Of a DNA stretch of 64,000 bases, positions 1 to 64,000 are shown piece by piece. Every line of letters begins with the position of its first letter. The first letter of the stretch is position 1. The notes beneath the pieces are model-generated. The model searched no databases, was not told the DNA's origin, and saw only the letters and a program-made list of their open reading frames with translations. Origin of the DNA: Halorubrum depositum (GTDB lineage: Archaea > Halobacteriota > Halobacteria > Halobacteriales > Haloferacaceae); contig NZ_VCNM01000001.1 in the NCBI RefSeq assembly GCF_007671725.1, positions 1,054,001 to 1,118,000 on the forward strand, read 5' to 3'. The translations under genes and the position numbers were made by a program.

Positions 1-82
1 GCATCGCCGTGAACGCGAGGTGGTGCGCGAGGTGCTCGCCGTCACGCTGGGGGGTCTCGCAGACGGGGCACGCGTATCCCAT
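1..82 (-). CDS. Zinc-ribbon protein, N-terminal fragment (DUF5810-like), cut by window edge
   Basis: Only the first 27 codons are present; the gene runs off the left edge. Translation from the ATG at 82 starts MGYACPVCETPQRDGEHLAH, with a CPxC knuckle and an HLAxHLAFTAM segment. From memory this matches the haloarchaeal DUF5810 zinc-binding family, but the second metal-ligand pair lies outside the window. Function unknown. The roughly 140 bases between it and the next gene hold no further ORF that I can support. Confidence 0.6.
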   Translation of the reverse strand, partial: MGYACPVCETPQRDGEHLAHHLAFTAM

Positions 83-224
83 GTCGGGCGTACGTACGCG
101 GGTGAGGCGTAAAGTCGCGTCGAACGCGTCCGGCGACGAGGCCGTCCGGTCGTATCTGGTCGATTTCGCGCTGTCGAAAACCAATTTTTCAGACGGAAAA
201 TCAGACGGAATCTCAGCAGTCGGG

Positions 225-473
225 TCACTCCCCCTGCTGGACCTCGAAGATCTCCTCTGCGGTGAGACCGTGGGCTTCGCGGTGTACCGTCTCACCCGCT
301 TCCTTGCTGGGGCCTTCGAACAGGCAGAAGACGGCGTCCTGGTCCTCGTCGACCCAGTAGTTCAGATATTTCACTCCGTGCTTCTCTTGGGTTTCGAGGT
401 CCTTCTGATGGGCCTCTGCAACGTCCTTGGCACTCCCGCCGACGTTTCTGTGAACGTCCATGAATAGGGGCAT
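225..473 (-). CDS. Small DUF4242-type protein
   Basis: An 82-residue protein starting MPLFMDVHRN and ending at TGA 225. The pattern of a short beta-strand start, a KYLNYWVDEDQDAVFCLFEGP core and a late AxHREAHG histidine motif matches the DUF4242 ferredoxin-like family, some members of which bind nickel. No catalytic function is established. A TATA-like TTTATC (complement of 503-508) lies about 30 nt upstream of the ATG, so the transcript is probably leaderless and monocistronic. Confidence 0.75.
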   Translation of the reverse strand: MPLFMDVHRNVGGSAKDVAEAHQKDLETQEKHGVKYLNYWVDEDQDAVFCLFEGPSKEAGETVHREAHGLTAEEIFEVQQGE

Positions 474-822
474 AGTCGTTGTCTACTACGACGCCTCAGG
501 AGATAAAGATATTTAATAATAATTATAATATCAGATCCAGAATCTCCTGTATAGCCGAACGTCTGTCTATCGCTGAGAATTTCGACCGACCCGTCAATGT
601 CACCGACGGCGCAGTAACGACTCGCAAACACCACCGCAGCCGCTCGGCGCGTGCATTCATAACCAGTCCTCGCAGCCGCGCTCGACGGTTTCCCCATCGA
701 TTCGTCGCTCTCCCCGGCCGGTCGTCCGCCGTCGTCGACGCCGCTGGCGCCACTATAACAGCAACTTTATCACTCGCACGGGGCGAATTTCCGGTAAGAC
801 TACTCCGTTAGGAGGTCCAACA
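474..822. other. Divergent intergenic region with AT-rich tract
   Basis: About 350 nt between two divergent genes. Positions 502-531 form an unusually AT-rich tract for this genome and contain the likely TATA box of the leftward DUF4242 gene. For the rightward aIF2-gamma gene the best box is TTTATC at 766-771. The short reading frames here have poor codon bias and I do not believe them. Confidence 0.5.
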
Positions 823-2082
823 GTGACTGAAGCCAACACACAACCGGAGGTGAACATCGGTCTCGTCGGTCACGTCGACCACGGGAAGACGACGCTCGTG
901 CAGGCGTTGTCCGGCTCGTGGACCGACCAGCACAGCGAGGAAATGAAACGCGGTATCTCGATCCGGCTGGGGTACGCGGACGCGACGTTCCGGCGCTGTC
1001 CCGGCGTCGACGCGCCCGAGTGTTACACCGTCGACGAGGAGTGCGAGGACGGCTCCGAGAGCGAGCCGATCCGGACGGTCTCGTTCGTCGACGCGCCCGG
1101 CCACGAGACGCTGATGGCGACGATGCTCTCGGGCGCCTCGATCATGGACGGCGCCGTGCTGGTCGTGAGCGCGACCGAGGACGTCCCGCAGGCGCAGACG
1201 GAAGAGCACCTGATGGCGCTCGATCTCATCGGGATCGAGAACGTCGTCATCGCGCAGAACAAGGTCGACCTCGTCGACCGCGACCGCGCGGTCGACAACT
1301 ACCGGCAGATCCAGGAGTTCGTCGAGGGCACCGTCGCGGAGGACGCGCCGATAGTCCCCGTCTCGGCCCAGCAGGAGGTCAACATGGACCTGCTCATCGA
1401 CGCGATCGAGACGGAGATCCCGACCCCCGACCGCGACCCCGGCGAGAACGCCCGGATGTACGCGGCGCGTTCGTTCGACATCAACCGCCCGGGCGCGACC
1501 GCGGCGGACCTGAAGGGGGGCGTCGTCGGCGGCTCGCTCGTCGGCGGCTCGCTCGTCAGCGGCGAGCTCTCGGTCGGCGACGGATTGGAGATCCGCCCCG
1601 GCCGCGAGGTCGAGGAGGAGGGCCAGACGGAGTGGCGGCCGCTCGAGACCATGGTCCGGTCGCTCCAGGCCGGGAGCAACGACGTGCAGTCGGCCCGGCC
1701 GGGCGGGCTCCTCGGCGTCGGCACGGGGCTCGACCCGAGCCTGACGAAGGGCGACGCGCTCGCCGGACAGGTCGCCGGCGAGCCCGGCACGCTCCCGCCG
1801 ACGCGCAACGAGTTCGAGATGCAGGTCGACCTCCTCGACCGCGTCGTCGGCGAGGAGGACGACGAGAGCGGCGAGAGCGACATCGAGGAGATCAGCACCG
1901 GCGAACCCCTGATGCTCACGGTCGGCACCGCGACGACGGTCGGCGCGGTGACGAGCGCGCGCGACGGCGAGTGCGAGGTGAGCCTCAAGCGGCCCGTCTG
2001 CGCCGAGGAGGGCGCACAGATCGCGATCAACCGGCGCGTCGGCGCGCGCTGGCGGCTCATCGGCGTCGGGACCCTCTCGTAA
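823..2082 (+). CDS. eif2g: Translation initiation factor aIF2 subunit gamma
   Basis: The GTPase subunit of aIF2, which carries Met-tRNAi to the small ribosomal subunit. It has 419 residues against a usual ~410. The P-loop GHVDHGKTT is at 16-24, followed by a cysteine cluster ([16 protein letters not shown], zinc-knuckle region), the G3 motif DAPGHE, the G4 motif NKVD, and two C-terminal beta-barrel domains. The start is GTG at 823, preceded by GGAGGT at 811-816 with 6 nt spacing, one of the few clear Shine-Dalgarno sites here. Domain II has a tandem 5-residue duplication (see repeat at 1525-1554). It heads a cluster with PIN, rpoE1 and spt4. Confidence 0.97.
1525..1554 (+). repeat. 15-bp tandem duplication inside aIF2-gamma domain II
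   Basis: The 15-mer GTCGGCGGCTCGCTC occurs twice head to tail (1525-1539 and 1540-1554), giving [13 protein letters not shown] in the protein. Other aIF2/eIF2-gamma sequences I recall have a single GGVVGGS(L/I) element followed directly by a short loop and the next strand. The extra five residues would sit in the first beta hairpin of domain II. Confidence 0.85.
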
Positions 2083-2083
2083 C

Positions 2084-2554
2084 GTGACCGACGGCGCCCG
2101 CGCGGACGGATCGGAGGCGACTCCCGCGGGCGACGCCCCCGCCGCGGCCCTCGCTGGCGACGGCTCCGACGGCGCCCCGGTCGTCGCGCTCGACGCGAGC
2201 GCGCTGATGGCGCCGGTCGAGGCGAACCTGCGGCTGTTCGAGGAGCTCGACCGGCTCCTCGGCGCGTACGAGGCGGTCGTCCCGACGGCGGTCGTCTCGG
2301 AGTTAGACCGGCTGCAGGGCGGCAACGGCGAGGCGGCGACCGCTGCGAGCGTGGGCGCGGACCTCGCGACGCGGGCGGAGACGGTGGAAACGGACGAATC
2401 GTACGCCGACGACGCGCTGGTCGAGCTGGTCACCGAGGGCCGGGTCGACGGCGTCGTCACCAACGATCGACCGCTGGCGAACCGGGTGCTGGAGGCGGGC
2501 GCACCAGTAATCGGTTTAAGGGGTCGGAACGCACTGGCGATAACGGAACCCTAG
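2084..2554 (+). CDS. PIN-domain ribonuclease-like protein (Fcf1/Utp23-like)
   Basis: A 156-residue protein starting at GTG 2084, one base after the aIF2-gamma stop, so almost certainly co-translated. After a disordered 30-residue acidic/Ala-rich leader, a PIN fold is visible: VVALDASALMAP (first Asp), VVSELDRL (Glu), SYADDALVEL (Asp pair) and VVTNDRPLANRVLEAG (last Asp), the four acidic metal-ligand positions. The likely activity is endonuclease cleavage of RNA. Location beside initiation and polymerase genes favours a housekeeping rRNA-processing role over a VapC toxin, and no antitoxin gene is adjacent. Confidence 0.85.
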   Translation: MTDGARADGSEATPAGDAPAAALAGDGSDGAPVVALDASALMAPVEANLRLFEELDRLLGAYEAVVPTAVVSELDRLQGGNGEAATAASVGADLATRAETVETDESYADDALVELVTEGRVDGVVTNDRPLANRVLEAGAPVIGLRGRNALAITEP

Positions 2555-2573
2555 CGGACGCGGACAACCAATC

Positions 2574-3149
2574 ATGTACAAACGAGTTCGACTCAAGGAT
2601 ACGGTCGAGGTGCCGCCGAAACACCTGGCGGACGTCACCGACGAGCGGGTGAAAGCCCTGCTGCAGGACAAACTGGAAGGACGAATGGACGAGGACGTCG
2701 GCAGCGTCGTGAGCGTCATCGAGGTCCACGACATCGGCGAGGGAGCGGTGTTACACAACCGCCCCGGCGTCTACTACGAGGCCGAGTTCGACGCGCTGAC
2801 GTACGACCCCGACATGCAGGAGGTCGCCGACGGGACGGTCGTCGAGACCGTCGAGTTCGGCGCCTTCGTCGGGATCGGGCCGGTGGACGGCCTGCTCCAC
2901 GTCTCGCAGATCACCGACGAGTACCTCACGTTCGACGGGGCGAACCAGCAGCTCGCCTCCTCGGACTCCGACAAGACCCTCGGCGTGGACGATGCCGTCC
3001 GGGTCCGCGTCGTGACGAAGAGCATCGACGAGCGCAACCCCCGCGACTCGAAGATCGGGCTCACGGCGAAGCAGCCGGGGCTCGGGAAACACGAGTGGCT
3101 GGAGGGGAAGCGGCTTCACCGCGAGCAGACCGGTGAGGAGGCCGACTGA
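2574..3149 (+). CDS. rpoE1: DNA-directed RNA polymerase subunit E' (Rpo7)
   Basis: 191 residues, starting MYKRVRLKDTVEVPPKHL. The N-terminal RNP-like domain is followed by an S1 domain (GTVVETVEFGAFVGIGPVDGLLHVSQI, quoted in part). It is the Rpb7 homologue that forms the polymerase stalk with Rpo4 and contacts nascent RNA. Its TGA overlaps the ATG of spt4, giving the usual archaeal rpoE1-spt4 pair. Confidence 0.96.
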   Translation: MYKRVRLKDTVEVPPKHLADVTDERVKALLQDKLEGRMDEDVGSVVSVIEVHDIGEGAVLHNRPGVYYEAEFDALTYDPDMQEVADGTVVETVEFGAFVGIGPVDGLLHVSQITDEYLTFDGANQQLASSDSDKTLGVDDAVRVRVVTKSIDERNPRDSKIGLTAKQPGLGKHEWLEGKRLHREQTGEEAD

Positions 3150-3346
3150 TGGCCGAGGACCGCCTCGCCTGCCGTGAGTGCCACCACGTCAACGACCCCG
3201 ACTCGCAGACCTGCGAGCACTGCGGGTCGTCGTCGCTGACGGAGGACTGGGCGGGCTACGTCATCATCACGAAGCCGGAGGAGAGCCAGATCGCCGAGGA
3301 GATGAACGTCACGAAGGCCGGCTCGTACGCGCTGAAGGTCCGGTAA
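3149..3346 (+). CDS. spt4: Transcription elongation factor Spt4 (RpoE'')
   Basis: 65 residues with a C4 zinc ribbon (CRECHHV...CEHCGSSSL) and the conserved tail WAGYVIITKPEESQIAEEMN. It is the partner of Spt5/NusG, forming a clamp on the RNA polymerase cleft that promotes processivity. The ATG overlaps the rpoE1 stop (ATGA), so translation is coupled. Confidence 0.96.
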   Translation: MAEDRLACRECHHVNDPDSQTCEHCGSSSLTEDWAGYVIITKPEESQIAEEMNVTKAGSYALKVR

Positions 3347-3374
3347 CGACGCGACGCGGCCGATAAAGACTACA

Positions 3375-3953
3375 ATGCTCACCCTTCCAGACTCCATGCG
3401 CGACGCGTTCAAGGAGCCGCTCGGCCCGGTGACGACGGACGCCGACGAGCTGCTCGCGGCCGCGGCGGAGACCCGCGGCGAGCGGGTCGCAGCCGACGCC
3501 CCCGTGATCGCGGTGGGCGACGTGGTCACGTACCACCTGCGGGAGGCGGGCCGCGTCCCCGACGTCGCGCTGATCGACGGCAAGACCGAGCGCGAGGCGG
3601 TCGACGCGGAGATCGAGTCGGCGCTCGCGGCCGCGGACGACCGCCGCGTGCGCGTCGAGAACCCCGCCGCGTCGCTGTCGGCGGAGCTGCTCGCGGCGCT
3701 CGGCGAGGCGCTCTCCGCGGCCGAACCGGTCATCATCGAGGTGACGGGCGAGGAGGACCTGGCCGCCCTGCCGGCGATCCTCGCGGCGCCCGACGGCGCG
3801 AGCGTCGTCTACGGCCAGCCCGGAGAGGGGATGGTCCGGGTCGCGGTCACGCCGGAGTCCCGCGCGGAGGCGAGGGCGCTGTTCGAGGCGCTCGACGGCG
3901 ACGTCGAGGCGGCCTACGAGGCGCTCGGGCGCCTCCCCGACGACGATCGGTGA
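3375..3953 (+). CDS. GTP-dependent dephospho-CoA kinase (DUF359)
   Basis: 192 residues. The pattern LTLPDSMRDAFKEPLGPV at the N terminus, then VIAVGDVVTYHLREAG, VALIDGKTERE and VENPAASLS, is that of the archaeal GTP-dependent dephospho-CoA kinase family (formerly DUF359), which makes the last step to coenzyme A. It follows spt4 by 28 nt and is likely in the same transcript. The sequence is of full family length with no lesions. Confidence 0.9.
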   Translation: MLTLPDSMRDAFKEPLGPVTTDADELLAAAAETRGERVAADAPVIAVGDVVTYHLREAGRVPDVALIDGKTEREAVDAEIESALAAADDRRVRVENPAASLSAELLAALGEALSAAEPVIIEVTGEEDLAALPAILAAPDGASVVYGQPGEGMVRVAVTPESRAEARALFEALDGDVEAAYEALGRLPDDDR

Positions 3954-4048
3954 GATCCGGGCGGAGACGGCCGAACGGTCGGCGCCGACGGCACCCCCGC
4001 TTCGAAATCCTTTTACAGCTTTCGAGGGGATATACCCGTAACTGAACC

Positions 4049-4357
4049 ATGGACGTCGATATCATCTCCGAGGAGGAGAACCCGATGTTGCACCGCACGG
4101 ACATCCGATTCGAGACGACTCACGAGGAGGCGACGCCCTCCCGCCTGTCGGTCCGCGACTCGCTCGCGGCCAAGCTGGACAAGGCCTCCGAGGAGGTCGT
4201 CGTCCACGAGTTGGACACGAAGTTCGGCATGCGCAAGACGGTCGGCTACGCGAAGGTGTACGACACCGCCGAGGACGCGCTCGACGTCGAACAGGAGCAC
4301 ATGCTCGAACGCAACAAGATCGGCGACGAGGCCGAGGCGGACGCCGAAGAGGCCTGA
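4049..4357 (+). CDS. rps24e: Ribosomal protein eS24
   Basis: 102 residues. Features ENPMLHRTDIRFETTHEEATPSR and EVVVHELDTKFGMRKTVGYAKVYD are diagnostic for eS24. An A-T element CCTTTTACAG about 35 nt upstream of the ATG is a plausible TATA box. In the haloarchaeal genomes I recall, a ~45-codon rps27ae gene follows rps24e. Here only 11 nt separate rps24e from kae1, so eS27/S31 is not at this position. Confidence 0.95.
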   Translation: MDVDIISEEENPMLHRTDIRFETTHEEATPSRLSVRDSLAAKLDKASEEVVVHELDTKFGMRKTVGYAKVYDTAEDALDVEQEHMLERNKIGDEAEADAEEA

Positions 4358-4368
4358 CGCCGCGCCGG

Positions 4369-6069
4369 ATGCGCGTTCTCGGCATCGAGGGGACCGCGTG
4401 GTGCGCGAGCGCCGCGCTGTACGACGCCGAGACGGACTCCGTTCTCATCGAATCGAACCCGTACGAGCCGGACAGCGGCGGCATTCACCCGCGCGAGGCC
4501 GCCGAACACATGTCCGAGGCGATCCCCGAGGTCGTCGACGCGGTCCTGACGGCGGCCGAGGACGAGTACGGCCCGGACGCGATCGACGCGGTCGCCTTCT
4601 CGAAGGGACCGGGGCTCGGCCCCTGTCTCCGCACCGTCGGCACGGCCGCGCGGGCGCTCGCGGGGACGCTCGACGTCCCCCTCGTCGGCGTCAACCACAT
4701 GGTGGCGCACCTGGAGATCGGTCGCCACCGGTCCGGCTTCGAGAACCCGGTGTGTCTGAACGCCTCCGGGGCGAACGCGCACCTGCTCGGCTACCACGAC
4801 GGCCGCTACCGCGTGCTCGGCGAGACGATGGACGCCGGCGTCGGCAACGCCATCGACAAGTTCACGCGCCACGTCGGCTGGGATCACCCCGGGGGGCCGA
4901 AGGTGGAGGCCGCGGCCGCGGAGGCGGCCGCCGAGCGCGACCCGGACGCCGAGCTGGTGGACCTGCCGTACGTCGTCAAGGGGATGGACTTCTCCTTCTC
5001 CGGCATCAGCTCCGCCGCCAACGACGCGTCCGACGACGGGGTCCCCGTCGAGGAGATCTGCTTCTCGCTGCAGGAGCACGTGTTCGCGATGCTGACGGAG
5101 GTGTCGGAGCGGGCGCTCTCGCTGACCGGCGCCGACGAGCTCGTCCTCGGCGGCGGCGTCGCGCAGAACGACCGGCTCCGCGAGATGCTGGGGACGATGT
5201 GCGCGGCCCGCGGGGCCGACTTCCACGCGCCCGAGCCGCGGTTCCTCCGCGACAACGCGGGGATGATCGCCGTGCTGGGCGCGAAGATGGCCGCGGCCGG
5301 CGACACCGTGTCGATCGCCGACTCCGCGATCGACCCGAACTTCCGGCCGGACCAGGTTCCCGTGACGTGGCGCGACGGCGACGAGTCGGTCGCCCGCGGG
5401 CGGGGAGACCGGGAGCGGGAGGACGGAGGGTGGGATAGCGACGGCGACGCCGGCCGACGCGGCGCGGAGGCGACCGTGGAGATCGCGGCGGTCGGGGAGG
5501 GCGAGGACGCCGCGACGGGTGAGACGCGCCGCGTGATCAAGCGCCGGGTGCCGAAGCGGTACCGCCACCCCGGGTTGGACAGCGCGCTCAGGCGTGACCG
5601 GACCGTCGCCGAGGCGCGGCTGACGAGCGAGGCGCGGCGGGCCGGCGTCCCGACTCCCCTGGTGTACGACGTCGACGTGCCGGCGGCGACGCTGACGCTC
5701 CAGCACGTCGGGGACTGCGACCTCGCGGCCGAACTCAACGAGCGGTGGACGACCGCCGTCGGCCGGCACCTCGCGCGGCTCCACAAGGCGGGGATCGTCC
5801 ACGGCGACCCGACGACGCGAAACGTCCGGGTCGAACGCCGAGAGGAGGGCGACGCGCGGGCGACCCTCATCGATTTCGGGCTCGCCTACCACACCGGTCA
5901 CGTCGAGGACCACGCGATGGACCTCCACGTGTTCGAGGGGTCCGTCCGCGCGACGGCGACCGACCCGGACCCGCTGATCGAAGCGTTCGAGACGGGGTAC
6001 GCGGCGGTCGGCGACGGCGACGTCCTCGACCGGCTGCGGGCGGTCGAGGGTCGCGGGCGGTACCGGTAG
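4369..6069 (+). CDS. KEOPS fusion protein Kae1-Bud32 (tRNA t6A synthesis)
   Basis: 566 residues. Residues 1 to about 330 are Kae1, the threonylcarbamoyl transferase that makes t6A37 on ANN-decoding tRNAs. Metal ligands H110 and H114 are in NHMVAH, with a second glycine-rich site at GGGVAQNDRLREML. Residues from about 390 form the atypical kinase Bud32: IVHGDPTTRNV (H478-D480) and LIDFGLAY. The fusion is normal in haloarchaea. The linker (about residues 345-385) is a low-complexity run rich in Gly, Arg and Asp with no recognisable fold. Start ATG at 4369, 11 nt after rps24e. Confidence 0.96.
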   Translation: MRVLGIEGTAWCASAALYDAETDSVLIESNPYEPDSGGIHPREAAEHMSEAIPEVVDAVLTAAEDEYGPDAIDAVAFSKGPGLGPCLRTVGTAARALAGTLDVPLVGVNHMVAHLEIGRHRSGFENPVCLNASGANAHLLGYHDGRYRVLGETMDAGVGNAIDKFTRHVGWDHPGGPKVEAAAAEAAAERDPDAELVDLPYVVKGMDFSFSGISSAANDASDDGVPVEEICFSLQEHVFAMLTEVSERALSLTGADELVLGGGVAQNDRLREMLGTMCAARGADFHAPEPRFLRDNAGMIAVLGAKMAAAGDTVSIADSAIDPNFRPDQVPVTWRDGDESVARGRGDREREDGGWDSDGDAGRRGAEATVEIAAVGEGEDAATGETRRVIKRRVPKRYRHPGLDSALRRDRTVAEARLTSEARRAGVPTPLVYDVDVPAATLTLQHVGDCDLAAELNERWTTAVGRHLARLHKAGIVHGDPTTRNVRVERREEGDARATLIDFGLAYHTGHVEDHAMDLHVFEGSVRATATDPDPLIEAFETGYAAVGDGDVLDRLRAVEGRGRYR

Positions 6070-6143
6070 TCGACTCGGTCGGCTCGACCCGGTTGGCTCG
6101 GCGCGGCGGCGAGGCCGCGCCCGAGGGTCCGGTCCCGCCACGA

Positions 6144-6150
6144 TTTATAT
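6144..6150 (+). promoter_or_regulatory. TATA box of DUF5808 gene
   Basis: TTTATAT, centred about 26 nt upstream of the ATG at 6173, so transcription should begin at or next to the start codon (leaderless mRNA). Confidence 0.6.
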
Positions 6151-6172
6151 CCCCGGCGGGCGATGTGCCGGT

Positions 6173-6469
6173 ATGGCAGACAAACCGTCCTCGGGAGAGA
6201 TACTCGGGATCCCGTACAACTTCGAGCGGCCCAGCCTCGGTCGGCTGCTGTCGTCGTACTGGCAGCCCGGCGAGGGGATGTTGGTGGAGAAGCCGTTCGG
6301 CATCGGATACACGCTGAACCTCGCGAACTGGCGGTCGTGGGTCGTCCTCGCGGTCGCCGGCGGGCTCTACTACCAACAGACGCAGTCCGCCGCGGCCGGC
6401 GGCGACGGCGACGGCGACGCCGCCGAAGCCGACGACGGCCCCGTCGAAGTGATCGTCGACGACGACTGA
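6173..6469 (+). CDS. Small single-pass membrane protein (DUF5808-like)
   Basis: 98 residues. A conserved soluble segment (GEILGIPYNFERPSLGRLLS, YWQPGEGMLVEKPFGIGYTL) is followed by one hydrophobic helix near residues 49-64 (WVVLAVAGGLYY) and a very acidic tail ending VIVDDD. From memory this is the DUF5808 family, common in haloarchaea and of unknown function. It has its own TATA box and ends about 100 nt before the next gene. Confidence 0.75.
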   Translation: MADKPSSGEILGIPYNFERPSLGRLLSSYWQPGEGMLVEKPFGIGYTLNLANWRSWVVLAVAGGLYYQQTQSAAAGGDGDGDAAEADDGPVEVIVDDD

Positions 6470-6536
6470 CCTGGTCGCCGTCGCGCCCGGGGCGAACGGG
6501 GGCGCTCGGTTCTCAGAACCGATTCCGAGACGCTGT

Positions 6537-6547
6537 GTTTTAAATAC
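6537..6547 (+). promoter_or_regulatory. TATA box of small zinc protein
   Basis: TTTTAAATACC-like element about 26 nt upstream of the ATG at 6569; strongly AT-rich against a GC-rich background. It supports the 44-codon gene that follows as a real transcription unit. Confidence 0.6.
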
Positions 6548-6568
6548 CGGAACGACGTATTTGGAACA

Positions 6569-6703
6569 ATGAGAGTTCAGTTCGAGTGCTCGTGCTCGGA
6601 GGAAATCTCCGAGTTCACCCGTGGACAGACGAGCCGCGGCGTCCACGTCGAATGCGGGAACTGCGGGGCGGTGTACGCCGTGACGATCACCGAGCTCGAC
6701 TGA
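6569..6703 (+). CDS. 44-residue zinc-finger micro-protein
   Basis: ATG 6569 to TGA 6703, 44 residues, starting MRVQFECSCSEEISEF. Two cysteine pairs, CSC near residue 7 and CGNC near residue 34, look like a single compact zinc ribbon. The gene has a good TATA box and GC3-rich codons, so I consider it real although it is too short for default gene callers. Its 3' end overlaps the convergent histidine-kinase gene by 17 nt. Function unknown; small CxxC proteins are abundant in haloarchaea and some affect motility or biofilm formation. Confidence 0.75.
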   Translation: MRVQFECSCSEEISEFTRGQTSRGVHVECGNCGAVYAVTITELD

Positions 6704-7679
6704 CCGGACCGTCTCGGCGCGACTCGCCGCCGTCCTTCCGGTCCTCGGCGTCGACCTGCTCCTCCGCCCGCTCCGTCTTCGCCTTGGCCCCAGCCGTCGC
6801 GGACTCGAAGCGGAGCCGGACCGTCGTCCCGTCGTCGGTCGTCTCGAACCCGACGGTCCCTCCCTGCGTCTCGCACATCCACTTGACGAGCCAGAGGCCG
6901 ATGCTGCTCGCGTGCGAGAGCGGCGTCTCCTGTTCCGCGCGCAGCACCGCCCGCTCGTCGTCGGGGATCCCCGGGCCGTTGTCCCTGACTTCCAGACTGG
7001 TGGTGGTCCCGTTCTCCTCGATCCGCGCGTCGACCCGCCGCGTCGAGCCGTCGTTGTGCGTGACCGCGTTCTCGAACACCTCGCGGATCGGGTACTCGAC
7101 CGACCGGTCGGCGCGGATCCACGCCTCCGCGGGCGTCTCCATCGTGATCGTCACGTCCGACCCGTCGGCCTCCGCAGCGGCCTCCCGCGCCGTCTCGACC
7201 AGGTCGATCCGCTCTCCGGGGCGGTCGGGCGAGGCCTCCTCGATGACGCGCAGCTTCTCGCTTATCGCGACCACGTCGTCCGTCGTCTCTCGGATCGTCT
7301 CCAGGCACTCGCGGCTCCGCTCGTCGTCGACCCGGTCGGCGAGCAGGTCCGCGTACCCGCGGATGACGTTGAGGTCGTTGCGGACGTTGTGCCTGAACAC
7401 TCGGCTCAACACCTGAAGCTGCTGATTCGACGTCTCCAGTTCCCGCCGGGCCGCCTCGGCGCGGCGGCGGTGGTAGGTCAACGCGCCGTGGAAGAACAGC
7501 GAGGAGACGCCGACGACCGTCCAGCCGCTCACGAGGCGAGCGGGGGTCCACGCGGTCGCGTCGACGGCGGCGGCGATCGCCACGTCGACCACGAGGACGA
7601 GCAGCGCCCCCGCACAGAGGAAGCTCACCGCCAGCGCCCGCGGCGAGCGGTCGTAGATCCGGTCCGAGAAAAATTCCAT
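6687..7679 (-). CDS. Membrane-associated sensor histidine kinase
   Basis: 330 residues. Two hydrophobic helices near residues 15-60 are followed by a short coiled segment, the H-box FRHNVRNDLNVIRGYADLL (phospho-acceptor His), an N-box (FENAVTHNDG), a G-box (VRDNGPGIPDD) and GLWLVKWMCETQGG. There is no separate sensor domain and no linked response regulator. The ATG at 7679 lies only about 10 nt from a strong TATA box (7688-7694), which would put transcription initiation inside the ORF; GTG at 7631 is the next in-frame start, so the true N terminus is uncertain. Confidence 0.88.
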   Translation of the reverse strand: MEFFSDRIYDRSPRALAVSFLCAGALLVLVVDVAIAAAVDATAWTPARLVSGWTVVGVSSLFFHGALTYHRRRAEAARRELETSNQQLQVLSRVFRHNVRNDLNVIRGYADLLADRVDDERSRECLETIRETTDDVVAISEKLRVIEEASPDRPGERIDLVETAREAAAEADGSDVTITMETPAEAWIRADRSVEYPIREVFENAVTHNDGSTRRVDARIEENGTTTSLEVRDNGPGIPDDERAVLRAEQETPLSHASSIGLWLVKWMCETQGGTVGFETTDDGTTVRLRFESATAGAKAKTERAEEQVDAEDRKDGGESRRDGPVSRAR

Positions 7680-7687
7680 GGTAGTGT

Positions 7688-7694
7688 ATATAAA
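7688..7694 (-). promoter_or_regulatory. TATA box close to histidine kinase start
   Basis: On the minus strand the element reads TTTATATA. Initiation about 26 nt downstream would fall near 7664, inside the annotated ORF. Either the box is not used, or translation starts at the downstream GTG. Confidence 0.45.
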
Positions 7695-7752
7695 CCTCAG
7701 ACGGTCTCAGTCGTAAGTAACGACAGAGCGGTCCGTCTTAAATCTGATCGGG

Positions 7753-8052
7753 TCACCACTCCTTGCAGGCGGCACAGACGAGGGCGCCGTCGTCGACCCA
7801 TCTCCGCGCGACCGAGTCCCCGCATCGGTCACAGGCGGCGCCGCCGGTCGTCCACGTCGCGGTCGGCGTCGCCGGTTCGGCGTGGGCGGTGAGGCCGTCG
7901 GTCGTCTCCTTCTCGTCCGCGTCAGCCGCGCCTCGCTCCTCGTCGGTGTCGACCGCGTCGACCGCGCCCGCCCCCTCATCAGTGTCGACCGCGTCGACCG
8001 CGCCCTCGTCGGCGCCCCCGGCGAACTCGTCGAGCGAGCGGTCCTCCGGCAT
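7753..8052 (-). CDS. Acidic protein with C-terminal zinc knuckle
   Basis: 99 residues. The N-terminal two thirds are Asp/Ala/Glu-rich and disordered, with an internal duplication of AVDAVDTDE. The last 30 residues, CDRCGDSVARRWVDDGALVC followed by AACKEW, form a CxxC...CxxC zinc ribbon. The ATG directly follows the lysS TGA (TGAATG), so it is the last gene of the pyrH-lysS operon. It resembles other short haloarchaeal zinc-ribbon proteins of unknown function. Confidence 0.75.
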   Translation of the reverse strand: MPEDRSLDEFAGGADEGAVDAVDTDEGAGAVDAVDTDEERGAADADEKETTDGLTAHAEPATPTATWTTGGAACDRCGDSVARRWVDDGALVCAACKEW

Positions 8053-9765
8053 TCACGCCTCCCGGCGGAGCCGCGCCACGACGTAGTCGCGCTCCAGTTC
8101 GCCGAGGAACTCGCCGAGCCGCGGCCCCTGCGTGTCGTCGAAGAAGAGGCGGTAGCCGGCCGCGAAGAAGTCGCCGACCTCGACGTCGTGCGCGCGTGCC
8201 GTCTCGTACATCTCCGCCTGGATGGCGTCGCCGTCGTGGCCCGCGGCGACGAAGTCGGCGAGGTCGTCGAGCGCGGCGGCCACGTCCTCGTCGAAGTCGG
8301 CGTCCGGCAGGTCGGTCTGGAGCCGGTAGTCGTACTCGTTTTCGGTGCGCTCGGCCCAGTTTCGCGCCTTCTCGACGCGGGCGAGCGCGGCCGCGACGAC
8401 CTCCTCGGAGGCGTCCTCCGGGATGTGGCCCTCGTCGCGGGCGAGCCGCTCGCGGAAGCCGGGGTCGTCGACCATCCCGAGGACGGCCGCGAACGTGTAC
8501 GGGAGTCGGACGGGACGCTCCGTCGGCGGGTCGTCGGCGCGATCGACGACGAAGGGGTAGGCGCGCTCGGCGAAGGCGGTCAGGTCGTCGTCGTCGACCT
8601 CGCCGAAGTAGGCGCGCTCGAAGCGGTCGAACCGGTCGACGAGCTGGTCGAGCCGCTCGACGTCGAGGTCGCGGGCCTTCTTCGGGTGGAGCGCGAAGAA
8701 GTAGCGGAGCACCGCGGGTTCGAGCAGGTCGAGCAGCTCCGGAACGGTGACGACGTTGCCGGCCGACGAGGAGAGCGGCTCCCCGTTGAGCGTGAACCAC
8801 TCGTACACCATCGGGACGGGCGGCTCGATACCGAGCACGTTCCGCGCGACGTCGACGCCGGAGGGCCACGACCCCTCCGCGTGGTCCTTGCCGAACGGCT
8901 CAAAGTCGACGCCGAGCACCTCCCACTGGCCGGGCCACTCGAGGCGCCACGGGAGCTTCCCCTCGCGGAACGTGGCGGTCCCCTCGTGGCCGCAGCCGTC
9001 GATGACCTCGTCGCCGACCTCCATGTCGGTGCAGACGTAGTCGACGGTCTCGGCGTCGAGGTCGACCGCCGTCACCGTCTCGGTCACCTTGCCGCACGCC
9101 TCGCAGATCGGGTTGAACGGGACGTACTCGTCGTCGACCTTGTCCTGGTACTGCGAGAGCACCTCGCGGACGCCATCGAGGTCGGAGAGCACCGTCCGGG
9201 TCACGTCGTCGAAGTCGCCGTCGGCGTACAGCTCGGTGTTCGAGACCATCTCGACGGGGACCCCGAGCCGGTCGGCGTCGGCCTTCAGGAGGGCGGCGAA
9301 GTGGGCCGCGTACGACTCGCGCTCGCCGAACGGGTCGGGGATCGCGGTGTACGGCTTCCCGAGGTTGCGGCCGAGCGCGCCCGCGTCCACCTCGCCGAGG
9401 CCGACGATCTTGCCGTCGGCGTTCGCCAGTTTCCGGGGGAGCTTGCGGAGGGGGTCCTTGTCGTCGGAGGTGAACACCTGGCGGACCTCGTGCCCGCGCT
9501 CGCGGAGCACCGCGGCGACGAAGTACCCCCGCATGATCTCGTTGAAGTTGCCGAGGTGCGCGACCCCGGAGGGGGAGACGCCGCCCTTGATCACGATCGG
9601 TTCGTCGGGGTCGCGGGCCTCGATCTCGTCGGCGACCACGTCGGCCCAGAAGGCGCGGAAGTCTCCGTCACCGTCGGCCTCGTCCGCCGCCTCGCCCGCC
9701 CCCGCCGCGCCGTCGGCGTCCCGCGCCTGCTCGGAGAGGATATGGGGGGAGTCGTCGTCGCTCAC
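8053..9765 (-). CDS. lysS: Lysyl-tRNA synthetase, class I
   Basis: 570 residues. This is the archaeal class I LysRS: the HIGH-like motif HLGN sits in GGVSPSGVAHLGNFNE (near residue 70) and the KMSKS-like motif in PLSSSAGNVV (near residue 330), with a zinc-type CEACGK segment between. I choose GTG at 9765 because it overlaps the pyrH stop as GTGA and directly precedes the acidic leader SDDDSPHILSEQ. The frame stays open for about 300 codons further upstream, but that stretch is the antisense/offset shadow of pyrH. Confidence 0.95.
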   Translation of the reverse strand: MSDDDSPHILSEQARDADGAAGAGEAADEADGDGDFRAFWADVVADEIEARDPDEPIVIKGGVSPSGVAHLGNFNEIMRGYFVAAVLRERGHEVRQVFTSDDKDPLRKLPRKLANADGKIVGLGEVDAGALGRNLGKPYTAIPDPFGERESYAAHFAALLKADADRLGVPVEMVSNTELYADGDFDDVTRTVLSDLDGVREVLSQYQDKVDDEYVPFNPICEACGKVTETVTAVDLDAETVDYVCTDMEVGDEVIDGCGHEGTATFREGKLPWRLEWPGQWEVLGVDFEPFGKDHAEGSWPSGVDVARNVLGIEPPVPMVYEWFTLNGEPLSSSAGNVVTVPELLDLLEPAVLRYFFALHPKKARDLDVERLDQLVDRFDRFERAYFGEVDDDDLTAFAERAYPFVVDRADDPPTERPVRLPYTFAAVLGMVDDPGFRERLARDEGHIPEDASEEVVAAALARVEKARNWAERTENEYDYRLQTDLPDADFDEDVAAALDDLADFVAAGHDGDAIQAEMYETARAHDVEVGDFFAAGYRLFFDDTQGPRLGEFLGELERDYVVARLRREA

Positions 9766-10487
9766 GCGTCGCTCCCCTCCGTCCAGTGGGTCGGCTCGTC
9801 GCTGTCGGTCGGGACCACGTCGGTTCCGGTGTGGTCGCCCCGGAGCACGGCGTCGACGACGACGCCCGGGTCCGTCCCGTCGAGGACGACGGCGCGGATC
9901 CCCGCCCGGTCGATCAGCTTGGCCGCGAGCAGGTCCACGGGGGCGGAGGCGCCGGCGTCCCGGCTCATCGGGAGCACGACGTCGACGAGCTCCGCCGGCG
10001 ACATCGACCCGAACTGCGTGGCGTCCGGGTCGACGTTGGGGTCGGCGTCGTACACGCCGTTCGCGCTCGTCGCGTACACGAGGAGGTCGGCGTCGACGGA
10101 CTCGGCGAAGGCGGCGGCGACCGCGTCGGTCGTCTGTCCGGGGGTGACGCCGCCCATCACCGACACCTCCCCGCGGCGGAGCGCCGCGGCGGCCTCGTCG
10201 TACCCCGTCGCCGGCGAGAGGTTCGCGCGCCCGTCGAGCGCGGCGATCAGCAGGCGGGCGTTGAGCCGGGTGGTGCCGATGCCGAGCTGGTCGAGCTCGA
10301 CCTCGTTGGCGCCGAGGTCGCGCGCCGTCTCGATGTAGTCGCGCGCGACGCCGCCGCCGCCGACGACGACGCCGACCTCGCAGCCGTCGGCGACGATGTG
10401 CTCGACCGCCTCGGCGTACGCGGCCACCCGGTCGGGGTCGAGATCGGGCGCGAGCACGCTCCCGCCGATAGAAACGACGACTCTCAT
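9762..10487 (-). CDS. pyrH: UMP kinase
   Basis: 241 residues of the amino-acid-kinase fold: MRVVVSIGGSVLAPDLD (phosphate loop), VVVGGGGVARDYI, and the nucleotide-site segment YATSANGVYDADPN. It phosphorylates UMP to UDP in pyrimidine nucleotide synthesis. A Thr/Ser/Glu-rich 15-residue tail extends past the usual end. It overlaps lysS by 4 nt and is likely the first gene of the operon. Confidence 0.93.
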   Translation of the reverse strand: MRVVVSIGGSVLAPDLDPDRVAAYAEAVEHIVADGCEVGVVVGGGGVARDYIETARDLGANEVELDQLGIGTTRLNARLLIAALDGRANLSPATGYDEAAAALRRGEVSVMGGVTPGQTTDAVAAAFAESVDADLLVYATSANGVYDADPNVDPDATQFGSMSPAELVDVVLPMSRDAGASAPVDLLAAKLIDRAGIRAVVLDGTDPGVVVDAVLRGDHTGTDVVPTDSDEPTHWTEGSDA

Positions 10488-10631
10488 TACCGTCGCATAC
10501 CCCTGTCTCGCTCTTAAGGATTATCAAGGCCGGACGCCCCCGGGTTCCCGAAGCGGTCACCGCGGAAGCGAACGCGGGCGCTCGGCGCGCCGGCGGGAAA
10601 CGCCTAAGCCGCTCGCACTCCGCCCTCCGGT

Positions 10632-11480
10632 ATGCAACCGATAGCGATCGCGGGTCCGGGCGCGGAGGACCTTGCGGGGGCACTGACCGACCGGCTCGAC
10701 GGCCGAACCGCGGTCGTGAACCGCGCGAACGGTGACGACGGCGGGAACGCGAACGACGAGGCCACCGACGGCGGCGTCGCGGTCGAGGCGTCGGCGGACC
10801 GGACCGACGCCGACACCGAGGTGACGCTCGGGGGCGACGGCGAGTGGACCGGCCGCGGGCGCGTCGACGGCCTCGACGCGTTCCTCGACGGGCTCGCGCC
10901 CGACCACGACTACCTCGTCGCCGTCGGCGATTCCCGACTTCGCGTGCCGACGGTCCTGCTCGGAGCGGACGCGGACTCGGAGGACGTGCCCGGGACGGTG
11001 ATCGCCGCCGCCGACGCGCCCGCGGGCGTCGACCTCGACCGCCTCGTCGCCGACCTCGACGCCGCGGAGCCGTGGATCACGCGCGAGACGCTCGTGCGAC
11101 GGGTCGAGGCGTCCGCGGACGCGGACCGCGCGGGTGCGATCGCGACGTTCACCGGCCGGGTCCGGGCGCGGGACGCGCCCGACGACGACCGCACCACCCA
11201 CCTGGCCTTCGAGAAGTACGAGGGGGTCGCCGCGGAGCGCATGGACGCGATCGCGGCGGAGCTGACCGAGCGCGACGGCGTGTTCGACGTCCGGATGCAC
11301 CACCGGACCGGCGTTATCGAGGCGGGCGAGGACATCGTCTTCGTCGTCGTCCTGGCGGGGCACCGGCGAGAGGCGTTCCGGACCGTGGAGGACGGGATAG
11401 ATCGGCTGAAAGACGAGGTCCCTATCTTCAAGAAGGAGACGACCGAGGCCGAGGAGTTCTGGGTTCACCGGCACGACTGA
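10632..11480 (+). CDS. moaE: Molybdopterin synthase catalytic subunit MoaE with MobB-like N-terminal region
   Basis: 282 residues. The C-terminal ~130 residues are a complete MoaE: AGAIATFTGRVRARD, HLAFEKYEGVAAERMD, VRMHHRTGVIEAGEDIVFVV, and the active-site lysine region PIFKKE...EFWVHRHD. The N-terminal ~150 residues begin like MobB (IAIAGPGAEDLAGALTDRL), but the GxxGxGKT P-loop is missing, so nucleotide binding is doubtful. MoaE transfers sulfur from MoaD thiocarboxylate to precursor Z. The gene diverges from pyrH. Confidence 0.9.
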   Translation: MQPIAIAGPGAEDLAGALTDRLDGRTAVVNRANGDDGGNANDEATDGGVAVEASADRTDADTEVTLGGDGEWTGRGRVDGLDAFLDGLAPDHDYLVAVGDSRLRVPTVLLGADADSEDVPGTVIAAADAPAGVDLDRLVADLDAAEPWITRETLVRRVEASADADRAGAIATFTGRVRARDAPDDDRTTHLAFEKYEGVAAERMDAIAAELTERDGVFDVRMHHRTGVIEAGEDIVFVVVLAGHRREAFRTVEDGIDRLKDEVPIFKKETTEAEEFWVHRHD

Positions 11481-11826
11481 CCGGCACTCGGCCGCGGAGC
11501 TGACCGGATCTCGACGCCGCGACTGCCGGCGAACCGACCGCGCGACCGGCGATAGGGGAGTCGCGGCCCGCCATTTACCGGCAATATAACCCGGTTAAGC
11601 CGTGAATTACCGATCTATCGGGACGATTAAGCTCCCGATCGGCGAGCAACAGAAAAAAGATTCAGAACACGGTATAAAATTTCTAATCCGTTTTGAGGGC
11701 GTTGTGAACGGTTTGTCAGACACGTTTTAGCCGATGCCCCCGACCTGAAACGCCGTAAAAGCCACTGAACACCGTCCAACGGTCTCATCTTTATAACACC
11801 TTCCGGAGACAAGCGGTGAGTGTACC
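11481..11826. other. AT-rich intergenic region upstream of 86-residue gene
   Basis: About 345 nt without a credible ORF. The stretch from about 11640 to 11720 is AT-rich. TTTATAAC at 11790-11797 is the probable TATA box for the gene starting at 11827. I see no strong hairpin followed by a T-run for the upstream moaE transcript. Confidence 0.5.
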
Positions 11827-12087
11827 ATGAGCGCGACTGCAAATCCCTCCGCGAACGCGAACCCCACCGACGACCTCAGCAAGGAAGAGCGGCTGAAGCG
11901 GTACCTGCTCGACCGCGCCGAGGACGGCGAGATGTACTTCAAAGGGAAGTTCATCGCCGACGACGTCGACCTCTCGCCGAAGGAGATCGGCGCCCTGATG
12001 GTGAAGCTCCGCGACTCGGCCACGGAGCTCACCGTCGAGAAGTGGTCGTACACGGGCGCGACGACCTGGCGCATCGAGCCCGCCTGA
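11827..12087 (+). CDS. Small haloarchaeal protein, DUF7123-like
   Basis: 86 residues. After a disordered Asn/Ala leader, LSKEERLKRYLLDRAEDGEM, FIADDVDLSPKEIGALMVKL and WSYTGATTWRIEPA suggest a compact winged-helix-type domain. I recall this family as ubiquitous in haloarchaea without assigned function (DUF7123 from memory). It has its own promoter. A DNA-binding role is possible but only inferred from fold impression. Confidence 0.7.
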   Translation: MSATANPSANANPTDDLSKEERLKRYLLDRAEDGEMYFKGKFIADDVDLSPKEIGALMVKLRDSATELTVEKWSYTGATTWRIEPA

Positions 12088-12262
12088 CGAGGACCGACGA
12101 GCCCGCCTGACGGCTGGCACACCACGCGCTCTCGCGCGTCCCCGCTTTCTCTCACACGCGGCCCCCTTCCCCCGGGGTCGACCGTTCCCCGAACAGCTCC
12201 GGCGACGCGTCGCGTCGGTCGGCGGCGCTCGCCCTTCGATCTGCGCCGCGGTCGACGCGGGG

Positions 12263-12270
12263 TTTATACT
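12263..12270 (+). promoter_or_regulatory. TATA box of site-2 protease gene
   Basis: TTTATACT, centred about 26 nt before the ATG at 12293; indicates a leaderless transcript. The 205 nt between the previous gene and this box are GC-rich and hold nothing else I can identify. Confidence 0.6.
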
Positions 12271-12292
12271 CGCCGACCAGTTACGACCGACG

Positions 12293-13444
12293 ATGCCAGA
12301 ACACGAGGACGGGGAGGCGTCGACGGGGCCCGACGTCCCGCGTCCGGAGCCGCTGCGGACGTTCTTCAGGGTGGACGAGATCCGTCGGGAGAACGGACGC
12401 GTTCGGTACGTCGGCGAGTCGTACGTCCCCGAACGCGCCCTGCAGCGGAAGCTTGTTCCCCCGTTCCGAGACGCCGGCTACGACGTCGACCTCGAGGCGA
12501 ACGGCGACGGGCACGTCGTCGTCGCGACGCCCTTTACTCGGGGACGCGAGGGGGTCCCGTGGCTCAACCTCGCCCTGTTCGCGGCGACGGTATGTACCAC
12601 CCTGTTCGTCGGCGCCTACGGCTGGTACTACGTCGGCTGGGAGGAGATCGCCGCGAACCCGCTGACGATACTGCAAGCGTGGCCCTTTACCGCGGCCGTG
12701 CTCGGCGTGCTGATGACCCACGAGCTCGGGCACTACGCCGCCGGTCGGTACCACGGGGTCAGCGTCTCGCTCCCGTACGTCATCCCGTTCGCCTTCCCGT
12801 TCGGCACGCTCGGGGCGGTGATCCGGATGCGCGGACGGATGCCTTCCCGGAAGGTGCTGTTCGACATCGGCGCGGCCGGACCGATCGCGGGGCTCGTCGC
12901 CACCGTCGTCGTCACCGCCATCGGGCTCTCGCTCGATCCGATCCGCGTCCCGGCGGAGCTCGCGAACGCCTCCGGGACGATGATCCGCTTCAACAACCCG
13001 CCGCTGCTGGATATCATCGCCGCCCTCGTCGGCCAGCCGACCGGGTACGAGGACCCGACGCTCACGGCGCATCCGGTGGTGATCGGCGGTTGGGTCGGGA
13101 TGTTCTTCACGCTCCTGAACCTCCTGCCCGTCGGCCAGCTCGACGGGGGTCACATCGTCCGCGCGATGGCCGGCCCGCGACAGGAGACGATCGCGGCGCT
13201 CGTCCCCGGCGCCCTCTTCTCGATCGCCGCGTACCTCTACTTCTGGCGCGGCCTCGGGATCGACGAGTCGGTCGGCCTGTGGGGATTCTGGGGCCTGTTC
13301 GCGCTCGTGATCGCCTTCAACGGCCCGGCGACCCCGGCCGACGAGGAGCGGATCGGCTGGCCCCGGTTCGCCGTCGGCCTCGCGACGTTCGCGCTCGGGG
13401 CCCTCTGTTTCCTCCTCGTGCCGATCCAGGTCGTCTCCGCCTGA
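12293..13444 (+). CDS. Site-2 protease family (M50) zinc metalloprotease
   Basis: 383 residues, multi-pass membrane protein. The zinc-binding helix MTHELGHYAAGRYHG has its HELGH at 143-147, and the third-ligand motif LLPVGQLDGGH lies near residue 280. Seven or so hydrophobic segments surround these, and a soluble N-terminal domain of about 85 residues precedes the first helix. Such enzymes cut substrates within the membrane, typically anti-sigma-like or membrane-tethered regulators. No candidate substrate is encoded next to it. Confidence 0.92.
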   Translation: MPEHEDGEASTGPDVPRPEPLRTFFRVDEIRRENGRVRYVGESYVPERALQRKLVPPFRDAGYDVDLEANGDGHVVVATPFTRGREGVPWLNLALFAATVCTTLFVGAYGWYYVGWEEIAANPLTILQAWPFTAAVLGVLMTHELGHYAAGRYHGVSVSLPYVIPFAFPFGTLGAVIRMRGRMPSRKVLFDIGAAGPIAGLVATVVVTAIGLSLDPIRVPAELANASGTMIRFNNPPLLDIIAALVGQPTGYEDPTLTAHPVVIGGWVGMFFTLLNLLPVGQLDGGHIVRAMAGPRQETIAALVPGALFSIAAYLYFWRGLGIDESVGLWGFWGLFALVIAFNGPATPADEERIGWPRFAVGLATFALGALCFLLVPIQVVSA

Positions 13445-13504
13445 CCGGCGGGCGGTCTCGGCGCGTCGACGGCGGCGAGGACGACGCGAGCGACGGCCTT
13501 CGAA

Positions 13505-15178
13505 TCAGTCGTCGCGGCGCTGCTTCATCCCCTGTCTGGTGAACTGAGGCGTGGCGCGGATGCCGCGCTTCTTCCGGAACGAACGGTAGAGCGCGACCGC
13601 GAGCGGGACCGCGAGCAGGAGGACGACGCCGGCGAGCCGCCACGCGTCGGCGAACGAGTAGAGGATCGTCGCGGAGAGGACGCCGACCGCGAGCAGCACC
13701 GAGTAGGCGATCCGCATCGCGAGCTTGTCGAGGACGTTCGAGTCGTCCTCGATCGTGACGTCGACGTGGAGGTCGCCGCGGTTCGCCCGCTCGAGGAAGT
13801 CGTCGGCCTTCGGCGGGACGGTGAACAGCGCCTCGGTGGTGCGCTGGACCTGTCGCCCGGCGTCCTCGGCGAGGTCGCGGGCGGTCTGCTCGTAGTACCC
13901 CTCGTCCCTGAGGTACTCCGTCGCGGTCGAGATGAAGTCGAACTCGGGGTCGAGGGTGACGCAGACCCCCTCGACGACGGTCGCGACGCGCAACACGAGC
14001 GCGAGGTCCGGCGGGAGCCGGAGGGGGAACTCGTATATCGTCGACTCCACCTGCTCGATGATCTGGTTCACCTGGTACTGCTCGATGTCCTCGCCGCTGG
14101 CGTCGGCGATGGCCAGCTCCATCACGTTGCCCATCACCTCGCGGTCCGCCTCGGGCGAGAGCGTCCCCATGGCGATCAGCGTGTCGAGGATGGCGTCGAT
14201 ATCCTGTCGGGCGACGGCGACGTAGAAGTCGACGATCTTCTCCTGGATGAACGGGTCAACGCGCCCGGCCATGCCGAAGTCGTAGAATATCACGGTGCCG
14301 TCGTCGTCGACGGCGAGGTTCCCGGGGTGGGGGTCCGCGTGGAACACGCCGTCGTCGATGATCATCTGGAGGTACACCTCCTGGAGCGTCTCGGCGATGG
14401 CGTTGCGGTCGAACCCCGCGGCGTCGAGCTCGTCGAGCCGGTTGATCTTCACCCCCGGGACGTACTCCATCGTGAGCACCCGCGGCCCGGAGACCGCCTC
14501 GTAGGCGGTGGGGATCCGGATCCGGTCGTTGCCGGCGAAGTTCTTCCTGATCTCCTCGAGCATCTCGCGCTCGCGCTCGTAGTCCATCTCCTCGCGGATC
14601 GTCTTCGCGAACTCGTCGGCGAGATTCTCCAGCGAGAACGCCCGTCCGCTCCCGGTGAACCGCTTGACGATCGGGATCGACCAGCGGATCGTCCGGAGGT
14701 CGGCCTCGACGAGCGACTCGATCCCCGGGCGACGGACCTTCACGGCGACGTCGTTCCCCTCGTAGCGGGCGGTGTACACCTGTCCGAGGCTCGCGCCGCT
14801 TATCGGGTCGCGGTCGAAGTCGTCGAACGTCTCGTCGACGGGGCCGAACTCCTCCTCTAAGACGACCCTCGACTCCTCCCACGGGGCCGGCGGCACGTCG
14901 TCTTGGAGTCCCTCCAACACGTCGATGTACGCCGGCGGGAGGATGTCGGGTCGCGTCGAGAGGATCTGGCCGAGCTTGATGAACGTTGGGCCGAGCGTGA
15001 GCAGGATGTCGAGGAGGACCGCGGCGCGCTCGCGCTGGGTCTCCGCGTCGACGTCGCGGCCCCCGCCGAACAGGAGGAACCGCTTCCGGTCCCGCCAGTA
15101 GGCGACGATCAGCGGCGAGAACCGCCGGAGGACCACGAAGAACCGCCAGTAGGCGCGAAGGTTGACCAGCGTGACCAC
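13505..15178 (-). CDS. ABC1/ADCK/UbiB-family atypical kinase
   Basis: 557 residues. The KxGQ motif is in FIKLGQILSTRPDILP, then GASLGQVYTARYEG, the ATP-lysine VAVKVRRPG, the catalytic loop FHADPHPGN and metal site YDFGMAG. Two hydrophobic helices near the C terminus anchor it in the membrane. In bacteria and mitochondria UbiB/ADCK supports quinone biosynthesis; in haloarchaea a link to menaquinone is inferred only. Start GTG 15178 lies one codon after the sHSP stop in the same frame, so the two genes are coupled. Confidence 0.93.
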   Translation of the reverse strand: MVTLVNLRAYWRFFVVLRRFSPLIVAYWRDRKRFLLFGGGRDVDAETQRERAAVLLDILLTLGPTFIKLGQILSTRPDILPPAYIDVLEGLQDDVPPAPWEESRVVLEEEFGPVDETFDDFDRDPISGASLGQVYTARYEGNDVAVKVRRPGIESLVEADLRTIRWSIPIVKRFTGSGRAFSLENLADEFAKTIREEMDYEREREMLEEIRKNFAGNDRIRIPTAYEAVSGPRVLTMEYVPGVKINRLDELDAAGFDRNAIAETLQEVYLQMIIDDGVFHADPHPGNLAVDDDGTVIFYDFGMAGRVDPFIQEKIVDFYVAVARQDIDAILDTLIAMGTLSPEADREVMGNVMELAIADASGEDIEQYQVNQIIEQVESTIYEFPLRLPPDLALVLRVATVVEGVCVTLDPEFDFISTATEYLRDEGYYEQTARDLAEDAGRQVQRTTEALFTVPPKADDFLERANRGDLHVDVTIEDDSNVLDKLAMRIAYSVLLAVGVLSATILYSFADAWRLAGVVLLLAVPLAVALYRSFRKKRGIRATPQFTRQGMKQRRDD

Positions 15179-15181
15179 CCG

Positions 15182-15631
15182 TCAGGCGTCGGCCTCGTCG
15201 TCGGAACCGTCGGCCTCGCCCCCTTCGTCGGCCTCGTCGTCGGAACCGTCGGCCTCGCCCCCTTCATCGGCCTCGTCGGCCTCGTCGACGGGGATAGTGC
15301 GGGAGGCGTCCCCGGTCCGCTTCGGGATCGTGACCTCGAGTACCCCCCGGTCCATCTCGGCGTCCGCGCCGCTCCCGTCGGCGTCGCCCGGGAGCGGGAG
15401 CTCCGCGTCGAGGAACAGGGGGCGGTCCTCGTTGACGTAGCGGAACCCCCCGGGAACCCCCTTCTCGCGGCGACCCTCGATGACGATCCGGCCGTCCTCG
15501 GCGAGGACCTCGGTCGTCTCCGCGGTCGCGCCGGGGAGGTCGACGACGAGGACGTACCCGTCGTCTGATTCGAGCAGATCCGCAAACACCGCGTCCGGGA
15601 GGTCCCGGAGCGCATCGCGTAACGCTGACAT
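15182..15631 (-). CDS. Hsp20/alpha-crystallin-like protein
   Basis: 149 residues. The alpha-crystallin-type strand pattern is visible (GYVLVVDLPGATAETTEVLA, GRIVIEGRRE, MDRGVLEVTIPKR). The C-terminal 35 residues are an acidic tail carrying a 13-residue tandem duplication (DNA 15187-15264). The ATG at 15631 gives a plausible amphipathic start (MSALRDALRDLPDAVF); the frame stays open upstream, but that is shadow of the next gene. Probably a holdase chaperone, first gene of a pair with UbiB. Confidence 0.85.
   Translation of the reverse strand: MSALRDALRDLPDAVFADLLESDDGYVLVVDLPGATAETTEVLAEDGRIVIEGRREKGVPGGFRYVNEDRPLFLDAELPLPGDADGSGADAEMDRGVLEVTIPKRTGDASRTIPVDEADEADEGGEADGSDDEADEGGEADGSDDEADA
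15187..15264 (-). repeat. 39-bp tandem duplication in sHSP acidic tail
   Basis: Two exact head-to-tail copies of a 39-nt unit (15187-15225, 15226-15264). In the protein this doubles a 13-residue acidic block rich in Glu, Asp and Gly. The frame is kept, and a degenerate third partial copy follows. Confidence 0.85.
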
Positions 15632-15699
15632 GTACACGGGTACGGTCGCCGCGGCGAAAAAGGTGTGGAAAGGGGGGACCGAAACGGGGAGTCGGCGGG

Positions 15700-16446
15700 T
15701 CAGTCGTCGCGGTTGAAATCCAGGTCGATGTCGTCCAAGTCGAGGTCGTTGATGTCCTCTCCCTGCGACTCGCCGGGGAGAATGTCGCCGAGGCTCGCCC
15801 CGAACGCGGCCGCGGCCCAGACGACCGCCACGCGCGAGACCCGTTCGAGCGCGGTCGGGTCGCCCTCGTGGAGCCGCCCCCAGAGGGAGAGCATGAAGAG
15901 GGAGGTGAACAGCGAGACGAGCAGGATCCCGGCGTAGCGGCGCGGGATGACGCCGAGTATCGGATGGCTGATCTCGATCTGCCGGAAGTCGGCGAAGTAG
16001 AGGAGCCCGGCGGTCAACACCAAGACGAACCCCACGTGGGCGAGCAGGAGGACGGGGACGCCGCGGGGGGTTGCCGCGGCGAACCACGCCGCGATCTCGA
16101 AGACGCCCCCCTCGACGAGCAGGGGTAACGCGAAGAGGACCGAACCCACGAACGCCTCGGCCATGTCCCGCGAGGTGTACTTCGTGATCCGCGTCCTGAA
16201 CGCCGCGCTGCCGGGCATCTGCTCGACGAGCGAGATGGTCTGACGCACCTTCTCGCGCTCGTGCTCCCCGTCGACGGTGTCGCTCAGGGCGTCGAGCTTC
16301 GCGAGCAGGTCGTTGATGTCGGGGTTCTCGAGGCCGCCGTTCGCGGGAACGCTCCCGTCGGTCTCGTCGGTCGGTCCCGCCGAGCGGTCCCCGTCGGGAG
16401 ACGAACTCGATCCGACGGACCGTCGTCCCGAGTCGTCGCCGTCCAT
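15700..16446 (-). CDS. Integral membrane protein, DUF2391-like
   Basis: 248 residues from ATG 16446. A disordered Ser/Asp-rich leader of about 50 residues precedes a helical soluble segment (DALSDTVDGEHEREKVRQTI) and about five transmembrane helices (for example VGSVLFALPLLVEGGVFEIA, VLLLAHVGFVLVLTAGLLYF). It ends in an unusual acidic tail ending DLDFNRDD. The pattern matches the DUF2391 membrane family from memory; function unknown. It is separated from the sHSP start by about 70 nt. Confidence 0.75.
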   Translation of the reverse strand: MDGDDSGRRSVGSSSSPDGDRSAGPTDETDGSVPANGGLENPDINDLLAKLDALSDTVDGEHEREKVRQTISLVEQMPGSAAFRTRITKYTSRDMAEAFVGSVLFALPLLVEGGVFEIAAWFAAATPRGVPVLLLAHVGFVLVLTAGLLYFADFRQIEISHPILGVIPRRYAGILLVSLFTSLFMLSLWGRLHEGDPTALERVSRVAVVWAAAAFGASLGDILPGESQGEDINDLDLDDIDLDFNRDD

Positions 16447-16551
16447 TGTCGAACGGTCGACGCGGGCGTCGCAAAAGCGTATCGGCGGCCGGCCCGACGG
16501 GAGGAACGGCGAACCGTTTATATGTCGTGGAGTGTTAACACGTATCACGAG

Positions 16552-16668
16552 GTGAGTACCGACGACATCGAGGACCCGACCACGCAGTCATCGACCGTCG
16601 AGCGGTACCGCGCGTTCACGACCGTCCGATCCGCGCGTTTCGTATCGGGGCGTACCCCCTCGACGTGA
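16552..16668 (+). CDS. Possible 38-residue protein (weak)
   Basis: A GTG at 16552 opens 38 codons (VSTDDIEDPTTQSSTVERYR...) with haloarchaea-like GC3. It is preceded by TTTATAT at about 16517-16523, correctly placed for a short-leader transcript. There is no homologue I recognise and no domain. The stretch could equally be an untranslated transcript. The interval 16447-16751 contains no other candidate. Confidence 0.25.
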   Translation: MSTDDIEDPTTQSSTVERYRAFTTVRSARFVSGRTPST

Positions 16669-16751
16669 CGCTCACGTCCCGTCGTCTCCGATTCCGGCTC
16701 CGACGAGGTCGCTCGCGGGAGCCGCTCCGCCGCGAGCCCCGCCGCCGTTTT

Positions 16752-17531
16752 TTATGTTTCCGAGTGACGCCCGAGGAACGACGAGAGCGCCGCGTTGAAC
16801 GCCTCGGGGCATTCGAGCATCGCGAGGTGCGCGGCGTCCTCTATCACCGCGCGCTCGCAGTCGTCGATCCGGTCCGCCAAGTAGTCGTGGTACTCCGGGG
16901 GCGTGAGCGCGTCGCGCTCACCGACGACCGCGAGCGACGGCGCCGCGATCTCGTCGAGGCGGTCGCGCACGTCGAACGCGTGGCAGGTCCGGAAGTCTCG
17001 CTCGGTGACGGCGCGACCGCACTCGCGCATGCCCGCACGCGAGAGTTCGACGTACTCCGGGGGCGCGTCGTGGAAGAGTCGGTCGGGCTCGTGGAGCAGG
17101 TCGATCGCCCGGCCGAAGTCGGCCGCGAGCGCGTCTAGCAGCGGCTCCGCGACCGCCAGCTTCGCGCCCGTGCCCGCGAGGACGAGCCCGTCGAGCGGGA
17201 GGTCGCGTTCCAAGGCGATCCACAGGGCCACGGCGCCGCCGAGGGAGTTCCCGCAGAGGACGGTCGCGCCCGTCGCCTCCGCGACGGCGACGACGTCGTC
17301 CGCGTAGGCGCCGAGCGTCTCGGGCCCGGCCGGCGCGTCGACGTCGTCGCTGTCGCCGTGCCCGGAGAGGTCGAGCGCGACGACCGGGAACCGGTCGCTC
17401 AGTCGCGCCTGCGCCTTCCAGACGTCTTTGCTCCCGCCGCTCCCGTGGACGAAACAGACCGTGGGTCCGTCGCCGCCGCGGTCCGAGACGCGGTACGCGG
17501 TGTCGCGGCCGTCGTGGGTGACTCGCTGCAT
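16752..17531 (-). CDS. Alpha/beta-hydrolase
   Basis: About 259 residues from ATG 17531 (MQRVTHDGRDTAYRV); ATG 17558 is an alternative 9 codons upstream. The oxyanion motif VCFVHGSGGSKDVWK, the nucleophile elbow CGNSLGG (Ser), the late Asp (VVGERDALTPPEYHDYLADR) and a C-terminal EDAAHLAMLE histidine form a complete catalytic triad. Substrate unknown; it resembles haloarchaeal 'alpha/beta fold hydrolases' annotated loosely as esterases or peroxidase-like enzymes. Transcribed divergently from the CDC48 operon. Confidence 0.88.
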   Translation of the reverse strand: MQRVTHDGRDTAYRVSDRGGDGPTVCFVHGSGGSKDVWKAQARLSDRFPVVALDLSGHGDSDDVDAPAGPETLGAYADDVVAVAEATGATVLCGNSLGGAVALWIALERDLPLDGLVLAGTGAKLAVAEPLLDALAADFGRAIDLLHEPDRLFHDAPPEYVELSRAGMRECGRAVTERDFRTCHAFDVRDRLDEIAAPSLAVVGERDALTPPEYHDYLADRIDDCERAVIEDAAHLAMLECPEAFNAALSSFLGRHSET

Positions 17532-17697
17532 GTCCCCGTCTCCCGCGCGCCCGGTCATAAACGTCCGGCGGACGACGCCTTCTGGGGGAGAGGAGACGGG
17601 ACGGAAGCGGCGGGCGAACCCTTCCGAAACGACCCCGAACCGCAACACCACCGATACGTCCCGTGAAATCTCACGTCATGCGATTTTTAGCGATTAG

Positions 17698-17706
17698 TTT
17701 AAATAC
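17698..17706 (+). promoter_or_regulatory. TATA box of Hsp20-like/CDC48 operon
   Basis: TTTAAATAC, centred about 29 nt before the ATG at 17731. The transcript is predicted to start at or just before the start codon. Confidence 0.65.
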
Positions 17707-17714
17707 TCTCGCGC

Positions 17715-17729
17715 CTAACTTGTAGTTAG
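17715..17729 (+). promoter_or_regulatory. Inverted repeat between TATA box and start codon
   Basis: CTAACT-TGT-AGTTAG, a perfect 6-bp-arm inverted repeat ending 1 nt before the ATG at 17731 and lying exactly where RNA polymerase initiates. The placement fits a repressor operator. Assignment to a specific regulator is not possible from the sequence. Confidence 0.5.
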
Positions 17730-17730
17730 C

Positions 17731-18027
17731 ATGAATCACCAACAGACCCGATCGACCGGCGACGGCGCGCTGCTCCGCCGGTTCGAGTACGATGACGGGT
17801 GGATCGTCGCCGCCGATCTGGGTGCCGACGCCGCGAACGTGAGCGTCGACGCGGTCGGCGAGACGGCGATCGTCGTCGTCGAGGGCGACGGCGAGCCGGT
17901 CGAGACCGAGTTCGAACTGCCGGGCCCGGCCGCGTCGACCGCGGTCGCGAACGGCGTGGTCACCGTGGAAGGCGACACTGCCGAGGACGATGCGGCCGAG
18001 GACGACGCCGCGGAGGGCGAGCGATGA
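17731..18027 (+). CDS. Hsp20-like protein coupled to CDC48
   Basis: 98 residues. An alpha-crystallin-like beta pattern ([40 protein letters not shown]) is followed by an acidic Ala/Asp tail with a small [11 protein letters not shown] duplication. It lacks a classical IxI tail. The stop overlaps the CDC48 ATG (ATGA), giving translational coupling, so it is likely an adaptor or client-loading partner of the AAA ATPase; that role is inference from context. Confidence 0.75.
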
Positions 18028-20291
18028 AGCTCACCGTCAGACCCCTCAAGCAGAAGGACGCCGGACGCCGCCTCGCGGCGATCGACCGCGTCGCGGCCGA
18101 GGAGCTGGGGCTCTCCGGCGGCGACATCGTCCGCGTCGAGGGCTCGGACGGGGCCGCGATCGCCCGCGTCTGGCCCGGCTACCCCGAGGACGACGGCACC
18201 GGCGTCGTGCGCATCGACGGGCGGCTCCGTCAGGAGGCCGACGTCGGCATCGACGACCGCGTGACGGTCGAGTCGGTCGACGTCTCCCGGGCGGAGTCGG
18301 TCACGATCGCCTTCCCGAGCCAGCTCCGCGTGCGCGGGCAGATCGCCCCGTTCATCCGCGACAAGCTCTCCGGGCAGCCGGTGACCGAGGGCCAGACGAT
18401 CCGCACGTCGATGGGCTTCGGCCTGATGGGCGGCCAGTCGCAGGCGGTGCCGATGAAGGTCGCCTCGACCACCCCGTCTGGGACGGTCGTCATCACCGAC
18501 GACACCGAGATCGAGATCTCGGAAGTCCCCGCCGAGGAGCTCGCCGAGCGGAGCGGGAGCGGCGAGGGCGCAAGCGAGGGCCCGGACGTCACCTACGAGG
18601 ACATCGGCGGGCTCGACGGCGAGCTCGAACAGGTCCGCGAGATGATCGAGCTGCCGATGCGGCACCCGGAGCTGTTCAAGCGGCTCGGCATCGACCCGCC
18701 GAAGGGCGTCCTGCTCCATGGCCCGCCGGGCACCGGGAAGACGCTGATCGCGAAGGCCGTCGCCAACGAAATCGACGCCAGCTTCCACAACATCTCCGGT
18801 CCGGAGATCATGTCGAAGTACTACGGCGAGAGCGAGGAGCAGCTCCGTGAGATCTTCGAGGAGGCCTCCGAGGAGGCGCCCTCGATCATCTTCATGGACG
18901 AGCTCGACTCGATCGCGCCCAAGCGCGAGGAGGCCGGCGGCGACGTCGAACGGCGCGTCGTGGCCCAGCTGCTCTCGCTGATGGACGGGCTCGAAGAGCG
19001 CGGCGAGGTCGTCGTCATCGGCGCCACCAACCGCGTCGACGCCATCGACCCCGCGCTCCGGCGCGGCGGTCGCTTCGACCGCGAGATCGAGGTCGGCGTC
19101 CCCGACCGCGACGGCCGCAAGGAGATCCTGCAGGTCCACACGCGGAACATGCCGCTGGTCGACGAGATCGATCTCGACGAGTACGCGGAGAACACCCACG
19201 GCTTCGTCGGAGCCGACCTCGAGTCGCTCGCGAAGGAGTCCGCGATGCACGCGCTGCGCCGGATCCGCCCCGAGCTCGACTTAGAGAGCGACGAGATCGA
19301 CGCCGACGTGCTGAACTCCATTCAGGTCACCGAGGAGGACTTCAAGGAGGCGATGAAGGGCATCGAGCCCTCCGCGCTCCGCGAGGTGTTCGTCGAGGTC
19401 CCGGACGTCAGCTGGGACCAGGTCGGCGGCTTAGAAGACACCAAAGAGCGGCTCCGCGAGACGATCCAGTGGCCGCTGGAGTACCCCGAGGTGTTCGAGG
19501 AGCTCGACATGCAGGCCGCCAAGGGCGTCCTGATGTACGGCCCGCCGGGCACGGGGAAGACCCTGCTCGCAAAGGCCGTCGCCAACGAGAGCGAGTCGAA
19601 CTTCATCTCGATCAAGGGGCCGGAGCTGCTGAACAAGTACGTGGGCGAGTCCGAGAAGGGCGTCCGCGAGGTGTTCAGCAAGGCCCGCGAGAACGCGCCG
19701 ACTATCGTGTTCTTCGACGAGATCGACTCGATCGCCACCGAGCGCGGGAAGAACTCCGGCGACTCCGGCGTCGGCGAGCGCGTCGTCTCACAGCTGCTGA
19801 CCGAGCTCGACGGGCTCGAGTCGCTGGAGGACGTCGTCGTCATCGCGACGACGAACCGCCCGGACCTCATCGACTCGGCGCTGCTCCGGCCCGGCCGACT
19901 CGACCGCCACGTGCACGTGCCCGTGCCGGACGAGGAGGCCCGCCGGAAGATCCTGGAGGTCCACACCCGTGAGAAGCCGCTGGCCGACGACGTCGACCTC
20001 GACGCGATCGCCCGGAAGACGGAGGGGTACGTCGGCGCCGACCTCGAGGCCGTGGCCCGCGAGGCGTCGATGAACGCCTCTCGGGAGTTCATCGGCAGCG
20101 TCACCCGCGAGGAGGTCGGTGAGTCCGTCGGCAACGTCCGCGTGACGATGGCGCACTTCGAGGACGCCTTAGACGAGGTGAACCCGAGCGTTACCCCCGA
20201 GACGCGGGAGCGCTACGAGGAGATCGAAAAGCAGTTCCAGCGGTCCGACGTCGACCGCACGGACGCCGAGCCCGGCACCGCGTTCCAGTAA
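18024..20291 (+). CDS. CDC48/VAT-type AAA+ ATPase
   Basis: 755 residues. Residues 1 to about 200 form the CDC48 N domain (double-psi barrel plus beta clam). Two AAA modules follow: Walker A GPPGTGKT at 233-240 and 506-513, Walker [10 protein letters not shown] and IVFFDEIDS, arginine-finger segments RRGGRFDR and RPGRLDRH. Hexameric unfoldase that extracts proteins for proteasomal or other degradation. Translation is coupled to the Hsp20-like gene by the 4-nt overlap. The sequence is of standard length and intact. Confidence 0.97.
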
Positions 20292-20358
20292 GCGGAGCGT
20301 CGGCCGGCCGGAATGACCGGGGCGGTCCGAGACGGACCGGCCCGAACGAAGCGTATTT

Positions 20359-20598
20359 TTAGATCAGTCCCGCCGTCGACAGCAGGAAGAACGCGGCGAC
20401 GAGGACGATCCCGATCGTGACCAGGCGCCACGCGAGCTTCAGCACGAACTTGCCGACGACGATGACGATCGCGACGGCGACCAAGGCGACGAGCAGCTGC
20501 CCGGCTTGGCTGGCGAGGAGGCCGGCCTGCAGCGGGAGCGACGATGCCACGGCGGCGAGCGAAGCGGTCATGTCCGGGTCCACGAGCACGTCGGGCAT
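20359..20598 (-). CDS. Small two-helix membrane protein
   Basis: About 79 residues from ATG 20598 (MPDVLVDPDMTASL). A long hydrophobic C-terminal half contains two predicted helices (AGQLLVALVAVAIVIVVGKF and VTIGIVLVAAFFLL). The frame continues upstream, but codon bias deteriorates there. Function unknown. It converges with the CDC48 operon. Confidence 0.65.
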   Translation of the reverse strand: MPDVLVDPDMTASLAAVASSLPLQAGLLASQAGQLLVALVAVAIVIVVGKFVLKLAWRLVTIGIVLVAAFFLLSTAGLI

Positions 20599-20981
20599 AA
20601 GCTTGTGGGGAGGCGCCGCGCCGTCGATTATTGAAATCTGATAGGTATGCCGGCAAATACTGCGACAGAGAGACGACGAGGTTGCGCTCACGAGGGCCGT
20701 GACCGCGGTAACACGGAGCATAACGTCGAAAATGAGGGGTTAGCGACCCCCCTTTTGTTCCGATGCGGAGGCGATCACGTCTTGCGGTTTTTCGCCTCAG
20801 AGATCAGTTTCACTCTGGTCTGGCTACGCTTATGTGTCCGGAACACGTGCAGATGTAACGTAATCGAATCCGGCGTCAGACACGCGGACCGGGAATTACA
20901 TACCGAATCGAACAGGTAGTCACCTATCCGGGCCGGGAGCGGAACACAAAAGGGCCTGCTGCGACAGTACGTATACACTAA
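20599..20981. other. Structured AT-richer region upstream of nrdJ
   Basis: About 380 nt without a credible gene and markedly less GC-rich than the flanks. It contains a GGGGT-TAGCG-ACCCC hairpin followed by CCTTTT (20736-20756), which looks like a terminator or attenuator. A second stem pairs GAGGCGA (20768-20774) with TCGCCTC (20792-20798) across a 17-nt loop, and a CAGAG/CTCTG stem follows. GTATACAC near 20971 may be a TATA element for nrdJ. I looked for a cobalamin riboswitch core and did not find one. Confidence 0.5.
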
Positions 20982-21026
20982 ATGAGCCAGAACGCACGTC
21001 AACCGAGCGGGGTGGCCGTCGAATGA
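20982..21026 (+). other. 14-codon upstream ORF overlapping nrdJ start
   Basis: ATG 20982 to TGA 21026 encodes MSQNARQPSGVAVE. Its stop overlaps the nrdJ ATG as ATGA, the same coupling geometry used by real gene pairs in this window. If transcription starts upstream of 20982, ribosomes would re-initiate on nrdJ. If the GTATACAC at about 20971 is the TATA box, the mRNA starts downstream and the uORF is not expressed. Confidence 0.4.
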
Positions 21027-24000
21027 GCAGCGACGGCGTCGCCGCCGACGAACTCGAACTGCCGATCAAACGAACCACGGGCGACACGATGGAGGAGCGC
21101 CTCACCGCCAACGCCTACCACAACATCCTGCCCGCGCGGTACCTCCGGAAGAACGCGGACGGCGAGACGATCGAGAACCCCGAGGAGCTGTTCGACCGCG
21201 TCGCGCGCAACGTCGCGCTCGCGGAGGCCGTCTTCGAGGCCGAGAAGCAGGACGTCGAGGTCACCGTCACGCCCGACCAGCTGAAGCCCGACCACCCGCG
21301 GCGCGACGAACTGGCGGAGGAAGTGTTCGGCGCCGGCACCACCGCCGAGGACGACAGCGAGGAACGGAGTTCCTCTGGCTCTGCGGCGGAGCCGCAGAAC
21401 GCGGAGGCGACGCTCACCGCGCACAACGTTAATAAGTTCGCGTTCGACACCGTCGTTCCCGAACTCCCCGAGAGCGTGCGCGACCACGTCGAGGCGACCG
21501 CGGACCGGTTCCGCGACGGAATGGAGCAGCTCTCCTTCATGCCGAACTCGCCGACCCTGATGAACGCGGGCGACGAGCTCCAGCAGCTCTCCGCCTGCTT
21601 CGTCGACTCCCCCGACGACGACATCACCGACATCCACCAGACCGCCAAGGAGGCGGCCGAGGTGTTCCAGTCCGGCGGCGGGATGGGGTACGCGTTCTGG
21701 AAGCTCCGGCCCTACGGCGACTCCGTCGGCTCGACGGGCGGCATCGCCTCCGGCCCGATCACGTTCATGCGGACGTTCGACCAGATGTGCGAGACGATCG
21801 CGCAGGGCGGCGCGCGCCGCGGCGCCCAGATGGGCGTCATGCGCGTCTCGCACCCCGACGTCATCCAGTTCATCCACTCGAAGAACAAGGACGTCTCGCT
21901 GGCGCACTCGCTCCGCCTGAACGACCCCGACGACTTCACGCACAACTCCTTCGCGGACGCCTTAGAGGAGGCGCGCGACCTCATCGACGAGGACGGGAAG
22001 GTGCCCGAACACCTCCGGAACGCGGTCGAGGGCCACCTCTCGAACTTCAACATCAGCGTCGGCGTCACCGACGACTTCATGGAGGCGCTGTACAACGACG
22101 AGGAGTTCACCTTCACGAACCCGCGCACCGAGGAGCCCCACATCGCGACCCCCGAGACGAAGGAGATATACGACATGTTCGGCCTCGGCGAGCACGTCGA
22201 GGTCGGCGAGGAGCTGTCGATCCCGGCCCAAGAGCTGTGGGACGACATGATCGAGGGCGCCCACGAGAACGGCGAGCCGGGCGTCATCTACCTCGAGCGC
22301 GTGAACAAGGAACATTCGTTCGACGTGGAGGAACACCCGGACCACCGCATCCTCGCGACGAACCCCTGCGGCGAGCAGCCGTTAGAGGAGTACGAGGCCT
22401 GTAACCTCGGCCACATCAACCTCTCGACGCTGGCGGCGCAGGATGCGCCGGACTGGCGCGTCTGGTCCGCCGAGCACGCGGACGAGTACGAGTCGAAGGA
22501 GGCAGCCATGTCGGCGTTCTTAGAGCAGGCGATCGACTTCGAGGAGTTCGACGAGCGGATCGACTACGGCACCCGATTCTTAGAGAACGTCGTGACGATG
22601 TCGGACTTCCCGGTCGAGAAGATCGAGCAGAAGGTCCGCGACATGCGGAAGATCGGGCTCGGAGTGATGGGGCTCGCCCAGCTGTACATCCAGCTCGGGA
22701 TCCCGTACGGCACCGAGGAGGGCAACGAGGTCGCCCGCCAGCTGATGACCCACATCAACCACGCGTCGAAGCAGACCTCCCACGAGCTCGCGACGGAGCG
22801 CGGGACGTTCAACGACTGGGAGGAGTCGAAGTACGCGAACCCCACGGAGCACCGCGAGTGGTTCGAGCACTACACCGGCCTCGACGCCGACGAGTGGGCG
22901 GACGGCTTCCCGATCCGCAACCACAACACGACGACGATCGCGCCCACGGGCACGACGTCGATGATCGGGAACACCACCGGCGGCTGCGAACCCATCTACA
23001 ACGTCGCCTACTACAAGAACGTCTCCGACGACGTGCAGGGCGACGAGATGCTCGTCGAGTTCGACGACTACTTCCTGCGCACCCTAGAGGAGAACGACGT
23101 CGACGTCGACGCCGTCAAGAAGGAAGCCCAAGATCAGATGGCGGCCAACGAGTTCGACGGCGTGGACGGGTTAGAGACGGTCCCGGACGCGATCGGCGAG
23201 CTGTTCGTCGTCACCGGCGACCTCTCCGGCAAGCAGCACGCGGCGGTCCAGTGCGCCTGCCAGGAGGGCGTCGACTCCGCCATCTCGAAGACGTGTAACT
23301 TCCCGAACGACGCCACCGCCGAGGAGATGGAGGAGGTGTACCGCTACATCTACGACCACGGCGGGAAGGGCGTCACCGTCTACCGCGACGGCACCCGCTC
23401 GAAGCAGGTGCTCACGACGCGCGCGAAGAACGCGGAGTTCGCCGACGAGAGCGAGGCGGCCGAGGCGATCGTCGAGCAGATCGGCGAGGTGTTCGGCGGC
23501 GTCGAGGCGTTCCTCGAGAACGAGGACGTGCAGGCGGCGATCGACACGGAGATCGCGGACCTGCTGGAGGCGAGCGAGCAGCCGCGGATCGACTACAGCG
23601 AGCGCAGCCCGCGCCCCGACTCGCTGAACGGCGTCACCCAGCGCGTCGAGACGGGGTACGGCAAGCTGTACGTCACCATCAACGAGGACGAGAACGGCCG
23701 ACCGTTCGAGCTGTTCGCGAACATCGGCCACTCCGGCGGCTACACCAACTCCTTCACGGAGGCGCTCGCGAAGGTCATCTCGACGGCGCTCCGCTCGGGC
23801 GTGGACCCCGACGAGATCGTCGACGAGCTGCAGGGTACCCGGAGCCCGAAGGTCGCCTGGGACAAGGGCGAGCAGATCCAGTCGATCCCGGACGCGATCG
23901 GCACCGCGCTCCGCCGCTACCTCGACGACGAGATCGACAAGGGGATTCCCCAACAGCAGAGCCTCGACGACGTCGAGCGAGACCTGGCGAGCGAGCCGAC

Positions 24001-24208
24001 GAGCCAGACCGACGGCGGCGCGGTCGACGCCCCGAGCGCGGACGCCCCCGGGCCGGCGGCCGAGGACGACGCGGCCGGCGCCGACGACGCGATGCAGGAG
24101 CTCATCGCGGCGGGCGAGTCGCCCGAGTGTCCCGACTGCGGCGGCATGAACCTCTACTACTCCGAGGGCTGCAAGACGTGCGAGTCGTGCGGCTGGTCGG
24201 AGTGTTAG
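21023..24208 (+). CDS. nrdJ: Adenosylcobalamin-dependent ribonucleotide reductase, class II
   Basis: 1061 residues. Converts ribonucleotides to deoxyribonucleotides using a B12-derived radical, independent of oxygen. Visible motifs: PNSPTLMNAGDELQQLSACF, FQSGGGMGYAFWKLRPYGD, the active-site NPCGEQPLEEYEACNLGH, and IAPTGTTSMIGNTTGGCEP. A Ser/Asp/Ala-rich linker near residue 1000 leads to a C-terminal CPDCGG...CKTCESCGW zinc-ribbon tail with redox-type cysteines. Near residue 113 a short Ser/Gly/Ala insertion is encoded by two hairpins (21359-21398). Monocistronic as far as visible. Confidence 0.96.
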   Translation: MSSDGVAADELELPIKRTTGDTMEERLTANAYHNILPARYLRKNADGETIENPEELFDRVARNVALAEAVFEAEKQDVEVTVTPDQLKPDHPRRDELAEEVFGAGTTAEDDSEERSSSGSAAEPQNAEATLTAHNVNKFAFDTVVPELPESVRDHVEATADRFRDGMEQLSFMPNSPTLMNAGDELQQLSACFVDSPDDDITDIHQTAKEAAEVFQSGGGMGYAFWKLRPYGDSVGSTGGIASGPITFMRTFDQMCETIAQGGARRGAQMGVMRVSHPDVIQFIHSKNKDVSLAHSLRLNDPDDFTHNSFADALEEARDLIDEDGKVPEHLRNAVEGHLSNFNISVGVTDDFMEALYNDEEFTFTNPRTEEPHIATPETKEIYDMFGLGEHVEVGEELSIPAQELWDDMIEGAHENGEPGVIYLERVNKEHSFDVEEHPDHRILATNPCGEQPLEEYEACNLGHINLSTLAAQDAPDWRVWSAEHADEYESKEAAMSAFLEQAIDFEEFDERIDYGTRFLENVVTMSDFPVEKIEQKVRDMRKIGLGVMGLAQLYIQLGIPYGTEEGNEVARQLMTHINHASKQTSHELATERGTFNDWEESKYANPTEHREWFEHYTGLDADEWADGFPIRNHNTTTIAPTGTTSMIGNTTGGCEPIYNVAYYKNVSDDVQGDEMLVEFDDYFLRTLEENDVDVDAVKKEAQDQMAANEFDGVDGLETVPDAIGELFVVTGDLSGKQHAAVQCACQEGVDSAISKTCNFPNDATAEEMEEVYRYIYDHGGKGVTVYRDGTRSKQVLTTRAKNAEFADESEAAEAIVEQIGEVFGGVEAFLENEDVQAAIDTEIADLLEASEQPRIDYSERSPRPDSLNGVTQRVETGYGKLYVTINEDENGRPFELFANIGHSGGYTNSFTEALAKVISTALRSGVDPDEIVDELQGTRSPKVAWDKGEQIQSIPDAIGTALRRYLDDEIDKGIPQQQSLDDVERDLASEPTSQTDGGAVDAPSADAPGPAAEDDAAGADDAMQELIAAGESPECPDCGGMNLYYSEGCKTCESCGWSEC
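21359..21398 (+). repeat. Two adjacent GGA-loop hairpins inside nrdJ
   Basis: GAGGAAC-GGA-GTTCCTC (21359-21375) is followed after 4 nt by TCTGCGGC-GGA-GCCGCAGA (21380-21398). Both are perfect inverted repeats with the same GGA loop. They encode the low-complexity segment EERSSSGSAAEPQN in a variable linker, keeping the frame. Confidence 0.8.
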
Positions 24209-24371
24209 GCGGGCAGACGCGGCGCCGATAGGCGCCGGAGACGGCGGTTTTTATCCGATCTCGCATCGAGAGCGGCGGCGACGAGTCGGGAACGCGATAC
24301 CGAGAGGTAGAGGGACGTCGACAGTCACGGAAAACGGAGCGGGGAGACGGGGCGGATTCGCGGGCCGCGCG
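24209..24371. other. Convergent intergenic region
   Basis: 163 nt between nrdJ and the converging glycine-rich gene. A T-run (GGTTTTTATCC, about 24246-24256) lies 45 nt past the nrdJ stop and is a plausible archaeal termination signal. Nothing else is apparent. Confidence 0.45.
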
Positions 24372-24848
24372 TCAGTCGTCTTCGAGCGCCTGCGCGATGC
24401 GCTGGAGCTGCCGGGTGGCGTCGCGGACCTCGTCGCGGAGCTGTCGGACCTCGCGCACGAGCTCCTCGTTGCCGGCCTGGTCGCCGCCCTCCTCACCGCG
24501 GCCGCCGGGGCCGCCGGGACCGCCGCCCATCCCGGGCGGGCCGCCCGCACCGCCCGGACCGCCGCCGCCCATCATGCCGGACATCATCTGCGCGAACGGG
24601 TTGCCGCCGCCACCGCCGCCGCCCATGCCCGGCGGGCCGCCGCCGCCCATCATCTCTTCCGGATCGGGCCGATCGCCCTCCTCGCGCTCCTGCTCGCGTC
24701 GCTCGCGGATCTCCTCGACGCGCTCGCGGAAGGACTTCTCCTCGGCGTCCTCGCCCTGATTTTCGGCGGCGTCGCCGCCCTGATCTTCGGTGGCGGTGCC
24801 ACCCTGTTCCTCGCCGGCGTCGGCGTCATTGGTCTCGTCGTCTGCCAT
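24372..24848 (-). CDS. Acidic, Gly/Met/Pro-rich protein with C-terminal coiled coil
   Basis: 158 residues in three parts: an acidic Gln/Gly-rich N terminus with repeated EDQGGDAAENQGEDA-type units, a charged helix (FRERVEEIRERREQEREEGD), a glycine-rich centre with MGGGGPPGMGGG-type runs around a conserved-looking NPFAQMMSGMMGG core, and a final helix (VREVRQLRDEVRDATRQLQR) suited to a coiled coil. No family recognised. The layout suggests an oligomerising or condensate-forming scaffold, which is speculative. Confidence 0.75.
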   Translation of the reverse strand: MADDETNDADAGEEQGGTATEDQGGDAAENQGEDAEEKSFRERVEEIRERREQEREEGDRPDPEEMMGGGGPPGMGGGGGGGNPFAQMMSGMMGGGGPGGAGGPPGMGGGPGGPGGRGEEGGDQAGNEELVREVRQLRDEVRDATRQLQRIAQALEDD

Positions 24849-24926
24849 GGGTCTCGGTTCGGTAGCCCGGCCGAAAAGGGTTGTTGCTCGGGCTCCGACG
24901 GTGCGTTTATATCGCGGCGGGTGCCG

Positions 24927-25901
24927 TCACTCGTGTCCGGAGACGCGGACCGGCTCGTACGGCTCCTCCAGCCACTCCTGGTCCGAGGCGGACAGATCGA
25001 TGTCGAGCGCCTCGACCGCGTCCTCCAGGTGTTCGACGCTGGTCGTCCCGACGATGGGGGTGTCGACCCACTCTTTGTGGAACAGCCACGCCAGCGCGAT
25101 CTGGGCCATCTTCACGCCCTTCTCGTCGGCGAGCTCCGCGACGCGCTCGTTGACCGCCGGGCCGCCGCCCTCGCGGTACGGGTGCTCGTAGAGGTGCTCC
25201 TCGGTCTCGCCGCGGAGCGTGCTGTCGACCGCCTCGTGCGGCCGGGTGAGGTAGCCGCGCGCGAGCGGGCTCCACGGCATCACGCCGACGTCCTCCTTCT
25301 GGCAGAGGGGGAGCATCTCGCGCTCCTCCTCGCGGTACGCCAGGTTGTAGTGGTTCTGCATCGTGGCGAACCGCTCGTACCCGTCGCGGTCGCTCGCGTG
25401 GAGGGCCTCGGCGAACTGGTGGGCCCACATCGAGGAGCCGCCGATGTACCGCACGTCGCCGCGGCGGACGGCGTCGTCGAGCGCGGCGAGCGTCTCCTCG
25501 ATCGGCGTGTCGTAATCCCAGCGGTGGATCTGGTAGAGGTCGATCGTGTCCATCCCCAGTCGGTCGAGGCTGTGCTGTAGCTCCTGTTCGATCGCCTTCC
25601 GCGAGAGCCCGCCCGAGTTCGGGTTCGACTCGTCCATCCGGAAGTACCCCTTCGTGGCGACGACCGCCTCCTCGCGGTGGCCTTCCAGCGCCTCGCCGAG
25701 GACGCGCTCCGACTCGCCGTTCGAGTACATGTTGGCGGTGTCGAAGAACGTCACTCCGAGCTCTAAGGCTCGCTCGACGATCTCTTTGCCCGCCTCCTCG
25801 TCGAGGACCCACTCGCGCCAGTCCGGGTCGCCGAAGCTCATGCAGCCGAGACAGATCTTCGACACCGTCGTGCCGGTGTCGCCGAGCGTCGTGTACTCCA
25901 T
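24927..25901 (-). CDS. Aldo/keto reductase
   Basis: 324 residues with the AKR barrel: MEYTTLGDTGTTVSKICLG, catalytic Asp and Tyr in FFDTANMYSNGESERVLGEA, the Lys segment VVATKGYF, and IDLYQIHRWD. The C-terminal region WLFHKEWVDTPIVGTTSVEH gives the cofactor site. It looks like a general NAD(P)H-dependent carbonyl reductase of the YajO/tas type; substrate unknown. Monocistronic, ATG at 25901. Confidence 0.92.
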   Translation of the reverse strand: MEYTTLGDTGTTVSKICLGCMSFGDPDWREWVLDEEAGKEIVERALELGVTFFDTANMYSNGESERVLGEALEGHREEAVVATKGYFRMDESNPNSGGLSRKAIEQELQHSLDRLGMDTIDLYQIHRWDYDTPIEETLAALDDAVRRGDVRYIGGSSMWAHQFAEALHASDRDGYERFATMQNHYNLAYREEEREMLPLCQKEDVGVMPWSPLARGYLTRPHEAVDSTLRGETEEHLYEHPYREGGGPAVNERVAELADEKGVKMAQIALAWLFHKEWVDTPIVGTTSVEHLEDAVEALDIDLSASDQEWLEEPYEPVRVSGHE

Positions 25902-25965
25902 ACGGCGACCAGACGGACGCGGAGTAAAAAGGTATCCGCGCCGGCCGGAGCGCCGCGGGTGCGAT

Positions 25966-26163
25966 CTACGCGTTTCGGAACGACGCCGTGTACACGAGGA
26001 ACGCGCCCGTCAGGAGCACGAACGCCAGGAACGTCACGAGCGCGAGCACGTTCGCGACCGGGGCGAGCGGGTCGAGGAACGACTGCCCGGTCGAGTCGAG
26101 CACGAGCACGGCGAGGAGGGCGGCGATCAGACCGAGGAGCCAGTTCGTGAGTATTTCGTCCAC
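25966..26163 (-). CDS. Small two-helix membrane protein
   Basis: 65 residues from GTG 26163, preceded on the minus strand by a GGGGGGAG element that resembles a Shine-Dalgarno site. Two hydrophobic helices (WLLGLIAALLAVLVLD and LALVTFLAFVLLTGAFLVY) frame a short loop. The frame is open further upstream into the photolyase promoter region, where codon bias is lost. Family not recognised. Confidence 0.65.
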   Translation of the reverse strand: MDEILTNWLLGLIAALLAVLVLDSTGQSFLDPLAPVANVLALVTFLAFVLLTGAFLVYTASFRNA

Positions 26164-26266
26164 GACTCCCCCCTCGTCGACGCCGAGTAAAAAGGGGGAT
26201 GTTGTGGCTCGGACCCCGACCGATCGACCCCCCAGACCTACGTCTCCCGCGCCCGTGTAGCGGTTC

Positions 26267-27976
26267 ATGAGCGACGACGCCGTCCTCTGGCTGCTCGGCG
26301 ACCAGCTCAACCCCGAGCTCGGCGCGCTCGACGACGCCGACGAGGTCCTGCTGATCGAGGCGCACGGCTTCGCCGACCGGAAGCCGTACCACGCCCACAA
26401 GCTGACGCTCGTCTTCTCCGCGATGCGCCACTTCCGGGACGAGCTCCGCGAGCGCGGTCACGACGTGACGTATCTGAAGGCGGAGTCGTTCGGCGAGGGC
26501 CTCGACGCGTTCCTCGCCGACCGGTCCGACCCCGACCTGCGGCTGATGCGTCCCGCGAGCCACGGCGCGGGCGAGCGCCTCCGCGAGCTCGTCGCCGAGC
26601 GGGGCGGATCGCTGGAGCTGATCGACAACGAGCTGTTCTGGACGACGCCGGCCGACTGGCGCGAGTGGGCCGACGAGCCGGAGAAGGAGGGAGGAGACGG
26701 GAGCGGGACGGAGTCGATTCTCGCCGCAGACGGGACCGCCGAACGCACCTACCGCCAGGAGGACTGGTACCGCCACGTCCGCCGCGAGACGGGCGTGTTG
26801 ATGGACGACGGCGAGCCGGTCGGCGGAGAGTGGAACTACGACGACCAGAACCGCGAGACGCCGCCGGACGGCTGGGCCCCACCGGAGCGACCGCGGTTCG
26901 AGCCGGACGACCTCACGCGCGAGACGCACGCGTGGGTCCGCGAGCGGTTCGACACCTGGGGGAGCGACGACCTCGACGGGTTCGCGTGGCCGGTCACCCG
27001 CGCGGAGGCTCGGACGGCGCTCGACGCGTTCGTCCGCGAGCGACTCCCCTCGTTCGGCCGGTATCAGGACGCCATGGCGACCGGCGAGCCGTTCCTCTCG
27101 CACTCCCTGCTGTCGCCCGCGATCAACCTCGGCCTCCTCGACCCGCGCGAGCCGGTCCGGGCGGTCGAGGCCGCGTACGAGGAGCGCGGCGTCGAGCCGG
27201 GCGCGTACGACCCGGCCGACGACGCGGCCGGCGGCGACTCGGCGACGACGCTGGACGCGTTCGCGGAGGGAGGGAGCGGAAGCGACTCCGGGAGCGGAGA
27301 CGAGAGTGACGCCGACGGTCCTCCGGTCCCGCTCAACGCCGCGGAGGGGTTCGTCAGGCAGGTGATCGGCTGGCGGGAGTTCACGCGGCACGTCTACCGC
27401 GAGGCGATGCCGGAGCTGGCGACGGCGAATCGGCTGGGTCAGACCCGAGCGCTCCCGCCGGCGTACTGGGACGGCGACACCGACATGACCTGCCTCTCCG
27501 AGGCGGTCGACCACGTCCGCGAGTACGGCTACGCCCACCACATCGAGCGACTGATGGTGCTGTCGAACTTCGCGCTGACCTACGGCGTCGACCCCGCGGA
27601 GCTGAACGAGTGGTTCCACCTCGGCTTCGTCGACGCGTATCACTGGGTGACGACGCCGAACGTCGTCGGGATGGGGTCGTTCGGCACCGACGTGCTCTCT
27701 TCGAAGCCGTACGCCGCCTCGGGGAGCTACGTGAACCGGATGAGCGACCACTGCGCGTCGTGTCCGTACGCCGTCTCCCGGACGACCGGCGAGGGCGCGT
27801 GTCCGTTCAACGCGCTGTACTGGGACTTCCTGAAGGAGAACGAGGAGACGCTCCGCGGCACCGGGCGGATGGGGCTGATGTACTCACACGTCGACAACAA
27901 GGACGACGAGGAGTGGACCGAGATCCGCGAGCGGGCGGCGACGGTCAGAGAGCTCGCGGCGGACGGAGAGTTATAA
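26267..27976 (+). CDS. Cryptochrome/photolyase-related protein with Fe-S cluster (PhrB/CryB type)
   Basis: 569 residues. Starts LWLLGDQLNPELGAL and continues with KPYHAHKLTLVFSAMRHF, typical of the FeS-BCP branch of the photolyase superfamily. Four cysteines late in the protein (MTC, then HCASCPY and GACPFNALYW) are positioned to hold the 4Fe-4S cluster. FAD-binding helical residues are in GWREFTRHVYREAMP. Two acidic Gly/Ser-rich insertions (about residues 142-152 and 325-350) are halophile-type linkers. Likely repairs UV photoproducts, probably (6-4) type by family precedent. Confidence 0.92.
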   Translation: MSDDAVLWLLGDQLNPELGALDDADEVLLIEAHGFADRKPYHAHKLTLVFSAMRHFRDELRERGHDVTYLKAESFGEGLDAFLADRSDPDLRLMRPASHGAGERLRELVAERGGSLELIDNELFWTTPADWREWADEPEKEGGDGSGTESILAADGTAERTYRQEDWYRHVRRETGVLMDDGEPVGGEWNYDDQNRETPPDGWAPPERPRFEPDDLTRETHAWVRERFDTWGSDDLDGFAWPVTRAEARTALDAFVRERLPSFGRYQDAMATGEPFLSHSLLSPAINLGLLDPREPVRAVEAAYEERGVEPGAYDPADDAAGGDSATTLDAFAEGGSGSDSGSGDESDADGPPVPLNAAEGFVRQVIGWREFTRHVYREAMPELATANRLGQTRALPPAYWDGDTDMTCLSEAVDHVREYGYAHHIERLMVLSNFALTYGVDPAELNEWFHLGFVDAYHWVTTPNVVGMGSFGTDVLSSKPYAASGSYVNRMSDHCASCPYAVSRTTGEGACPFNALYWDFLKENEETLRGTGRMGLMYSHVDNKDDEEWTEIRERAATVRELAADGEL

Positions 27977-28005
27977 AACGTCGACCGCGGTTCGACGTCT
28001 CGGCC

Positions 28006-28251
28006 CTACTCGCCGGCGGCGAGCCGCTGGATCCGCGGGATCGCCTGCTCGTAGCCGAGCGCGACGACCCCGATGTATAACGCGAGCAGCCCCATCCCGA
28101 CCGCCCACGCGGCGAGCACGAGGTCGCCCGCGGAGGCCGCGGAGAGTCCGAACTGTTCGAGCAGGACGCCGATCGTCGAGGCCGCGCCGGCCCCGACGAC
28201 GACCGCGAGGAGTTCCGCGAGTTCGACCGCAGCCGCGGGTATCTCAACCAT
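28006..28251 (-). CDS. Small membrane protein
   Basis: 81 residues, with helices AELLAVVVGAGAASTIGVLL and GDLVLAAWAVGMGLLALYIG, then a charged tail (YEQAIPRIQRLAAGE). Haloarchaeal codon usage and an ATG start at 28251 support it. No function or domain recognised. It ends about 30 nt from the convergent photolyase gene. Confidence 0.7.
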   Translation of the reverse strand: MVEIPAAAVELAELLAVVVGAGAASTIGVLLEQFGLSAASAGDLVLAAWAVGMGLLALYIGVVALGYEQAIPRIQRLAAGE

Positions 28252-28343
28252 ACAGGCTCGCGGCGACCGCGGAATATTACTCTTTCGGGAGCAACGTGAT
28301 TCGAAATTGAGAGGAACCGCGGGGGACGGCCGCCCGAACGCCG

Positions 28344-28523
28344 CTACTTGAGGCCGAACATCCGCATCGCGGAGTCGGCGACGCCCTTGGCGATCAGTCC
28401 GAGCCCCGCCAGCAGGAGGGCGGTCCCGCCGCCGACGACGGGGTCGTACGCGGTCAACAGCCCGACCGAGAGGAGGACGAGGGCGACGCCGACGAGGCCG
28501 GTGAGTCCGAGCGTGTCACGCAT
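28344..28523 (-). CDS. 59-residue membrane protein (DUF7470-like)
   Basis: ATG 28523 to TAG 28344: MRDTLGLTGLVGVALVLLSV, then a second helix (GGTALLLAGLGLIAKGVA) and a short tail ending RMFGLK. The two-helix hairpin with a short polar loop matches a small haloarchaeal membrane family I recall as DUF7470. Divergent from eif1A. Function unknown. Confidence 0.7.
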   Translation of the reverse strand: MRDTLGLTGLVGVALVLLSVGLLTAYDPVVGGGTALLLAGLGLIAKGVADSAMRMFGLK

Positions 28524-28615
28524 GTCGTCGGGTCGCCGCCGCCGGGAGTTAAAAAGGGCGCTTCGGCACGGAGAGCGGCCGTTTTATGTTCGGGAGCGCG
28601 TATCACCGCGTACGC

Positions 28616-28906
28616 ATGAGCAACGGAGACGGCGACGGTCGAAACGACCTCCGGATGCCCGACGACGACGAGGTGTTCGCGGAGGTCGTCGAGATGCTCG
28701 GCGCGAACCGGGTACGCGTCCGCTGCGCCGACGGGAAGGAGCGGACCGCGCGCATCCCCGGGCGGATGCAGAAGCGCGTCTGGATCCGCGAGGACGACCT
28801 CGTCCTCGTCGAGCCGTGGGACTGGCAAGACGAGAAGGGCGACATCGCGTGGCGCTACGAGAAGAGCGAGGCGGAGCAGCTCCGCGAGGAAGGTCACCTG
28901 GGGTAG
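28616..28906 (+). CDS. eif1A: Translation initiation factor aIF1A
   Basis: 96 residues, OB fold: [60 protein letters not shown] and a [17 protein letters not shown] tail. It binds the A site of the small subunit during initiation. I choose ATG 28616 rather than the in-frame ATG at 28586, because TTTTAT at 28582-28587 sits 25-30 nt upstream and overlaps the earlier start. Confidence 0.95.
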
Positions 28907-28963
28907 CGCGAGCGCGGGGCGACCGCGAAGCGAGCCGGCTGCGCCACGGGAGCGGCGCCGAGA

Positions 28964-29003
28964 CTCCGCGCGGCCGACCCCTGATCTCCGCGCGGCCGAC
29001 CCC
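28964..29003 (+). repeat. 18-bp direct repeat, 22-nt period
   Basis: CTCCGCGCGGCCGACCCC occurs at 28964-28981 and again at 28986-29003 with 4 nt between, in the GC-rich spacer before the RimK-like gene. Each copy contains the self-complementary core GCGCGGCC-like bases. No function evident. Confidence 0.7.
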
Positions 29004-29046
29004 GGCGCCCCGCGGCGTCGACGAGCGACCGCCGACCGCCGCACCG

Positions 29047-29054
29047 TTTTTAAG
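29047..29054 (+). promoter_or_regulatory. TATA box of RimK-like gene
   Basis: TTTTTAAG about 27 nt upstream of ATG 29078, consistent with a leaderless transcript. Confidence 0.55.
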
Positions 29055-29077
29055 TCCGAACGGCCCCGAGCGAGCGT

Positions 29078-29992
29078 ATGCTTCGGCTCGCGATGACGAC
29101 CGACGCGGAGACGTTCGACCGGGTGCGCGGGCCGCTCGCGGACCGCGGGATCGCCGTCGAGCACGTGCGGGCGAAGGAGCGCTCGCTCCGGGTCTCGGGC
29201 GGGGAGGGCGACGAGAGCGGAGACGGTGGCGAGGGGAGTCGCGACGGCGAGTTCGACGGCTTCGACGTCGGCTTCGTCTACCCCTCCCGGCTCATGGAGG
29301 GCGCCGTCGTCGACGCGCGGCTGTCGGTGCCGTGGGTGAACGGCCGCGACGCCGTCCTCGCCTCGCGGAACAAGGCGGGCGCGCTCGCCGCGCTCGACGA
29401 CGCCGGTCTCCCGACGCCGCGGACGACGCTGGTGTCGAATCCGGTCGACGAGGCGGTCGTCGCCGAGGCGGTCTCGCCGTTCTCGTACCCCGTCGTCGTC
29501 AAGCCGAACTCCGCGACGCGGGGCGTCGGCGTCGCGACCGCCGGCGACCTCGACTCCCTGCTGGGCGTCGTCGACTACCTGAACCTCGTCCACGACTACC
29601 GCGCGACCGGCGACAAGTCGTACCTGATCCAGGAGTTCCTCCCCGACGCGCGCGACTACCGCGCGATGGTCGTCGACGGCGCGTACGCCGGCGCGGTGCG
29701 CCGGGAGCTCCCCGCGGACGCCCGCGAGCGCGGCCGGTGGAAGCACAACGTCCACCGCGGCGCCGAGGCGACCGGCGTCGACCTCCCGGAGCGAGCCCGG
29801 AAGCTGGCCGAGCGGACGGCCGAGATCCTCGGGATCGACTACCTCGGCGTCGACCTGCTCGAGACGGACGACCGGCTCGTCGTCAGCGAGACCAACGCGC
29901 GCCCGACGGTGGACGCGGCGACGAAGTACGAGCCCGACTTCTACGACCGGCTCGCGGGGCTCGTCGAGCGGACGGCGGCGGGAGAGAACTGA
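29078..29992 (+). CDS. RimK-family ATP-grasp ligase
   Basis: 304 residues. N-terminal pre-ATP-grasp domain (MLRLAMTTDAETFDRVRGPL) with an acidic Gly-rich insertion near residues 45-62, then ATP-grasp signatures: SRNKAGALAALDDAGLPTPR-type segment, VVVKPNSATRGVGVA, YLIQEFLPDARDYRAMVVDG, and metal ligands in DLLETDDRLVVSETNARPTV. Likely ligates an amino acid (often glutamate) to a peptide, protein or cofactor such as coenzyme-F420- or glutathione-like acceptors; acceptor unknown. Confidence 0.88.
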   Translation: MLRLAMTTDAETFDRVRGPLADRGIAVEHVRAKERSLRVSGGEGDESGDGGEGSRDGEFDGFDVGFVYPSRLMEGAVVDARLSVPWVNGRDAVLASRNKAGALAALDDAGLPTPRTTLVSNPVDEAVVAEAVSPFSYPVVVKPNSATRGVGVATAGDLDSLLGVVDYLNLVHDYRATGDKSYLIQEFLPDARDYRAMVVDGAYAGAVRRELPADARERGRWKHNVHRGAEATGVDLPERARKLAERTAEILGIDYLGVDLLETDDRLVVSETNARPTVDAATKYEPDFYDRLAGLVERTAAGEN

Positions 29993-30013
29993 CCGGGGGA
30001 TCGCGGCGACCCG

Positions 30014-30391
30014 CTACTCGAGGTCGATCGACGCGGAGTCGTCGTCGCGGTCGAACGTGACCTCGAGGACGCCGTTGTTGAACGTCGCGTCCGCGGAGTG
30101 CTCGTCGACGGGGACCGGGAGGTCGACGGTCTCGTCGTACTCCCGCCGGTCGGAGGCCGCGGAGATGGTGAGCGCCTCGCCGTCGCACTGCAGGGAGAGC
30201 TCGTCCTTCGAGACGGCAGGGAGGTCGGCGACGAGCCGCACGCCGTCGTCGGTGGCGTACGCGTCCACGTGCGTCGCCGACCCGAAGCCGGCGTCCTCGG
30301 TCCCCGGTTCGCCGCCCGCCATCTCGTTCATCATCCGTTCGATCTCCTCGAAGAAATCGCCGAACGGATCGTCACGGTCGTCTCTGTCCAT
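30014..30391 (-). CDS. Hsp20/alpha-crystallin small heat shock protein
   Basis: 125 residues. N-terminal Phe/Met-rich segment (FGDFFEEIERMMNEMAGGE), then the alpha-crystallin domain: VDAYATDDGVRLVADLPAVS, DELSLQCDGEALTISAASDR, and the conserved NNGVLEVTFDRDDD. A second, classical sHSP, unlike the divergent ones at 15.2-15.6 kb and 17.7 kb. A 12-nt palindrome abuts its start codon (30393-30404). Confidence 0.9.
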   Translation of the reverse strand: MDRDDRDDPFGDFFEEIERMMNEMAGGEPGTEDAGFGSATHVDAYATDDGVRLVADLPAVSKDELSLQCDGEALTISAASDRREYDETVDLPVPVDEHSADATFNNGVLEVTFDRDDDSASIDLE

Positions 30392-30392
30392 A

Positions 30393-30404
30393 CCTCACGT
30401 GAGG
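30393..30404 (-). promoter_or_regulatory. Perfect palindrome at sHSP transcription start
   Basis: CCTCACGTGAGG, a perfect 12-nt palindrome one base upstream of the sHSP ATG. A minus-strand TTATC element near 30416-30420 would place initiation on or beside it. The geometry suits a repressor operator controlling heat-shock expression; regulator unknown. Confidence 0.5.
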
Positions 30405-30593
30405 GTGGTGACCCCGATAAGCCTTCTGTCGGGCGCCGTTTTGGCCGGGGCGGATCGGGGGCACGCGGGAAGACGGGCGCGCCGCGAATCGGTTGCGGAC
30501 TCGCCGCGACCCGAGCGCGAACCGGGCACGGTCGCCGACAGCGATCGTAACGAAATCCAACGATAGTGACGATCTCAGGCCGACTCGGCCGGA

Positions 30594-30601
30594 TTTAAGT
30601 A
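30594..30601 (+). promoter_or_regulatory. TATA box of gap
   Basis: TTTAAGTA about 27 nt upstream of ATG 30624; predicts a leaderless gap mRNA. The upstream 190 nt hold no ORF. Confidence 0.55.
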
Positions 30602-30623
30602 TCTGCGGCTCGCTTTTTCGGAT

Positions 30624-31676
30624 ATGAGTAAATCATATCTCGCCGCGGGCGAAGACGTGAGCGACGACGAGGTCGTGCGTGTCGGGCTCAACGGGTTCGG
30701 CCGCATCGGCCGGAACGTGTTCCGGGCTGTGCTGGAGGCGCCGCGGATCGAGCTCGTCGGCATCAACGACGTGATGGAGTTCGACGACATGGCGTACCTC
30801 GCGAAGTACGACACCGTCATGGGGCGGCTCGACGGCGTCGAGCGCGAGGGCGACTCGCTGACCGTCGGCGGCACCTCGGTCCCGCTGTACAACGTGCAGG
30901 ACCCCGCCGATCTCCCGTGGGCCGAGCTCGACGTCGACGTCGCCCTGGAGTGTACGGGCGTCTTCCGGACGTACGACGACGCGAGCGCGCACCTGGAGGG
31001 CGGCGCGGACACCGTGATCATCTCGGCGCCGCCGAAGGGCGAGAAGCCCGTCAAGCAGCTCGTCTACGGCGTGAACCACGACGAGTACGACGGCGACGAC
31101 GTGGTCTCGAACGCCTCCTGTACGACGAACTCCATCACGCCGGTCGCGAAGGTGCTCGACGACGAGTTCGGCATCGACGCCGGCACCCTCACCACCGTCC
31201 ACGCGTACACCGGCTCGCAGGCGCTCATCGACGGCCCGAAGGCGAAGACGCGCCGCGGGCGCGCGGCCGCCGAGAACATCGTGCCGACCTCGACGGGCGC
31301 GGCCGGCGCGGCACAGAAGGTCCTCCCGCAGCTCGAGGGGAAGATCGACGGGATGGCGATGCGCGTCCCGGTCCCGAACGGCTCGCTCACCGAGTTCGTC
31401 GTCAGCCTCGACGAGACCGTCACCGAGCAGGACGTCAACGCGGCCTTCCGCGACGCCGCCGACTCCGGCCCGCTCGCGGGCGTGCTCGGCTACACCGACG
31501 ACGAGGTCGTCTCCAGCGACATCGTCGGCCTCCCCTTCTCCAGCTACGTCGACCTGCAGTCGACGAACGTCGTCGCCGGCGGGAAGCTCCTGAAGATCCT
31601 CACCTGGTACGACAACGAGTACGGCTTCTCGAACCGGATGCTCGACATGGCCGCGTACGTCCGCGACGAGGCGTAA
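30624..31676 (+). CDS. gap: Glyceraldehyde-3-phosphate dehydrogenase, type I
   Basis: 350 residues. Rossmann start VVRVGLNGFGRIGRNVFRAV, catalytic Cys in SNASCTTNSITPVAK, TTVHAYTGSQALIDG, and the C-terminal WYDNEYGFSNRMLDM. An N-terminal extension of about 17 residues precedes the Rossmann strand. Reversible oxidation of GAP to 1,3-bisphosphoglycerate. Pairing with pgk suggests the gluconeogenic isozyme by analogy with Haloferax, where one of two GAPDHs is beside pgk; that is inference. Confidence 0.95.
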   Translation: MSKSYLAAGEDVSDDEVVRVGLNGFGRIGRNVFRAVLEAPRIELVGINDVMEFDDMAYLAKYDTVMGRLDGVEREGDSLTVGGTSVPLYNVQDPADLPWAELDVDVALECTGVFRTYDDASAHLEGGADTVIISAPPKGEKPVKQLVYGVNHDEYDGDDVVSNASCTTNSITPVAKVLDDEFGIDAGTLTTVHAYTGSQALIDGPKAKTRRGRAAAENIVPTSTGAAGAAQKVLPQLEGKIDGMAMRVPVPNGSLTEFVVSLDETVTEQDVNAAFRDAADSGPLAGVLGYTDDEVVSSDIVGLPFSSYVDLQSTNVVAGGKLLKILTWYDNEYGFSNRMLDMAAYVRDEA

Positions 31677-31746
31677 GCGACCGATCGCGGCCGGCGGCGA
31701 CTCTCCCGACGCCCCCGGCGGCAACGTTCCCCCGGAGAACCACCGC

Positions 31747-31754
31747 TTAAATAT
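31747..31754 (+). promoter_or_regulatory. TATA box of pgk
   Basis: TTAAATAT about 26 nt upstream of ATG 31776, so pgk can be transcribed separately from gap despite lying 99 nt downstream. Confidence 0.55.
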
Positions 31755-31775
31755 CTCATCGACGACCGTTCACCC

Positions 31776-32999
31776 ATGCCCGCGTTCGACACCATCGACG
31801 ACCTGCCGGCAGAGTCGCGCGTCCTCGTTCGGCTCGACCTCAACTCGCCGATCGAGGACGGAGAACCGCAGGACAACCGCCGCTTCGAGCGCCACGCGGA
31901 GACGGTCCGCGAGCTCGCCGAGGCGGGCCACCGCGTCGTCTGCATGGCCCACCAGGGACGCCCCGGCCGCGACGACTTCACGTCGCTGTCGGGCCACGCC
32001 GCGATCCTCTCGGCGCACGTCGGCCGCGACGTCGCCTTCGTCCCGGACACGTACGGCGACGAGGCGCTTTCGGCCATCGACGCGCTCGACGCGGGCGAGG
32101 TCCTCCTGTTAGAGAACACCCGGATGTGCGAGGACGAGCTCCCCGAGGCGTCGCCCGAGGAGAAGGCCGAGACCGAGTTCGTTCGGACGCTCGCGCCGCA
32201 TTTCGACGCGTACGTCAACGACGCGTACTCCGCAGCGCATCGGTTGCACGCCTCGCTGGTCGGCTTCCCGCTCGCGCTCCCCGCGTACGCCGGTCGCGTG
32301 ATGGAGACGGAGTACGAGGCCAACACCGCCATCGCGACCCGCGAGTTCGACGGGCCGGTGACGATGGTCGTCGGCGGGACGAAGGCGACAGACGTGATCG
32401 GCGTGATGGACGCCTTAGACGACCGGGTCGACCGCTTCCTCCTCGGCGGCGTCGCCGGCGAGCTCTTCTTACGCGCCGCGGGCCACCCGGTCGGGCACGA
32501 CGTGGGGGGAACGGACCTGTTCGACGAGCAGTGGGAGCAGAACCGCGAGCTGATCGAGTCGGTGCTCGACGAGCGCGGCGACGCGATCCGCCTCGCGACG
32601 GACCTCGCGTACGAGGGTGAAGACGGCGAGCGCGCGGAGGTCGCCGTCGGCGAGATCGACGAGAAGACCGCGGGGTACCTCGACGTGGGCTCGGAGACGG
32701 TCGCGGCCTACGAGCCCGCGATCCGCGACTCCGACGCGGTGTTCGTGAAGGGGGCGCTCGGCGTCTTCGAGGACGAGCGGTTCGCCGACGGCACCGTCGG
32801 GGTGCTGAAGGCCATCGCCGACACCGACTGCTTCTCGGTCGTCGGCGGGGGCGACACCTCGCGCGCCATCGAGATGTACGGCCTGAGCGAGGACGACTTC
32901 TCGCACGTCTCCATCGCGGGCGGCGCGTACATCCGCGCGCTGACGGGCGAGCCGCTGCCGGCCGTGGAGGTCCTCGAGGCGGCGGCCGGGCGGCAGTAG
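31776..32999 (+). CDS. pgk: Phosphoglycerate kinase
   Basis: 407 residues. N-lobe substrate motif VLVRLDLNSPIEDG, MAHQGRPGRDDF, LLLENTRM; hinge VVGGTKATDVIGVMDAL; C-lobe nucleotide loop FSVVGGGDTSRAIEMYG. Catalyses ATP formation from 1,3-bisphosphoglycerate or the reverse. Full length and intact. Confidence 0.96.
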   Translation: MPAFDTIDDLPAESRVLVRLDLNSPIEDGEPQDNRRFERHAETVRELAEAGHRVVCMAHQGRPGRDDFTSLSGHAAILSAHVGRDVAFVPDTYGDEALSAIDALDAGEVLLLENTRMCEDELPEASPEEKAETEFVRTLAPHFDAYVNDAYSAAHRLHASLVGFPLALPAYAGRVMETEYEANTAIATREFDGPVTMVVGGTKATDVIGVMDALDDRVDRFLLGGVAGELFLRAAGHPVGHDVGGTDLFDEQWEQNRELIESVLDERGDAIRLATDLAYEGEDGERAEVAVGEIDEKTAGYLDVGSETVAAYEPAIRDSDAVFVKGALGVFEDERFADGTVGVLKAIADTDCFSVVGGGDTSRAIEMYGLSEDDFSHVSIAGGAYIRALTGEPLPAVEVLEAAAGRQ

Positions 33000-33033
33000 G
33001 GCGTCGGACCGGAGCGCCGCGCTCGCGTCCGGA

Positions 33034-33495
33034 CTACTCCTCGTTGAGGTCGAGGTCGAACTGCTCGTTCTCGGTGACCGCGTTCAAGACGACGCTCGTG
33101 TTCGACTCGCGGATGTCGGCGTCGGTGAGGATCGACTTGATCTGGTCGTTCATCCCGTCCGTGTCGGTGAACTTGCCGATCGCGATCACGTCGTAGTCGC
33201 CAGTGACCTCGTAGACGCTCACCATCTGCTTCTCCTGGCGGAGCTTCTCCGTCACGTCGGGGAGCGCGCTCCCTTCGACCTTCAGCTGGAGCACGGCGGT
33301 CACGTCGTAGCCGAGCTTGTCGTAGTCGACGATGGGTGTGTACCCGCGGATCACGCCCTCGTCCTCGAGGTCGCGGAGGTGATTCGAGACGGTGGTCACG
33401 GAGACGTCGAGCTCGTCTCCGAGGCTCCGGAGGCTCGCGCGACCGTTGCTGAGAAGCGAATTGACGAGTTTGGCGTCGAGGTTTTCGTACGTCAT
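33034..33495 (-). CDS. Lrp/AsnC-family transcription regulator
   Basis: 153 residues from ATG 33495 (GTG 33498 also possible). N-terminal HTH ([40 protein letters not shown]), then an AsnC ligand-binding domain ([33 protein letters not shown]). Divergently transcribed from glnA with a shared 126-nt promoter region, so control of nitrogen or amino-acid metabolism, including its own gene, is likely. Predicted leaderless. Confidence 0.93.
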
Positions 33496-33518
33496 CACAC
33501 CTATCCACGCGTTCGGGG

Positions 33519-33527
33519 GTTTATAAT
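33519..33527 (-). promoter_or_regulatory. TATA box of lrp
   Basis: On the minus strand the element is AATTATAAA, centred about 27 nt from the lrp start codon. It implies a leaderless transcript. Confidence 0.55.
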
Positions 33528-33585
33528 TTTACGAACGTCCAGCATTATTGCCGCACTGGCGGTTCATGCACCAAGCGATAAGGCC

Positions 33586-33591
33586 TTTATA
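33586..33591 (+). promoter_or_regulatory. TATA box of glnA
   Basis: TTTATA at 33586-33591, about 33 nt upstream of ATG 33622, giving a leader of under 10 nt. About 60 nt separate it from the divergent lrp box, space enough for one Lrp octamer site. Confidence 0.6.
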
Positions 33592-33621
33592 CTGGCAGAT
33601 AACTAACGAAGCGTCCAGAAC

Positions 33622-34992
33622 ATGACGGACGAACACGCGAAACCAGACGGCGGCCTCACGGCCGAAGAACAGGCGGTACTCGACGAGATCGAAGAAGAAA
33701 ACGTCGACTTCCTGCGGCTCCAGTTCACCGACATCCTCGGCGTGGTGAAGAACGTCTCCGTGCCGGCTCACCAGGCGGAGAAAGCGTTCACCGAGGGGAT
33801 CTACTTCGACGGCTCCTCCATCGAGGGGTTCGTGCGCATCCAGGAGTCGGACATGCGCCTCGTCCCCGACCCCGAGACGTTCGCGGTGCTCCCGTGGCGC
33901 AGCGACGGCGAGGACGGCTCCGCGGCCGCCCGGATCATCTGTGACATCGTCACCACGGAGGGGGAACCGTTCGAGGGCGGTCCGCGCCAGGTGCTGAAGA
34001 GCGTCCTCTCGAAGGCCGACGACATGGGGTACACGGTCTCTATCGGGCCGGAGCCGGAGTTCTTCCTCTTCAAGACGGACGACGACGGCAACGCGACGAC
34101 GATCCCCCACGACAACGGCGGCTACTTCGACCTCGCGCCCAAGGACCTCGCGAGCGACGTGCGCAAGGAGATCATCTTCACGTTAGAGGAGATGGGCTTC
34201 GAGATCGAGGCGTCCCACCACGAGGTCGCGGAGGGGCAACACGAGATCAACTTCAAGTACGCCGACGCGCTCACGGCCGCGGACAACATCGCGACGTTCC
34301 GCGCCGTGGTCCGCGCGGTCGCGGCGCAACACGACCTGCACGCGACGTTCATGCCCAAGCCGATCGCCGAGATCAACGGCTCGGGGATGCACAGCCACAT
34401 CTCGCTGTTCGACGAGGACGGCAACGCCTTCGCCGACGACGGCGACGAGTTCAACCTGAGCGAGACGGCCTACCAGTTCATGGGCGGCATCCTGAACCAC
34501 GCGCAGGCGTTCACGGCCGTCACCAACCCGACCGTGAACTCCTACAAGCGCCTGGTGCCCGGCTACGAGGCGCCCATCTACGTCGCGTGGTCCGACACGA
34601 ACCGCTCGGCGCTCGTCCGCGTCCCGGACGCGGCCGGCGTCTCCGCGCGCTTCGAGGTCCGCAGCCCCGACCCGTCCTGTAACCCCTACCTCGGCCTGGC
34701 GTCGATGATCGCGGCCGGCCTCCACGGCATCGAGACGGAGGCCGACCCCGGCGACCCGGTCCGCGAGGACATCTACGAGTTCGACGACGAGAAGCGCAAG
34801 GAGTACGGCATCGAGACGCTTCCGGCGAACCTCGGAAAGGCGGTCGACGCCCTCGGAGCCGACGAGGTCATCCAGGACGCGCTCGGCCCGCACACCTCCG
34901 AGAAGTTCGCTGAGGCGAAGTCCCAGGAGTTCAGCGAGTACCTCACCCAGGTCTCCCAGTGGGAGGAGGACCGCTACCTCGAGACGTTCTGA
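33622..34992 (+). CDS. glnA: Glutamine synthetase, type I
   Basis: 456 residues. Motifs: [19 protein letters not shown], the beta-grasp [27 protein letters not shown] (glutamate/ATP site), [20 protein letters not shown] and [14 protein letters not shown]. No adenylylation-type Tyr motif of the GSI-beta class is apparent. Condenses ammonia with glutamate, the main nitrogen-entry reaction. Transcribed divergently from lrp. Confidence 0.96.
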
Positions 34993-35043
34993 AAGGCTCC
35001 GCTTCGGCCGTTCTCGCTTTCTTTCTCAGTCGTTTCCGTTCGA

Positions 35044-36042
35044 TCAGTCGCTCGCGGTGCCGTCCGGCCGGACAGCACCGATCCGCGCCGGCAGCGCGGG
35101 CAGTGCGACGACCGCGACCACGGCGGCGGTCGTCGCGGCCAGCGTGACGACGAGCGAGTCGGCGAGCGCGTACGCGCCGACCCAGAGCGCGCCGGTGACC
35201 GCGAGCGCCGGGACCGCGATCCGGACCGGGACCGCGGGCTCGTCGCCGGAGACGAGCCGCCAGCCCGCCGCACCGCCGAGACCGGTGGCGATCCCGATCC
35301 CCGCCTCGACGACCTCCCCGGTGTGTCCGCCGGCGAACGCGACGCCGGCCGCGGCGGTCGAGACGACCCCGGCCAGCAGGAACGCCGGGGTGGGGTCGAG
35401 CCCGGCGGTCGGCTCGCGCCGGTCCACCCACGAGGCGGTCCGCCGGCGGAGCCGCGGGTCCCCGGCGAGCCACAGCGCGGCGGCGGCGACGCCGGCGCCG
35501 AGGCAGAGGCCGGCGACGACGTCGACGAGATAGTGAACCTCGATGACCACCCGCGAGGCGGCGACGGCGACGGCGACGGCGCCGGCCGCGAACAGTCGCG
35601 TCCGGTCGGTCCACGCGCGGTCGTACAGCAGCGCCAGCGAGAGGTACGCCGCCGCGCCGCCGGTGGCGTGGCCGCTCGGGAAGCCGAAACCGTCGGAGAG
35701 CACCTGCGCCTCGTACCATCCCGCGAGCAGACCGGGGAGCCACGTCGGCACGTCGGCCGGTCCCATCGCGCCCGGCGGTCGGGGGACGGCGAACCACGCC
35801 TTGCCGAGCGCGACGGCGGCGTACGCGCAGGTGACGGCAGCGATCGCCGTCGCGCCGGCGCGGCGCGGCGAGGCCGCGAGCCGGTCGCCGGCGAACCAGT
35901 AGGCGACCGCCAGCAGTCCGAAGAGGAACCACGGGTCCGCGAGGTGGGTGACGGCCGCGAAGAGGACGACGACGGCCTCGGGGAGCGCGTCGGCGAGGGC
36001 GGTCCCGCCGACCCCGCGCTCCGCGGAGACGAGTCCCGTCAC
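35044..36042 (-). CDS. PAP2-family membrane phosphatase
   Basis: 332 residues, with about eight hydrophobic helices. The phosphatase signature is complete: KAWFAVPRPPG, GFGFPSGHATGGAAAYL (catalytic His) and SRVVIEVHYLVDVVAGL. Likely dephosphorylates a lipid diphosphate such as undecaprenyl/dolichyl or phosphatidate. GTG start at 36042, only 3 nt after the upstream YihY gene, so co-translated with it. The last two hydrophobic segments extend beyond the usual family length. Confidence 0.9.
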   Translation of the reverse strand: MTGLVSAERGVGGTALADALPEAVVVLFAAVTHLADPWFLFGLLAVAYWFAGDRLAASPRRAGATAIAAVTCAYAAVALGKAWFAVPRPPGAMGPADVPTWLPGLLAGWYEAQVLSDGFGFPSGHATGGAAAYLSLALLYDRAWTDRTRLFAAGAVAVAVAASRVVIEVHYLVDVVAGLCLGAGVAAAALWLAGDPRLRRRTASWVDRREPTAGLDPTPAFLLAGVVSTAAAGVAFAGGHTGEVVEAGIGIATGLGGAAGWRLVSGDEPAVPVRIAVPALAVTGALWVGAYALADSLVVTLAATTAAVVAVVALPALPARIGAVRPDGTASD

Positions 36043-36045
36043 GGC

Positions 36046-37329
36046 TCAGTCGTCGCCCCGGTCGCGGGCGTAGTCGAGCGCCTTCCCGGGCGTCTCGATC
36101 AGGTTGAGGCCGATGCCGACGATAACGAAGAGGGTGTACAGTCCCAGCGTCGACAGCCCGAGGATGAGCATCGCCGCGATGGCGTAGAGCCCGTCGAGGA
36201 AGGAGAACGCGCCCAAGATCAGCACCGTCCCGTACAGCAGCACGAGGTACGGCCCCCAGCCGCGGGCGTGGCCGCGTCGCATCCGGGACCGGACGTAGCG
36301 TTTCAGCTCCGACTCCACCGCGGGCTTGTCGACGGTGCGCCGCTCGACGTCGTCCTCGAACTCGTCGAACTCCGCCCGCAGCCGCCCGACTTCCTCTTGG
36401 AGCGCCGCCACGTCCGGCGCCCCGGTCGGCCGTTCCTCGTCGCCGGCGTCGCCCGCGCCGTCCGACTCGCCGTTCATACCCGTGGGTCGGCCGCGGTCGT
36501 GTTGTAACTGCCGGTCCGCGTCGTCGTCGGGGACGGGGGCGCCGGCGCCCCGTTCCGCCAAGACGACGTTGACGACGCCGCCGACCACGACCACGGTGGC
36601 CGCGAGGTACAGCCACGTGACGAGGAGGAGGATACCGCCGATCACGCCGTACACCTGGTACTGACCCGCGCTCGCGGCGTACACCTGAAAGCCGGCCTGC
36701 AGCAGCGTCCAGCCGACGGCGGCGAAGGCGGCCCCGGGGAGCGCCTCCCGGATCCCGATCGCGGGCTCGGGCAGGAGGTAGTACATCGGGAGGAAGACGA
36801 CCGCGAGGAAGCCCGGTAACGCGAGGATGCTCGCGGCCTCGACGATCGGGACCGCGTCGGCGGCCGCGACGAACGCGCCGACGGTGACCATCACGCCGAC
36901 GCCGACGCCGACGGCGATGACGACCGAGCCGGCGTCGGTGAGCTGTTTGACGAAGTCGGGCGGCTCCGTGACGCCGTACAGCTCGGCGAACGCCGTGTCG
37001 AGTGCGCGGAACACCTTCAGCGTCGACCACAGCAGCACGGCGACGCCGAACAGGCCCGCGCCCGTCCGGCCGCCGCCGGAGGCGATCGCCGCGGTCACCG
37101 CCTCCTGACCGGCCGGCGTGAGGAAGTCGCCGGCAATCGCCAGGAGCTCGTCCGCGAGCGCCTCGCCGAAGACGGCGGTCGCGACGACCACGAGCAGCAG
37201 GAGCGCGGGGATCAGCGAGACGAACGCGTAGTAGGCGATGGCGGCGGCGAGGAACGTCACCTGCCGGTCGATCGCGGTGTCGACGACGCGGCGGACCGTT
37301 CCGATCGCGGCGGTCGAGTGTCGGGGCAC
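36046..37329 (-). CDS. YihY/BrkB (UPF0761) family membrane protein
   Basis: About 427 residues from GTG 37329 (TTG 37356 possible). Six hydrophobic helices in the first ~270 residues with family motifs VTFLAAAIAYYAFVSLIPAL and LWSTLKVFRALDTAFAELYG. Then a soluble coiled stretch (ALQEEVGRLRAEFDEFEDDV) and three more C-terminal helices not usual for YihY. The family is often misnamed RNase BN; it is a transporter-like membrane protein of unknown function. Paired with PAP2. Confidence 0.88.
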   Translation of the reverse strand: MPRHSTAAIGTVRRVVDTAIDRQVTFLAAAIAYYAFVSLIPALLLLVVVATAVFGEALADELLAIAGDFLTPAGQEAVTAAIASGGGRTGAGLFGVAVLLWSTLKVFRALDTAFAELYGVTEPPDFVKQLTDAGSVVIAVGVGVGVMVTVGAFVAAADAVPIVEAASILALPGFLAVVFLPMYYLLPEPAIGIREALPGAAFAAVGWTLLQAGFQVYAASAGQYQVYGVIGGILLLVTWLYLAATVVVVGGVVNVVLAERGAGAPVPDDDADRQLQHDRGRPTGMNGESDGAGDAGDEERPTGAPDVAALQEEVGRLRAEFDEFEDDVERRTVDKPAVESELKRYVRSRMRRGHARGWGPYLVLLYGTVLILGAFSFLDGLYAIAAMLILGLSTLGLYTLFVIVGIGLNLIETPGKALDYARDRGDD

Positions 37330-37422
37330 GCTCTGGAGTTCGGGCGATGGCGACAAAAGCGGGGCGGGTGTCGGCGTCGGTGACGAGACGGTCGGTCGCG
37401 TCGACAGCGAGCGCGAGAGCCG

Positions 37423-38547
37423 TCAGGCCGCGTCGTCCAGAACGGCCGACCGCATCTCGGGGATCGACGCCGTGCTCTTGACCGCGGTGCCGCGGTAGTG
37501 GGCGCGGCTGGCCTCGTGGCCGGCCCCCCGCAGTCGGTCGACGAACTCGTCCATGCCGATGGCGGGCTCGCCCCACTCTTTGTACAGCCGGTGCTGGTCG
37601 TAATGCGTGGGGGTGTCGAGCTCGCGGGCGACGGTCCCGAGCAGCTTGCGGGCGCGCTTCGCCTCGCCCATGTCGTCGGTGACGCGACGGCGGACGGCGC
37701 GGGCGAAGTCAGCGTCGGCGACCGGCCCCAGCCACAGCGGCCCGGCCGTGAGCACGCGGTCGCTCCCGCAGACCGGACAGGCCTCGACCGGGTCGGCGAT
37801 CAGCCCGCGGGTCGGCTCGCGCCAGAGGCAGTCCTCGCAGTTGTCGACGTACCCCAGCTCGTCGATACAGGCGTCGGCCGCCTGCGCACCCGACTCCAGT
37901 TCGAGGTAGGTCCGCGCGTAGTGGCGAGAGACGTGCGAGACGATCGGGCGGGCCGCCTTGTCGTAGCGCGCCGCGGTGCGCACCAGCGCGGAGATCAGCG
38001 TCCGGAGCCCCATCTCCGGGTGGTAGTCGGTGTTGCGCGGGACGGCGCCGTACTTCCGGATCCCGCTGTTGAGGTGCGCGCCGCAGAGGGGGGCGGTGTC
38101 GGTCGCCGTGACGCAGACGAGATTGCGCGCGTTCGCGAGCGCGGCGTCCGCGAAGGGGATCGGCGTCCCGTACGGGTCGAGGTCGACGACGTCGAAGACG
38201 TCCTCGTACAACAGCGCGTTGACGTTGCGGTGGACCGTCTCGCCGTCGAGGTCGTTGGCGGCGAGGTTCTCGGCCGCGAGGTCGACGGCGTCGGGATCGA
38301 CGTCGGCGCAGGTGACGTCGTACCCCTCGGCGGCGGCGCGGACCCCGCGGATCCCGGAGGCCGCCATCGCGTCGAGGTACGAGGCCGCGCGCGGCTCGCG
38401 CTCGCGGTACGCGCGCAGCACCGCGACCGTGACGTCGCGGTTCAGCTCCTGGGTCGGGTTGAAGAAGACCCCGCCGCCGGTGCCCTCGCTGGCCCCGTCG
38501 CGGGCCTCGGGGACGGAGACGGTGAGACCGCCCTCCTCGATGTCCAT
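37423..38547 (-). CDS. trm1: tRNA (guanine26-N2)-dimethyltransferase
   Basis: 374 residues from ATG 38547. SAM-binding segment [20 protein letters not shown], catalytic [28 protein letters not shown], and a C-terminal zinc module with CEDCLWREP and CPVCGSD. Methylates G26 of tRNAs. The start at 38547 gives [17 protein letters not shown], matching archaeal Trm1; the upstream 8 in-frame codons are probably non-coding. Divergent from the repeat-protein gene. Confidence 0.95.
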
Positions 38548-38765
38548 GCCTCGGTTTCGGCCATCCGGCACAAAAGGACCGCGCTCCGCCGGTGACCGCC
38601 CCCGACGCGCCGTTCGCGTCCGGTCGGAACGTGGCGACCATGAAGCGGGGCTTTTAGCCCGTCACCGCGGATATGTGGACACACACTGATGTACGCTACG
38701 TTCAACCGAGACCGGGACGGCCGTCCGACGCGCGACCGCGACGCGACCGCGGAGGCGGATCGGCG

Positions 38766-39662
38766 ATGGTGAGTCCGGCCCGCGTCGACGCGCTCACCGA
38801 CCTCGCGTACGGCGCGCTGATCGTCTTATCGATCGTCCTCATCGCGACGCTGAACGTGAACGACGTCGGCGTCGCGTTCGGGATCGGGGTGTTCGCCTCC
38901 TACGTGGTCCACGTCGTCTGGAAGATGGCCCGGTTCGACCCCGACTGGATGACGCGGGAGGTCGCCGACCAGGTCGGCAAGGAGGTCGAGAAGAGCGTGG
39001 GCGACACCGTCAACAAGGAAGTTGAGAAGACCGTCGGCGACACGGTGAACAAGGAAGTTGAGAAGACCGTCGGCGAAACCGTCAGCAAGGAGGTCGAGAA
39101 GAGCGTCGGCGAGACCGTCAGCAAGGAAGTCGAGAAGACGGTCGGCGAGAAAGTCGAGGAGACCGTCGAGAAGACCGTCGGCGACACCGTCAACAAGGAG
39201 GTCAGCGAGGTCGCCGACGACGTCAGCGACACCGTCAGCGAGGAGGTGTCGGGGAAGGTCGAGGAGACCGTCGGCGAGACCGTCGAGAAGACCGTCGAGG
39301 AGACGGTGGGTGAGACGGTCGAGAAGACGGTCGGCGAGAAGGTCGAGGAGACCGTCGAGAAAACCGTCGAAGAGACCGTCGGCGAGAAAGTCGAGGAAAC
39401 AGTAGGCGAGACGGTCGAGAAGACGGTCGGCGAGAAGGTCGAGGAGACCGTCGAGGAGACCGTCGAGAAAACCGTCGAAGAGACCGTCGAAGAGACCGTC
39501 GGCGAGAAGGTCGAGGAAACGGTGGGCGAGAAGGTCGAGGAGACCGTCGAGAAAACCGTCGAAGAGACCGTCGGCGAGAAGGTCGAGGAAACGGTGGGCG
39601 AGAAGGTCGAGGAGTCGGACGAAGACGAAGACGAAGACGAAGACCAGCGGAGCGATTCGTAA
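38766..39662 (+). CDS. Two-helix membrane protein with 219-residue valine-tetrad tail
   Basis: 298 residues from ATG 38766, with GGAGG at 38751-38755 as a ribosome site. Two hydrophobic helices (about 12-30 and 35-53; TDLAYGALIVLSIVLIATLN, GVAFGIGVFASYVVHVVWKM) precede residues 66-284, which divide into 54 four-residue units each starting with Val (VEKT, VGEK, VEET, VGET, VNKE and variants). One three-residue step, VSE at 146-148, is the only break. Half the units carry Lys, which is rare in a halophile proteome; acidity increases toward the end. The tail closes with an ED-repeat. No family recognised; see findings. Confidence 0.85.
   Translation: MVSPARVDALTDLAYGALIVLSIVLIATLNVNDVGVAFGIGVFASYVVHVVWKMARFDPDWMTREVADQVGKEVEKSVGDTVNKEVEKTVGDTVNKEVEKTVGETVSKEVEKSVGETVSKEVEKTVGEKVEETVEKTVGDTVNKEVSEVADDVSDTVSEEVSGKVEETVGETVEKTVEETVGETVEKTVGEKVEETVEKTVEETVGEKVEETVGETVEKTVGEKVEETVEETVEKTVEETVEETVGEKVEETVGEKVEETVEKTVEETVGEKVEETVGEKVEESDEDEDEDEDQRSDS
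38961..39617 (+). repeat. 12-bp-period minisatellite encoding valine tetrads
   Basis: The DNA repeats with a 12-nt period (forms of GTCGAGGAGACC and GTCGGCGAGAAG). Late units are nearly identical, and the 72-nt block at 39498-39569 recurs for a further 48 nt at 39570-39617 with one codon changed at the end, indicating recent expansion. Early units are more diverged, with synonymous changes. Confidence 0.85.
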
Positions 39663-39784
39663 CGGTCGGTGGCGCGGCGGGCCGGTTCCGACGACCGGCG
39701 GTTGTTGAATCCGTAGTTTCGACCCGGTGATTTTGAGCATCCCGAAGGCCTAAACCGGAACGGCCGTTACCAGATGACGGACGC

Positions 39785-41167
39785 ATGGGCCAGGACGATC
39801 TCGATCGGAGTCTCGGGTTGTATCCGACGATGATGATCAGCATGGGCGCGATGATCGGCAGCGGGATCTTCGTGCTGCCGGCACTGGGGTACAAGAAGGC
39901 CGGGCCGGCTGTGATCCTCGCGTACGTCCTGGCCGCGCTCGTCGTGTTACCGGCCGCGCTGTCGAAGGCCGAGATGGCGACGGCGATGCCGGAATCCGGG
40001 GGGACGTACCTCTACATCGACAGGGCGCTCGGGCCGTTGTTCGGGACGATCGCCGGGATCGGGGCGTGGTTCTCGCTGGTGTTCAAAAGCTCGTTCGCGC
40101 TCGTCGGACTCGGCGCGTACCTGCTGTTGTTCGCGCCGCTCTCGCAGGGGGCGGTGGTGTACGTCGCGCTGGCGCTCGCGGCCTTCGTCGTCGCCCTGAA
40201 CGTCTCGGGGACGAAGATGAGCGGGCAGATACAGGCGGTCATCGTCACGCTGGTCGTCGCGGGGCTACTCGCGTACGTCGTCAACGCGGGATTCGTCGCC
40301 GACACGGCGCGGTACGCGCCCTTCAGGACGCACGGGAACGTCGGCGTCGTCACGGCCGCCGCCTTCGTCTTCGTCTCGTACGCGGGCGTCACGAAGATCG
40401 CCAGCGTCGCCGAGGAGGTGAAAGACCCCGGGCGGAACCTCCCGCGCGCGATGCTCGGCTCCATGGCGATCATGACGCTCCTGTACATCGGGGTGGTCGG
40501 CGCGATCATCGGGCTGAGTGACCCGGACGTGCTAACGACCGGCGGTCCGGGCGGGACGGCGTCGCTCACGCCGATGGCGGACGGCGCTGGCGCGCTCCTC
40601 GGCGGCGCCGGAGTGCTGTTCATCTCCGTGGTCGCCGTCGTCGCGCTCACGAGCATGGCGAACGCCGGCGTGCTCTCCTCCTCGCGGTTCCCGCTCGCGA
40701 TGAGCCGCGACGACCTCCTACCGCCCGCGCTGCGAACGATCGACGAGCGGTTCAAGACCCCGCGGAACGCCGTGCTGCTCACCGGAATCGTGCTGATGCT
40801 GCTCATCGCGTTCGTGCCCGTGATCGAACTGGCGAAGCTGGCGAGCGCGTTCCAGATCCTCGTCTTCTCCTTCGAGAACATGGCGCTGGTCGCGTTCCGC
40901 GTGGCGGACCTCCCCTCCTACGAGCCGGAGTTCACCGCTCCCGGCTACCCGTTCGTCCAAGTGTTCGGCTTTCTCGCCGGCATCGCGCTGCTCACGCAGA
41001 TGGGAACGGTTCCGATCCTCGGAGCCGTCGCCATAATCGCGGGAAGCGCGCTCGTCTACCTCGCGTACGGGCGGTCCAGGACGGACCGGACCGGAGCGAT
41101 CGGGACGATCCTCCGGGCTCGTCGCGACGAGGAAGACGACGGGGTCGCCTCGACGAAACCGGAGTGA
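39785..41167 (+). CDS. APC-superfamily amino-acid permease
   Basis: 460 residues, about 12 transmembrane helices. TM1 motif MMISMGAMIGSGIFVLPALG and TM2 ALSKAEMATAMPESGGTYLY are characteristic. The TM6-region FVSYAGVTKIASVAEEVKDP is typical of cation-coupled amino-acid importers. No C-terminal UspA domain is fused, but a separate UspA gene follows on the other strand. Substrate unknown. Confidence 0.9.
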   Translation: MGQDDLDRSLGLYPTMMISMGAMIGSGIFVLPALGYKKAGPAVILAYVLAALVVLPAALSKAEMATAMPESGGTYLYIDRALGPLFGTIAGIGAWFSLVFKSSFALVGLGAYLLLFAPLSQGAVVYVALALAAFVVALNVSGTKMSGQIQAVIVTLVVAGLLAYVVNAGFVADTARYAPFRTHGNVGVVTAAAFVFVSYAGVTKIASVAEEVKDPGRNLPRAMLGSMAIMTLLYIGVVGAIIGLSDPDVLTTGGPGGTASLTPMADGAGALLGGAGVLFISVVAVVALTSMANAGVLSSSRFPLAMSRDDLLPPALRTIDERFKTPRNAVLLTGIVLMLLIAFVPVIELAKLASAFQILVFSFENMALVAFRVADLPSYEPEFTAPGYPFVQVFGFLAGIALLTQMGTVPILGAVAIIAGSALVYLAYGRSRTDRTGAIGTILRARRDEEDDGVASTKPE

Positions 41168-41214
41168 CGAACGGCGGGGAGCGACGGACCGACCGGGGCC
41201 GCCGCCCGAGAGGA

Positions 41215-41922
41215 TCAGTAGTCGCGGTTGACGAGGATCACCGGATCCCCGGTCTCGTCGGCGATCCGGTCCGCCAGCGAGCCGAAGACGCGGTCGCCGA
41301 GCCTCGACTCCGGCTCGTACATCACCACGGCGTCGTAGTCGACCGCGACGCGGAGGATCTCCTCGTCGTGTTCGTCGCCCTCGACGACCAACGTGTCGAC
41401 TGATTCGGCGTCGAACCCGTCCTCGATCAGGCGGTCCCGCGTCTCCGCGACGATCGCCTCCCCCGCCTCGCGGCGTTCCTCGCCCTCGACGACGTGGAAC
41501 AGCGTGATCTGCTGAGTGGTGTCCTCGCTCAGTATCCGGATGAACGCCGGGAGGCGATCGAACTCGGCGACGTCCGGGATCGGCACGAGGATCCGGCCGA
41601 TCCCCTCCGTCGGGGCGGGGTCGAGCTCGGCGGCGCACCCCTCCTCGGTCGCGACCTGTCGGATCGCGGCCGCCCGGTCCTTCCCGAACACCAGCCGCGT
41701 CCGGACGGACGCGCCGGCGTCGGCGAACGAGTCGGCGATCTCGTCGAGCGTGGCCTGCGCCGCCTCGCCGAACTGCTCGCGGGCGGAGCTGGCCGGCGTC
41801 TGCTCGGGGAGGTCGTAGTGACCGAGCACCACGACCGCGAGCGACGAGAGGTCCTCGATCAACACCGGCGACAGCGGCTCCGGGTCCGGGAGTTCGAGCG
41901 GAACCAGAATCGTGTCTGCCAT
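41215..41922 (-). CDS. UspA-domain protein (tandem)
   Basis: 235 residues from ATG 41922. Two UspA-like halves: ILVPLELPDPEPLSPVLIED and, after residue ~120, RILVPIPDVAEFDRLPAFIR, with the second ending ADETGDPVILVNRDY. The glycine-rich ATP loop GxxGxxxxG is weak in both, so nucleotide binding is doubtful. In haloarchaea, tandem Usp proteins commonly accompany APC transporters as cytosolic regulators; the adjoining converging permease fits this. Confidence 0.88.
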   Translation of the reverse strand: MADTILVPLELPDPEPLSPVLIEDLSSLAVVVLGHYDLPEQTPASSAREQFGEAAQATLDEIADSFADAGASVRTRLVFGKDRAAAIRQVATEEGCAAELDPAPTEGIGRILVPIPDVAEFDRLPAFIRILSEDTTQQITLFHVVEGEERREAGEAIVAETRDRLIEDGFDAESVDTLVVEGDEHDEEILRVAVDYDAVVMYEPESRLGDRVFGSLADRIADETGDPVILVNRDY

Positions 41923-41962
41923 GGGCGACGGTTGGTCGCCCGGAACAATAAACGGAGGCGGC

Positions 41963-42730
41963 TCACGACGTCGCCGGTGGGGTCTCGTCCCCGTCGGCGA
42001 GGAACGCCCGGAGGGCGTCGTCCGCGGACGCACCCTTCGGGAGCACGGTCACCACGTCGTTCGGTCGAATGGTCGTGTCGTCGACCGGGTGGATGATCGA
42101 CCCGTCGCGCTCGATCGACGTCACGATGGTGTCGTCGGAGAGGAGCCCGTCGGCGCTGGCCTCCGTCGGCGACAGGCCGACGATCGGCGCGTCGTCGGTG
42201 ACGCACACCTCGATCACGGCGGTCCCGTCGGCGAGCGTGACGGTGTCGGTGACCACCGATTCCTGGGAGTCGTCCGCGAGGAACCGGGCGTACGGCGTGT
42301 GCAGCTCCGTCTGGAGCAGCTCCTCGTCCTCGATGCGGATGTCGAGCCCGGAGAGCGCCCGCGCGATCTCGCGGAGGTCGCTCGTCTCCTCGCCGACCGC
42401 GACCACCTGCAGGTCCCGGCGTCCCGCCATCAGTACCCGGACGTTGATGACGCCCGGGATCGACCGGGCCGCCAGCGCCAGCCGCTCTCGCTCGTCCGCG
42501 GGAACGGTACACATGAACACCGAGGTGAGTCGTCCGCCGGCCTGTTCGAAGTCGACGATCGCCGTGTAGCCGCGGATCACGCCCGCCTCCTCCAAGCGCT
42601 CGATCCGGTTCCGGACCGTTCCCGCGGAGACGTTCATCTCCTCCGCGATCATCGGCGCGGAGGTGTTCCGCGCGTCCGACATCAGCGCGTGGATGATCTG
42701 CCGGTCGATCTCGTCAAGGTGGTGGCTCAC
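41963..42730 (-). CDS. Lrp/AsnC regulator fused to RCK_C (TrkA-C) domain
   Basis: 255 residues from GTG 42730. HTH (IDRQIIHALMSDARNTSAPM, VSAGTVRNRIERLEEAGVIR) and AsnC ligand domain (TSVFMCTVPADERERLALAA), then a TrkA-C/RCK_C module from about residue 165 (VTDTVTLADGTAVIEVCVTD, DTTIRPNDVVTVLPKGASAD). RCK_C domains bind small ligands such as nucleotides. Lies directly upstream of the UspA gene (40 nt), same strand, near the permease it may control. Confidence 0.9.
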   Translation of the reverse strand: MSHHLDEIDRQIIHALMSDARNTSAPMIAEEMNVSAGTVRNRIERLEEAGVIRGYTAIVDFEQAGGRLTSVFMCTVPADERERLALAARSIPGVINVRVLMAGRRDLQVVAVGEETSDLREIARALSGLDIRIEDEELLQTELHTPYARFLADDSQESVVTDTVTLADGTAVIEVCVTDDAPIVGLSPTEASADGLLSDDTIVTSIERDGSIIHPVDDTTIRPNDVVTVLPKGASADDALRAFLADGDETPPATS

Positions 42731-42896
42731 GGGGGGCCGCCCTCCGCTCCGATCGGCACCGGAGCGTATCGTCGAACGATCGTCATGCCGCGACGTAACC
42801 TCCAGAACGTAATATGGCTTACTCACGGGGCCCCTCCCGTTCTCGCGGACCGATCCGGCCGTTAGCGTTACCGGATCGCCGACGAAAGCGTCGCGT

Positions 42897-43151
42897 GTGG
42901 AGTTCGACGTCATCCGCGGCGACATCGCCGAACAGCGCGCGGACGCGCTCGTGAACGCCGTCGGAACCGGCCTGCAGATGAGAAGCGGCGCCGCCGGCCT
43001 CGGCTTCGAGGCGGGTGCCGAGACCGTCTGCGAGGAGATCGACGCGCACGAGCCGACGACGCTGACCGACGTCCGGGTCATCGCCTACTCGAGCGAGGGG
43101 TTCCGAACGCTCGAAGCCGCCGCGGAGCGAGTCCGCTCGACGGAGCGGTAG
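42897..43151 (+). pseudogene. Internally deleted macro-domain protein
   Basis: 84 residues from GTG 42897. It begins like an ADP-ribose-binding macro domain (MEFDVIRGDIAEQRADALVN, then AVGTGLQMRSGAAG), then jumps directly to the C-terminal part (AGLGFEAGAETVCEEIDAHE, RVIAYSSEGF). A normal macro domain has ~170 residues; the central ~90, including the second phosphate loop and beta strands, are missing. The frame is preserved. Junction at a short GxAG similarity, so it probably arose by recombination. Unlikely to fold as a macro domain. Confidence 0.65.
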
Positions 43152-43196
43152 CTGCGAACGCGCTGAGAAAGAAACCGCGAGAAGCGGGAGCGACTG

Positions 43197-44666
43197 TTAC
43201 TTGTTGCCGAACATCTGGCGCATCATCGGATGCATCTCCATCAGCTGCTCCTCAGCGATCTCCTCGTACAGCTTGTACGTGATCGAGACCGCGAGCAGCA
43301 GTCCGGTGCCGGAGACCGAGCCGATGGTGCCGAGCAGGTTCGCCATCACGGCGAGGAACCCGACGAGGGCGCCCCCGATGACGGTCACCTGCGGGATGTA
43401 CCGCTCCATCACCTTCTCGACGACCTGCGGGTTCCGTCGGAAGCCGGGGATCTGCATCCCGGAGTTCTGGATCTGCTTCGCGGTCGCCTCCGGACCCATC
43501 CCGGTCGTCTCGACCCAGAAGATGGCGAAGATCGCCCCGCCGACGATCATGAAGGTGAGGTCGATCGCGAGCCGGACCGCGATCATCCACGGTTCGCCGG
43601 TCGCGGCGCCGCGGAACCACATCCACTGCTCCGGCTGCTGGATGGGGTTCAGGTAGTAGAACAGCCCGGACGTGGGCTGTCCCTGCTCGCCGTACACCCC
43701 GAGCCACGACGGCATCCCCGCCCACTGCGAGGAGAGGAGCTGGCCGACGAACTGGATGTTCGCCTGCAGCGCGCGCACGAGGATCATCGGCAGGACGGAC
43801 GCGTAGATGAGCTTCACCGGGAAGCGGCCGCGAGCGCCCTTCACGCGGGCGTGCGAGAGCGGAATCTCGACGCGGACGGACTCCGCGTAGACGACGATTC
43901 CGAAGATGAACACGGTCGTGAACAGCGCGAGGATGTTCCCCGGCTCGAACAGCAGCGACTCGAGACCGGCCGAGGTGAACGGCGATCCCAGCTGGGTGCC
44001 GCCCGTCGCGATCGAGTACCAGTTCGCGAAGAAGCCGGGCGCGCCGAGCGCGGAGAAGCTGAAGAAGCCGCCGACGATCTGCTGGCTCACCGCCGCGATG
44101 ATGAACAGCCCGACGCCGGAGCCGACGCCCCACTTGCTCACGATCTCGTCCATGAACAGGAGGAGGACGCCGCCGACGAAGATCTGCGCGAAGATCAGCG
44201 ACTTAACGCCGAACGTCCCGATACCGAGGGCCTGTCCGACGGCCGGGTCCGCGGGCAGGAACTGCCCCGTGAACACCATCGGCGCCGCCGTCAGCGCCGT
44301 CACGATGATCACCAGCAGCTTCTGGAGGCCTTGGTACAGGACCTGGTCCCGCGGGTCGTCCGTGTCGAGCCCCAGCAGGTTCGCACCGCCCAACAGCTGG
44401 AGGACGATGGACGCCGTGACGATCGGTCCGATACCGACCTGCAACAGCGAGCCGGACGAGCCGGCGAGTACCGACCGGAACTGCCCGAAGAAGTCGGACC
44501 CCTGACCGACGGCCAACCCGAACGGGTTGATGTTGGTCAGGAAGAAGTAGACGACCAGGATGCCGGCCGTCCACGTGAGCTTCCGTCTGAACGGGACGTG
44601 ACCCGCCGGTCGCTCCACGACGGGCATCCGCGAGAGCACCGGTTCGGCGGCCTCCTTCCAGCTCAT
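43197..44666 (-). CDS. secY: Protein translocase subunit SecY
   Basis: 489 residues, 10 transmembrane helices; the central channel of the Sec translocon. Motifs: FFLTNINPFGLAVGQGSDFF, LGIGPIVTASIVLQLLGG, and MEMHPMMRQMFGNK at the end. Last gene of the ribosomal operon, 2 nt after rpl15. Confidence 0.96.
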   Translation of the reverse strand: MSWKEAAEPVLSRMPVVERPAGHVPFRRKLTWTAGILVVYFFLTNINPFGLAVGQGSDFFGQFRSVLAGSSGSLLQVGIGPIVTASIVLQLLGGANLLGLDTDDPRDQVLYQGLQKLLVIIVTALTAAPMVFTGQFLPADPAVGQALGIGTFGVKSLIFAQIFVGGVLLLFMDEIVSKWGVGSGVGLFIIAAVSQQIVGGFFSFSALGAPGFFANWYSIATGGTQLGSPFTSAGLESLLFEPGNILALFTTVFIFGIVVYAESVRVEIPLSHARVKGARGRFPVKLIYASVLPMILVRALQANIQFVGQLLSSQWAGMPSWLGVYGEQGQPTSGLFYYLNPIQQPEQWMWFRGAATGEPWMIAVRLAIDLTFMIVGGAIFAIFWVETTGMGPEATAKQIQNSGMQIPGFRRNPQVVEKVMERYIPQVTVIGGALVGFLAVMANLLGTIGSVSGTGLLLAVSITYKLYEEIAEEQLMEMHPMMRQMFGNK

Positions 44667-44668
44667 GA

Positions 44669-45166
44669 TTACGCCTCGTCAGTCTCGTCGTCTGAAGTGT
44701 TTTCTGATTCGGCAGCGGCTTCCTCGGCGCGCTCGGAGAGCGTCGCCTCGCCGCCGGCCTCCTCGATCAGCTCGACCGCGCCGGCGGTGAACGCGTCGGC
44801 GGTGACGCGGAGCTCGCGGCGGACCTGTCCGCCGCCGAGCACCTTCACGACGTCGGCGTCGTGGCCGTCGTCGACGACGTCTCGCGCGTCGACCACGTAC
44901 GCGTCGCCGTCCTCCTCGGCGAGGCCCTCCGCGGCGTACAGCGCCGCGTCCTCGTCGAGCTTCTGGACCTTGACCTCGAGGACCTCCGTCTGCGCGTCCT
45001 CGGGGCGCTTGAAGCCGTACTTGCCGAGCGGTCCGTAGTTGTGGAACTCGTGTTTCGCGCGGCCGGCCGCGCCGCGGCCGCCGCGGTGACCGGCGCCGCG
45101 CCGGTTCTTGTGCGTGCCGCCGCCGTGGGTCCGGGACCCGCGCTGTCGACGTTTCTTGCTCGTCAT
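44669..45166 (-). CDS. rpl15: Ribosomal protein uL15
   Basis: 165 residues from ATG 45166: MTSKKRRQRGSRTHGGGTHK then HRGGRGAAGRAKHEFHNYGP, a classic basic Gly/Arg-rich start. The C-terminal half is acidic, with a halophile tail rich in Glu/Asp. Overlaps rpl30 by 4 nt. Confidence 0.95.
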   Translation of the reverse strand: MTSKKRRQRGSRTHGGGTHKNRRGAGHRGGRGAAGRAKHEFHNYGPLGKYGFKRPEDAQTEVLEVKVQKLDEDAALYAAEGLAEEDGDAYVVDARDVVDDGHDADVVKVLGGGQVRRELRVTADAFTAGAVELIEEAGGEATLSERAEEAAAESENTSDDETDEA

Positions 45167-45627
45167 CGCATCGCCTCCAGGAGACTGTCGATCTCCTCGG
45201 TCGTGTGTTTGCCGAGCTCGCCGCCCTCGATCACGGGGTGTTTGATGCCCTCGTGACCGCCGCGGGGCGCGTGGAGCCGCAGCGTCGGGGAGAGCCCCTG
45301 CTCGCGCAGGGTCGTCTCCTCGGCGACGAGCGCCTCGGCCAGCGCCTCCAGGTCGGCGTAGTCGGTGTTGTCGTCGATCCACTCGTCGTCGACGTCGGCG
45401 GAGCCCTCGAGGGGCTCGCCGCGACGAGCGATGGTGGTCGCGACGGCGTCGACGCTCGGTTCCCCGAACGCGACGATGTCGTTCACCTTGGTGATCATGC
45501 CGCGGTACGAATCCGTCTCGGGAACGAACGTCGCGTGGTTGACGCGCCCGACGTTCAGCATGTCGAGCGTGTCCTCGACGCCGTACTCGAGGTTGACGTC
45601 GCCGCGGAGCTGCACGATCGCCTGCAT
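45163..45627 (-). CDS. rpl30: Ribosomal protein uL30
   Basis: 154 residues from ATG 45627, whose A is the last base of the rps5 TGA (TGATG). Motifs: [40 protein letters not shown], and LRLHAPRGGHEGIKHPVIEG. The in-frame GTG one codon upstream is less likely. Confidence 0.95.
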   Translation of the reverse strand: MQAIVQLRGDVNLEYGVEDTLDMLNVGRVNHATFVPETDSYRGMITKVNDIVAFGEPSVDAVATTIARRGEPLEGSADVDDEWIDDNTDYADLEALAEALVAEETTLREQGLSPTLRLHAPRGGHEGIKHPVIEGGELGKHTTEEIDSLLEAMR

Positions 45628-46274
45628 CACTCGCTCACCTCGTCGTAGTGGACCTCGCGCGCGTGCTGCGGAGTGCGGGACTGCGCCGCGTTCTCCAGGG
45701 CGTTGAACGTCGCCTTCGCGAGGTTGACGGTGGTGCGGGTGTTGCCGTCGGAGTTCGTCCAGGCGTCCTCGACGCCGGCGAGCTCCAGGATGTTCCGGAC
45801 CGTCTCCGCGGCCGCGAGGCCCAGCCCCTGCGGGGCGGGCTTGATCTCGACGGTGACGGAGCCGGCCTTCCCCTTCGCCGTGCGGGTCAGGGAGTTGGTG
45901 CCGCCGGGCTGGTCCTCCCAGGAGCCGGAGCCGCGGTCCACCTCGATGATGTTCAGCTTCGCGACGTCGATCGCCTTCTGGATGGCGCCGCCGACCTGGT
46001 CGTCCCGGGCCTGCGCGTAGCCGAGGTAGCCGTCGCGGTTGCCCACGGCGACCACGCAGCGGAACTTCACGCGGCGGCCGGAGTCGGTCATGCGCTGGAC
46101 CATATTGATGTCCAGCACCTCGTCTTCCAGCCCCGGGAGGAGCTGGTCGACGATCTCCGCCTCCTTCAGCGGGAGGCCGGAGTCGAGCGCCTGTTCCATC
46201 GACGAGATGTCGCCGTTCTGCACCTTGCGGCCGAGTCGCGTCCGCGGTTCCCAGCCGTCGTTGTGTCTACTCAT
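45627..46274 (-). CDS. rps5: Ribosomal protein uS5
   Basis: 215 residues with [20 protein letters not shown] and [20 protein letters not shown], which form the double-stranded RNA-binding domain, then [20 protein letters not shown]. Overlaps rpl18 by 8 nt and rpl30 by 1 nt. Confidence 0.96.
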
Positions 46275-46824
46275 GGTCCTCCTGGATTGTCGCGAGCGCG
46301 TCGTCGAAGTGCTCGGGTACGTCGGCCGCGTCGAACTCGCCGCCGTACAGCGGCTCGTCGAGCTGCTCGTCGTACGCGGCGATGTGCTCGCCTCGCGTAC
46401 GCGACCAGTCGGCCAGCACGCCGTCGTTGTGCGGGATCTCGAGGCCGGCGTCGATCGCTCCTTCCTGTACTGCGAACGTCTTGTTGCCGGGCGTCGCCGT
46501 GTTGAGCCCGATGTCGAGCACGGCCTCGTCGAGGCCGGCGTCGACGGCGCGGGCGCCCGCGAGGTACCCGGTGAGGTACGCGCTGGGGAGGTTGCCCGTG
46601 GGGGCGTCCCAGCCGTACTCAGCGAGGTCCTCGCTGGAGGCGGCCGCGTGGGTCTCGTCGCCGTCGGGTCCGGGAGTCACCAGCTGCGCCCTGACGTGAG
46701 CGTTGCTCACCCGGGCGACCAGGCGAGGCTTGCCCGATTTCAGCAGGCGCAACCTCTGATGGTAATCCGTCCGGACCTCGCGGCGGCGCCGCATCGGCAC
46801 CTTGTATCGTGGTCCTGTCGCCAT
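46267..46824 (-). CDS. rpl18: Ribosomal protein uL18
   Basis: 185 residues: [40 protein letters not shown], and [20 protein letters not shown]. Binds 5S rRNA. Starts at the ATG sharing a base with the rpl19e stop. Confidence 0.96.
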
Positions 46825-47285
46825 TACTCTGTCACCTCGTAACCGTACTGCGTCTGGATGTACGCCTCCAGCCGCGCGACGTCCTCGAACTCGCCACCGC
46901 TCGCCTTGTTGTAGAGCGTGCGGTACTCCGTGGCGTCGAGGACGTCCTCGTCGTCGCGGAGCTCCTTCAGGCGGGCGCGCTGCGCGCGGATCCGCGCCTT
47001 CCAGTCGTCTTTCGTGTTCTGTCGCGCGCCGGCCTTCCCCTTCCGGGTCCCGGCGCCGGACTTGTGTCCGTACGAGCGCTTCGCGGCGCGCTCGCGGGCC
47101 TGTCCGCGGGAGTTCGTCTTCGCGTCCTTCGCGCGGATCGTGCCCTGTTCGATGAGCTCGCGGACGTCCTCTCGCGTGATGGCGTCCTCGATCTCCTCCT
47201 GTGCCTCGGGGTCGAGCCAGACGCGGCCCTTGCCGACGTCTAACTCGTCCGCGGCGAGCCGCTTCTGTGCTTTCAGGTCACTCAT
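46824..47285 (-). CDS. rpl19e: Ribosomal protein eL19
   Basis: 153 residues: [40 protein letters not shown], and basic [20 protein letters not shown]. Overlaps rpl32e by 8 nt. Confidence 0.95.
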
Positions 47286-47988
47286 CGTCGTCGACCTCCA
47301 CTTCGACGTAGGTCGGGTTCAGCACGCGGATCTCGCGCTCCTCCGCCTCGTCTTCGATCAGTTCGCGCTTGCGACCGCCGACCTTCGAGGCGATCCGCAC
47401 CGCCTGCGTGTCGCCGTCGACGCCCTCGAGGTCGTCCGTGTTGTGCACGCGGACCTCCTCGAAGCCGCTCGGGTGCAGGTCGCGCGACGCCTTCGGCGAG
47501 CGGAACCCCGCCTCGACGACGGGACCCTTCGCCTTCATGCGGCGGCGCTGCTTGGAGAGCCCGCCGCGCGGCTTGCGCCACGACGTCGGGATCCGCTTTT
47601 TCTTGTGGTAGTCCTGCCGGTTGAACTGCGGTTTCCCCTCGCGGTGCTTCTGTGCGAGCGCGCGAGCGGTCTCGTCGTCCAGCGCCGGCGTCTTGTCGGC
47701 GTGACCGCGGGGGCGAAGCTCCGTCTCGACGGTCTCGTCGGCGTCGGCCTCGTCGGCCTCCTCCTCTTCCGTCTCGTCTTCGATCTCCGCGTCCGCCTCC
47801 TCGTCGACCTCCAGCCCGCCGACGTCGGCCTTGATGCGCGCTGCGAGCGCGTTGCCGACGCCGTCGACCTCGGAGAGCTCCGACTGGGAGGCGGCCTTCA
47901 CGTCCTCGACCGTCTCGTAGCCGGCCTCGCGAAGGGCGTCCGCCTTCGAGGGACCGACACCGCTGATGTCTTCCAGTTCTTCGGCCAT
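47278..47988 (-). CDS. rpl32e: Ribosomal protein eL32 with helix-hairpin-helix extension
   Basis: 236 residues. The C-terminal ~130 residues are eL32 ([40 protein letters not shown]). The N-terminal ~60 residues form a helix-hairpin-helix pair ([40 protein letters not shown]), followed by an acidic linker. The same kind of extension is known from Haloarcula eL32, so this is lineage-typical rather than anomalous. Confidence 0.95.
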
Positions 47989-47991
47989 TGG

Positions 47992-48525
47992 TTAGGCACC
48001 TCCGGTGGGCTTCTCGACGATGTACACGCCGTCCTGGAAGACGCGCGTGTCCTTGTCGGTCACCTTCGTCAGCTGTTCGATGTCGGCGGCGGTCTGCCCG
48101 ACGGCCTCCTTGTCGGAGCCCGAGAGCGTGACCGTCTCGCCGTCGACCTGTACGTCCGTGTCCCCGCGGATCGGGGTGCGTCGCTGTGCTCGCTCGCCGA
48201 GGAAGTTCTCGATGACGACCTCGTCGCCCTCCACGGTCACCTGCATCGGGAAGTGGGCGTAGTACACTTCCATCGTGTACTCCCATCCGTCGGTGACGCC
48301 GTGGATCATGTTGGCGACGTGGCTCTCGAAGGTGCCGACCGTGGCGTTCGTCTTCGCGTCCTCGTTCTCGGAGGCGATCGCGACGGCACCGTCCTCGACC
48401 GTGACCTCGACGTCGGGGTACCAGAGGCGTCGCGTAACGCTCCCGTTGGGACCCTCGACGGTGAGTTCGAGGTGGTCGGTCTCGGCGGAGACGTCGTCCG
48501 GAATCTCGATTTCGACTCTGTTCAT
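47992..48525 (-). CDS. rpl6: Ribosomal protein uL6
   Basis: 177 residues: MNRVEIEIPDDVSAETDHLE, VTRRLWYPDVEVTVEDGAVA, IHGVTDGWEYTMEVYYAHFP, and VIENFLGERAQRRTPIRGDT. Two beta-alpha repeats contact the sarcin-ricin region. Confidence 0.96.
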   Translation of the reverse strand: MNRVEIEIPDDVSAETDHLELTVEGPNGSVTRRLWYPDVEVTVEDGAVAIASENEDAKTNATVGTFESHVANMIHGVTDGWEYTMEVYYAHFPMQVTVEGDEVVIENFLGERAQRRTPIRGDTDVQVDGETVTLSGSDKEAVGQTAADIEQLTKVTDKDTRVFQDGVYIVEKPTGGA

Positions 48526-48527
48526 TG

Positions 48528-48920
48528 TTAGTAGACGTATGCGATCACTTGGCCGCCGATGCCCTGATCGCGGGCCTCGTAGTGGCTCATGACGCCGTGG
48601 CTCGTCGTGACGATGAGCGTCCCGTAGTCACGGGCGGGGAGGTACCGCTTCTCCCACTTCTCGAACTCGTCCGCACCCGCGGAGTAGCGGGGCTTGACGG
48701 CGCCACACTCGTTGATCGCGCCTTTCAGTTCGACCTCGAACTTCCCGGCTTTCCCGTCGTCGACGTACTCGAAGCCGTCGACGTACCCGCGGTCGTAGAG
48801 GACCTCGAGGACGGAGCCGATGATGTTGGAGGCGGGCTCAACCGTGTACGACAGGTGGCCAACGCTCTCGGCGTTGTCCATGCCGGCGAGCGCGTTGGTG
48901 AATGGATCGTTTCCTGTCAT
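48528..48920 (-). CDS. rps8: Ribosomal protein uS8
   Basis: 130 residues from ATG 48920: [40 protein letters not shown], and [20 protein letters not shown]. The frame is open upstream but that part is the shadow of rps14. Confidence 0.95.
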
Positions 48921-48922
48921 GA

Positions 48923-49096
48923 TCAGCTGTACTTCTCGAATCCCATGTCTCGGGCGACCTCGCGGAAACACTGCCGGCAGAGGTTGATGTCGTACTTGCC
49001 GACAAGCCCCTGCTCGCGGTCGCACCGCCGGCAGGTGTGCCGGGAGTCGGTGCGCTTCGCCGCGTGTTCGCCCGTGTCGTTGTTCGCTTCGCTCAT
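48923..49096 (-). CDS. rps14: Ribosomal protein uS14 (zinc form)
   Basis: 57 residues, ATG 49096 to TGA 48923, starting [20 protein letters not shown]. Zinc site C22-x2-C25 (CRRC) and C40-x2-C43 (CRQC), with the usual [20 protein letters not shown] and ending MGFEKYS. Overlaps rpl5 by 4 nt. Easily missed because of its size. Confidence 0.95.
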
Positions 49097-49617
49097 TCCG
49101 TTACCTCTACGTCGAAGTTGGTCTCGAGGAACGCGGCCGCGTCCTCGACTGTCATCCGGTGTTTCGCGGGGATCGACGCCGTCGCCTTGTCCCGCTTCGA
49201 CACGCGGTAGCCGGGCCGGACGATCGTCGTCGTCACGTCGAGCCCGTAGATGCCGATGTTGGGGTTGTACTCCTGGCTCGGGAAGTCGGTGTGGTCCTCG
49301 ACCCCGAAGCTCAGGTTGCCAGTGTCGTCGAACTGGCTCCGAGAGATCTCGGTGACGTCGAGCGCGGTCGCGAGGAACTCGTGCGCGTCCTCGCCCCGCA
49401 GCGTCACCTTGACGCCGATCGGGTCGCCCTTGCGGATCCCGAACTCGGCGATGGTGCGCTTCGAGGTGGTCCGGACCGACTGCTGGTCCGTGATCTCTTC
49501 GATGATCTCCTCGGCGTCGGCGAGCGGCTCACCGCCCTGCCCGACGCCCATGTGGACGACGACCTTCTCGAGGTACGGCTCGCGCATCTCGTGGGACGCG
49601 CTCTCGGCTTCACTCAT
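49093..49617 (-). CDS. rpl5: Ribosomal protein uL5
   Basis: 174 residues from ATG 49617: [40 protein letters not shown], and [20 protein letters not shown]. 5S rRNA-binding. Overlaps rps4e by 8 nt. Confidence 0.95.
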
Positions 49618-50335
49618 CCGAATCACCCGCCTCGTCGGCGTCGTCGCCGGTGAAGTTCTCGTCGATGACGACGAGGTACTCCTCGACCGTCTCGTACCCG
49701 TCCTCGTCGTCTCCGACGAAGACCGTGTTCGAGCCCGAGCCGAGCGTCACGTCGATGTCGTCGACCTCGCCGATCCGGCCGGCGTGCTGGCCGGCGACGG
49801 CGGTGACGAGCGCGCCCTCTTCGTACTCGAAGTGGGCGACGACCTCCTTGGTCTCGTTGTCGACGACGATCGAGTCCTTGGTGTCGTACGGCGTGTCCGT
49901 GTCGACGCGCACGTTCGTTCCGTCGTGGAGCGTCAGCTGGACGGCGCCGCCGGGGACGATCGACTTGTTCGTGATCTTCCCGAGCCGGCTGCCCGCGGCC
50001 TCCTCGTCGACGGGGGTCAGCGCGAGCCGACCGCCCTCGTCGGGGAAGACGCGGAAGAACTCCCCGCGCTCGGGGAACGCCAGGATGTCGAACATCCCGA
50101 TCGGACGCTGCTCGTCCGAGACCGCGTCCCCGTTGACGAGGACCGAGTCGTTGTTCAGCGCGTAGCGCGCCTCCTTCGTCGAGTCGACGTAGCCGAGCAC
50201 GTCCCGCAGCAGGACGACGAGCGGAACGCCCGCCTCACCGTGCGGGCCGGCGCCGGCCTTGACGGTGAACGTGTTCGTCTTTCGCTCGACCGGCCAGGAG
50301 TTCGGTACTGCCAGTCGCTTCTGATGTCGCGTCAT
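49610..50335 (-). CDS. rps4e: Ribosomal protein eS4
   Basis: 241 residues: [60 protein letters not shown] (S4-like domain), then KOW-type [20 protein letters not shown]. Acidic tail ends DEAGDSDE. Confidence 0.95.
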
Positions 50336-50688
50336 TCGTTATCCTCCTGGAGCCGCGCCTCCCGGCGCTCGTCGTCCAGGTCCAGTTCGGTCACCCGGAC
50401 GTTGCTCGCCGGAATCGGGCGGGGAACCTCCTCCCCGTCCGCCTTCTCGACGGTGACGTCCTCGACGGTGATCCGTTCCGCGGACAGGTCGACGGCGACG
50501 ACTTCCGCCTCCGTCCCGGCCGCGTCGCCGCGAAGCACCTCGACGGTGTCGCCGGCGTTGACGCGGACGTTGCGCTGTCCGTACTCCTCGCGGAGGTCCT
50601 CCGTGAGGGTGGCTCGGACCTGGTTCTGCCGCTCGTGGAGCGGCGCGGTCTCCGACCGTTTTCGCTGTTTGCGTGGCTGTTTCGTCAT
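50332..50688 (-). CDS. rpl24: Ribosomal protein uL24
   Basis: 118 residues from ATG 50688: [40 protein letters not shown] and the KOW motif [20 protein letters not shown]. Overlaps rps4e by 4 nt. Confidence 0.95.
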
Positions 50689-50690
50689 GG

Positions 50691-51089
50691 TTAGACGATC
50701 ATCGTCGCGGTCGAGGCGATGCTCCCGAATCGTTCGGCGACCTCGCGGGCGACGGGGCCTTTGATCTCCGTGCCCCGCGGCTCGTCGAGGTCGTCGATGA
50801 TGACGGCCGCGTTGTCCTCGAACTTCACGCGGGTCCCGCTCGGACGGCGGATCGGCTTGCGCTGGCGGACGACGACCGCCTCCAGCACCTGCCGCCGCAT
50901 CTCCGGGGTCCCTTTGGTGACCGAGACGGTCACCTTGTCGCCGATACCTGCCTTCGGGTGGCGATTCTTCGTGCCGGAGTAGCCGGCGACGGAGATCACC
51001 TTCAGCTCGCGTGCGCCGGTGTTGTCGGCGCACGTGATGAGCGAGCCCTTCGAGAGCCCCTGCGTGACGTCGGCCTTGAGCGCCTCCAT
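50691..51089 (-). CDS. rpl14: Ribosomal protein uL14
   Basis: 132 residues: [40 protein letters not shown], and [23 protein letters not shown] 51089 overlaps the rps17 stop by one base; a GTG one codon upstream is the alternative. Confidence 0.95.
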
Positions 51090-51433
51090 CACTGATCACC
51101 CGACAGGTTCTCGACGACGACGTGGGACTTCGTCTTCGAGAGCGGTTGCGTCTCCGCGATAGTCACTTCGTCACCGACTTCGAGCGAGTCGAGCACGCCC
51201 GGCACGTGGGCCGGGATGCGCGAGCGACGCTTCATGTACCGATCGTATTTCGGTACGAACACGTCGTACTCTCGCTCGACGATGACGGTCTTTTCCATAT
51301 CCGTCGACACGACCGTTCCCTCACGGGTCTGGCCGCGGACGGAGAGCTGCCCGTAAAACGGGCACTTCTCGTAGTCGTAATCCTCCGGGTTGTCTGGCTC
51401 CGGAGGCGTGGGTACGTCGATTCCTATCGCCAT
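51089..51433 (-). CDS. rps17: Ribosomal protein uS17
   Basis: 114 residues from ATG 51433: [40 protein letters not shown], and [22 protein letters not shown] fold. Its first 10 nt overlap the end of the RNase P p29 gene. Confidence 0.95.
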
Positions 51434-51882
51434 TGTGTGACACCTCGTTCGGTGCGTTCGGCGGGTCGATGCCGCAACCGATCGCCATCCACCGTTACGT
51501 AGACCGCGTCTTTGCACTCGCCGCGATGGCTCGCCGGACCCGCGCCGTCACCGGTGACGACGCTTGCGGACCCGGACGGGCCAGACTGACGGGGGCGGAC
51601 CCCCGTAGTATCCGACCCGAGTTGGGACGCGGACCCCGACGACTGGACGTCGTCGGCGGCTTCATCTGTGCGGACGGTCGGGACGTCGACGACCGCGAAC
51701 TCGAACGTCGCGCCCGACTTGGGCACGCGCTTGTCCCCCGACGGGGTTCGGACCACGATAGTGCCGAACGTCTCGGACAGCACGCGGCCGGCGATGCCCG
51801 CGTGGGCGTCGCTGGCGGCGTCGGCCACCCGAACCGGGAGGCCGACGAGTTCGTGCCGTACGAGTGTGTCGGGGGAAATCAT
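51424..51882 (-). CDS. rnp1: RNase P protein component 1 (p29/Rpp29)
   Basis: 152 residues. MISPDTLVRHELVGLPVRVA, GIAGRVLSETFGTIVVRTPS, and KRVPKSGATFEFAVVDVP form the Sm-like barrel. A low-complexity stretch of about 50 residues (Ser/Gly/Asp/Ala-rich, around 71-121) separates this from the last strand (DAVYVTVDGDRLRHRPAERT), unlike the ~95-residue compact form. Processes pre-tRNA 5' ends. Location between uL29 and uS17 is the conserved archaeal site. Confidence 0.93.
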   Translation of the reverse strand: MISPDTLVRHELVGLPVRVADAASDAHAGIAGRVLSETFGTIVVRTPSGDKRVPKSGATFEFAVVDVPTVRTDEAADDVQSSGSASQLGSDTTGVRPRQSGPSGSASVVTGDGAGPASHRGECKDAVYVTVDGDRLRHRPAERTERGVTQWR

Positions 51883-51884
51883 CG

Positions 51885-52097
51885 TTATTCGTCGTCGAAG
51901 TCGCCTTCTTCCGCCTGGATCGTCTTGATCCGCGCGATCGTCTTCTTCAGCTCGTTCACGCGGCCCGGACTCTCCGGCATGCCGCCGGCGGCGCGCTGCG
52001 CCTTCGAGTTGAGCAGCTCGGTCTCGAGCTCCTCGAGCTCGACCTGGCGCTCGGCCGCCGTCATGTCGCGGATCTCGTCGGTGTAGAGGATCGCCAT
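51885..52097 (-). CDS. rpl29: Ribosomal protein uL29
   Basis: 70 residues, [20 protein letters not shown], then an all-helical basic/acidic chain ([20 protein letters not shown]). ATG shares one base with the rps3 stop. Confidence 0.95.
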
Positions 52098-53032
52098 TAT
52101 TCGTCCTCCTCCTCGTCGTCCGCGGCTTCCATCTCAGCGACGAGGTCGGCCGCCTCCGACTCGATCTCCTCGTCGAGCTCGTCGACGTCGTCCGCCTCGG
52201 CGTCGCCGACCGGCTCCTCGGCGGCGACGTCGGTCGCCTCCGCGGCCGTCTCTTGTGTCTCCTCGACGACCTCCTCGACGACCTCCTCGTCGATGACGTC
52301 GGCGGGGTCCTCGTCGGGCACCTCGACGTCGTCGTCGTCGGCGCCGACGTCCGGCACCTCCTCGGGCTCCTCTTCGAGGAGCGCCTCGACGCCCTCGTCG
52401 TCGCCCGCGGCGGCCTGCTCGACCTCCGGGACCTCGGCGTCCTCGCGGACGTCGAAGTCGTCGGGGAGCTGCGCGCCCGGCGGGATGATCTTCACGTTGA
52501 CGCCGATCGTCCCGAGCTTCATCACCGCGACGCCCTGGCCGTGGTCGACGACCTCCTCCGCGGGCTCGCCGTTGTGCTTGATGTAGCCGCGGTTGAACTT
52601 CTCGACGCGCGAGCGCGCGCCGGTGACCTTCCCGGACAGGACGATCTCGGCGCCCAGCGCGCCCGCGTCCATGATCCGGTCGATCGTCGTGTGACCGGCC
52701 TTCCGGAAGTACCAGCCGCGTTCGAGGGCGTTCGCGAGACGGTCCGCGACGATCTGGGCGTTCAGGTCGGGCTCGTCGACCTCCTGAACGTCGATCTGCG
52801 GGTCGTCCATGTCGAAGCGGTCCTCGAGCTCGGTGGTGATCTTGCGGATGTTCTTCCCGCCCTTCCCGATCACCATGCCGGGCTTTTCGGCCTTCAGGAC
52901 GATCTGCGTGCCCATCGGCGTCTTGGCGACGTCCATGCCGCCGTAGCCGGCTCGGCCGAGCTCGTCCGCGAAGAACTCGTTGATCTGTGAACGGCGCAGG
53001 CCGTCCTCGATGAATTGGTGTTCGTCAGCCAT
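52097..53032 (-). CDS. rps3: Ribosomal protein uS3
   Basis: 311 residues from ATG 53032. KH domain ([20 protein letters not shown]), then [20 protein letters not shown]. The last ~110 residues are an acidic Glu/Asp/Val/Ala-rich tail ([18 protein letters not shown] type), longer than the bacterial and thermophile forms but usual in haloarchaea. Confidence 0.95.
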
Positions 53033-53496
53033 TATTCGTCGGCCTCCGGGTCCTCGATGATGAGTTCGACGTCGGCGAGGGTGGTGTTCCACTGGGTGGC
53101 GCCCGCGGCTCGCGGGTTCCGCCCGGGTCGCTCACCGACCTTGTGGGGGGCGACGTGTTTGATGACCATATCGTCGCCGTCGAACCCCTGTTCGGTCGCG
53201 TTGTTCTTGACGTTCTCCAGGAGCTTGAGGAAGTCCTTGGCGGCCTTCTCGGGGTAGCGGCCCGCGTCCCAGCCGTCGATGTCGGAGCGGTGGCCCGCGC
53301 CGGCGTTGTGCTGGCGCATCGGCACCGAGGTCTCCTCGTCGATGACTTCCTGCAGGAACTCCTCGGCGTCGGCGACGGTCTCGCCTTTGATCTCCCGGGA
53401 GATCTCCTTGCTGTCCTTCACGCTGATGGGCCGGTCGCGGAGCATCCCCTTGGCGGTGGTCTCCGGGTCGGCCTCGACGCTGTAGTTGATTCCCAT
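53032..53496 (-). CDS. rpl22: Ribosomal protein uL22
   Basis: 154 residues from ATG 53496: [20 protein letters not shown], then [20 protein letters not shown] and [20 protein letters not shown]. Upstream open frame is rps19 shadow. Confidence 0.95.
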
Positions 53497-53498
53497 TG

Positions 53499-53924
53499 TT
53501 ACTTGAGGGGCACGAACTTCGAGGACCGGGTCGCGCCGATGCCGGCCTGACCGTGTTCGACGGTGCTTCGCGTGAGGTGGAACTCGCCCAGGTAGTGTCC
53601 GATCATCTGGGGTTCGACCTGCACGCGCTCGAAGCTGTGTCCGTTGTACACGGAGAAGGTGACGCCGACGAACTCCGGCAGGACCGGCATGTCGCGCAGG
53701 TGCGTCCGGATCGGGTCGTCCGCCGTCGTCTCCTTGTCGCGGCTCCGCACCGTCTCCAGCAGCTTCTGCTGTTCGGTGCCGAGGCCGCGAACGATGCTTC
53801 GCCGCTGGCGTGCGGGGAGCAGTTCCGCGACGTCTTCGACGTCCATCTCCTGCAGCTCGTCGAGCGAGTGACCGCGGTAGGCGAACTCCTTGCCCTCGCG
53901 GCCGGTTCGGTAGTTGGAACTCAT
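53499..53924 (-). CDS. rps19: Ribosomal protein uS19
   Basis: 141 residues: [20 protein letters not shown] and [20 protein letters not shown], then [20 protein letters not shown]. Overlaps rpl2 by 4 nt. Confidence 0.95.
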
Positions 53925-54643
53925 TTGTTGCCACCTCGTCCGGTGCGCTTGGATGCGATGTCACCGACCTTCCGTCCGGGCGGGGCGTCCCGCGAGACGG
54001 ACTTCGGCTGGCCGGGGTGTTGGCGACCGCCCCCGCCGAAGGGGTGGTCGACGGCGTTCATCGCGACGCCGCGGACGCGCGGGTATTTGGTCCCGCGCGC
54101 CTTCATCTTGTGGTACTTGTTACCGGCCTTGACGAAGGGCTTCTCCGTCCGGCCGCCGCCCGCGACCACGCCGATCGTGGCGCGGCACTGCGGGTCGAGC
54201 CGCTTCACTTCCCCGCTGGGGAGCTGGACGACCGCGACGTCGCGGTCGTGGGTGAGGAGCGTCGCCGACACGCCGGAGGCGCGCGCGAACTTTCCGCCGT
54301 CCCCGCGGTTGCTCTCGACGTTACACACCGGCACGCCCTCGGGGATCTCGGCCAGCGGGAGCGTGTTCCCGGGCTTGATCTCCGCGCTCACGCCGACCTG
54401 GATCGTCTCGCCCACGCGCACGCCCTCCGGCGCGAGCACGAGCCGACGGTCGTCGTCCTCGAACTCGACTTCCGCGAGCGGAGCCGAGCGGGCGGGGTCG
54501 TGTTCGATCCCGACGATCTCGCCGGTGACCGTGTCCACGTCCTCGAGCTTCTTGTGCGACAGTTCCGCCTTGTAGCGGTGGGAGGGGGCCCGGAACGTCG
54601 GGCCGCCGCGTCCACGCCGCTGTCCTTGGATTCGTCGTCCCAT
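53921..54643 (-). CDS. rpl2: Ribosomal protein uL2
   Basis: 240 residues: [20 protein letters not shown], and the peptidyl-transferase-centre region [20 protein letters not shown] with the conserved His after DHPFGGG. Intact and full length. Confidence 0.96.
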
Positions 54644-54644
54644 A

Positions 54645-54899
54645 TCAGAACACCCCGATGCGCGAGGCGATCTCGGTCGCGTCGTCGTCCTCGGAGAGCG
54701 TGACCGTCGCCTTCTTCTTCCCCTTCGAGGTCACCTGCGTGTTCACGTCGGTGACGGTGACGTCGTAGCGGTCCTGGACCTCCTCGCGGACCTCGGGCTT
54801 CGTCGCGTCGATGTCGACGAGGAACAGCAGCTTGTTCTTGAAGTCCATCTCGTTCATCGCCTGCTCGGTGACGAGCGGGTGCTCGATGATGGAGTTCAT
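54645..54899 (-). CDS. rpl23: Ribosomal protein uL23
   Basis: 84 residues from ATG 54899: MNSIIEHPLVTEQAMNEMDF, KNKLLFLVDIDATKPEVREE, ending SRIGVF. Overlaps rpl4 by 4 nt. Confidence 0.95.
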   Translation of the reverse strand: MNSIIEHPLVTEQAMNEMDFKNKLLFLVDIDATKPEVREEVQDRYDVTVTDVNTQVTSKGKKKATVTLSEDDDATEIASRIGVF

Positions 54900-55642
54900 C
54901 GGTCGGCCACCTCCTCGATCGCGCTCTCGGTCCACAGCGTGAGTCGCCCCGGGTGTCCGCCCGGCGCGAGGTCTTCCGCGTTGACCTCGCCCGCGGTCGC
55001 GACATCGACGCCCGAGAGGTTCCGGGCGGCGCGGGACGGCTCCTCGCTGGTGACGACGAGGACGGACTTGGGCTGGCTGTACTTGCGACCGCGGGTCTTC
55101 CCGCGGCCGGACCGCACGGAGCGGCCCTCCTCGGCGCGCGTGATGTCGGCGTCGGCGCCGACGGACTCCAGCACGCCCAGGGCCTCCTGAGTCTTCTGTA
55201 AGTCCTCGAACTCGTCGGAGACGACGAGCGGGAGCGTCAGGTCGTCGTCGAACGCGTGACCGCGCTCGCCGACGAGCTCGGCGTCCGCGGTGGCCGCGAC
55301 GGCCGACCGGATCGCGAGCTGTCGCTCCTTGTCGTTCAGTTTCTTCGTCTGGTCCTTCTCGGCCTTCGGCGGGTGCGCGGCGCGGCCCGAGACGGCGCTC
55401 GGGACGCGGCGGGCGACGTTCTCGGAGCGCGGGATGTGCGCGAGCCCGCGCCCGGAGCCGAACGACTCCGCGGGGGTCCGCAGCCCGGCGAACTCGTCGG
55501 CGCCGTAAGCCTGTTTCCGGTTAGCCTGTGCGGCGGAGACCGCCCGACCGATGAGGTCCGGTCGGAACGCGGTCTCGAAGATCGCCGGCAGCTCGACGCT
55601 GCCCGCGTCCCCGCCGTCCAGGTCGTGTACTGTTGCGTTCAT
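54896..55642 (-). CDS. rpl4: Ribosomal protein uL4
   Basis: 248 residues: MNATVHDLDGGDAGSVELPA, QAYGADEFAGLRTPAESFGS, the long loop VPSAVSGRAAHPPKAEKDQT, and GGHPGRLTLWTESAIEEVAD. Intact. Confidence 0.95.
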   Translation of the reverse strand: MNATVHDLDGGDAGSVELPAIFETAFRPDLIGRAVSAAQANRKQAYGADEFAGLRTPAESFGSGRGLAHIPRSENVARRVPSAVSGRAAHPPKAEKDQTKKLNDKERQLAIRSAVAATADAELVGERGHAFDDDLTLPLVVSDEFEDLQKTQEALGVLESVGADADITRAEEGRSVRSGRGKTRGRKYSQPKSVLVVTSEEPSRAARNLSGVDVATAGEVNAEDLAPGGHPGRLTLWTESAIEEVADR

Positions 55643-55645
55643 GTA

Positions 55646-56662
55646 TTATCCCTGGTTGGATGCGGTGGATACGTACCGGACCTCGGGGTCGAGGCGCGGC
55701 TGGTCGTTCGGCCGGATGGCCGGGCGGAACCGAAGCAGGCGCTGGTCCGGACCGGGCAGCGAGCCCTTGATGAGCGCGTACTCGCCGTCGACCTCGCCGT
55801 AGTTGACGAAGCCGCCGTCGACGGAGGCGTCGTCGCCCTCGCCGAAGTCGATGAGGCGCTTGTTGAGCTCGGTGCGCTGATGGTAGCCGGTCTGCCCCTG
55901 CTGGGGAACGGTGGAGCGCACGCGGGAGGGGTTCCACGGACCGAGGTTGCCGATCCGGCGCCGCCATCCCTGGCGGGCGTGTTTGCCCTTCCGCTTCTGG
56001 ACGCCCCATCGCTTGACGGGACCCTGCGTCCCCTTCCCCTTCGTGATGCCCGAGACGTCGGTGTACTGACCGGCGCGGAAGACGTCGCCGAACTCGTGGG
56101 CGCCGCCCTCCGCGACGAGGTCGAGCCCGAAGTCGACGCGCTCCTCGAGGGAGCCGCCGCCGACTCGGGTCTCCATGACGTCGGGCTTCTTCTTGGGCAC
56201 GTTCGCGAGCTCCGAGGGGGCGGTGTGAGTGATGACGCGGACGTCGTCGACGACGTCGTCGTCGAGCAACGCGCGCAGCTCCTCCGCGTCCTCCTCGAAG
56301 GTGTCCTCCGCCGGGAGGTCGAGCGCGCGGTCGAGCTCCTCGTGGAACTCGGTCGCCCAGACCTCTTCGACCGGCTTCTTTCCGTACGCTGTCTGTTCGT
56401 AGGCGCGCAGGGCCACCGCGTACATCGGCGGCGTCTCGACGACCGTGACGGGGACGGACTCTTCCATCCCCTCACGCGGCGAGTTGGCCTCGTCGTTGAC
56501 CATCACGACGTGCGTCATTCCGGCCTTGTAACCGGCGAACCCCTGCAGTGCGGGGGCTCCGTCGTCGTCTGGCCACGATCGAATGCGCGGGACCTCTCGG
56601 TCTGCGCGGGTACGCGGGCCGTAGCCCAGCGAGCCTTTTCGTGGTCGGCTTGGTTGTGGCAT
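55646..56662 (-). CDS. rpl3: Ribosomal protein uL3
   Basis: 338 residues: MPQPSRPRKGSLGYGPRTRA, LQGFAGYKAGMTHVVMVNDE, GITKGKGTQGPVKRWGVQKR and MNNQ-type C terminus ending VSTASNQG. The usual W/H finger lies in GWRRRIGNLGPWNPSRVRST. Second gene of the operon after the SPOUT gene. Confidence 0.96.
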   Translation of the reverse strand: MPQPSRPRKGSLGYGPRTRADREVPRIRSWPDDDGAPALQGFAGYKAGMTHVVMVNDEANSPREGMEESVPVTVVETPPMYAVALRAYEQTAYGKKPVEEVWATEFHEELDRALDLPAEDTFEEDAEELRALLDDDVVDDVRVITHTAPSELANVPKKKPDVMETRVGGGSLEERVDFGLDLVAEGGAHEFGDVFRAGQYTDVSGITKGKGTQGPVKRWGVQKRKGKHARQGWRRRIGNLGPWNPSRVRSTVPQQGQTGYHQRTELNKRLIDFGEGDDASVDGGFVNYGEVDGEYALIKGSLPGPDQRLLRFRPAIRPNDQPRLDPEVRYVSTASNQG

Positions 56663-56666
56663 GTGT

Positions 56667-57533
56667 TTACTCCGTGAGTGTGAGCGAGCCGAGAGTCACG
56701 AACAGAGCCTCCTCCGTTCGGACGACCTCGCTCGCCTGTGCCGGGATCGTATTCAGCCAGAGGTCGAACCCCGGATCGGGTTCGACCGGACGGCCGTCGG
56801 CGACGGCCGCCCGAATGTCGTCGGGCGAAAGCCCGAGCATCTCCGGAAGCCCCCGCTCGGGCGCGCCGAAGGCGACGGTGTAGCCGCCGGCCTTCCGCGC
56901 GTCCGAAACGATGCCGCCGAGCCGCGAGACGGAGAGTTCCTCCCCGTGTCGCGACGTCGCGACGGCCAGTCCGTCGCCGGCGAGCGCTTCCGACAGGTCC
57001 GCGTCCACGACCTGGAAACCCTCCTCGGGCTTCCCGGTGATGCGGGCGCGGACCGGTTCTCTCGAAGAGACCCTGATGGTGACGCGCTCCCCCCGCTCGA
57101 CCTCCATTCCGGAGGGGACGAGCAGGGAGATCGGGTGTTCCCGCAGCGGGGAATTGACCCGGACGCGGCCTTCAGGTCCGACCTCGGTCACGAGTCCCTG
57201 TGTTTTCGACTCTTCCCCGCTAGGGGTCGAGCCGGTCCGCCACGGCACGCGGAGCGGCGGGAGCACGCCGGCGTACCGGAGCTCGTCGCGCTCCCCCCAG
57301 AGGTCCTTGCGGAGCCCCGGAGGGGTCGCGGCGTACCCCAGCACGGTCCGAACGTACTCGCCGCCCCGTCGCCGCTCGCCTTCCGCGTCTGGGAAGACGA
57401 CCAGTCGATCCGCCCGGAACACCGCCGCCGCACGGGCGACGTAGCCGAGTTTGCGAGTCGCCTCGCGGTCGTCCTCGGCCTCCCGGACGACCGAAGACGG
57501 AACGCAGATCGTGAGTCCGTCTTCGGTACGCAT
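56667..57533 (-). CDS. Putative RNA methyltransferase, SPOUT (DUF171) family
   Basis: 288 residues from ATG 57533. Starts MRTEDGLTICVPSSVVREAE; the SPOUT knot region includes AAVFRADRLVVFPDAEG and the SAM-loop VAFGAPERGLPEMLGLSPDD, with an inserted OB/TRAM-like domain (GLVTEVGPEGRVRVNSPLRE) between. Members are annotated as RNA uridine-N3 methyltransferases. It heads the ribosomal operon, 4 nt before rpl3, which suggests an rRNA target. GTAAAAGG at 57571-57578 is the probable operon TATA box on the minus strand. Confidence 0.88.
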   Translation of the reverse strand: MRTEDGLTICVPSSVVREAEDDREATRKLGYVARAAAVFRADRLVVFPDAEGERRRGGEYVRTVLGYAATPPGLRKDLWGERDELRYAGVLPPLRVPWRTGSTPSGEESKTQGLVTEVGPEGRVRVNSPLREHPISLLVPSGMEVERGERVTIRVSSREPVRARITGKPEEGFQVVDADLSEALAGDGLAVATSRHGEELSVSRLGGIVSDARKAGGYTVAFGAPERGLPEMLGLSPDDIRAAVADGRPVEPDPGFDLWLNTIPAQASEVVRTEEALFVTLGSLTLTE

Positions 57534-57570
57534 CGTGGCGAGACTGTACCCCTCGATTTCGGACGGCACC

Positions 57571-57578
57571 GTAAAAGG
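57571..57578 (-). promoter_or_regulatory. Probable TATA box of the S10/spc ribosomal operon
   Basis: On the minus strand CCTTTTAC, about 40 nt upstream of the first start codon (57533). It is the only AT-rich element of suitable spacing. The rest of 57579-57792 is GC-rich; a GGGGCG-CGAC-CGCCCC hairpin at 57669-57684 may end the ArsR-gene transcript. Confidence 0.5.
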
Positions 57579-57792
57579 ATAGCGGTCCCGTTTCCGGGCT
57601 GTGGCGCGTTCACACGGGGTCTGGCGGGGGATTCGGGTCGGAAATCGAGAGAGACTCTGACACGGAACGGGGCGCGACCGCCCCGGGAACGCGCCCGCCG
57701 ATGATGCGGCCGCCGGTGGCGGTCGGTCGAGTCGGGCCGGACGGTTCCGCACGACCGGCGCGTCGTCGTCGGCGACGAGCCGCGATGACGGG

Positions 57793-58737
57793 CTACGACG
57801 ACACGTCGACGATATCGCCGTTCCCGTCGACGTGAAGCGCGAGTTCGTCCCCGTCGAGGGAGAACGTAAGCACCGCTCGGAGGGGGTCCCGCGACCTGAT
57901 CTCCTCGTCGTATTCGCTGAAAAAGCGGTCGAAACGGCGGACCGACCGCGGCGAGAGCGGGTCGAGATCGTGATCGAGCATGAATCCCAACAACGCCGGG
58001 GAGGACAGCAGCCCGAGCGCCGCGGCGCTCCCGGCGTGGTAGGGGCAGTTGGCGCACGAGGCCCGGAACACCACCGCGAAGCTGGACCGGCAGTTCGAGC
58101 AGGTCCCGTCGTCCTCGTGGTCCGGGCAGGCGTCCAGTTCGGTCTCGACGGTCGCCGCACACCGCGGACAGATGTCGGTTCCGACCGCGAGGAGCTCGAC
58201 GACCGTCCACGCGTGGGCCGCACGGAACGCCTCCTCGGCCTCCCGGTTCCGGATCCCGCCCGGAGGAAACGGGAGCCGCCCGAGGTACCCCGACTCCGGC
58301 CCCTCGGCGGCGTCGACGCGGTTCGACGAGCGCTCCCACCGGCTCCGGCAGTTCGGACAGAACACCTCGATGCTCCCGTCGCGCCACCGGATCTCCAGCC
58401 GTTCGTCGCACGCGGGACAGCGGTCGTCGATGGACGTGCGTTCGAAGTCGGGGTCGCCGGTGACCGCCCCGGAGCGGATCGCCTCGACGACCCGTCGACC
58501 CGGGTGATCGAGCGCGTAGCCGGCCTCGTCCTTCCGGACGAAGTGACCGCGGAGCTCGCCGAGGTGGTAGTTGAACCGCGACGTGTCCTCGACCGGAAGC
58601 CGGTCGTACAGCTCGGAGAAGGCGAGCGGCTCCGCCGCGTCGCCGAGGACGCGCAGGATTCCCACCCGGACCTCGTCGCCGAGCGCGGCGAACGCCTCGT
58701 CCGGCGGCAGCCGACCGTCCGGGTCCCCCTCGGTCAT
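57793..58737 (-). CDS. ArsR-type winged-helix regulator with multiple zinc knuckles
   Basis: 314 residues. N-terminal winged helix (EAFAALGDEVRVGILRVLGD, ...TSRFNYHLGELRGHFVRKDE), then a zinc-binding region: CPACDE...CPNCRS, CPRCAA...CSNCRS, and CANCPYH. The C-terminal half carries two helical segments. Haloarchaeal family; ligand and targets unknown. No adjacent operon partner, so the target is not obvious. Head-to-head with nothing on its left. Confidence 0.88.
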   Translation of the reverse strand: MTEGDPDGRLPPDEAFAALGDEVRVGILRVLGDAAEPLAFSELYDRLPVEDTSRFNYHLGELRGHFVRKDEAGYALDHPGRRVVEAIRSGAVTGDPDFERTSIDDRCPACDERLEIRWRDGSIEVFCPNCRSRWERSSNRVDAAEGPESGYLGRLPFPPGGIRNREAEEAFRAAHAWTVVELLAVGTDICPRCAATVETELDACPDHEDDGTCSNCRSSFAVVFRASCANCPYHAGSAAALGLLSSPALLGFMLDHDLDPLSPRSVRRFDRFFSEYDEEIRSRDPLRAVLTFSLDGDELALHVDGNGDIVDVSS

Positions 58738-58792
58738 GGTGGTGGCTCGTGGGTCCGCCTCGTATAAAGAGCCTGTCGTGGGAATTCGCCGG

Positions 58793-59065
58793 TCACGCGC
58801 CGAGGCAGACGTCCGTCCCGGGCACGCACACAGGTCCCGGCTCCCAGTCGGCCGCTCGCTCTCGGAGCCGCCGCAGGAGCGGTCGCCCCCCGTAGCGCGC
58901 GGAGAGAGCCACCGCCGCGAGGCCGACGCTCGGTACCGGGTACGAGGCGATGACGAGGACCCCGGCCATGACCGCGAGCAGCAGCACCGTTCCGCGCACC
59001 GTCGGCGGTGGTCCGCGCGGGGGAGTCGATGCGTCGCCTGACAGCCGTACTCCGTTCGATCTCAT
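58793..59065 (-). CDS. Small membrane protein
   Basis: 90 residues, with a Pro/Arg-rich leader and two close hydrophobic helices (RGTVLLLAVMAGVLVIASYP, SVGLAAVALSARYG), ending CVPGTDVCLGA with two late cysteines. No family recognised. Codon use is typical of the genome. The 107 nt upstream, AT-rich around 59090-59145, likely hold its promoter. Confidence 0.65.
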   Translation of the reverse strand: MRSNGVRLSGDASTPPRGPPPTVRGTVLLLAVMAGVLVIASYPVPSVGLAAVALSARYGGRPLLRRLRERAADWEPGPVCVPGTDVCLGA

Positions 59066-59172
59066 GCGATCAGCGGTACGCGCTACGCGGGTATAACTGT
59101 AATCTGAACGATATTTTTGTAACGCGGCCTACGTAAATTCGTTTGCGTAAACTGGAGCGAGCCGCCCTCACC

Positions 59173-60459
59173 TCACGCCGGAACGATCCGCGCGATCGGC
59201 GCGTCCGCGTCGTCGACCGCGACGTAGAGGTGGCCCGTGGCCGGCTCGACCGCAATCGCGCGCATGCGCCACTCCCGGTCGTCGAGCAGCGGCTCCCGCT
59301 CGGTGACGGTCGCGCCCTCGACGCCGGCGCCGTCGACGGTGAACCGGCCGAGGTACCGCGCCGCGAGCGTGCCGGCGAACAGGTCACCCCGCCACGCCGG
59401 GAACGCCTCGCCGTCGTAGAAGACAGCGCCGCTCGGCGGGAACCCGCCGGAGCCGCACGGCCAGTAGTGGACCGGCGCGATCACATCGCCCCGCTCGTCG
59501 TGGCCCGGTGCGAGGGGGTCGTCGGTCCCGTACCGACACGCCTCGCTCGCTATCGGCCAGCCGTAGTTGCCGCCGCGCTCGATCACGTTGATCTCGTCGC
59601 CGTCCTCCTCGCCGTGCTCGGCCTGCCAGATCGCCCCCGTCTCGGGCCGGACCGCCATCGCCTGCGGATTCCGGTGGCCGTAGCTGTACACGGCGTCCGA
59701 CGCGTCGGGGTCGCCGACGAACGGGTTGTCCGGGTGCGCGTCGCCGTCGGGCGTCAGCCGGAGCGTCGCCCCGAGCTCGTTCGACGGGTCCTGCGAGACG
59801 TGGTCCGGGCCGAACTCGGTGTCGCGCCGGTCCCCGACCGTGACGAACAGCGCGCCGTCGGGGCCGAACGTCGCGCGCGAGCCGAAGTGGAGGTCCGTGT
59901 CGCGGAACGGCTCGGCGACGCGGATCGCCTCGAACCCCGAGAGCGTCGGGGCGTCCAGCTCGAGGCGACCGACGCCGACGTGGGTCGTCGCGCCGCTCCC
60001 GTCCGCGGGCGAGTCCCCCGCGGCCGCCGAATACGTGAGGTACACGCGCCGGTCGTCCGGGTAGTCGGGGTGGACCGCGACGTCGAGCAGCCCGCCCTGC
60101 CCCTCGGCGAACACGTCGGGCGCGCCCGCGACCGACTCGGCGGCCCCCGATTCGGGGTCGACGAGCGAGAGCCGCCCCGGTCGCTCGGTGACCAGTAGCC
60201 GCCCGTCGCCGGGGAGGAAGGCGAGCCCCCACGGGTGCTCGAACTCCTCCGCGACGCGCTCGACCGCGTACTCGACGTCGTCGCCGTCGTCGGACGGGGC
60301 GTCGTCACCGTCGGTTCCGTTTCCGTCGTCGTTCCCGGTTCCGCCGTCGCCTCCGGTGCCGCCCTCACCGAGACAGCCGGCGACCGAGAGGGCGGCGAGC
60401 CCGCCGGTCGCTCGGAGGACGTTGCGTCGGTCGGCGGTGGGAGTGGATCGGCGCGTCAT
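59173..60459 (-). CDS. Secreted PQQ-dependent sugar dehydrogenase-like lipoprotein
   Basis: 428 residues from ATG 60459. A twin-arginine signal (RR at 11-12, RRNVLRATGG) ends in the lipobox VAGC with Cys29, and a Gly/Asp-rich linker follows. The beta-propeller (VERVAEEFEHPWGLAFLPGD, ERPGRLSLVD, LLDVAVHPDYPDDRRVYLTY, YGHRNPQAMAVRPETGAIW, AEHGEEDGDEINVIERGGNY) matches soluble glucose dehydrogenase/Asd-type enzymes with the catalytic His region. Exported by Tat and lipid-anchored at the outer face of the membrane. Whether it holds PQQ is unproven. Confidence 0.9.
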   Translation of the reverse strand: MTRRSTPTADRRNVLRATGGLAALSVAGCLGEGGTGGDGGTGNDDGNGTDGDDAPSDDGDDVEYAVERVAEEFEHPWGLAFLPGDGRLLVTERPGRLSLVDPESGAAESVAGAPDVFAEGQGGLLDVAVHPDYPDDRRVYLTYSAAAGDSPADGSGATTHVGVGRLELDAPTLSGFEAIRVAEPFRDTDLHFGSRATFGPDGALFVTVGDRRDTEFGPDHVSQDPSNELGATLRLTPDGDAHPDNPFVGDPDASDAVYSYGHRNPQAMAVRPETGAIWQAEHGEEDGDEINVIERGGNYGWPIASEACRYGTDDPLAPGHDERGDVIAPVHYWPCGSGGFPPSGAVFYDGEAFPAWRGDLFAGTLAARYLGRFTVDGAGVEGATVTEREPLLDDREWRMRAIAVEPATGHLYVAVDDADAPIARIVPA

Positions 60460-60558
60460 ATGGGTCGTCTCGTATCCGTCTTGGACGGGAGCCCGATGAC
60501 GCTTCCGGCGAGCGGATTCGGGCGGATATCTCACCGGGCCGGCCGTCGTTCGGAACCC

Positions 60559-60564
60559 TTATAT
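60559..60564 (+). promoter_or_regulatory. TATA box of tRNA-Gly
   Basis: TTATAT about 36 nt upstream of the mature 5' end at 60598, the usual place for a tRNA gene with a short 5' leader. Confidence 0.6.
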
Positions 60565-60597
60565 CTCCGACTCGGGCTATGTCCTGATGCGAAGCAC

Positions 60598-60668
60598 GCA
60601 CCGGTAGTGTAGTGGTATCACGCAACCTTGCCATGGTTGCAACCCGAGTTCAAATCTCGGCCGGTGCA
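60598..60668 (+). tRNA. tRNA-Gly (anticodon GCC)
   Basis: 71 nt including discriminator A. Acceptor GCACCGG pairs with CCGGTGC; D-arm GTG...CAC around TAGTGGTAT; anticodon stem CAACC/GGTTG with loop TTGCCAT (anticodon GCC); T-arm CCGAG-TTCAAAT-CTCGG. No intron, and CCA is not encoded. Reads GGC and GGU codons. Confidence 0.97.
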
Positions 60669-60740
60669 TCTTCTCGCTGCGCTCGAAGATCCACCGGCCT
60701 GACTCCCGCTCGCTGCGCTCGCGGGAGTCTCGGCCGGTGC
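60655..60740 (+). repeat. Iterated hairpins derived from the 3' end of tRNA-Gly
   Basis: TCTCGGCCGGTGC, the last 13 nt before the discriminator base, recurs at 60728-60740. Between the copies an inverted CACCGGCC (60692-60699) can pair with either copy. The left hairpin uses GGCCGGTG-c-ATCTTC / GAAGATC-CACCGGCC, and the right hairpin uses GACTCCCGC/GCGGGAGTC plus CACCGGCC/GGCCGGTG. Both loops are TCGCTGCGCTC. The two stems share the middle arm and so are mutually exclusive. Confidence 0.8.
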
Positions 60741-61074
60741 GTTTCCTAACTACACGAGTCGAATCCGAGGGATTCGTGTCAGTTGCGACCTGCAGCGGAT
60801 TGGTCGAGTTTCTCTCGCGGCACCGCATAGCACCTCATACCTCCCCAGCCTCGTCGGTTGCCCTCCGCGTCGCTCCGGGCGACCGACTCCCTCGCACGCG
60901 CTGTTCGCGCCCGCTGGGCGCTCACAGGCGCGCGCCACCGTACCTCTGTTTACGTATCCTGCTGCGTCTGTCTTAGTCGCGATCGTGTCTAGGCGCGGTT
61001 CCTGCTGCGGATCCAACGGTGCCCGGGTTCCCCGACCGGTAGTTTCAATCGACGATCCGCCGAACCCGTGCCGT
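60741..61074. repeat. Structured non-coding stretch downstream of tRNA-Gly
   Basis: About 330 nt with no credible gene. It contains GTCGGTTGCCC...GGGCGACCGAC (60853-60863 with 60877-60887; one G-U) and GCGCCC-GCT-GGGCGC (60907-60921). A further near-inverted repeat around 60752-60780 combines CACGA and AATCC with GGATTCGTG. I recall similar GC-rich palindromic sequence as a dispersed intergenic element in Halorubrum-type genomes, so it is probably mobile or REP-like; this rests on memory. Confidence 0.55.
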
Positions 61075-61908
61075 GTGACCGTTCCAACGAAGACGCTCCC
61101 GAGCGGCGCCGAGTTACCGGCGCTCGGACTGGGCACGTACGACCTCGGCGACCATACGGCCGACAGCGTCCGCGCGGCGCTCGACGCCGGCTACGCGCAC
61201 ATCGACACCGCCGAGGGGTATCACAACGAGGACGCGATCGGCGACGCCCTCGCGGAGTACGACCGCGACGACGTGTTCCTCACCTCGAAGGTGCTCGCGA
61301 AGAACCTCAACTACGAGTCGGTGATCGAGTCGTGCGAGGCGTCGCTCGACCGGCTCGGCACCGACTACCTCGACTTATACCTCATCCACTGGCCGAACCC
61401 CGCGATCTCGCTGCGCGAGACGCTCCGGGCGATGGCGGAGCTCCGCGATCGGGGGCTCGTCCGCGACGTCGGCGTCTCGAACTTCAGCGCCTACCAGCTG
61501 AGCTGCGCGCACCACGTCTCGGACGTCCCGATCGCGGTGAACCAGATCGAGTTCCACCCGTACTTCCAGCGGCCCGACCTCGTCGACTACTGCCGCGAGA
61601 GCGACACCGTGGTCGAAGCCGCGGCGCCGCTCGCGCGGACCGATGTGTTCGGCGACGAGGTCGTCGCCGAGCTCGCCGAGACGTACGACAGGAGCCCCGC
61701 GCAGGTCGTGTTGCGGTGGGCGGTCGACCGCGGCGTGGTCCCGCTCCCGCGGTCGTCGACGCCGGACCACGTCCGGGCGAACGCCGACCTGGACTGGGAA
61801 CTCGACGCGGCCGACCGGCGGCGGCTCGACGAGCGCGACCGCGACGAGCCGGTGTACGACACGCCGGCGCGCAACTGGACGAGCGACGTGTACGGGATCG
61901 AGCAGTAG
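61075..61908 (+). CDS. Aldo/keto reductase
   Basis: 277 residues from GTG 61075 (VTVPTKTLPSGAELPALGLG). AKR tetrad: HIDTAEGYHNEDAIGDAL (Asp, Tyr), FLTSKVLAKNLNYESV (Lys), DLYLIHWPNP (His), and VPLPRSSTPDHVRANADLD. Of the 2,5-diketo-gluconate-reductase-like type; different from the AKR at 24.9 kb. Substrate unknown. Confidence 0.92.
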   Translation: MTVPTKTLPSGAELPALGLGTYDLGDHTADSVRAALDAGYAHIDTAEGYHNEDAIGDALAEYDRDDVFLTSKVLAKNLNYESVIESCEASLDRLGTDYLDLYLIHWPNPAISLRETLRAMAELRDRGLVRDVGVSNFSAYQLSCAHHVSDVPIAVNQIEFHPYFQRPDLVDYCRESDTVVEAAAPLARTDVFGDEVVAELAETYDRSPAQVVLRWAVDRGVVPLPRSSTPDHVRANADLDWELDAADRRRLDERDRDEPVYDTPARNWTSDVYGIEQ

Positions 61909-61921
61909 CGATCGCTCGGCC

Positions 61922-62170
61922 TTAGGCGGCGTCGTCGCCGAGCGTCACCGGCCGCCCCGTCTCGGCCGACTCGTTCGCGACGTACACCGCGTCGTACGCG
62001 TCCGCGACCTCGCCGGACCGGAGCTCCTCGGGGGTGACGCCGGTCACGTCGCGCTCAGCGGCGACCGCCTCGACCGCGTCGGCGTCGACGTCCGTGACGG
62101 CCACCGGATCGAGCGTCTCCCAGTCGCGGCGCGAGAACTCGTCGAGGTACTCCGCGAAGTCGCCTTCCAT
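61922..62170 (-). CDS. Uncharacterised 82-residue acidic protein
   Basis: From ATG 62170: MEGDFAEYLDEFSRRDWETL, then VAVTDVDADAVEAVAAERDV, VTPEELRSGEVADAYDAVYV, ending in LGDDAA. It looks like a small alpha/beta protein; no family recognised. ATG 62227 further upstream is possible, but the extension (MTDPARSPG...) has no conserved appearance. Lies between the AKR and peroxiredoxin genes on the opposite strand to the AKR. Confidence 0.65.
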   Translation of the reverse strand: MEGDFAEYLDEFSRRDWETLDPVAVTDVDADAVEAVAAERDVTGVTPEELRSGEVADAYDAVYVANESAETGRPVTLGDDAA

Positions 62171-62245
62171 GAAGTGAACGTCGGCGCGCGCGTCAAATAA
62201 TCCCGGCGACCGGGCGGGGTCCGTCACCCCTCCTCGCCGACCCCC

Positions 62246-62773
62246 TCACCACGGCCCGTCGTAGTTCACCCGCGGCCGGTCGACGTCGACGCCGAGGTCG
62301 CGGAGCGCCGCGGTCGCGTTCTGGACGGGCGACGGGGCCGGGCGGTCGAGCGCGTCCGTCGTCGCCTCGGCGAACCGGACGGTCCAGTCCCCCCCGATCA
62401 CGACCGTCGCGCGGCGCGGAATCTGTGAGTGGCCCTCCCACGACTCGGCGAGCAGGTCGTACGAGTCGGCGACGCCGCCGTGAAAGTCCGAAACGATCGG
62501 GAAGGGGAGGTCGAACCGGTCGGCGTACGCGAACCCCGAGTATAGCGAGTCCCCGGTGAGCGCGACGACGGCGAGGTCGTCGCGGCCGTGCCACCCCGCG
62601 TCCCGCACCGCGGCGAGCTCTGCCGTGCAGGTCGGGACGAAGTTCGCGGGGGCGAAACAGAGCGCGACCGCCTCGCGGCCGTCGACCAGCCGGAACAGCT
62701 CCAGCTCCGCGGCCGTCCCGCCGGTTACCGCGGGGGCGATGAAGTCCGGCGCCTTGCGACCGACGTCTATCAT
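62246..62773 (-). CDS. Peroxiredoxin (AhpC/TSA type)
   Basis: 175 residues from ATG 62773. Thioredoxin fold: MIDVGRKAPDFIAPAVTGGT, peroxidatic Cys49 in CFAPANFVPTCTAELAAV, DSLYSGFAYADRFDLPFPIV, and RRATVVIGGDWTVRFAE. No second canonical resolving cysteine in the C-terminal half, so probably 1-Cys or BCP type. Reduces peroxides. About 75 nt upstream of the next small gene's stop. Confidence 0.88.
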   Translation of the reverse strand: MIDVGRKAPDFIAPAVTGGTAAELELFRLVDGREAVALCFAPANFVPTCTAELAAVRDAGWHGRDDLAVVALTGDSLYSGFAYADRFDLPFPIVSDFHGGVADSYDLLAESWEGHSQIPRRATVVIGGDWTVRFAEATTDALDRPAPSPVQNATAALRDLGVDVDRPRVNYDGPW

Positions 62774-62932
62774 GGACGACACCTGCGCGTGCTGTCGGTA
62801 AATACCCACCCCCGGTCGTTCGGCCTCGATCCGACGCACTGAGAGCAGAGAGATCGGATGAGATGCTACTATGGGCCCTGCGAGCAGCGCTCACGGTGTA
62901 AGAGCTTTACGCGTGGCCGGCCGAGGGAGGTC

Positions 62933-63481
62933 GTGTTCGACCTCGACGTCGCGACCGCGCTCGCCCTCGTCGAGGGCTACGGCGCCGTCGCGGTGTTCGC
63001 CGTGTTCGCGCTCGAGGGCGCGCTCGTCGGGAAGGTGCTCCCCGCGCGGACGCTGTTCGTGACCGCCGTGGTCGCCGTCGGCGTCGAGGCGATCGCGGTC
63101 CTGCCGGTGTTCGCCGCGGCGGTGATCGGCGCGACCGTCGGCCAGTCGGTCGTCTTCGTCGCCGTCCGGAGGTTCGACGTCGACCCCGCGTCGCTTCCCC
63201 TCGTTCCGATCGGCGAGGGGGGCCTCGACGGGGCGACGCGGTGGTTCGACCGGTGGGGGCTCCCCGCGGTCGCCGCCTCCAACGCGGTCCCCGGCACGCG
63301 CGGGTGGCTCGCGGTCCCGACCGCGAACGCCTCGTCCGTCTCCGCACCGCGGTTCGCCGCCGCGTCGCTGGTCGGGTCCGCCGCGTACGTCGGCGCGCTG
63401 CTCGCGGTCGGTGTCGCCGTGGCGCTGGGTATCGGGGGCGCGGCCGACCTCCTCGGTCCCGAGTTGGCCGCGGCGCTGTAG
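62933..63481 (+). CDS. DedA/SNARE-associated-like membrane protein
   Basis: 182 residues from GTG 62933. Hydrophobic helices (GYGAVAVFAVFALEGALVGK, LPARTLFVTAVVAVGVEAIA, VLPVFAAAVIGATVGQSVVF, and a final one after residue ~140) surround an amphipathic FDRWGLPAVAASNAVPGTRG segment resembling the DedA re-entrant loop. GTG sits 2 nt after GGAGG, too close for a normal Shine-Dalgarno; CTTTACG near 62905 suggests a leaderless transcript instead. Role in lipid or proton handling is only inferred. Confidence 0.75.
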   Translation: MFDLDVATALALVEGYGAVAVFAVFALEGALVGKVLPARTLFVTAVVAVGVEAIAVLPVFAAAVIGATVGQSVVFVAVRRFDVDPASLPLVPIGEGGLDGATRWFDRWGLPAVAASNAVPGTRGWLAVPTANASSVSAPRFAAASLVGSAAYVGALLAVGVAVALGIGGAADLLGPELAAAL

Positions 63482-63545
63482 CGGTCGGCCGCGTCGCCGG
63501 ACCGTCGGATCGCCCGAACGTCCGCCGTGTCGTCCTGCCGCCCTC

Positions 63546-64000
63546 TCAGAGAACGGTCCCGTGTTTCTTGTCCGGCAGGTCCTTCTCGACGTCCTCGTAG
63601 AACGCGAACCGGGCCGCGAGCTCCTCGCGGAGCGTCGACGGCGGCACGATCTCGTCGATGACGACCTCGCTGGCCATCCGGTGGACGTCGATGTCCTCGC
63701 GGTACTCCTCGCGCAGGCGCGCCTCGGTCTCGGCACGCTCCTCGGGGTCGTCGATCTCGGCGAGCTTCCGCGCGTAGACGGCGTTGATCGCGGCCTCCGG
63801 ACCCATGATCGCGATCTCGCCGGAGGGAAGCCCGATCACGCTCTCGGGGTCGTAGGCCGGCCCGCCCATCGCGTAGATCCCCGCGCCGTACGCCTTCCGG
63901 ACGACGACGGTCTGTTTCGGCACCGTCGCCGAGGAGGTGGCGTAGATCATCTTCTTCCCCTTCTCTAAGATCGCGTCCTTCTCGACCCCCGAGCCGGCCA
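63546..64000 (-). CDS. Acyl-CoA carboxylase carboxyltransferase subunit, C-terminal fragment
   Basis: The gene enters from the right edge; about 150 codons are visible. GSGVEKDAILEKGKKMIYAT, then VPKQTVVVRKAYGAGIYAMG and GGPAYDPESVIGLPSGEIAI, IMGPEAAINAVYARKLAEID belong to the biotin-dependent carboxyltransferase (propionyl-/acetyl-CoA type) beta subunit. The C-terminal EEYREDIDVHRMASEVVIDE and PSTLREELAARFAFYEDVEK complete it. Stop TGA at 63546. Confidence 0.85.
   Translation of the reverse strand, partial: AGSGVEKDAILEKGKKMIYATSSATVPKQTVVVRKAYGAGIYAMGGPAYDPESVIGLPSGEIAIMGPEAAINAVYARKLAEIDDPEERAETEARLREEYREDIDVHRMASEVVIDEIVPPSTLREELAARFAFYEDVEKDLPDKKHGTVL

Follow-up and report, generated by a model that had tools for sequence, protein, structure and literature searches.

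The 64,000-nucleotide stretch of Halorubrum depositum DNA analysed here (hereafter the window) contains a gene for a membrane protein that is probably a hitherto undescribed accessory to haloarchaeal anion transporters of the PiT family (PF01384), with a long and probably helical tail in the cytoplasm. Three lines of genomic evidence speak for the proposed PiT partnership: the two genes are linked, they co-occur across genomes, and a second head family shows the same pairing. Judged by its conservation, the open reading frame is a real, selected gene, because the start site, the head and the rule of the tail recur across the order (Table 1).

Table 1. Features of the valine-tetrad gene and its neighbours in the window
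Feature	Positions	Strand	Basis or remarks
298-aa gene, candidate PiT-associated valine-tetrad membrane protein	38766..39662	+	Relatives share the MVSPARVD start and the head-plus-tail layout
Head (residues 1-65), with two membrane helices and the motif AFGxGVxxSYxxHVxWKMxRFDPxWMT	38766..38960	+	Alignments; AF2
Valine-tetrad tail, residues 66-284	38961..39617	+	Val-Val step of 4 in 53/54; unit composition V / E,G / E,K / T
Phase-shift element KEVSEVADDVSDTVSEEVSGKV with the sole 3-residue step (Val146-Val149)	39195..39260	+	Other genera also have V-x-x-V-x-x-x-V variants
Acidic C-terminal end DEDEDEDEDQRSDS, residues 285-298	39618..39659	+	Relatives have acidic ends of varied sequence
Upstream divergent neighbour, which we take to be a Trm1-like tRNA methyltransferase	37423..38571	-	Neighbour within genus only
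Downstream neighbour, amino-acid permease (AA_permease_2, 7e-44)	39785..41167	+	Neighbour within genus only
Antisense frame, 304 aa, open across the repeat	38826..39740	-	Looks like the shadow of the GC-rich tail

Protein architecture

The first-pass annotation of this DNA had described two membrane helices followed by a strict four-residue valine period, and both features hold. AF2 places the head helices at residues 4-28 and 31-57 with a pLDDT of about 80, and the motif of the head is near-invariant in alignments of relatives. The tail holds 55 valines; 53 of the steps between them span four residues and the remaining step spans three, against a mean of 5.7 and a maximum of 16 four-residue steps in composition-preserving shuffles (n = 20,000). 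Lysine was said to occur in half of the units, which is correct (27/55), but the departure from the acidic halophile norm read into it was not borne out, as the tail is strongly acidic, with a net charge of -44 over 219 residues and a pI of 4.2.

Basic residues are found at the N terminus and directly past the second helix, and no signal peptide is apparent. Because basic residues flank the helices (positive-inside rule) and a signal peptide is apparently absent, both termini are most likely cytoplasmic, and the tail with them. The cell-surface fibre proposed earlier is thus unlikely.

Distribution and conservation of the family

A search with the head (residues 1-67) found a relative in 50 of 52 Halorubrum genomes and in 125 of 170 genomes of the family, and a profile of 16 sequences extended this to 255 of 392 genomes of the order, in 71 of 95 genera, with named relatives in Natrialbaceae, Haloarculaceae and Halobacterium. 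Relatives beyond the order were not found: in a draw across the whole phylum, every match fell inside the same order. Searches of viral contigs, and of solved structures for a relative of the head, likewise returned none, and no description of this protein family was found in the open-access literature. The earlier statement that no family is recognised was right, since Pfam and NCBIfam matches of the whole protein stay below curated cut-offs and the head alone gives nothing significant. The DUF445 profile (PF04286) scored 31.9 bits (cut-off 33.8), on the tail only and with the head unmatched, and is probably compositional; SseC, Gp5_trimer_C, EcsC and GvpQ also scored below their curated cut-offs, on tail composition only, and all were set aside.

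Nearly all relatives carry a valine-tetrad tail, of variable length (about 50 to 290 residues). In more than sixty relatives from the genus and family, 2,446 of about 2,660 V/I/L steps are exactly four. Hydrophobic residues occupy offsets 2, 6, 10, 14 and 18 past WMT in 143 of about 180 sequences, and the phase of the tail relative to the head is fixed.

Association with PiT transporter genes

Gene neighbourhoods were compared at 40 loci (L183-L222) from other genera and families, chosen for taxonomic spread. The neighbour that recurs across loci is a 392-aa protein of the PiT family of phosphate/sulfate transporters (PF01384; PHO4 match 6.8e-41). A PiT gene directly adjoins the head gene in 25 of the 40 loci, with one further locus in which a Usp gene lies between and one with a PiT fragment, and about 0.1 adjacent loci in 40 would be expected by chance. 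It lies immediately downstream on the same strand in 18 loci, within 2 nt of the stop in 11 of those. Junctions between the head gene and the PiT gene read TGATG or ATGA, with the stop and start overlapping in several families, and such an overlap is the usual sign of translational coupling. Within Natrialbaceae the PiT gene is mostly divergent, and the other side often carries a second PiT gene and a Usp gene; in some members (L142, L158, L169) the head gene is present twice, on either side of PiT and Usp gene clusters. On RefSeq plasmids of Halobaculum, Halocatena and Natrinema, our protein is annotated as "hypothetical protein" and its neighbour as "inorganic phosphate transporter". The pair is present on the megaplasmids NZ_CP090372, NZ_CP096020 and NZ_CP082248, and is therefore able to move between replicons.

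An adjacent PiT gene is absent in 13-15 of the 40 spread loci, and throughout Halorubrum the gene is unlinked to PiT. The window's genome retains a matching PiT gene (74% identical) at C1:652092-653252, a long way from the valine-tetrad gene; the two have come apart in Halorubrum. The Trm1-like protein, the amino-acid permease and UspA, which neighbour the gene in Halorubrum, were considered as partners and dropped, as their linkage ends at the genus boundary.

The matching PiT type was present in 118 of 122 family genomes with a head, compared with 6 of 45 without one (Fisher 4e-27), a figure inflated by shared ancestry and obtained with a PiT-type threshold set post hoc. Six genomes thus hold a matching PiT and no head.

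The third line comes from a weak match in one genome (G138), which led to a second, divergent head family present in 36 of 382 genomes and homologous to the first by hhalign (95.6%, E 1.1e-8). Its tails are also built of tetrads, with E/Q/A/R as filler in place of T/K/G. Of 30 distinct loci of this second family, 24 have a divergent PiT gene alongside; in 22 of these PiT comes first, on the same strand, so that gene order is mostly reversed relative to the first family.

Structure of the tail and alternative readings

A real if lesser possibility is that the partnership is genuine and the tail is an intrinsically disordered acidic brush, in which valine spacing serves only solubility or even spacing, without any ordered helix. 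Val, Thr and Gly are poor helix formers, and AF2, run with 44 and with 23 sequences, gave no confident tail structure, which together make disorder possible; the AlphaFold check that the first-pass annotation had proposed thus resolved the head helices and left the tail with pLDDT mostly below 50. The mean helix cost of the tail, 0.53 kcal/mol per residue, is worse than that of a leucine zipper (0.38), and this cost and the large variation in tail length also fit a brush. However, disorder does not require the exact four-residue phase that is kept across the order and in two families with differing filler. A canonical 3-4-3-4 heptad run, found in 58 of 175 relatives, points to helix in those segments.

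It is also conceivable, though quite unlikely, that we are dealing with a free-standing structural protein (a membrane-tethered cytoplasmic fibre, spacer or scaffold) whose PiT neighbourhood reflects incidental operon history. Such a protein would agree with the long, low-complexity, strictly periodic tail and with the loss of linkage in Halorubrum, but it leaves unexplained why PiT adjacency recurs in many families and again, in mostly reversed order, in the second head family, or why head and matching PiT co-occur as they do. An isolated fibre or spacer and a cell-surface filament, the forms envisaged before, are less likely because the gene of this order-wide family normally neighbours a PiT transporter gene.

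Returning to the accessory protein with a probably helical tail, its geometry had been described as unlike both the 3.5-residue period of coiled coils and the 3.67-residue period of 11-mer helices, and this was confirmed, the period of the window tail being 3.97-4.0. Among 174 tails, the Fourier period has a median of 3.97 and exceeds 3.9 in 83%. The longest uninterrupted tetrad run of relatives has a median of 23 steps. Three-residue steps occur within conserved elements (VSEVADDV, VEDVQTQV, VDEVADKV, VEAVDERV), and some relatives mix them into the tetrads, reaching periods down to about 3.84 or ending in heptad- or hendecad-like segments. Hydrophobic residues at four-residue steps with such interruptions are a feature shared with right-handed coiled coils (hendecad 11/3, pentadecad 15/4, YadA stalk 19/5), and a regular right-handed coiled coil would be one way to read them. 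For coiled coils, however, the expected upper limit of the period is about 3.9, the most extreme known case is 3.8 (YadA), and 4.0 is outside the accessible range (PMC4786415). The window tail lies beyond the range of hydrophobic periods by which coiled coils are recognised (about 3.33-3.9; heptad, hendecad, pentadecad, 19/5). Since their period exceeds the published limit, the tetrad arrays are unlikely to form a continuous coiled coil, and with the high periods and long unbroken runs of most relatives we find a regular right-handed coiled coil very doubtful.

A long, low-complexity repeat of E, K, T and V is also found in the 11-residue amphipathic repeats of LEA, apolipoprotein and alpha-synuclein-like proteins; unlike these, the tail has a period of 4 instead of 11/3, and its valines would run round a helix instead of along one face. 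Tail homology to LEA, apolipoprotein-like or YtxH-like families with 11-residue periods, which had been named as evidence against the earlier description, was looked for, and neither an 11-residue period nor a profile above cut-off was found. A beta filament with octads like those of T4 gp5/VgrG, in which valine and the charged third residue would fall on one face, was set aside.

The DNA of the tail contains tandem 24/36-bp repeats. Across 2,346 pooled tetrads of relatives, the third base of the valine codon is C in 80%, G in 13%, T in 5% and A in 2%; the units were anchored on valine, which fixes bases 1 and 2 by construction, so the evidence lies in the variation of base 3 and in the unbroken spacing. 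In the window tail, 31 of 53 12-mers are distinct. Recent duplication of DNA therefore does not by itself account for the pattern. Varying third bases and mostly differing units, together with exact spacing, argue that selection on the protein maintains the valine rule despite slippage-prone repeat DNA. That the tail is an unselected by-product of minisatellite slippage in GC-rich DNA is highly improbable: the tandem repeats, the widely varying length and the repeat of one relative (L053, genome G156), which passes into another frame (KLSKIPSKGPSTTPSK...) as a slippage indel or an assembly error would cause, are set against exact spacing amid synonymous change, the same rule written in different codons in the second family, and the fact that no long-tailed relatives with unphased tails were seen.

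Proposed mechanism and comparison with PitR

In the accessory-protein reading, the head would sit beside the transporter with both its N and C ends inside, and the tail would extend into the cytoplasm as a long acidic rod, helical for the most part. On an alpha helix, a step of exactly four would shift valine by about 40 degrees per unit, so that all directions would be visited over about 36 residues. The rod would be weakly sticky all round and not along one stripe. This would fit a role in which tails of differing length cluster transporters multivalently, or regulate them, better than it would fit a single discrete coiled coil.

In bacteria, the accessory regulator PitR (DUF47) works together with PiT (PMC13170248). 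Hardly any PitR/DUF47 (PF01865) was found in the family studied here, where 5 of 40 genomes gave weak matches, and Pfam scans of the window protein gave no PF01865 (PhoU_div) match. Like PitR, the window protein is encoded by a gene that is associated with PiT in most families of the order, the window's own genus excepted; unlike the PhoU-like PitR, it has two membrane helices and a tetrad tail and does not match PitR in sequence. By analogy, it may work like PitR, but it is not a PitR/DUF47 member. A bolder version of this proposal, which we consider improbable but worth stating, is that the family is a new class of PiT subunit whose tail is a stiff helix with hydrophobic residues truly spaced at a period of 4.0. 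Such a rod, sticky on all sides and outside the geometry known for coiled coils, would cluster transporters or gate them, and the family would take the place of PitR in haloarchaea.

Transported anion and biological implications

The anion carried may be phosphate or sulfate. At two loci without a head gene, one a Haloferacaceae PiT (L236) and one a matching PiT (L238), the PiT gene is flanked, around positions 4000-5300, by genes whose sequences resemble O-acetylhomoserine sulfhydrylase and homoserine acetyltransferase. Because these PiT genes sit among sulfhydrylase-like genes, sulfate is a possible substrate, and the context suggests that some haloarchaeal PiT proteins carry it. In the window's own genome, one PiT gene (L234, 4359-7029) is found beside a TauE/SafE-like transporter and a rhodanese-like protein, which also points to sulfur.

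For haloarchaeal biology, the analysis would give a hypothetical protein that lacks annotation and spans the order a testable role as a transporter partner, and it suggests a way for haloarchaeal PiT transporters to do without the PitR that usually regulates them. The tails also offer a natural, densely sampled series of sequences whose hydrophobic period is 4.0, a value that coiled-coil theory has held to be inaccessible.
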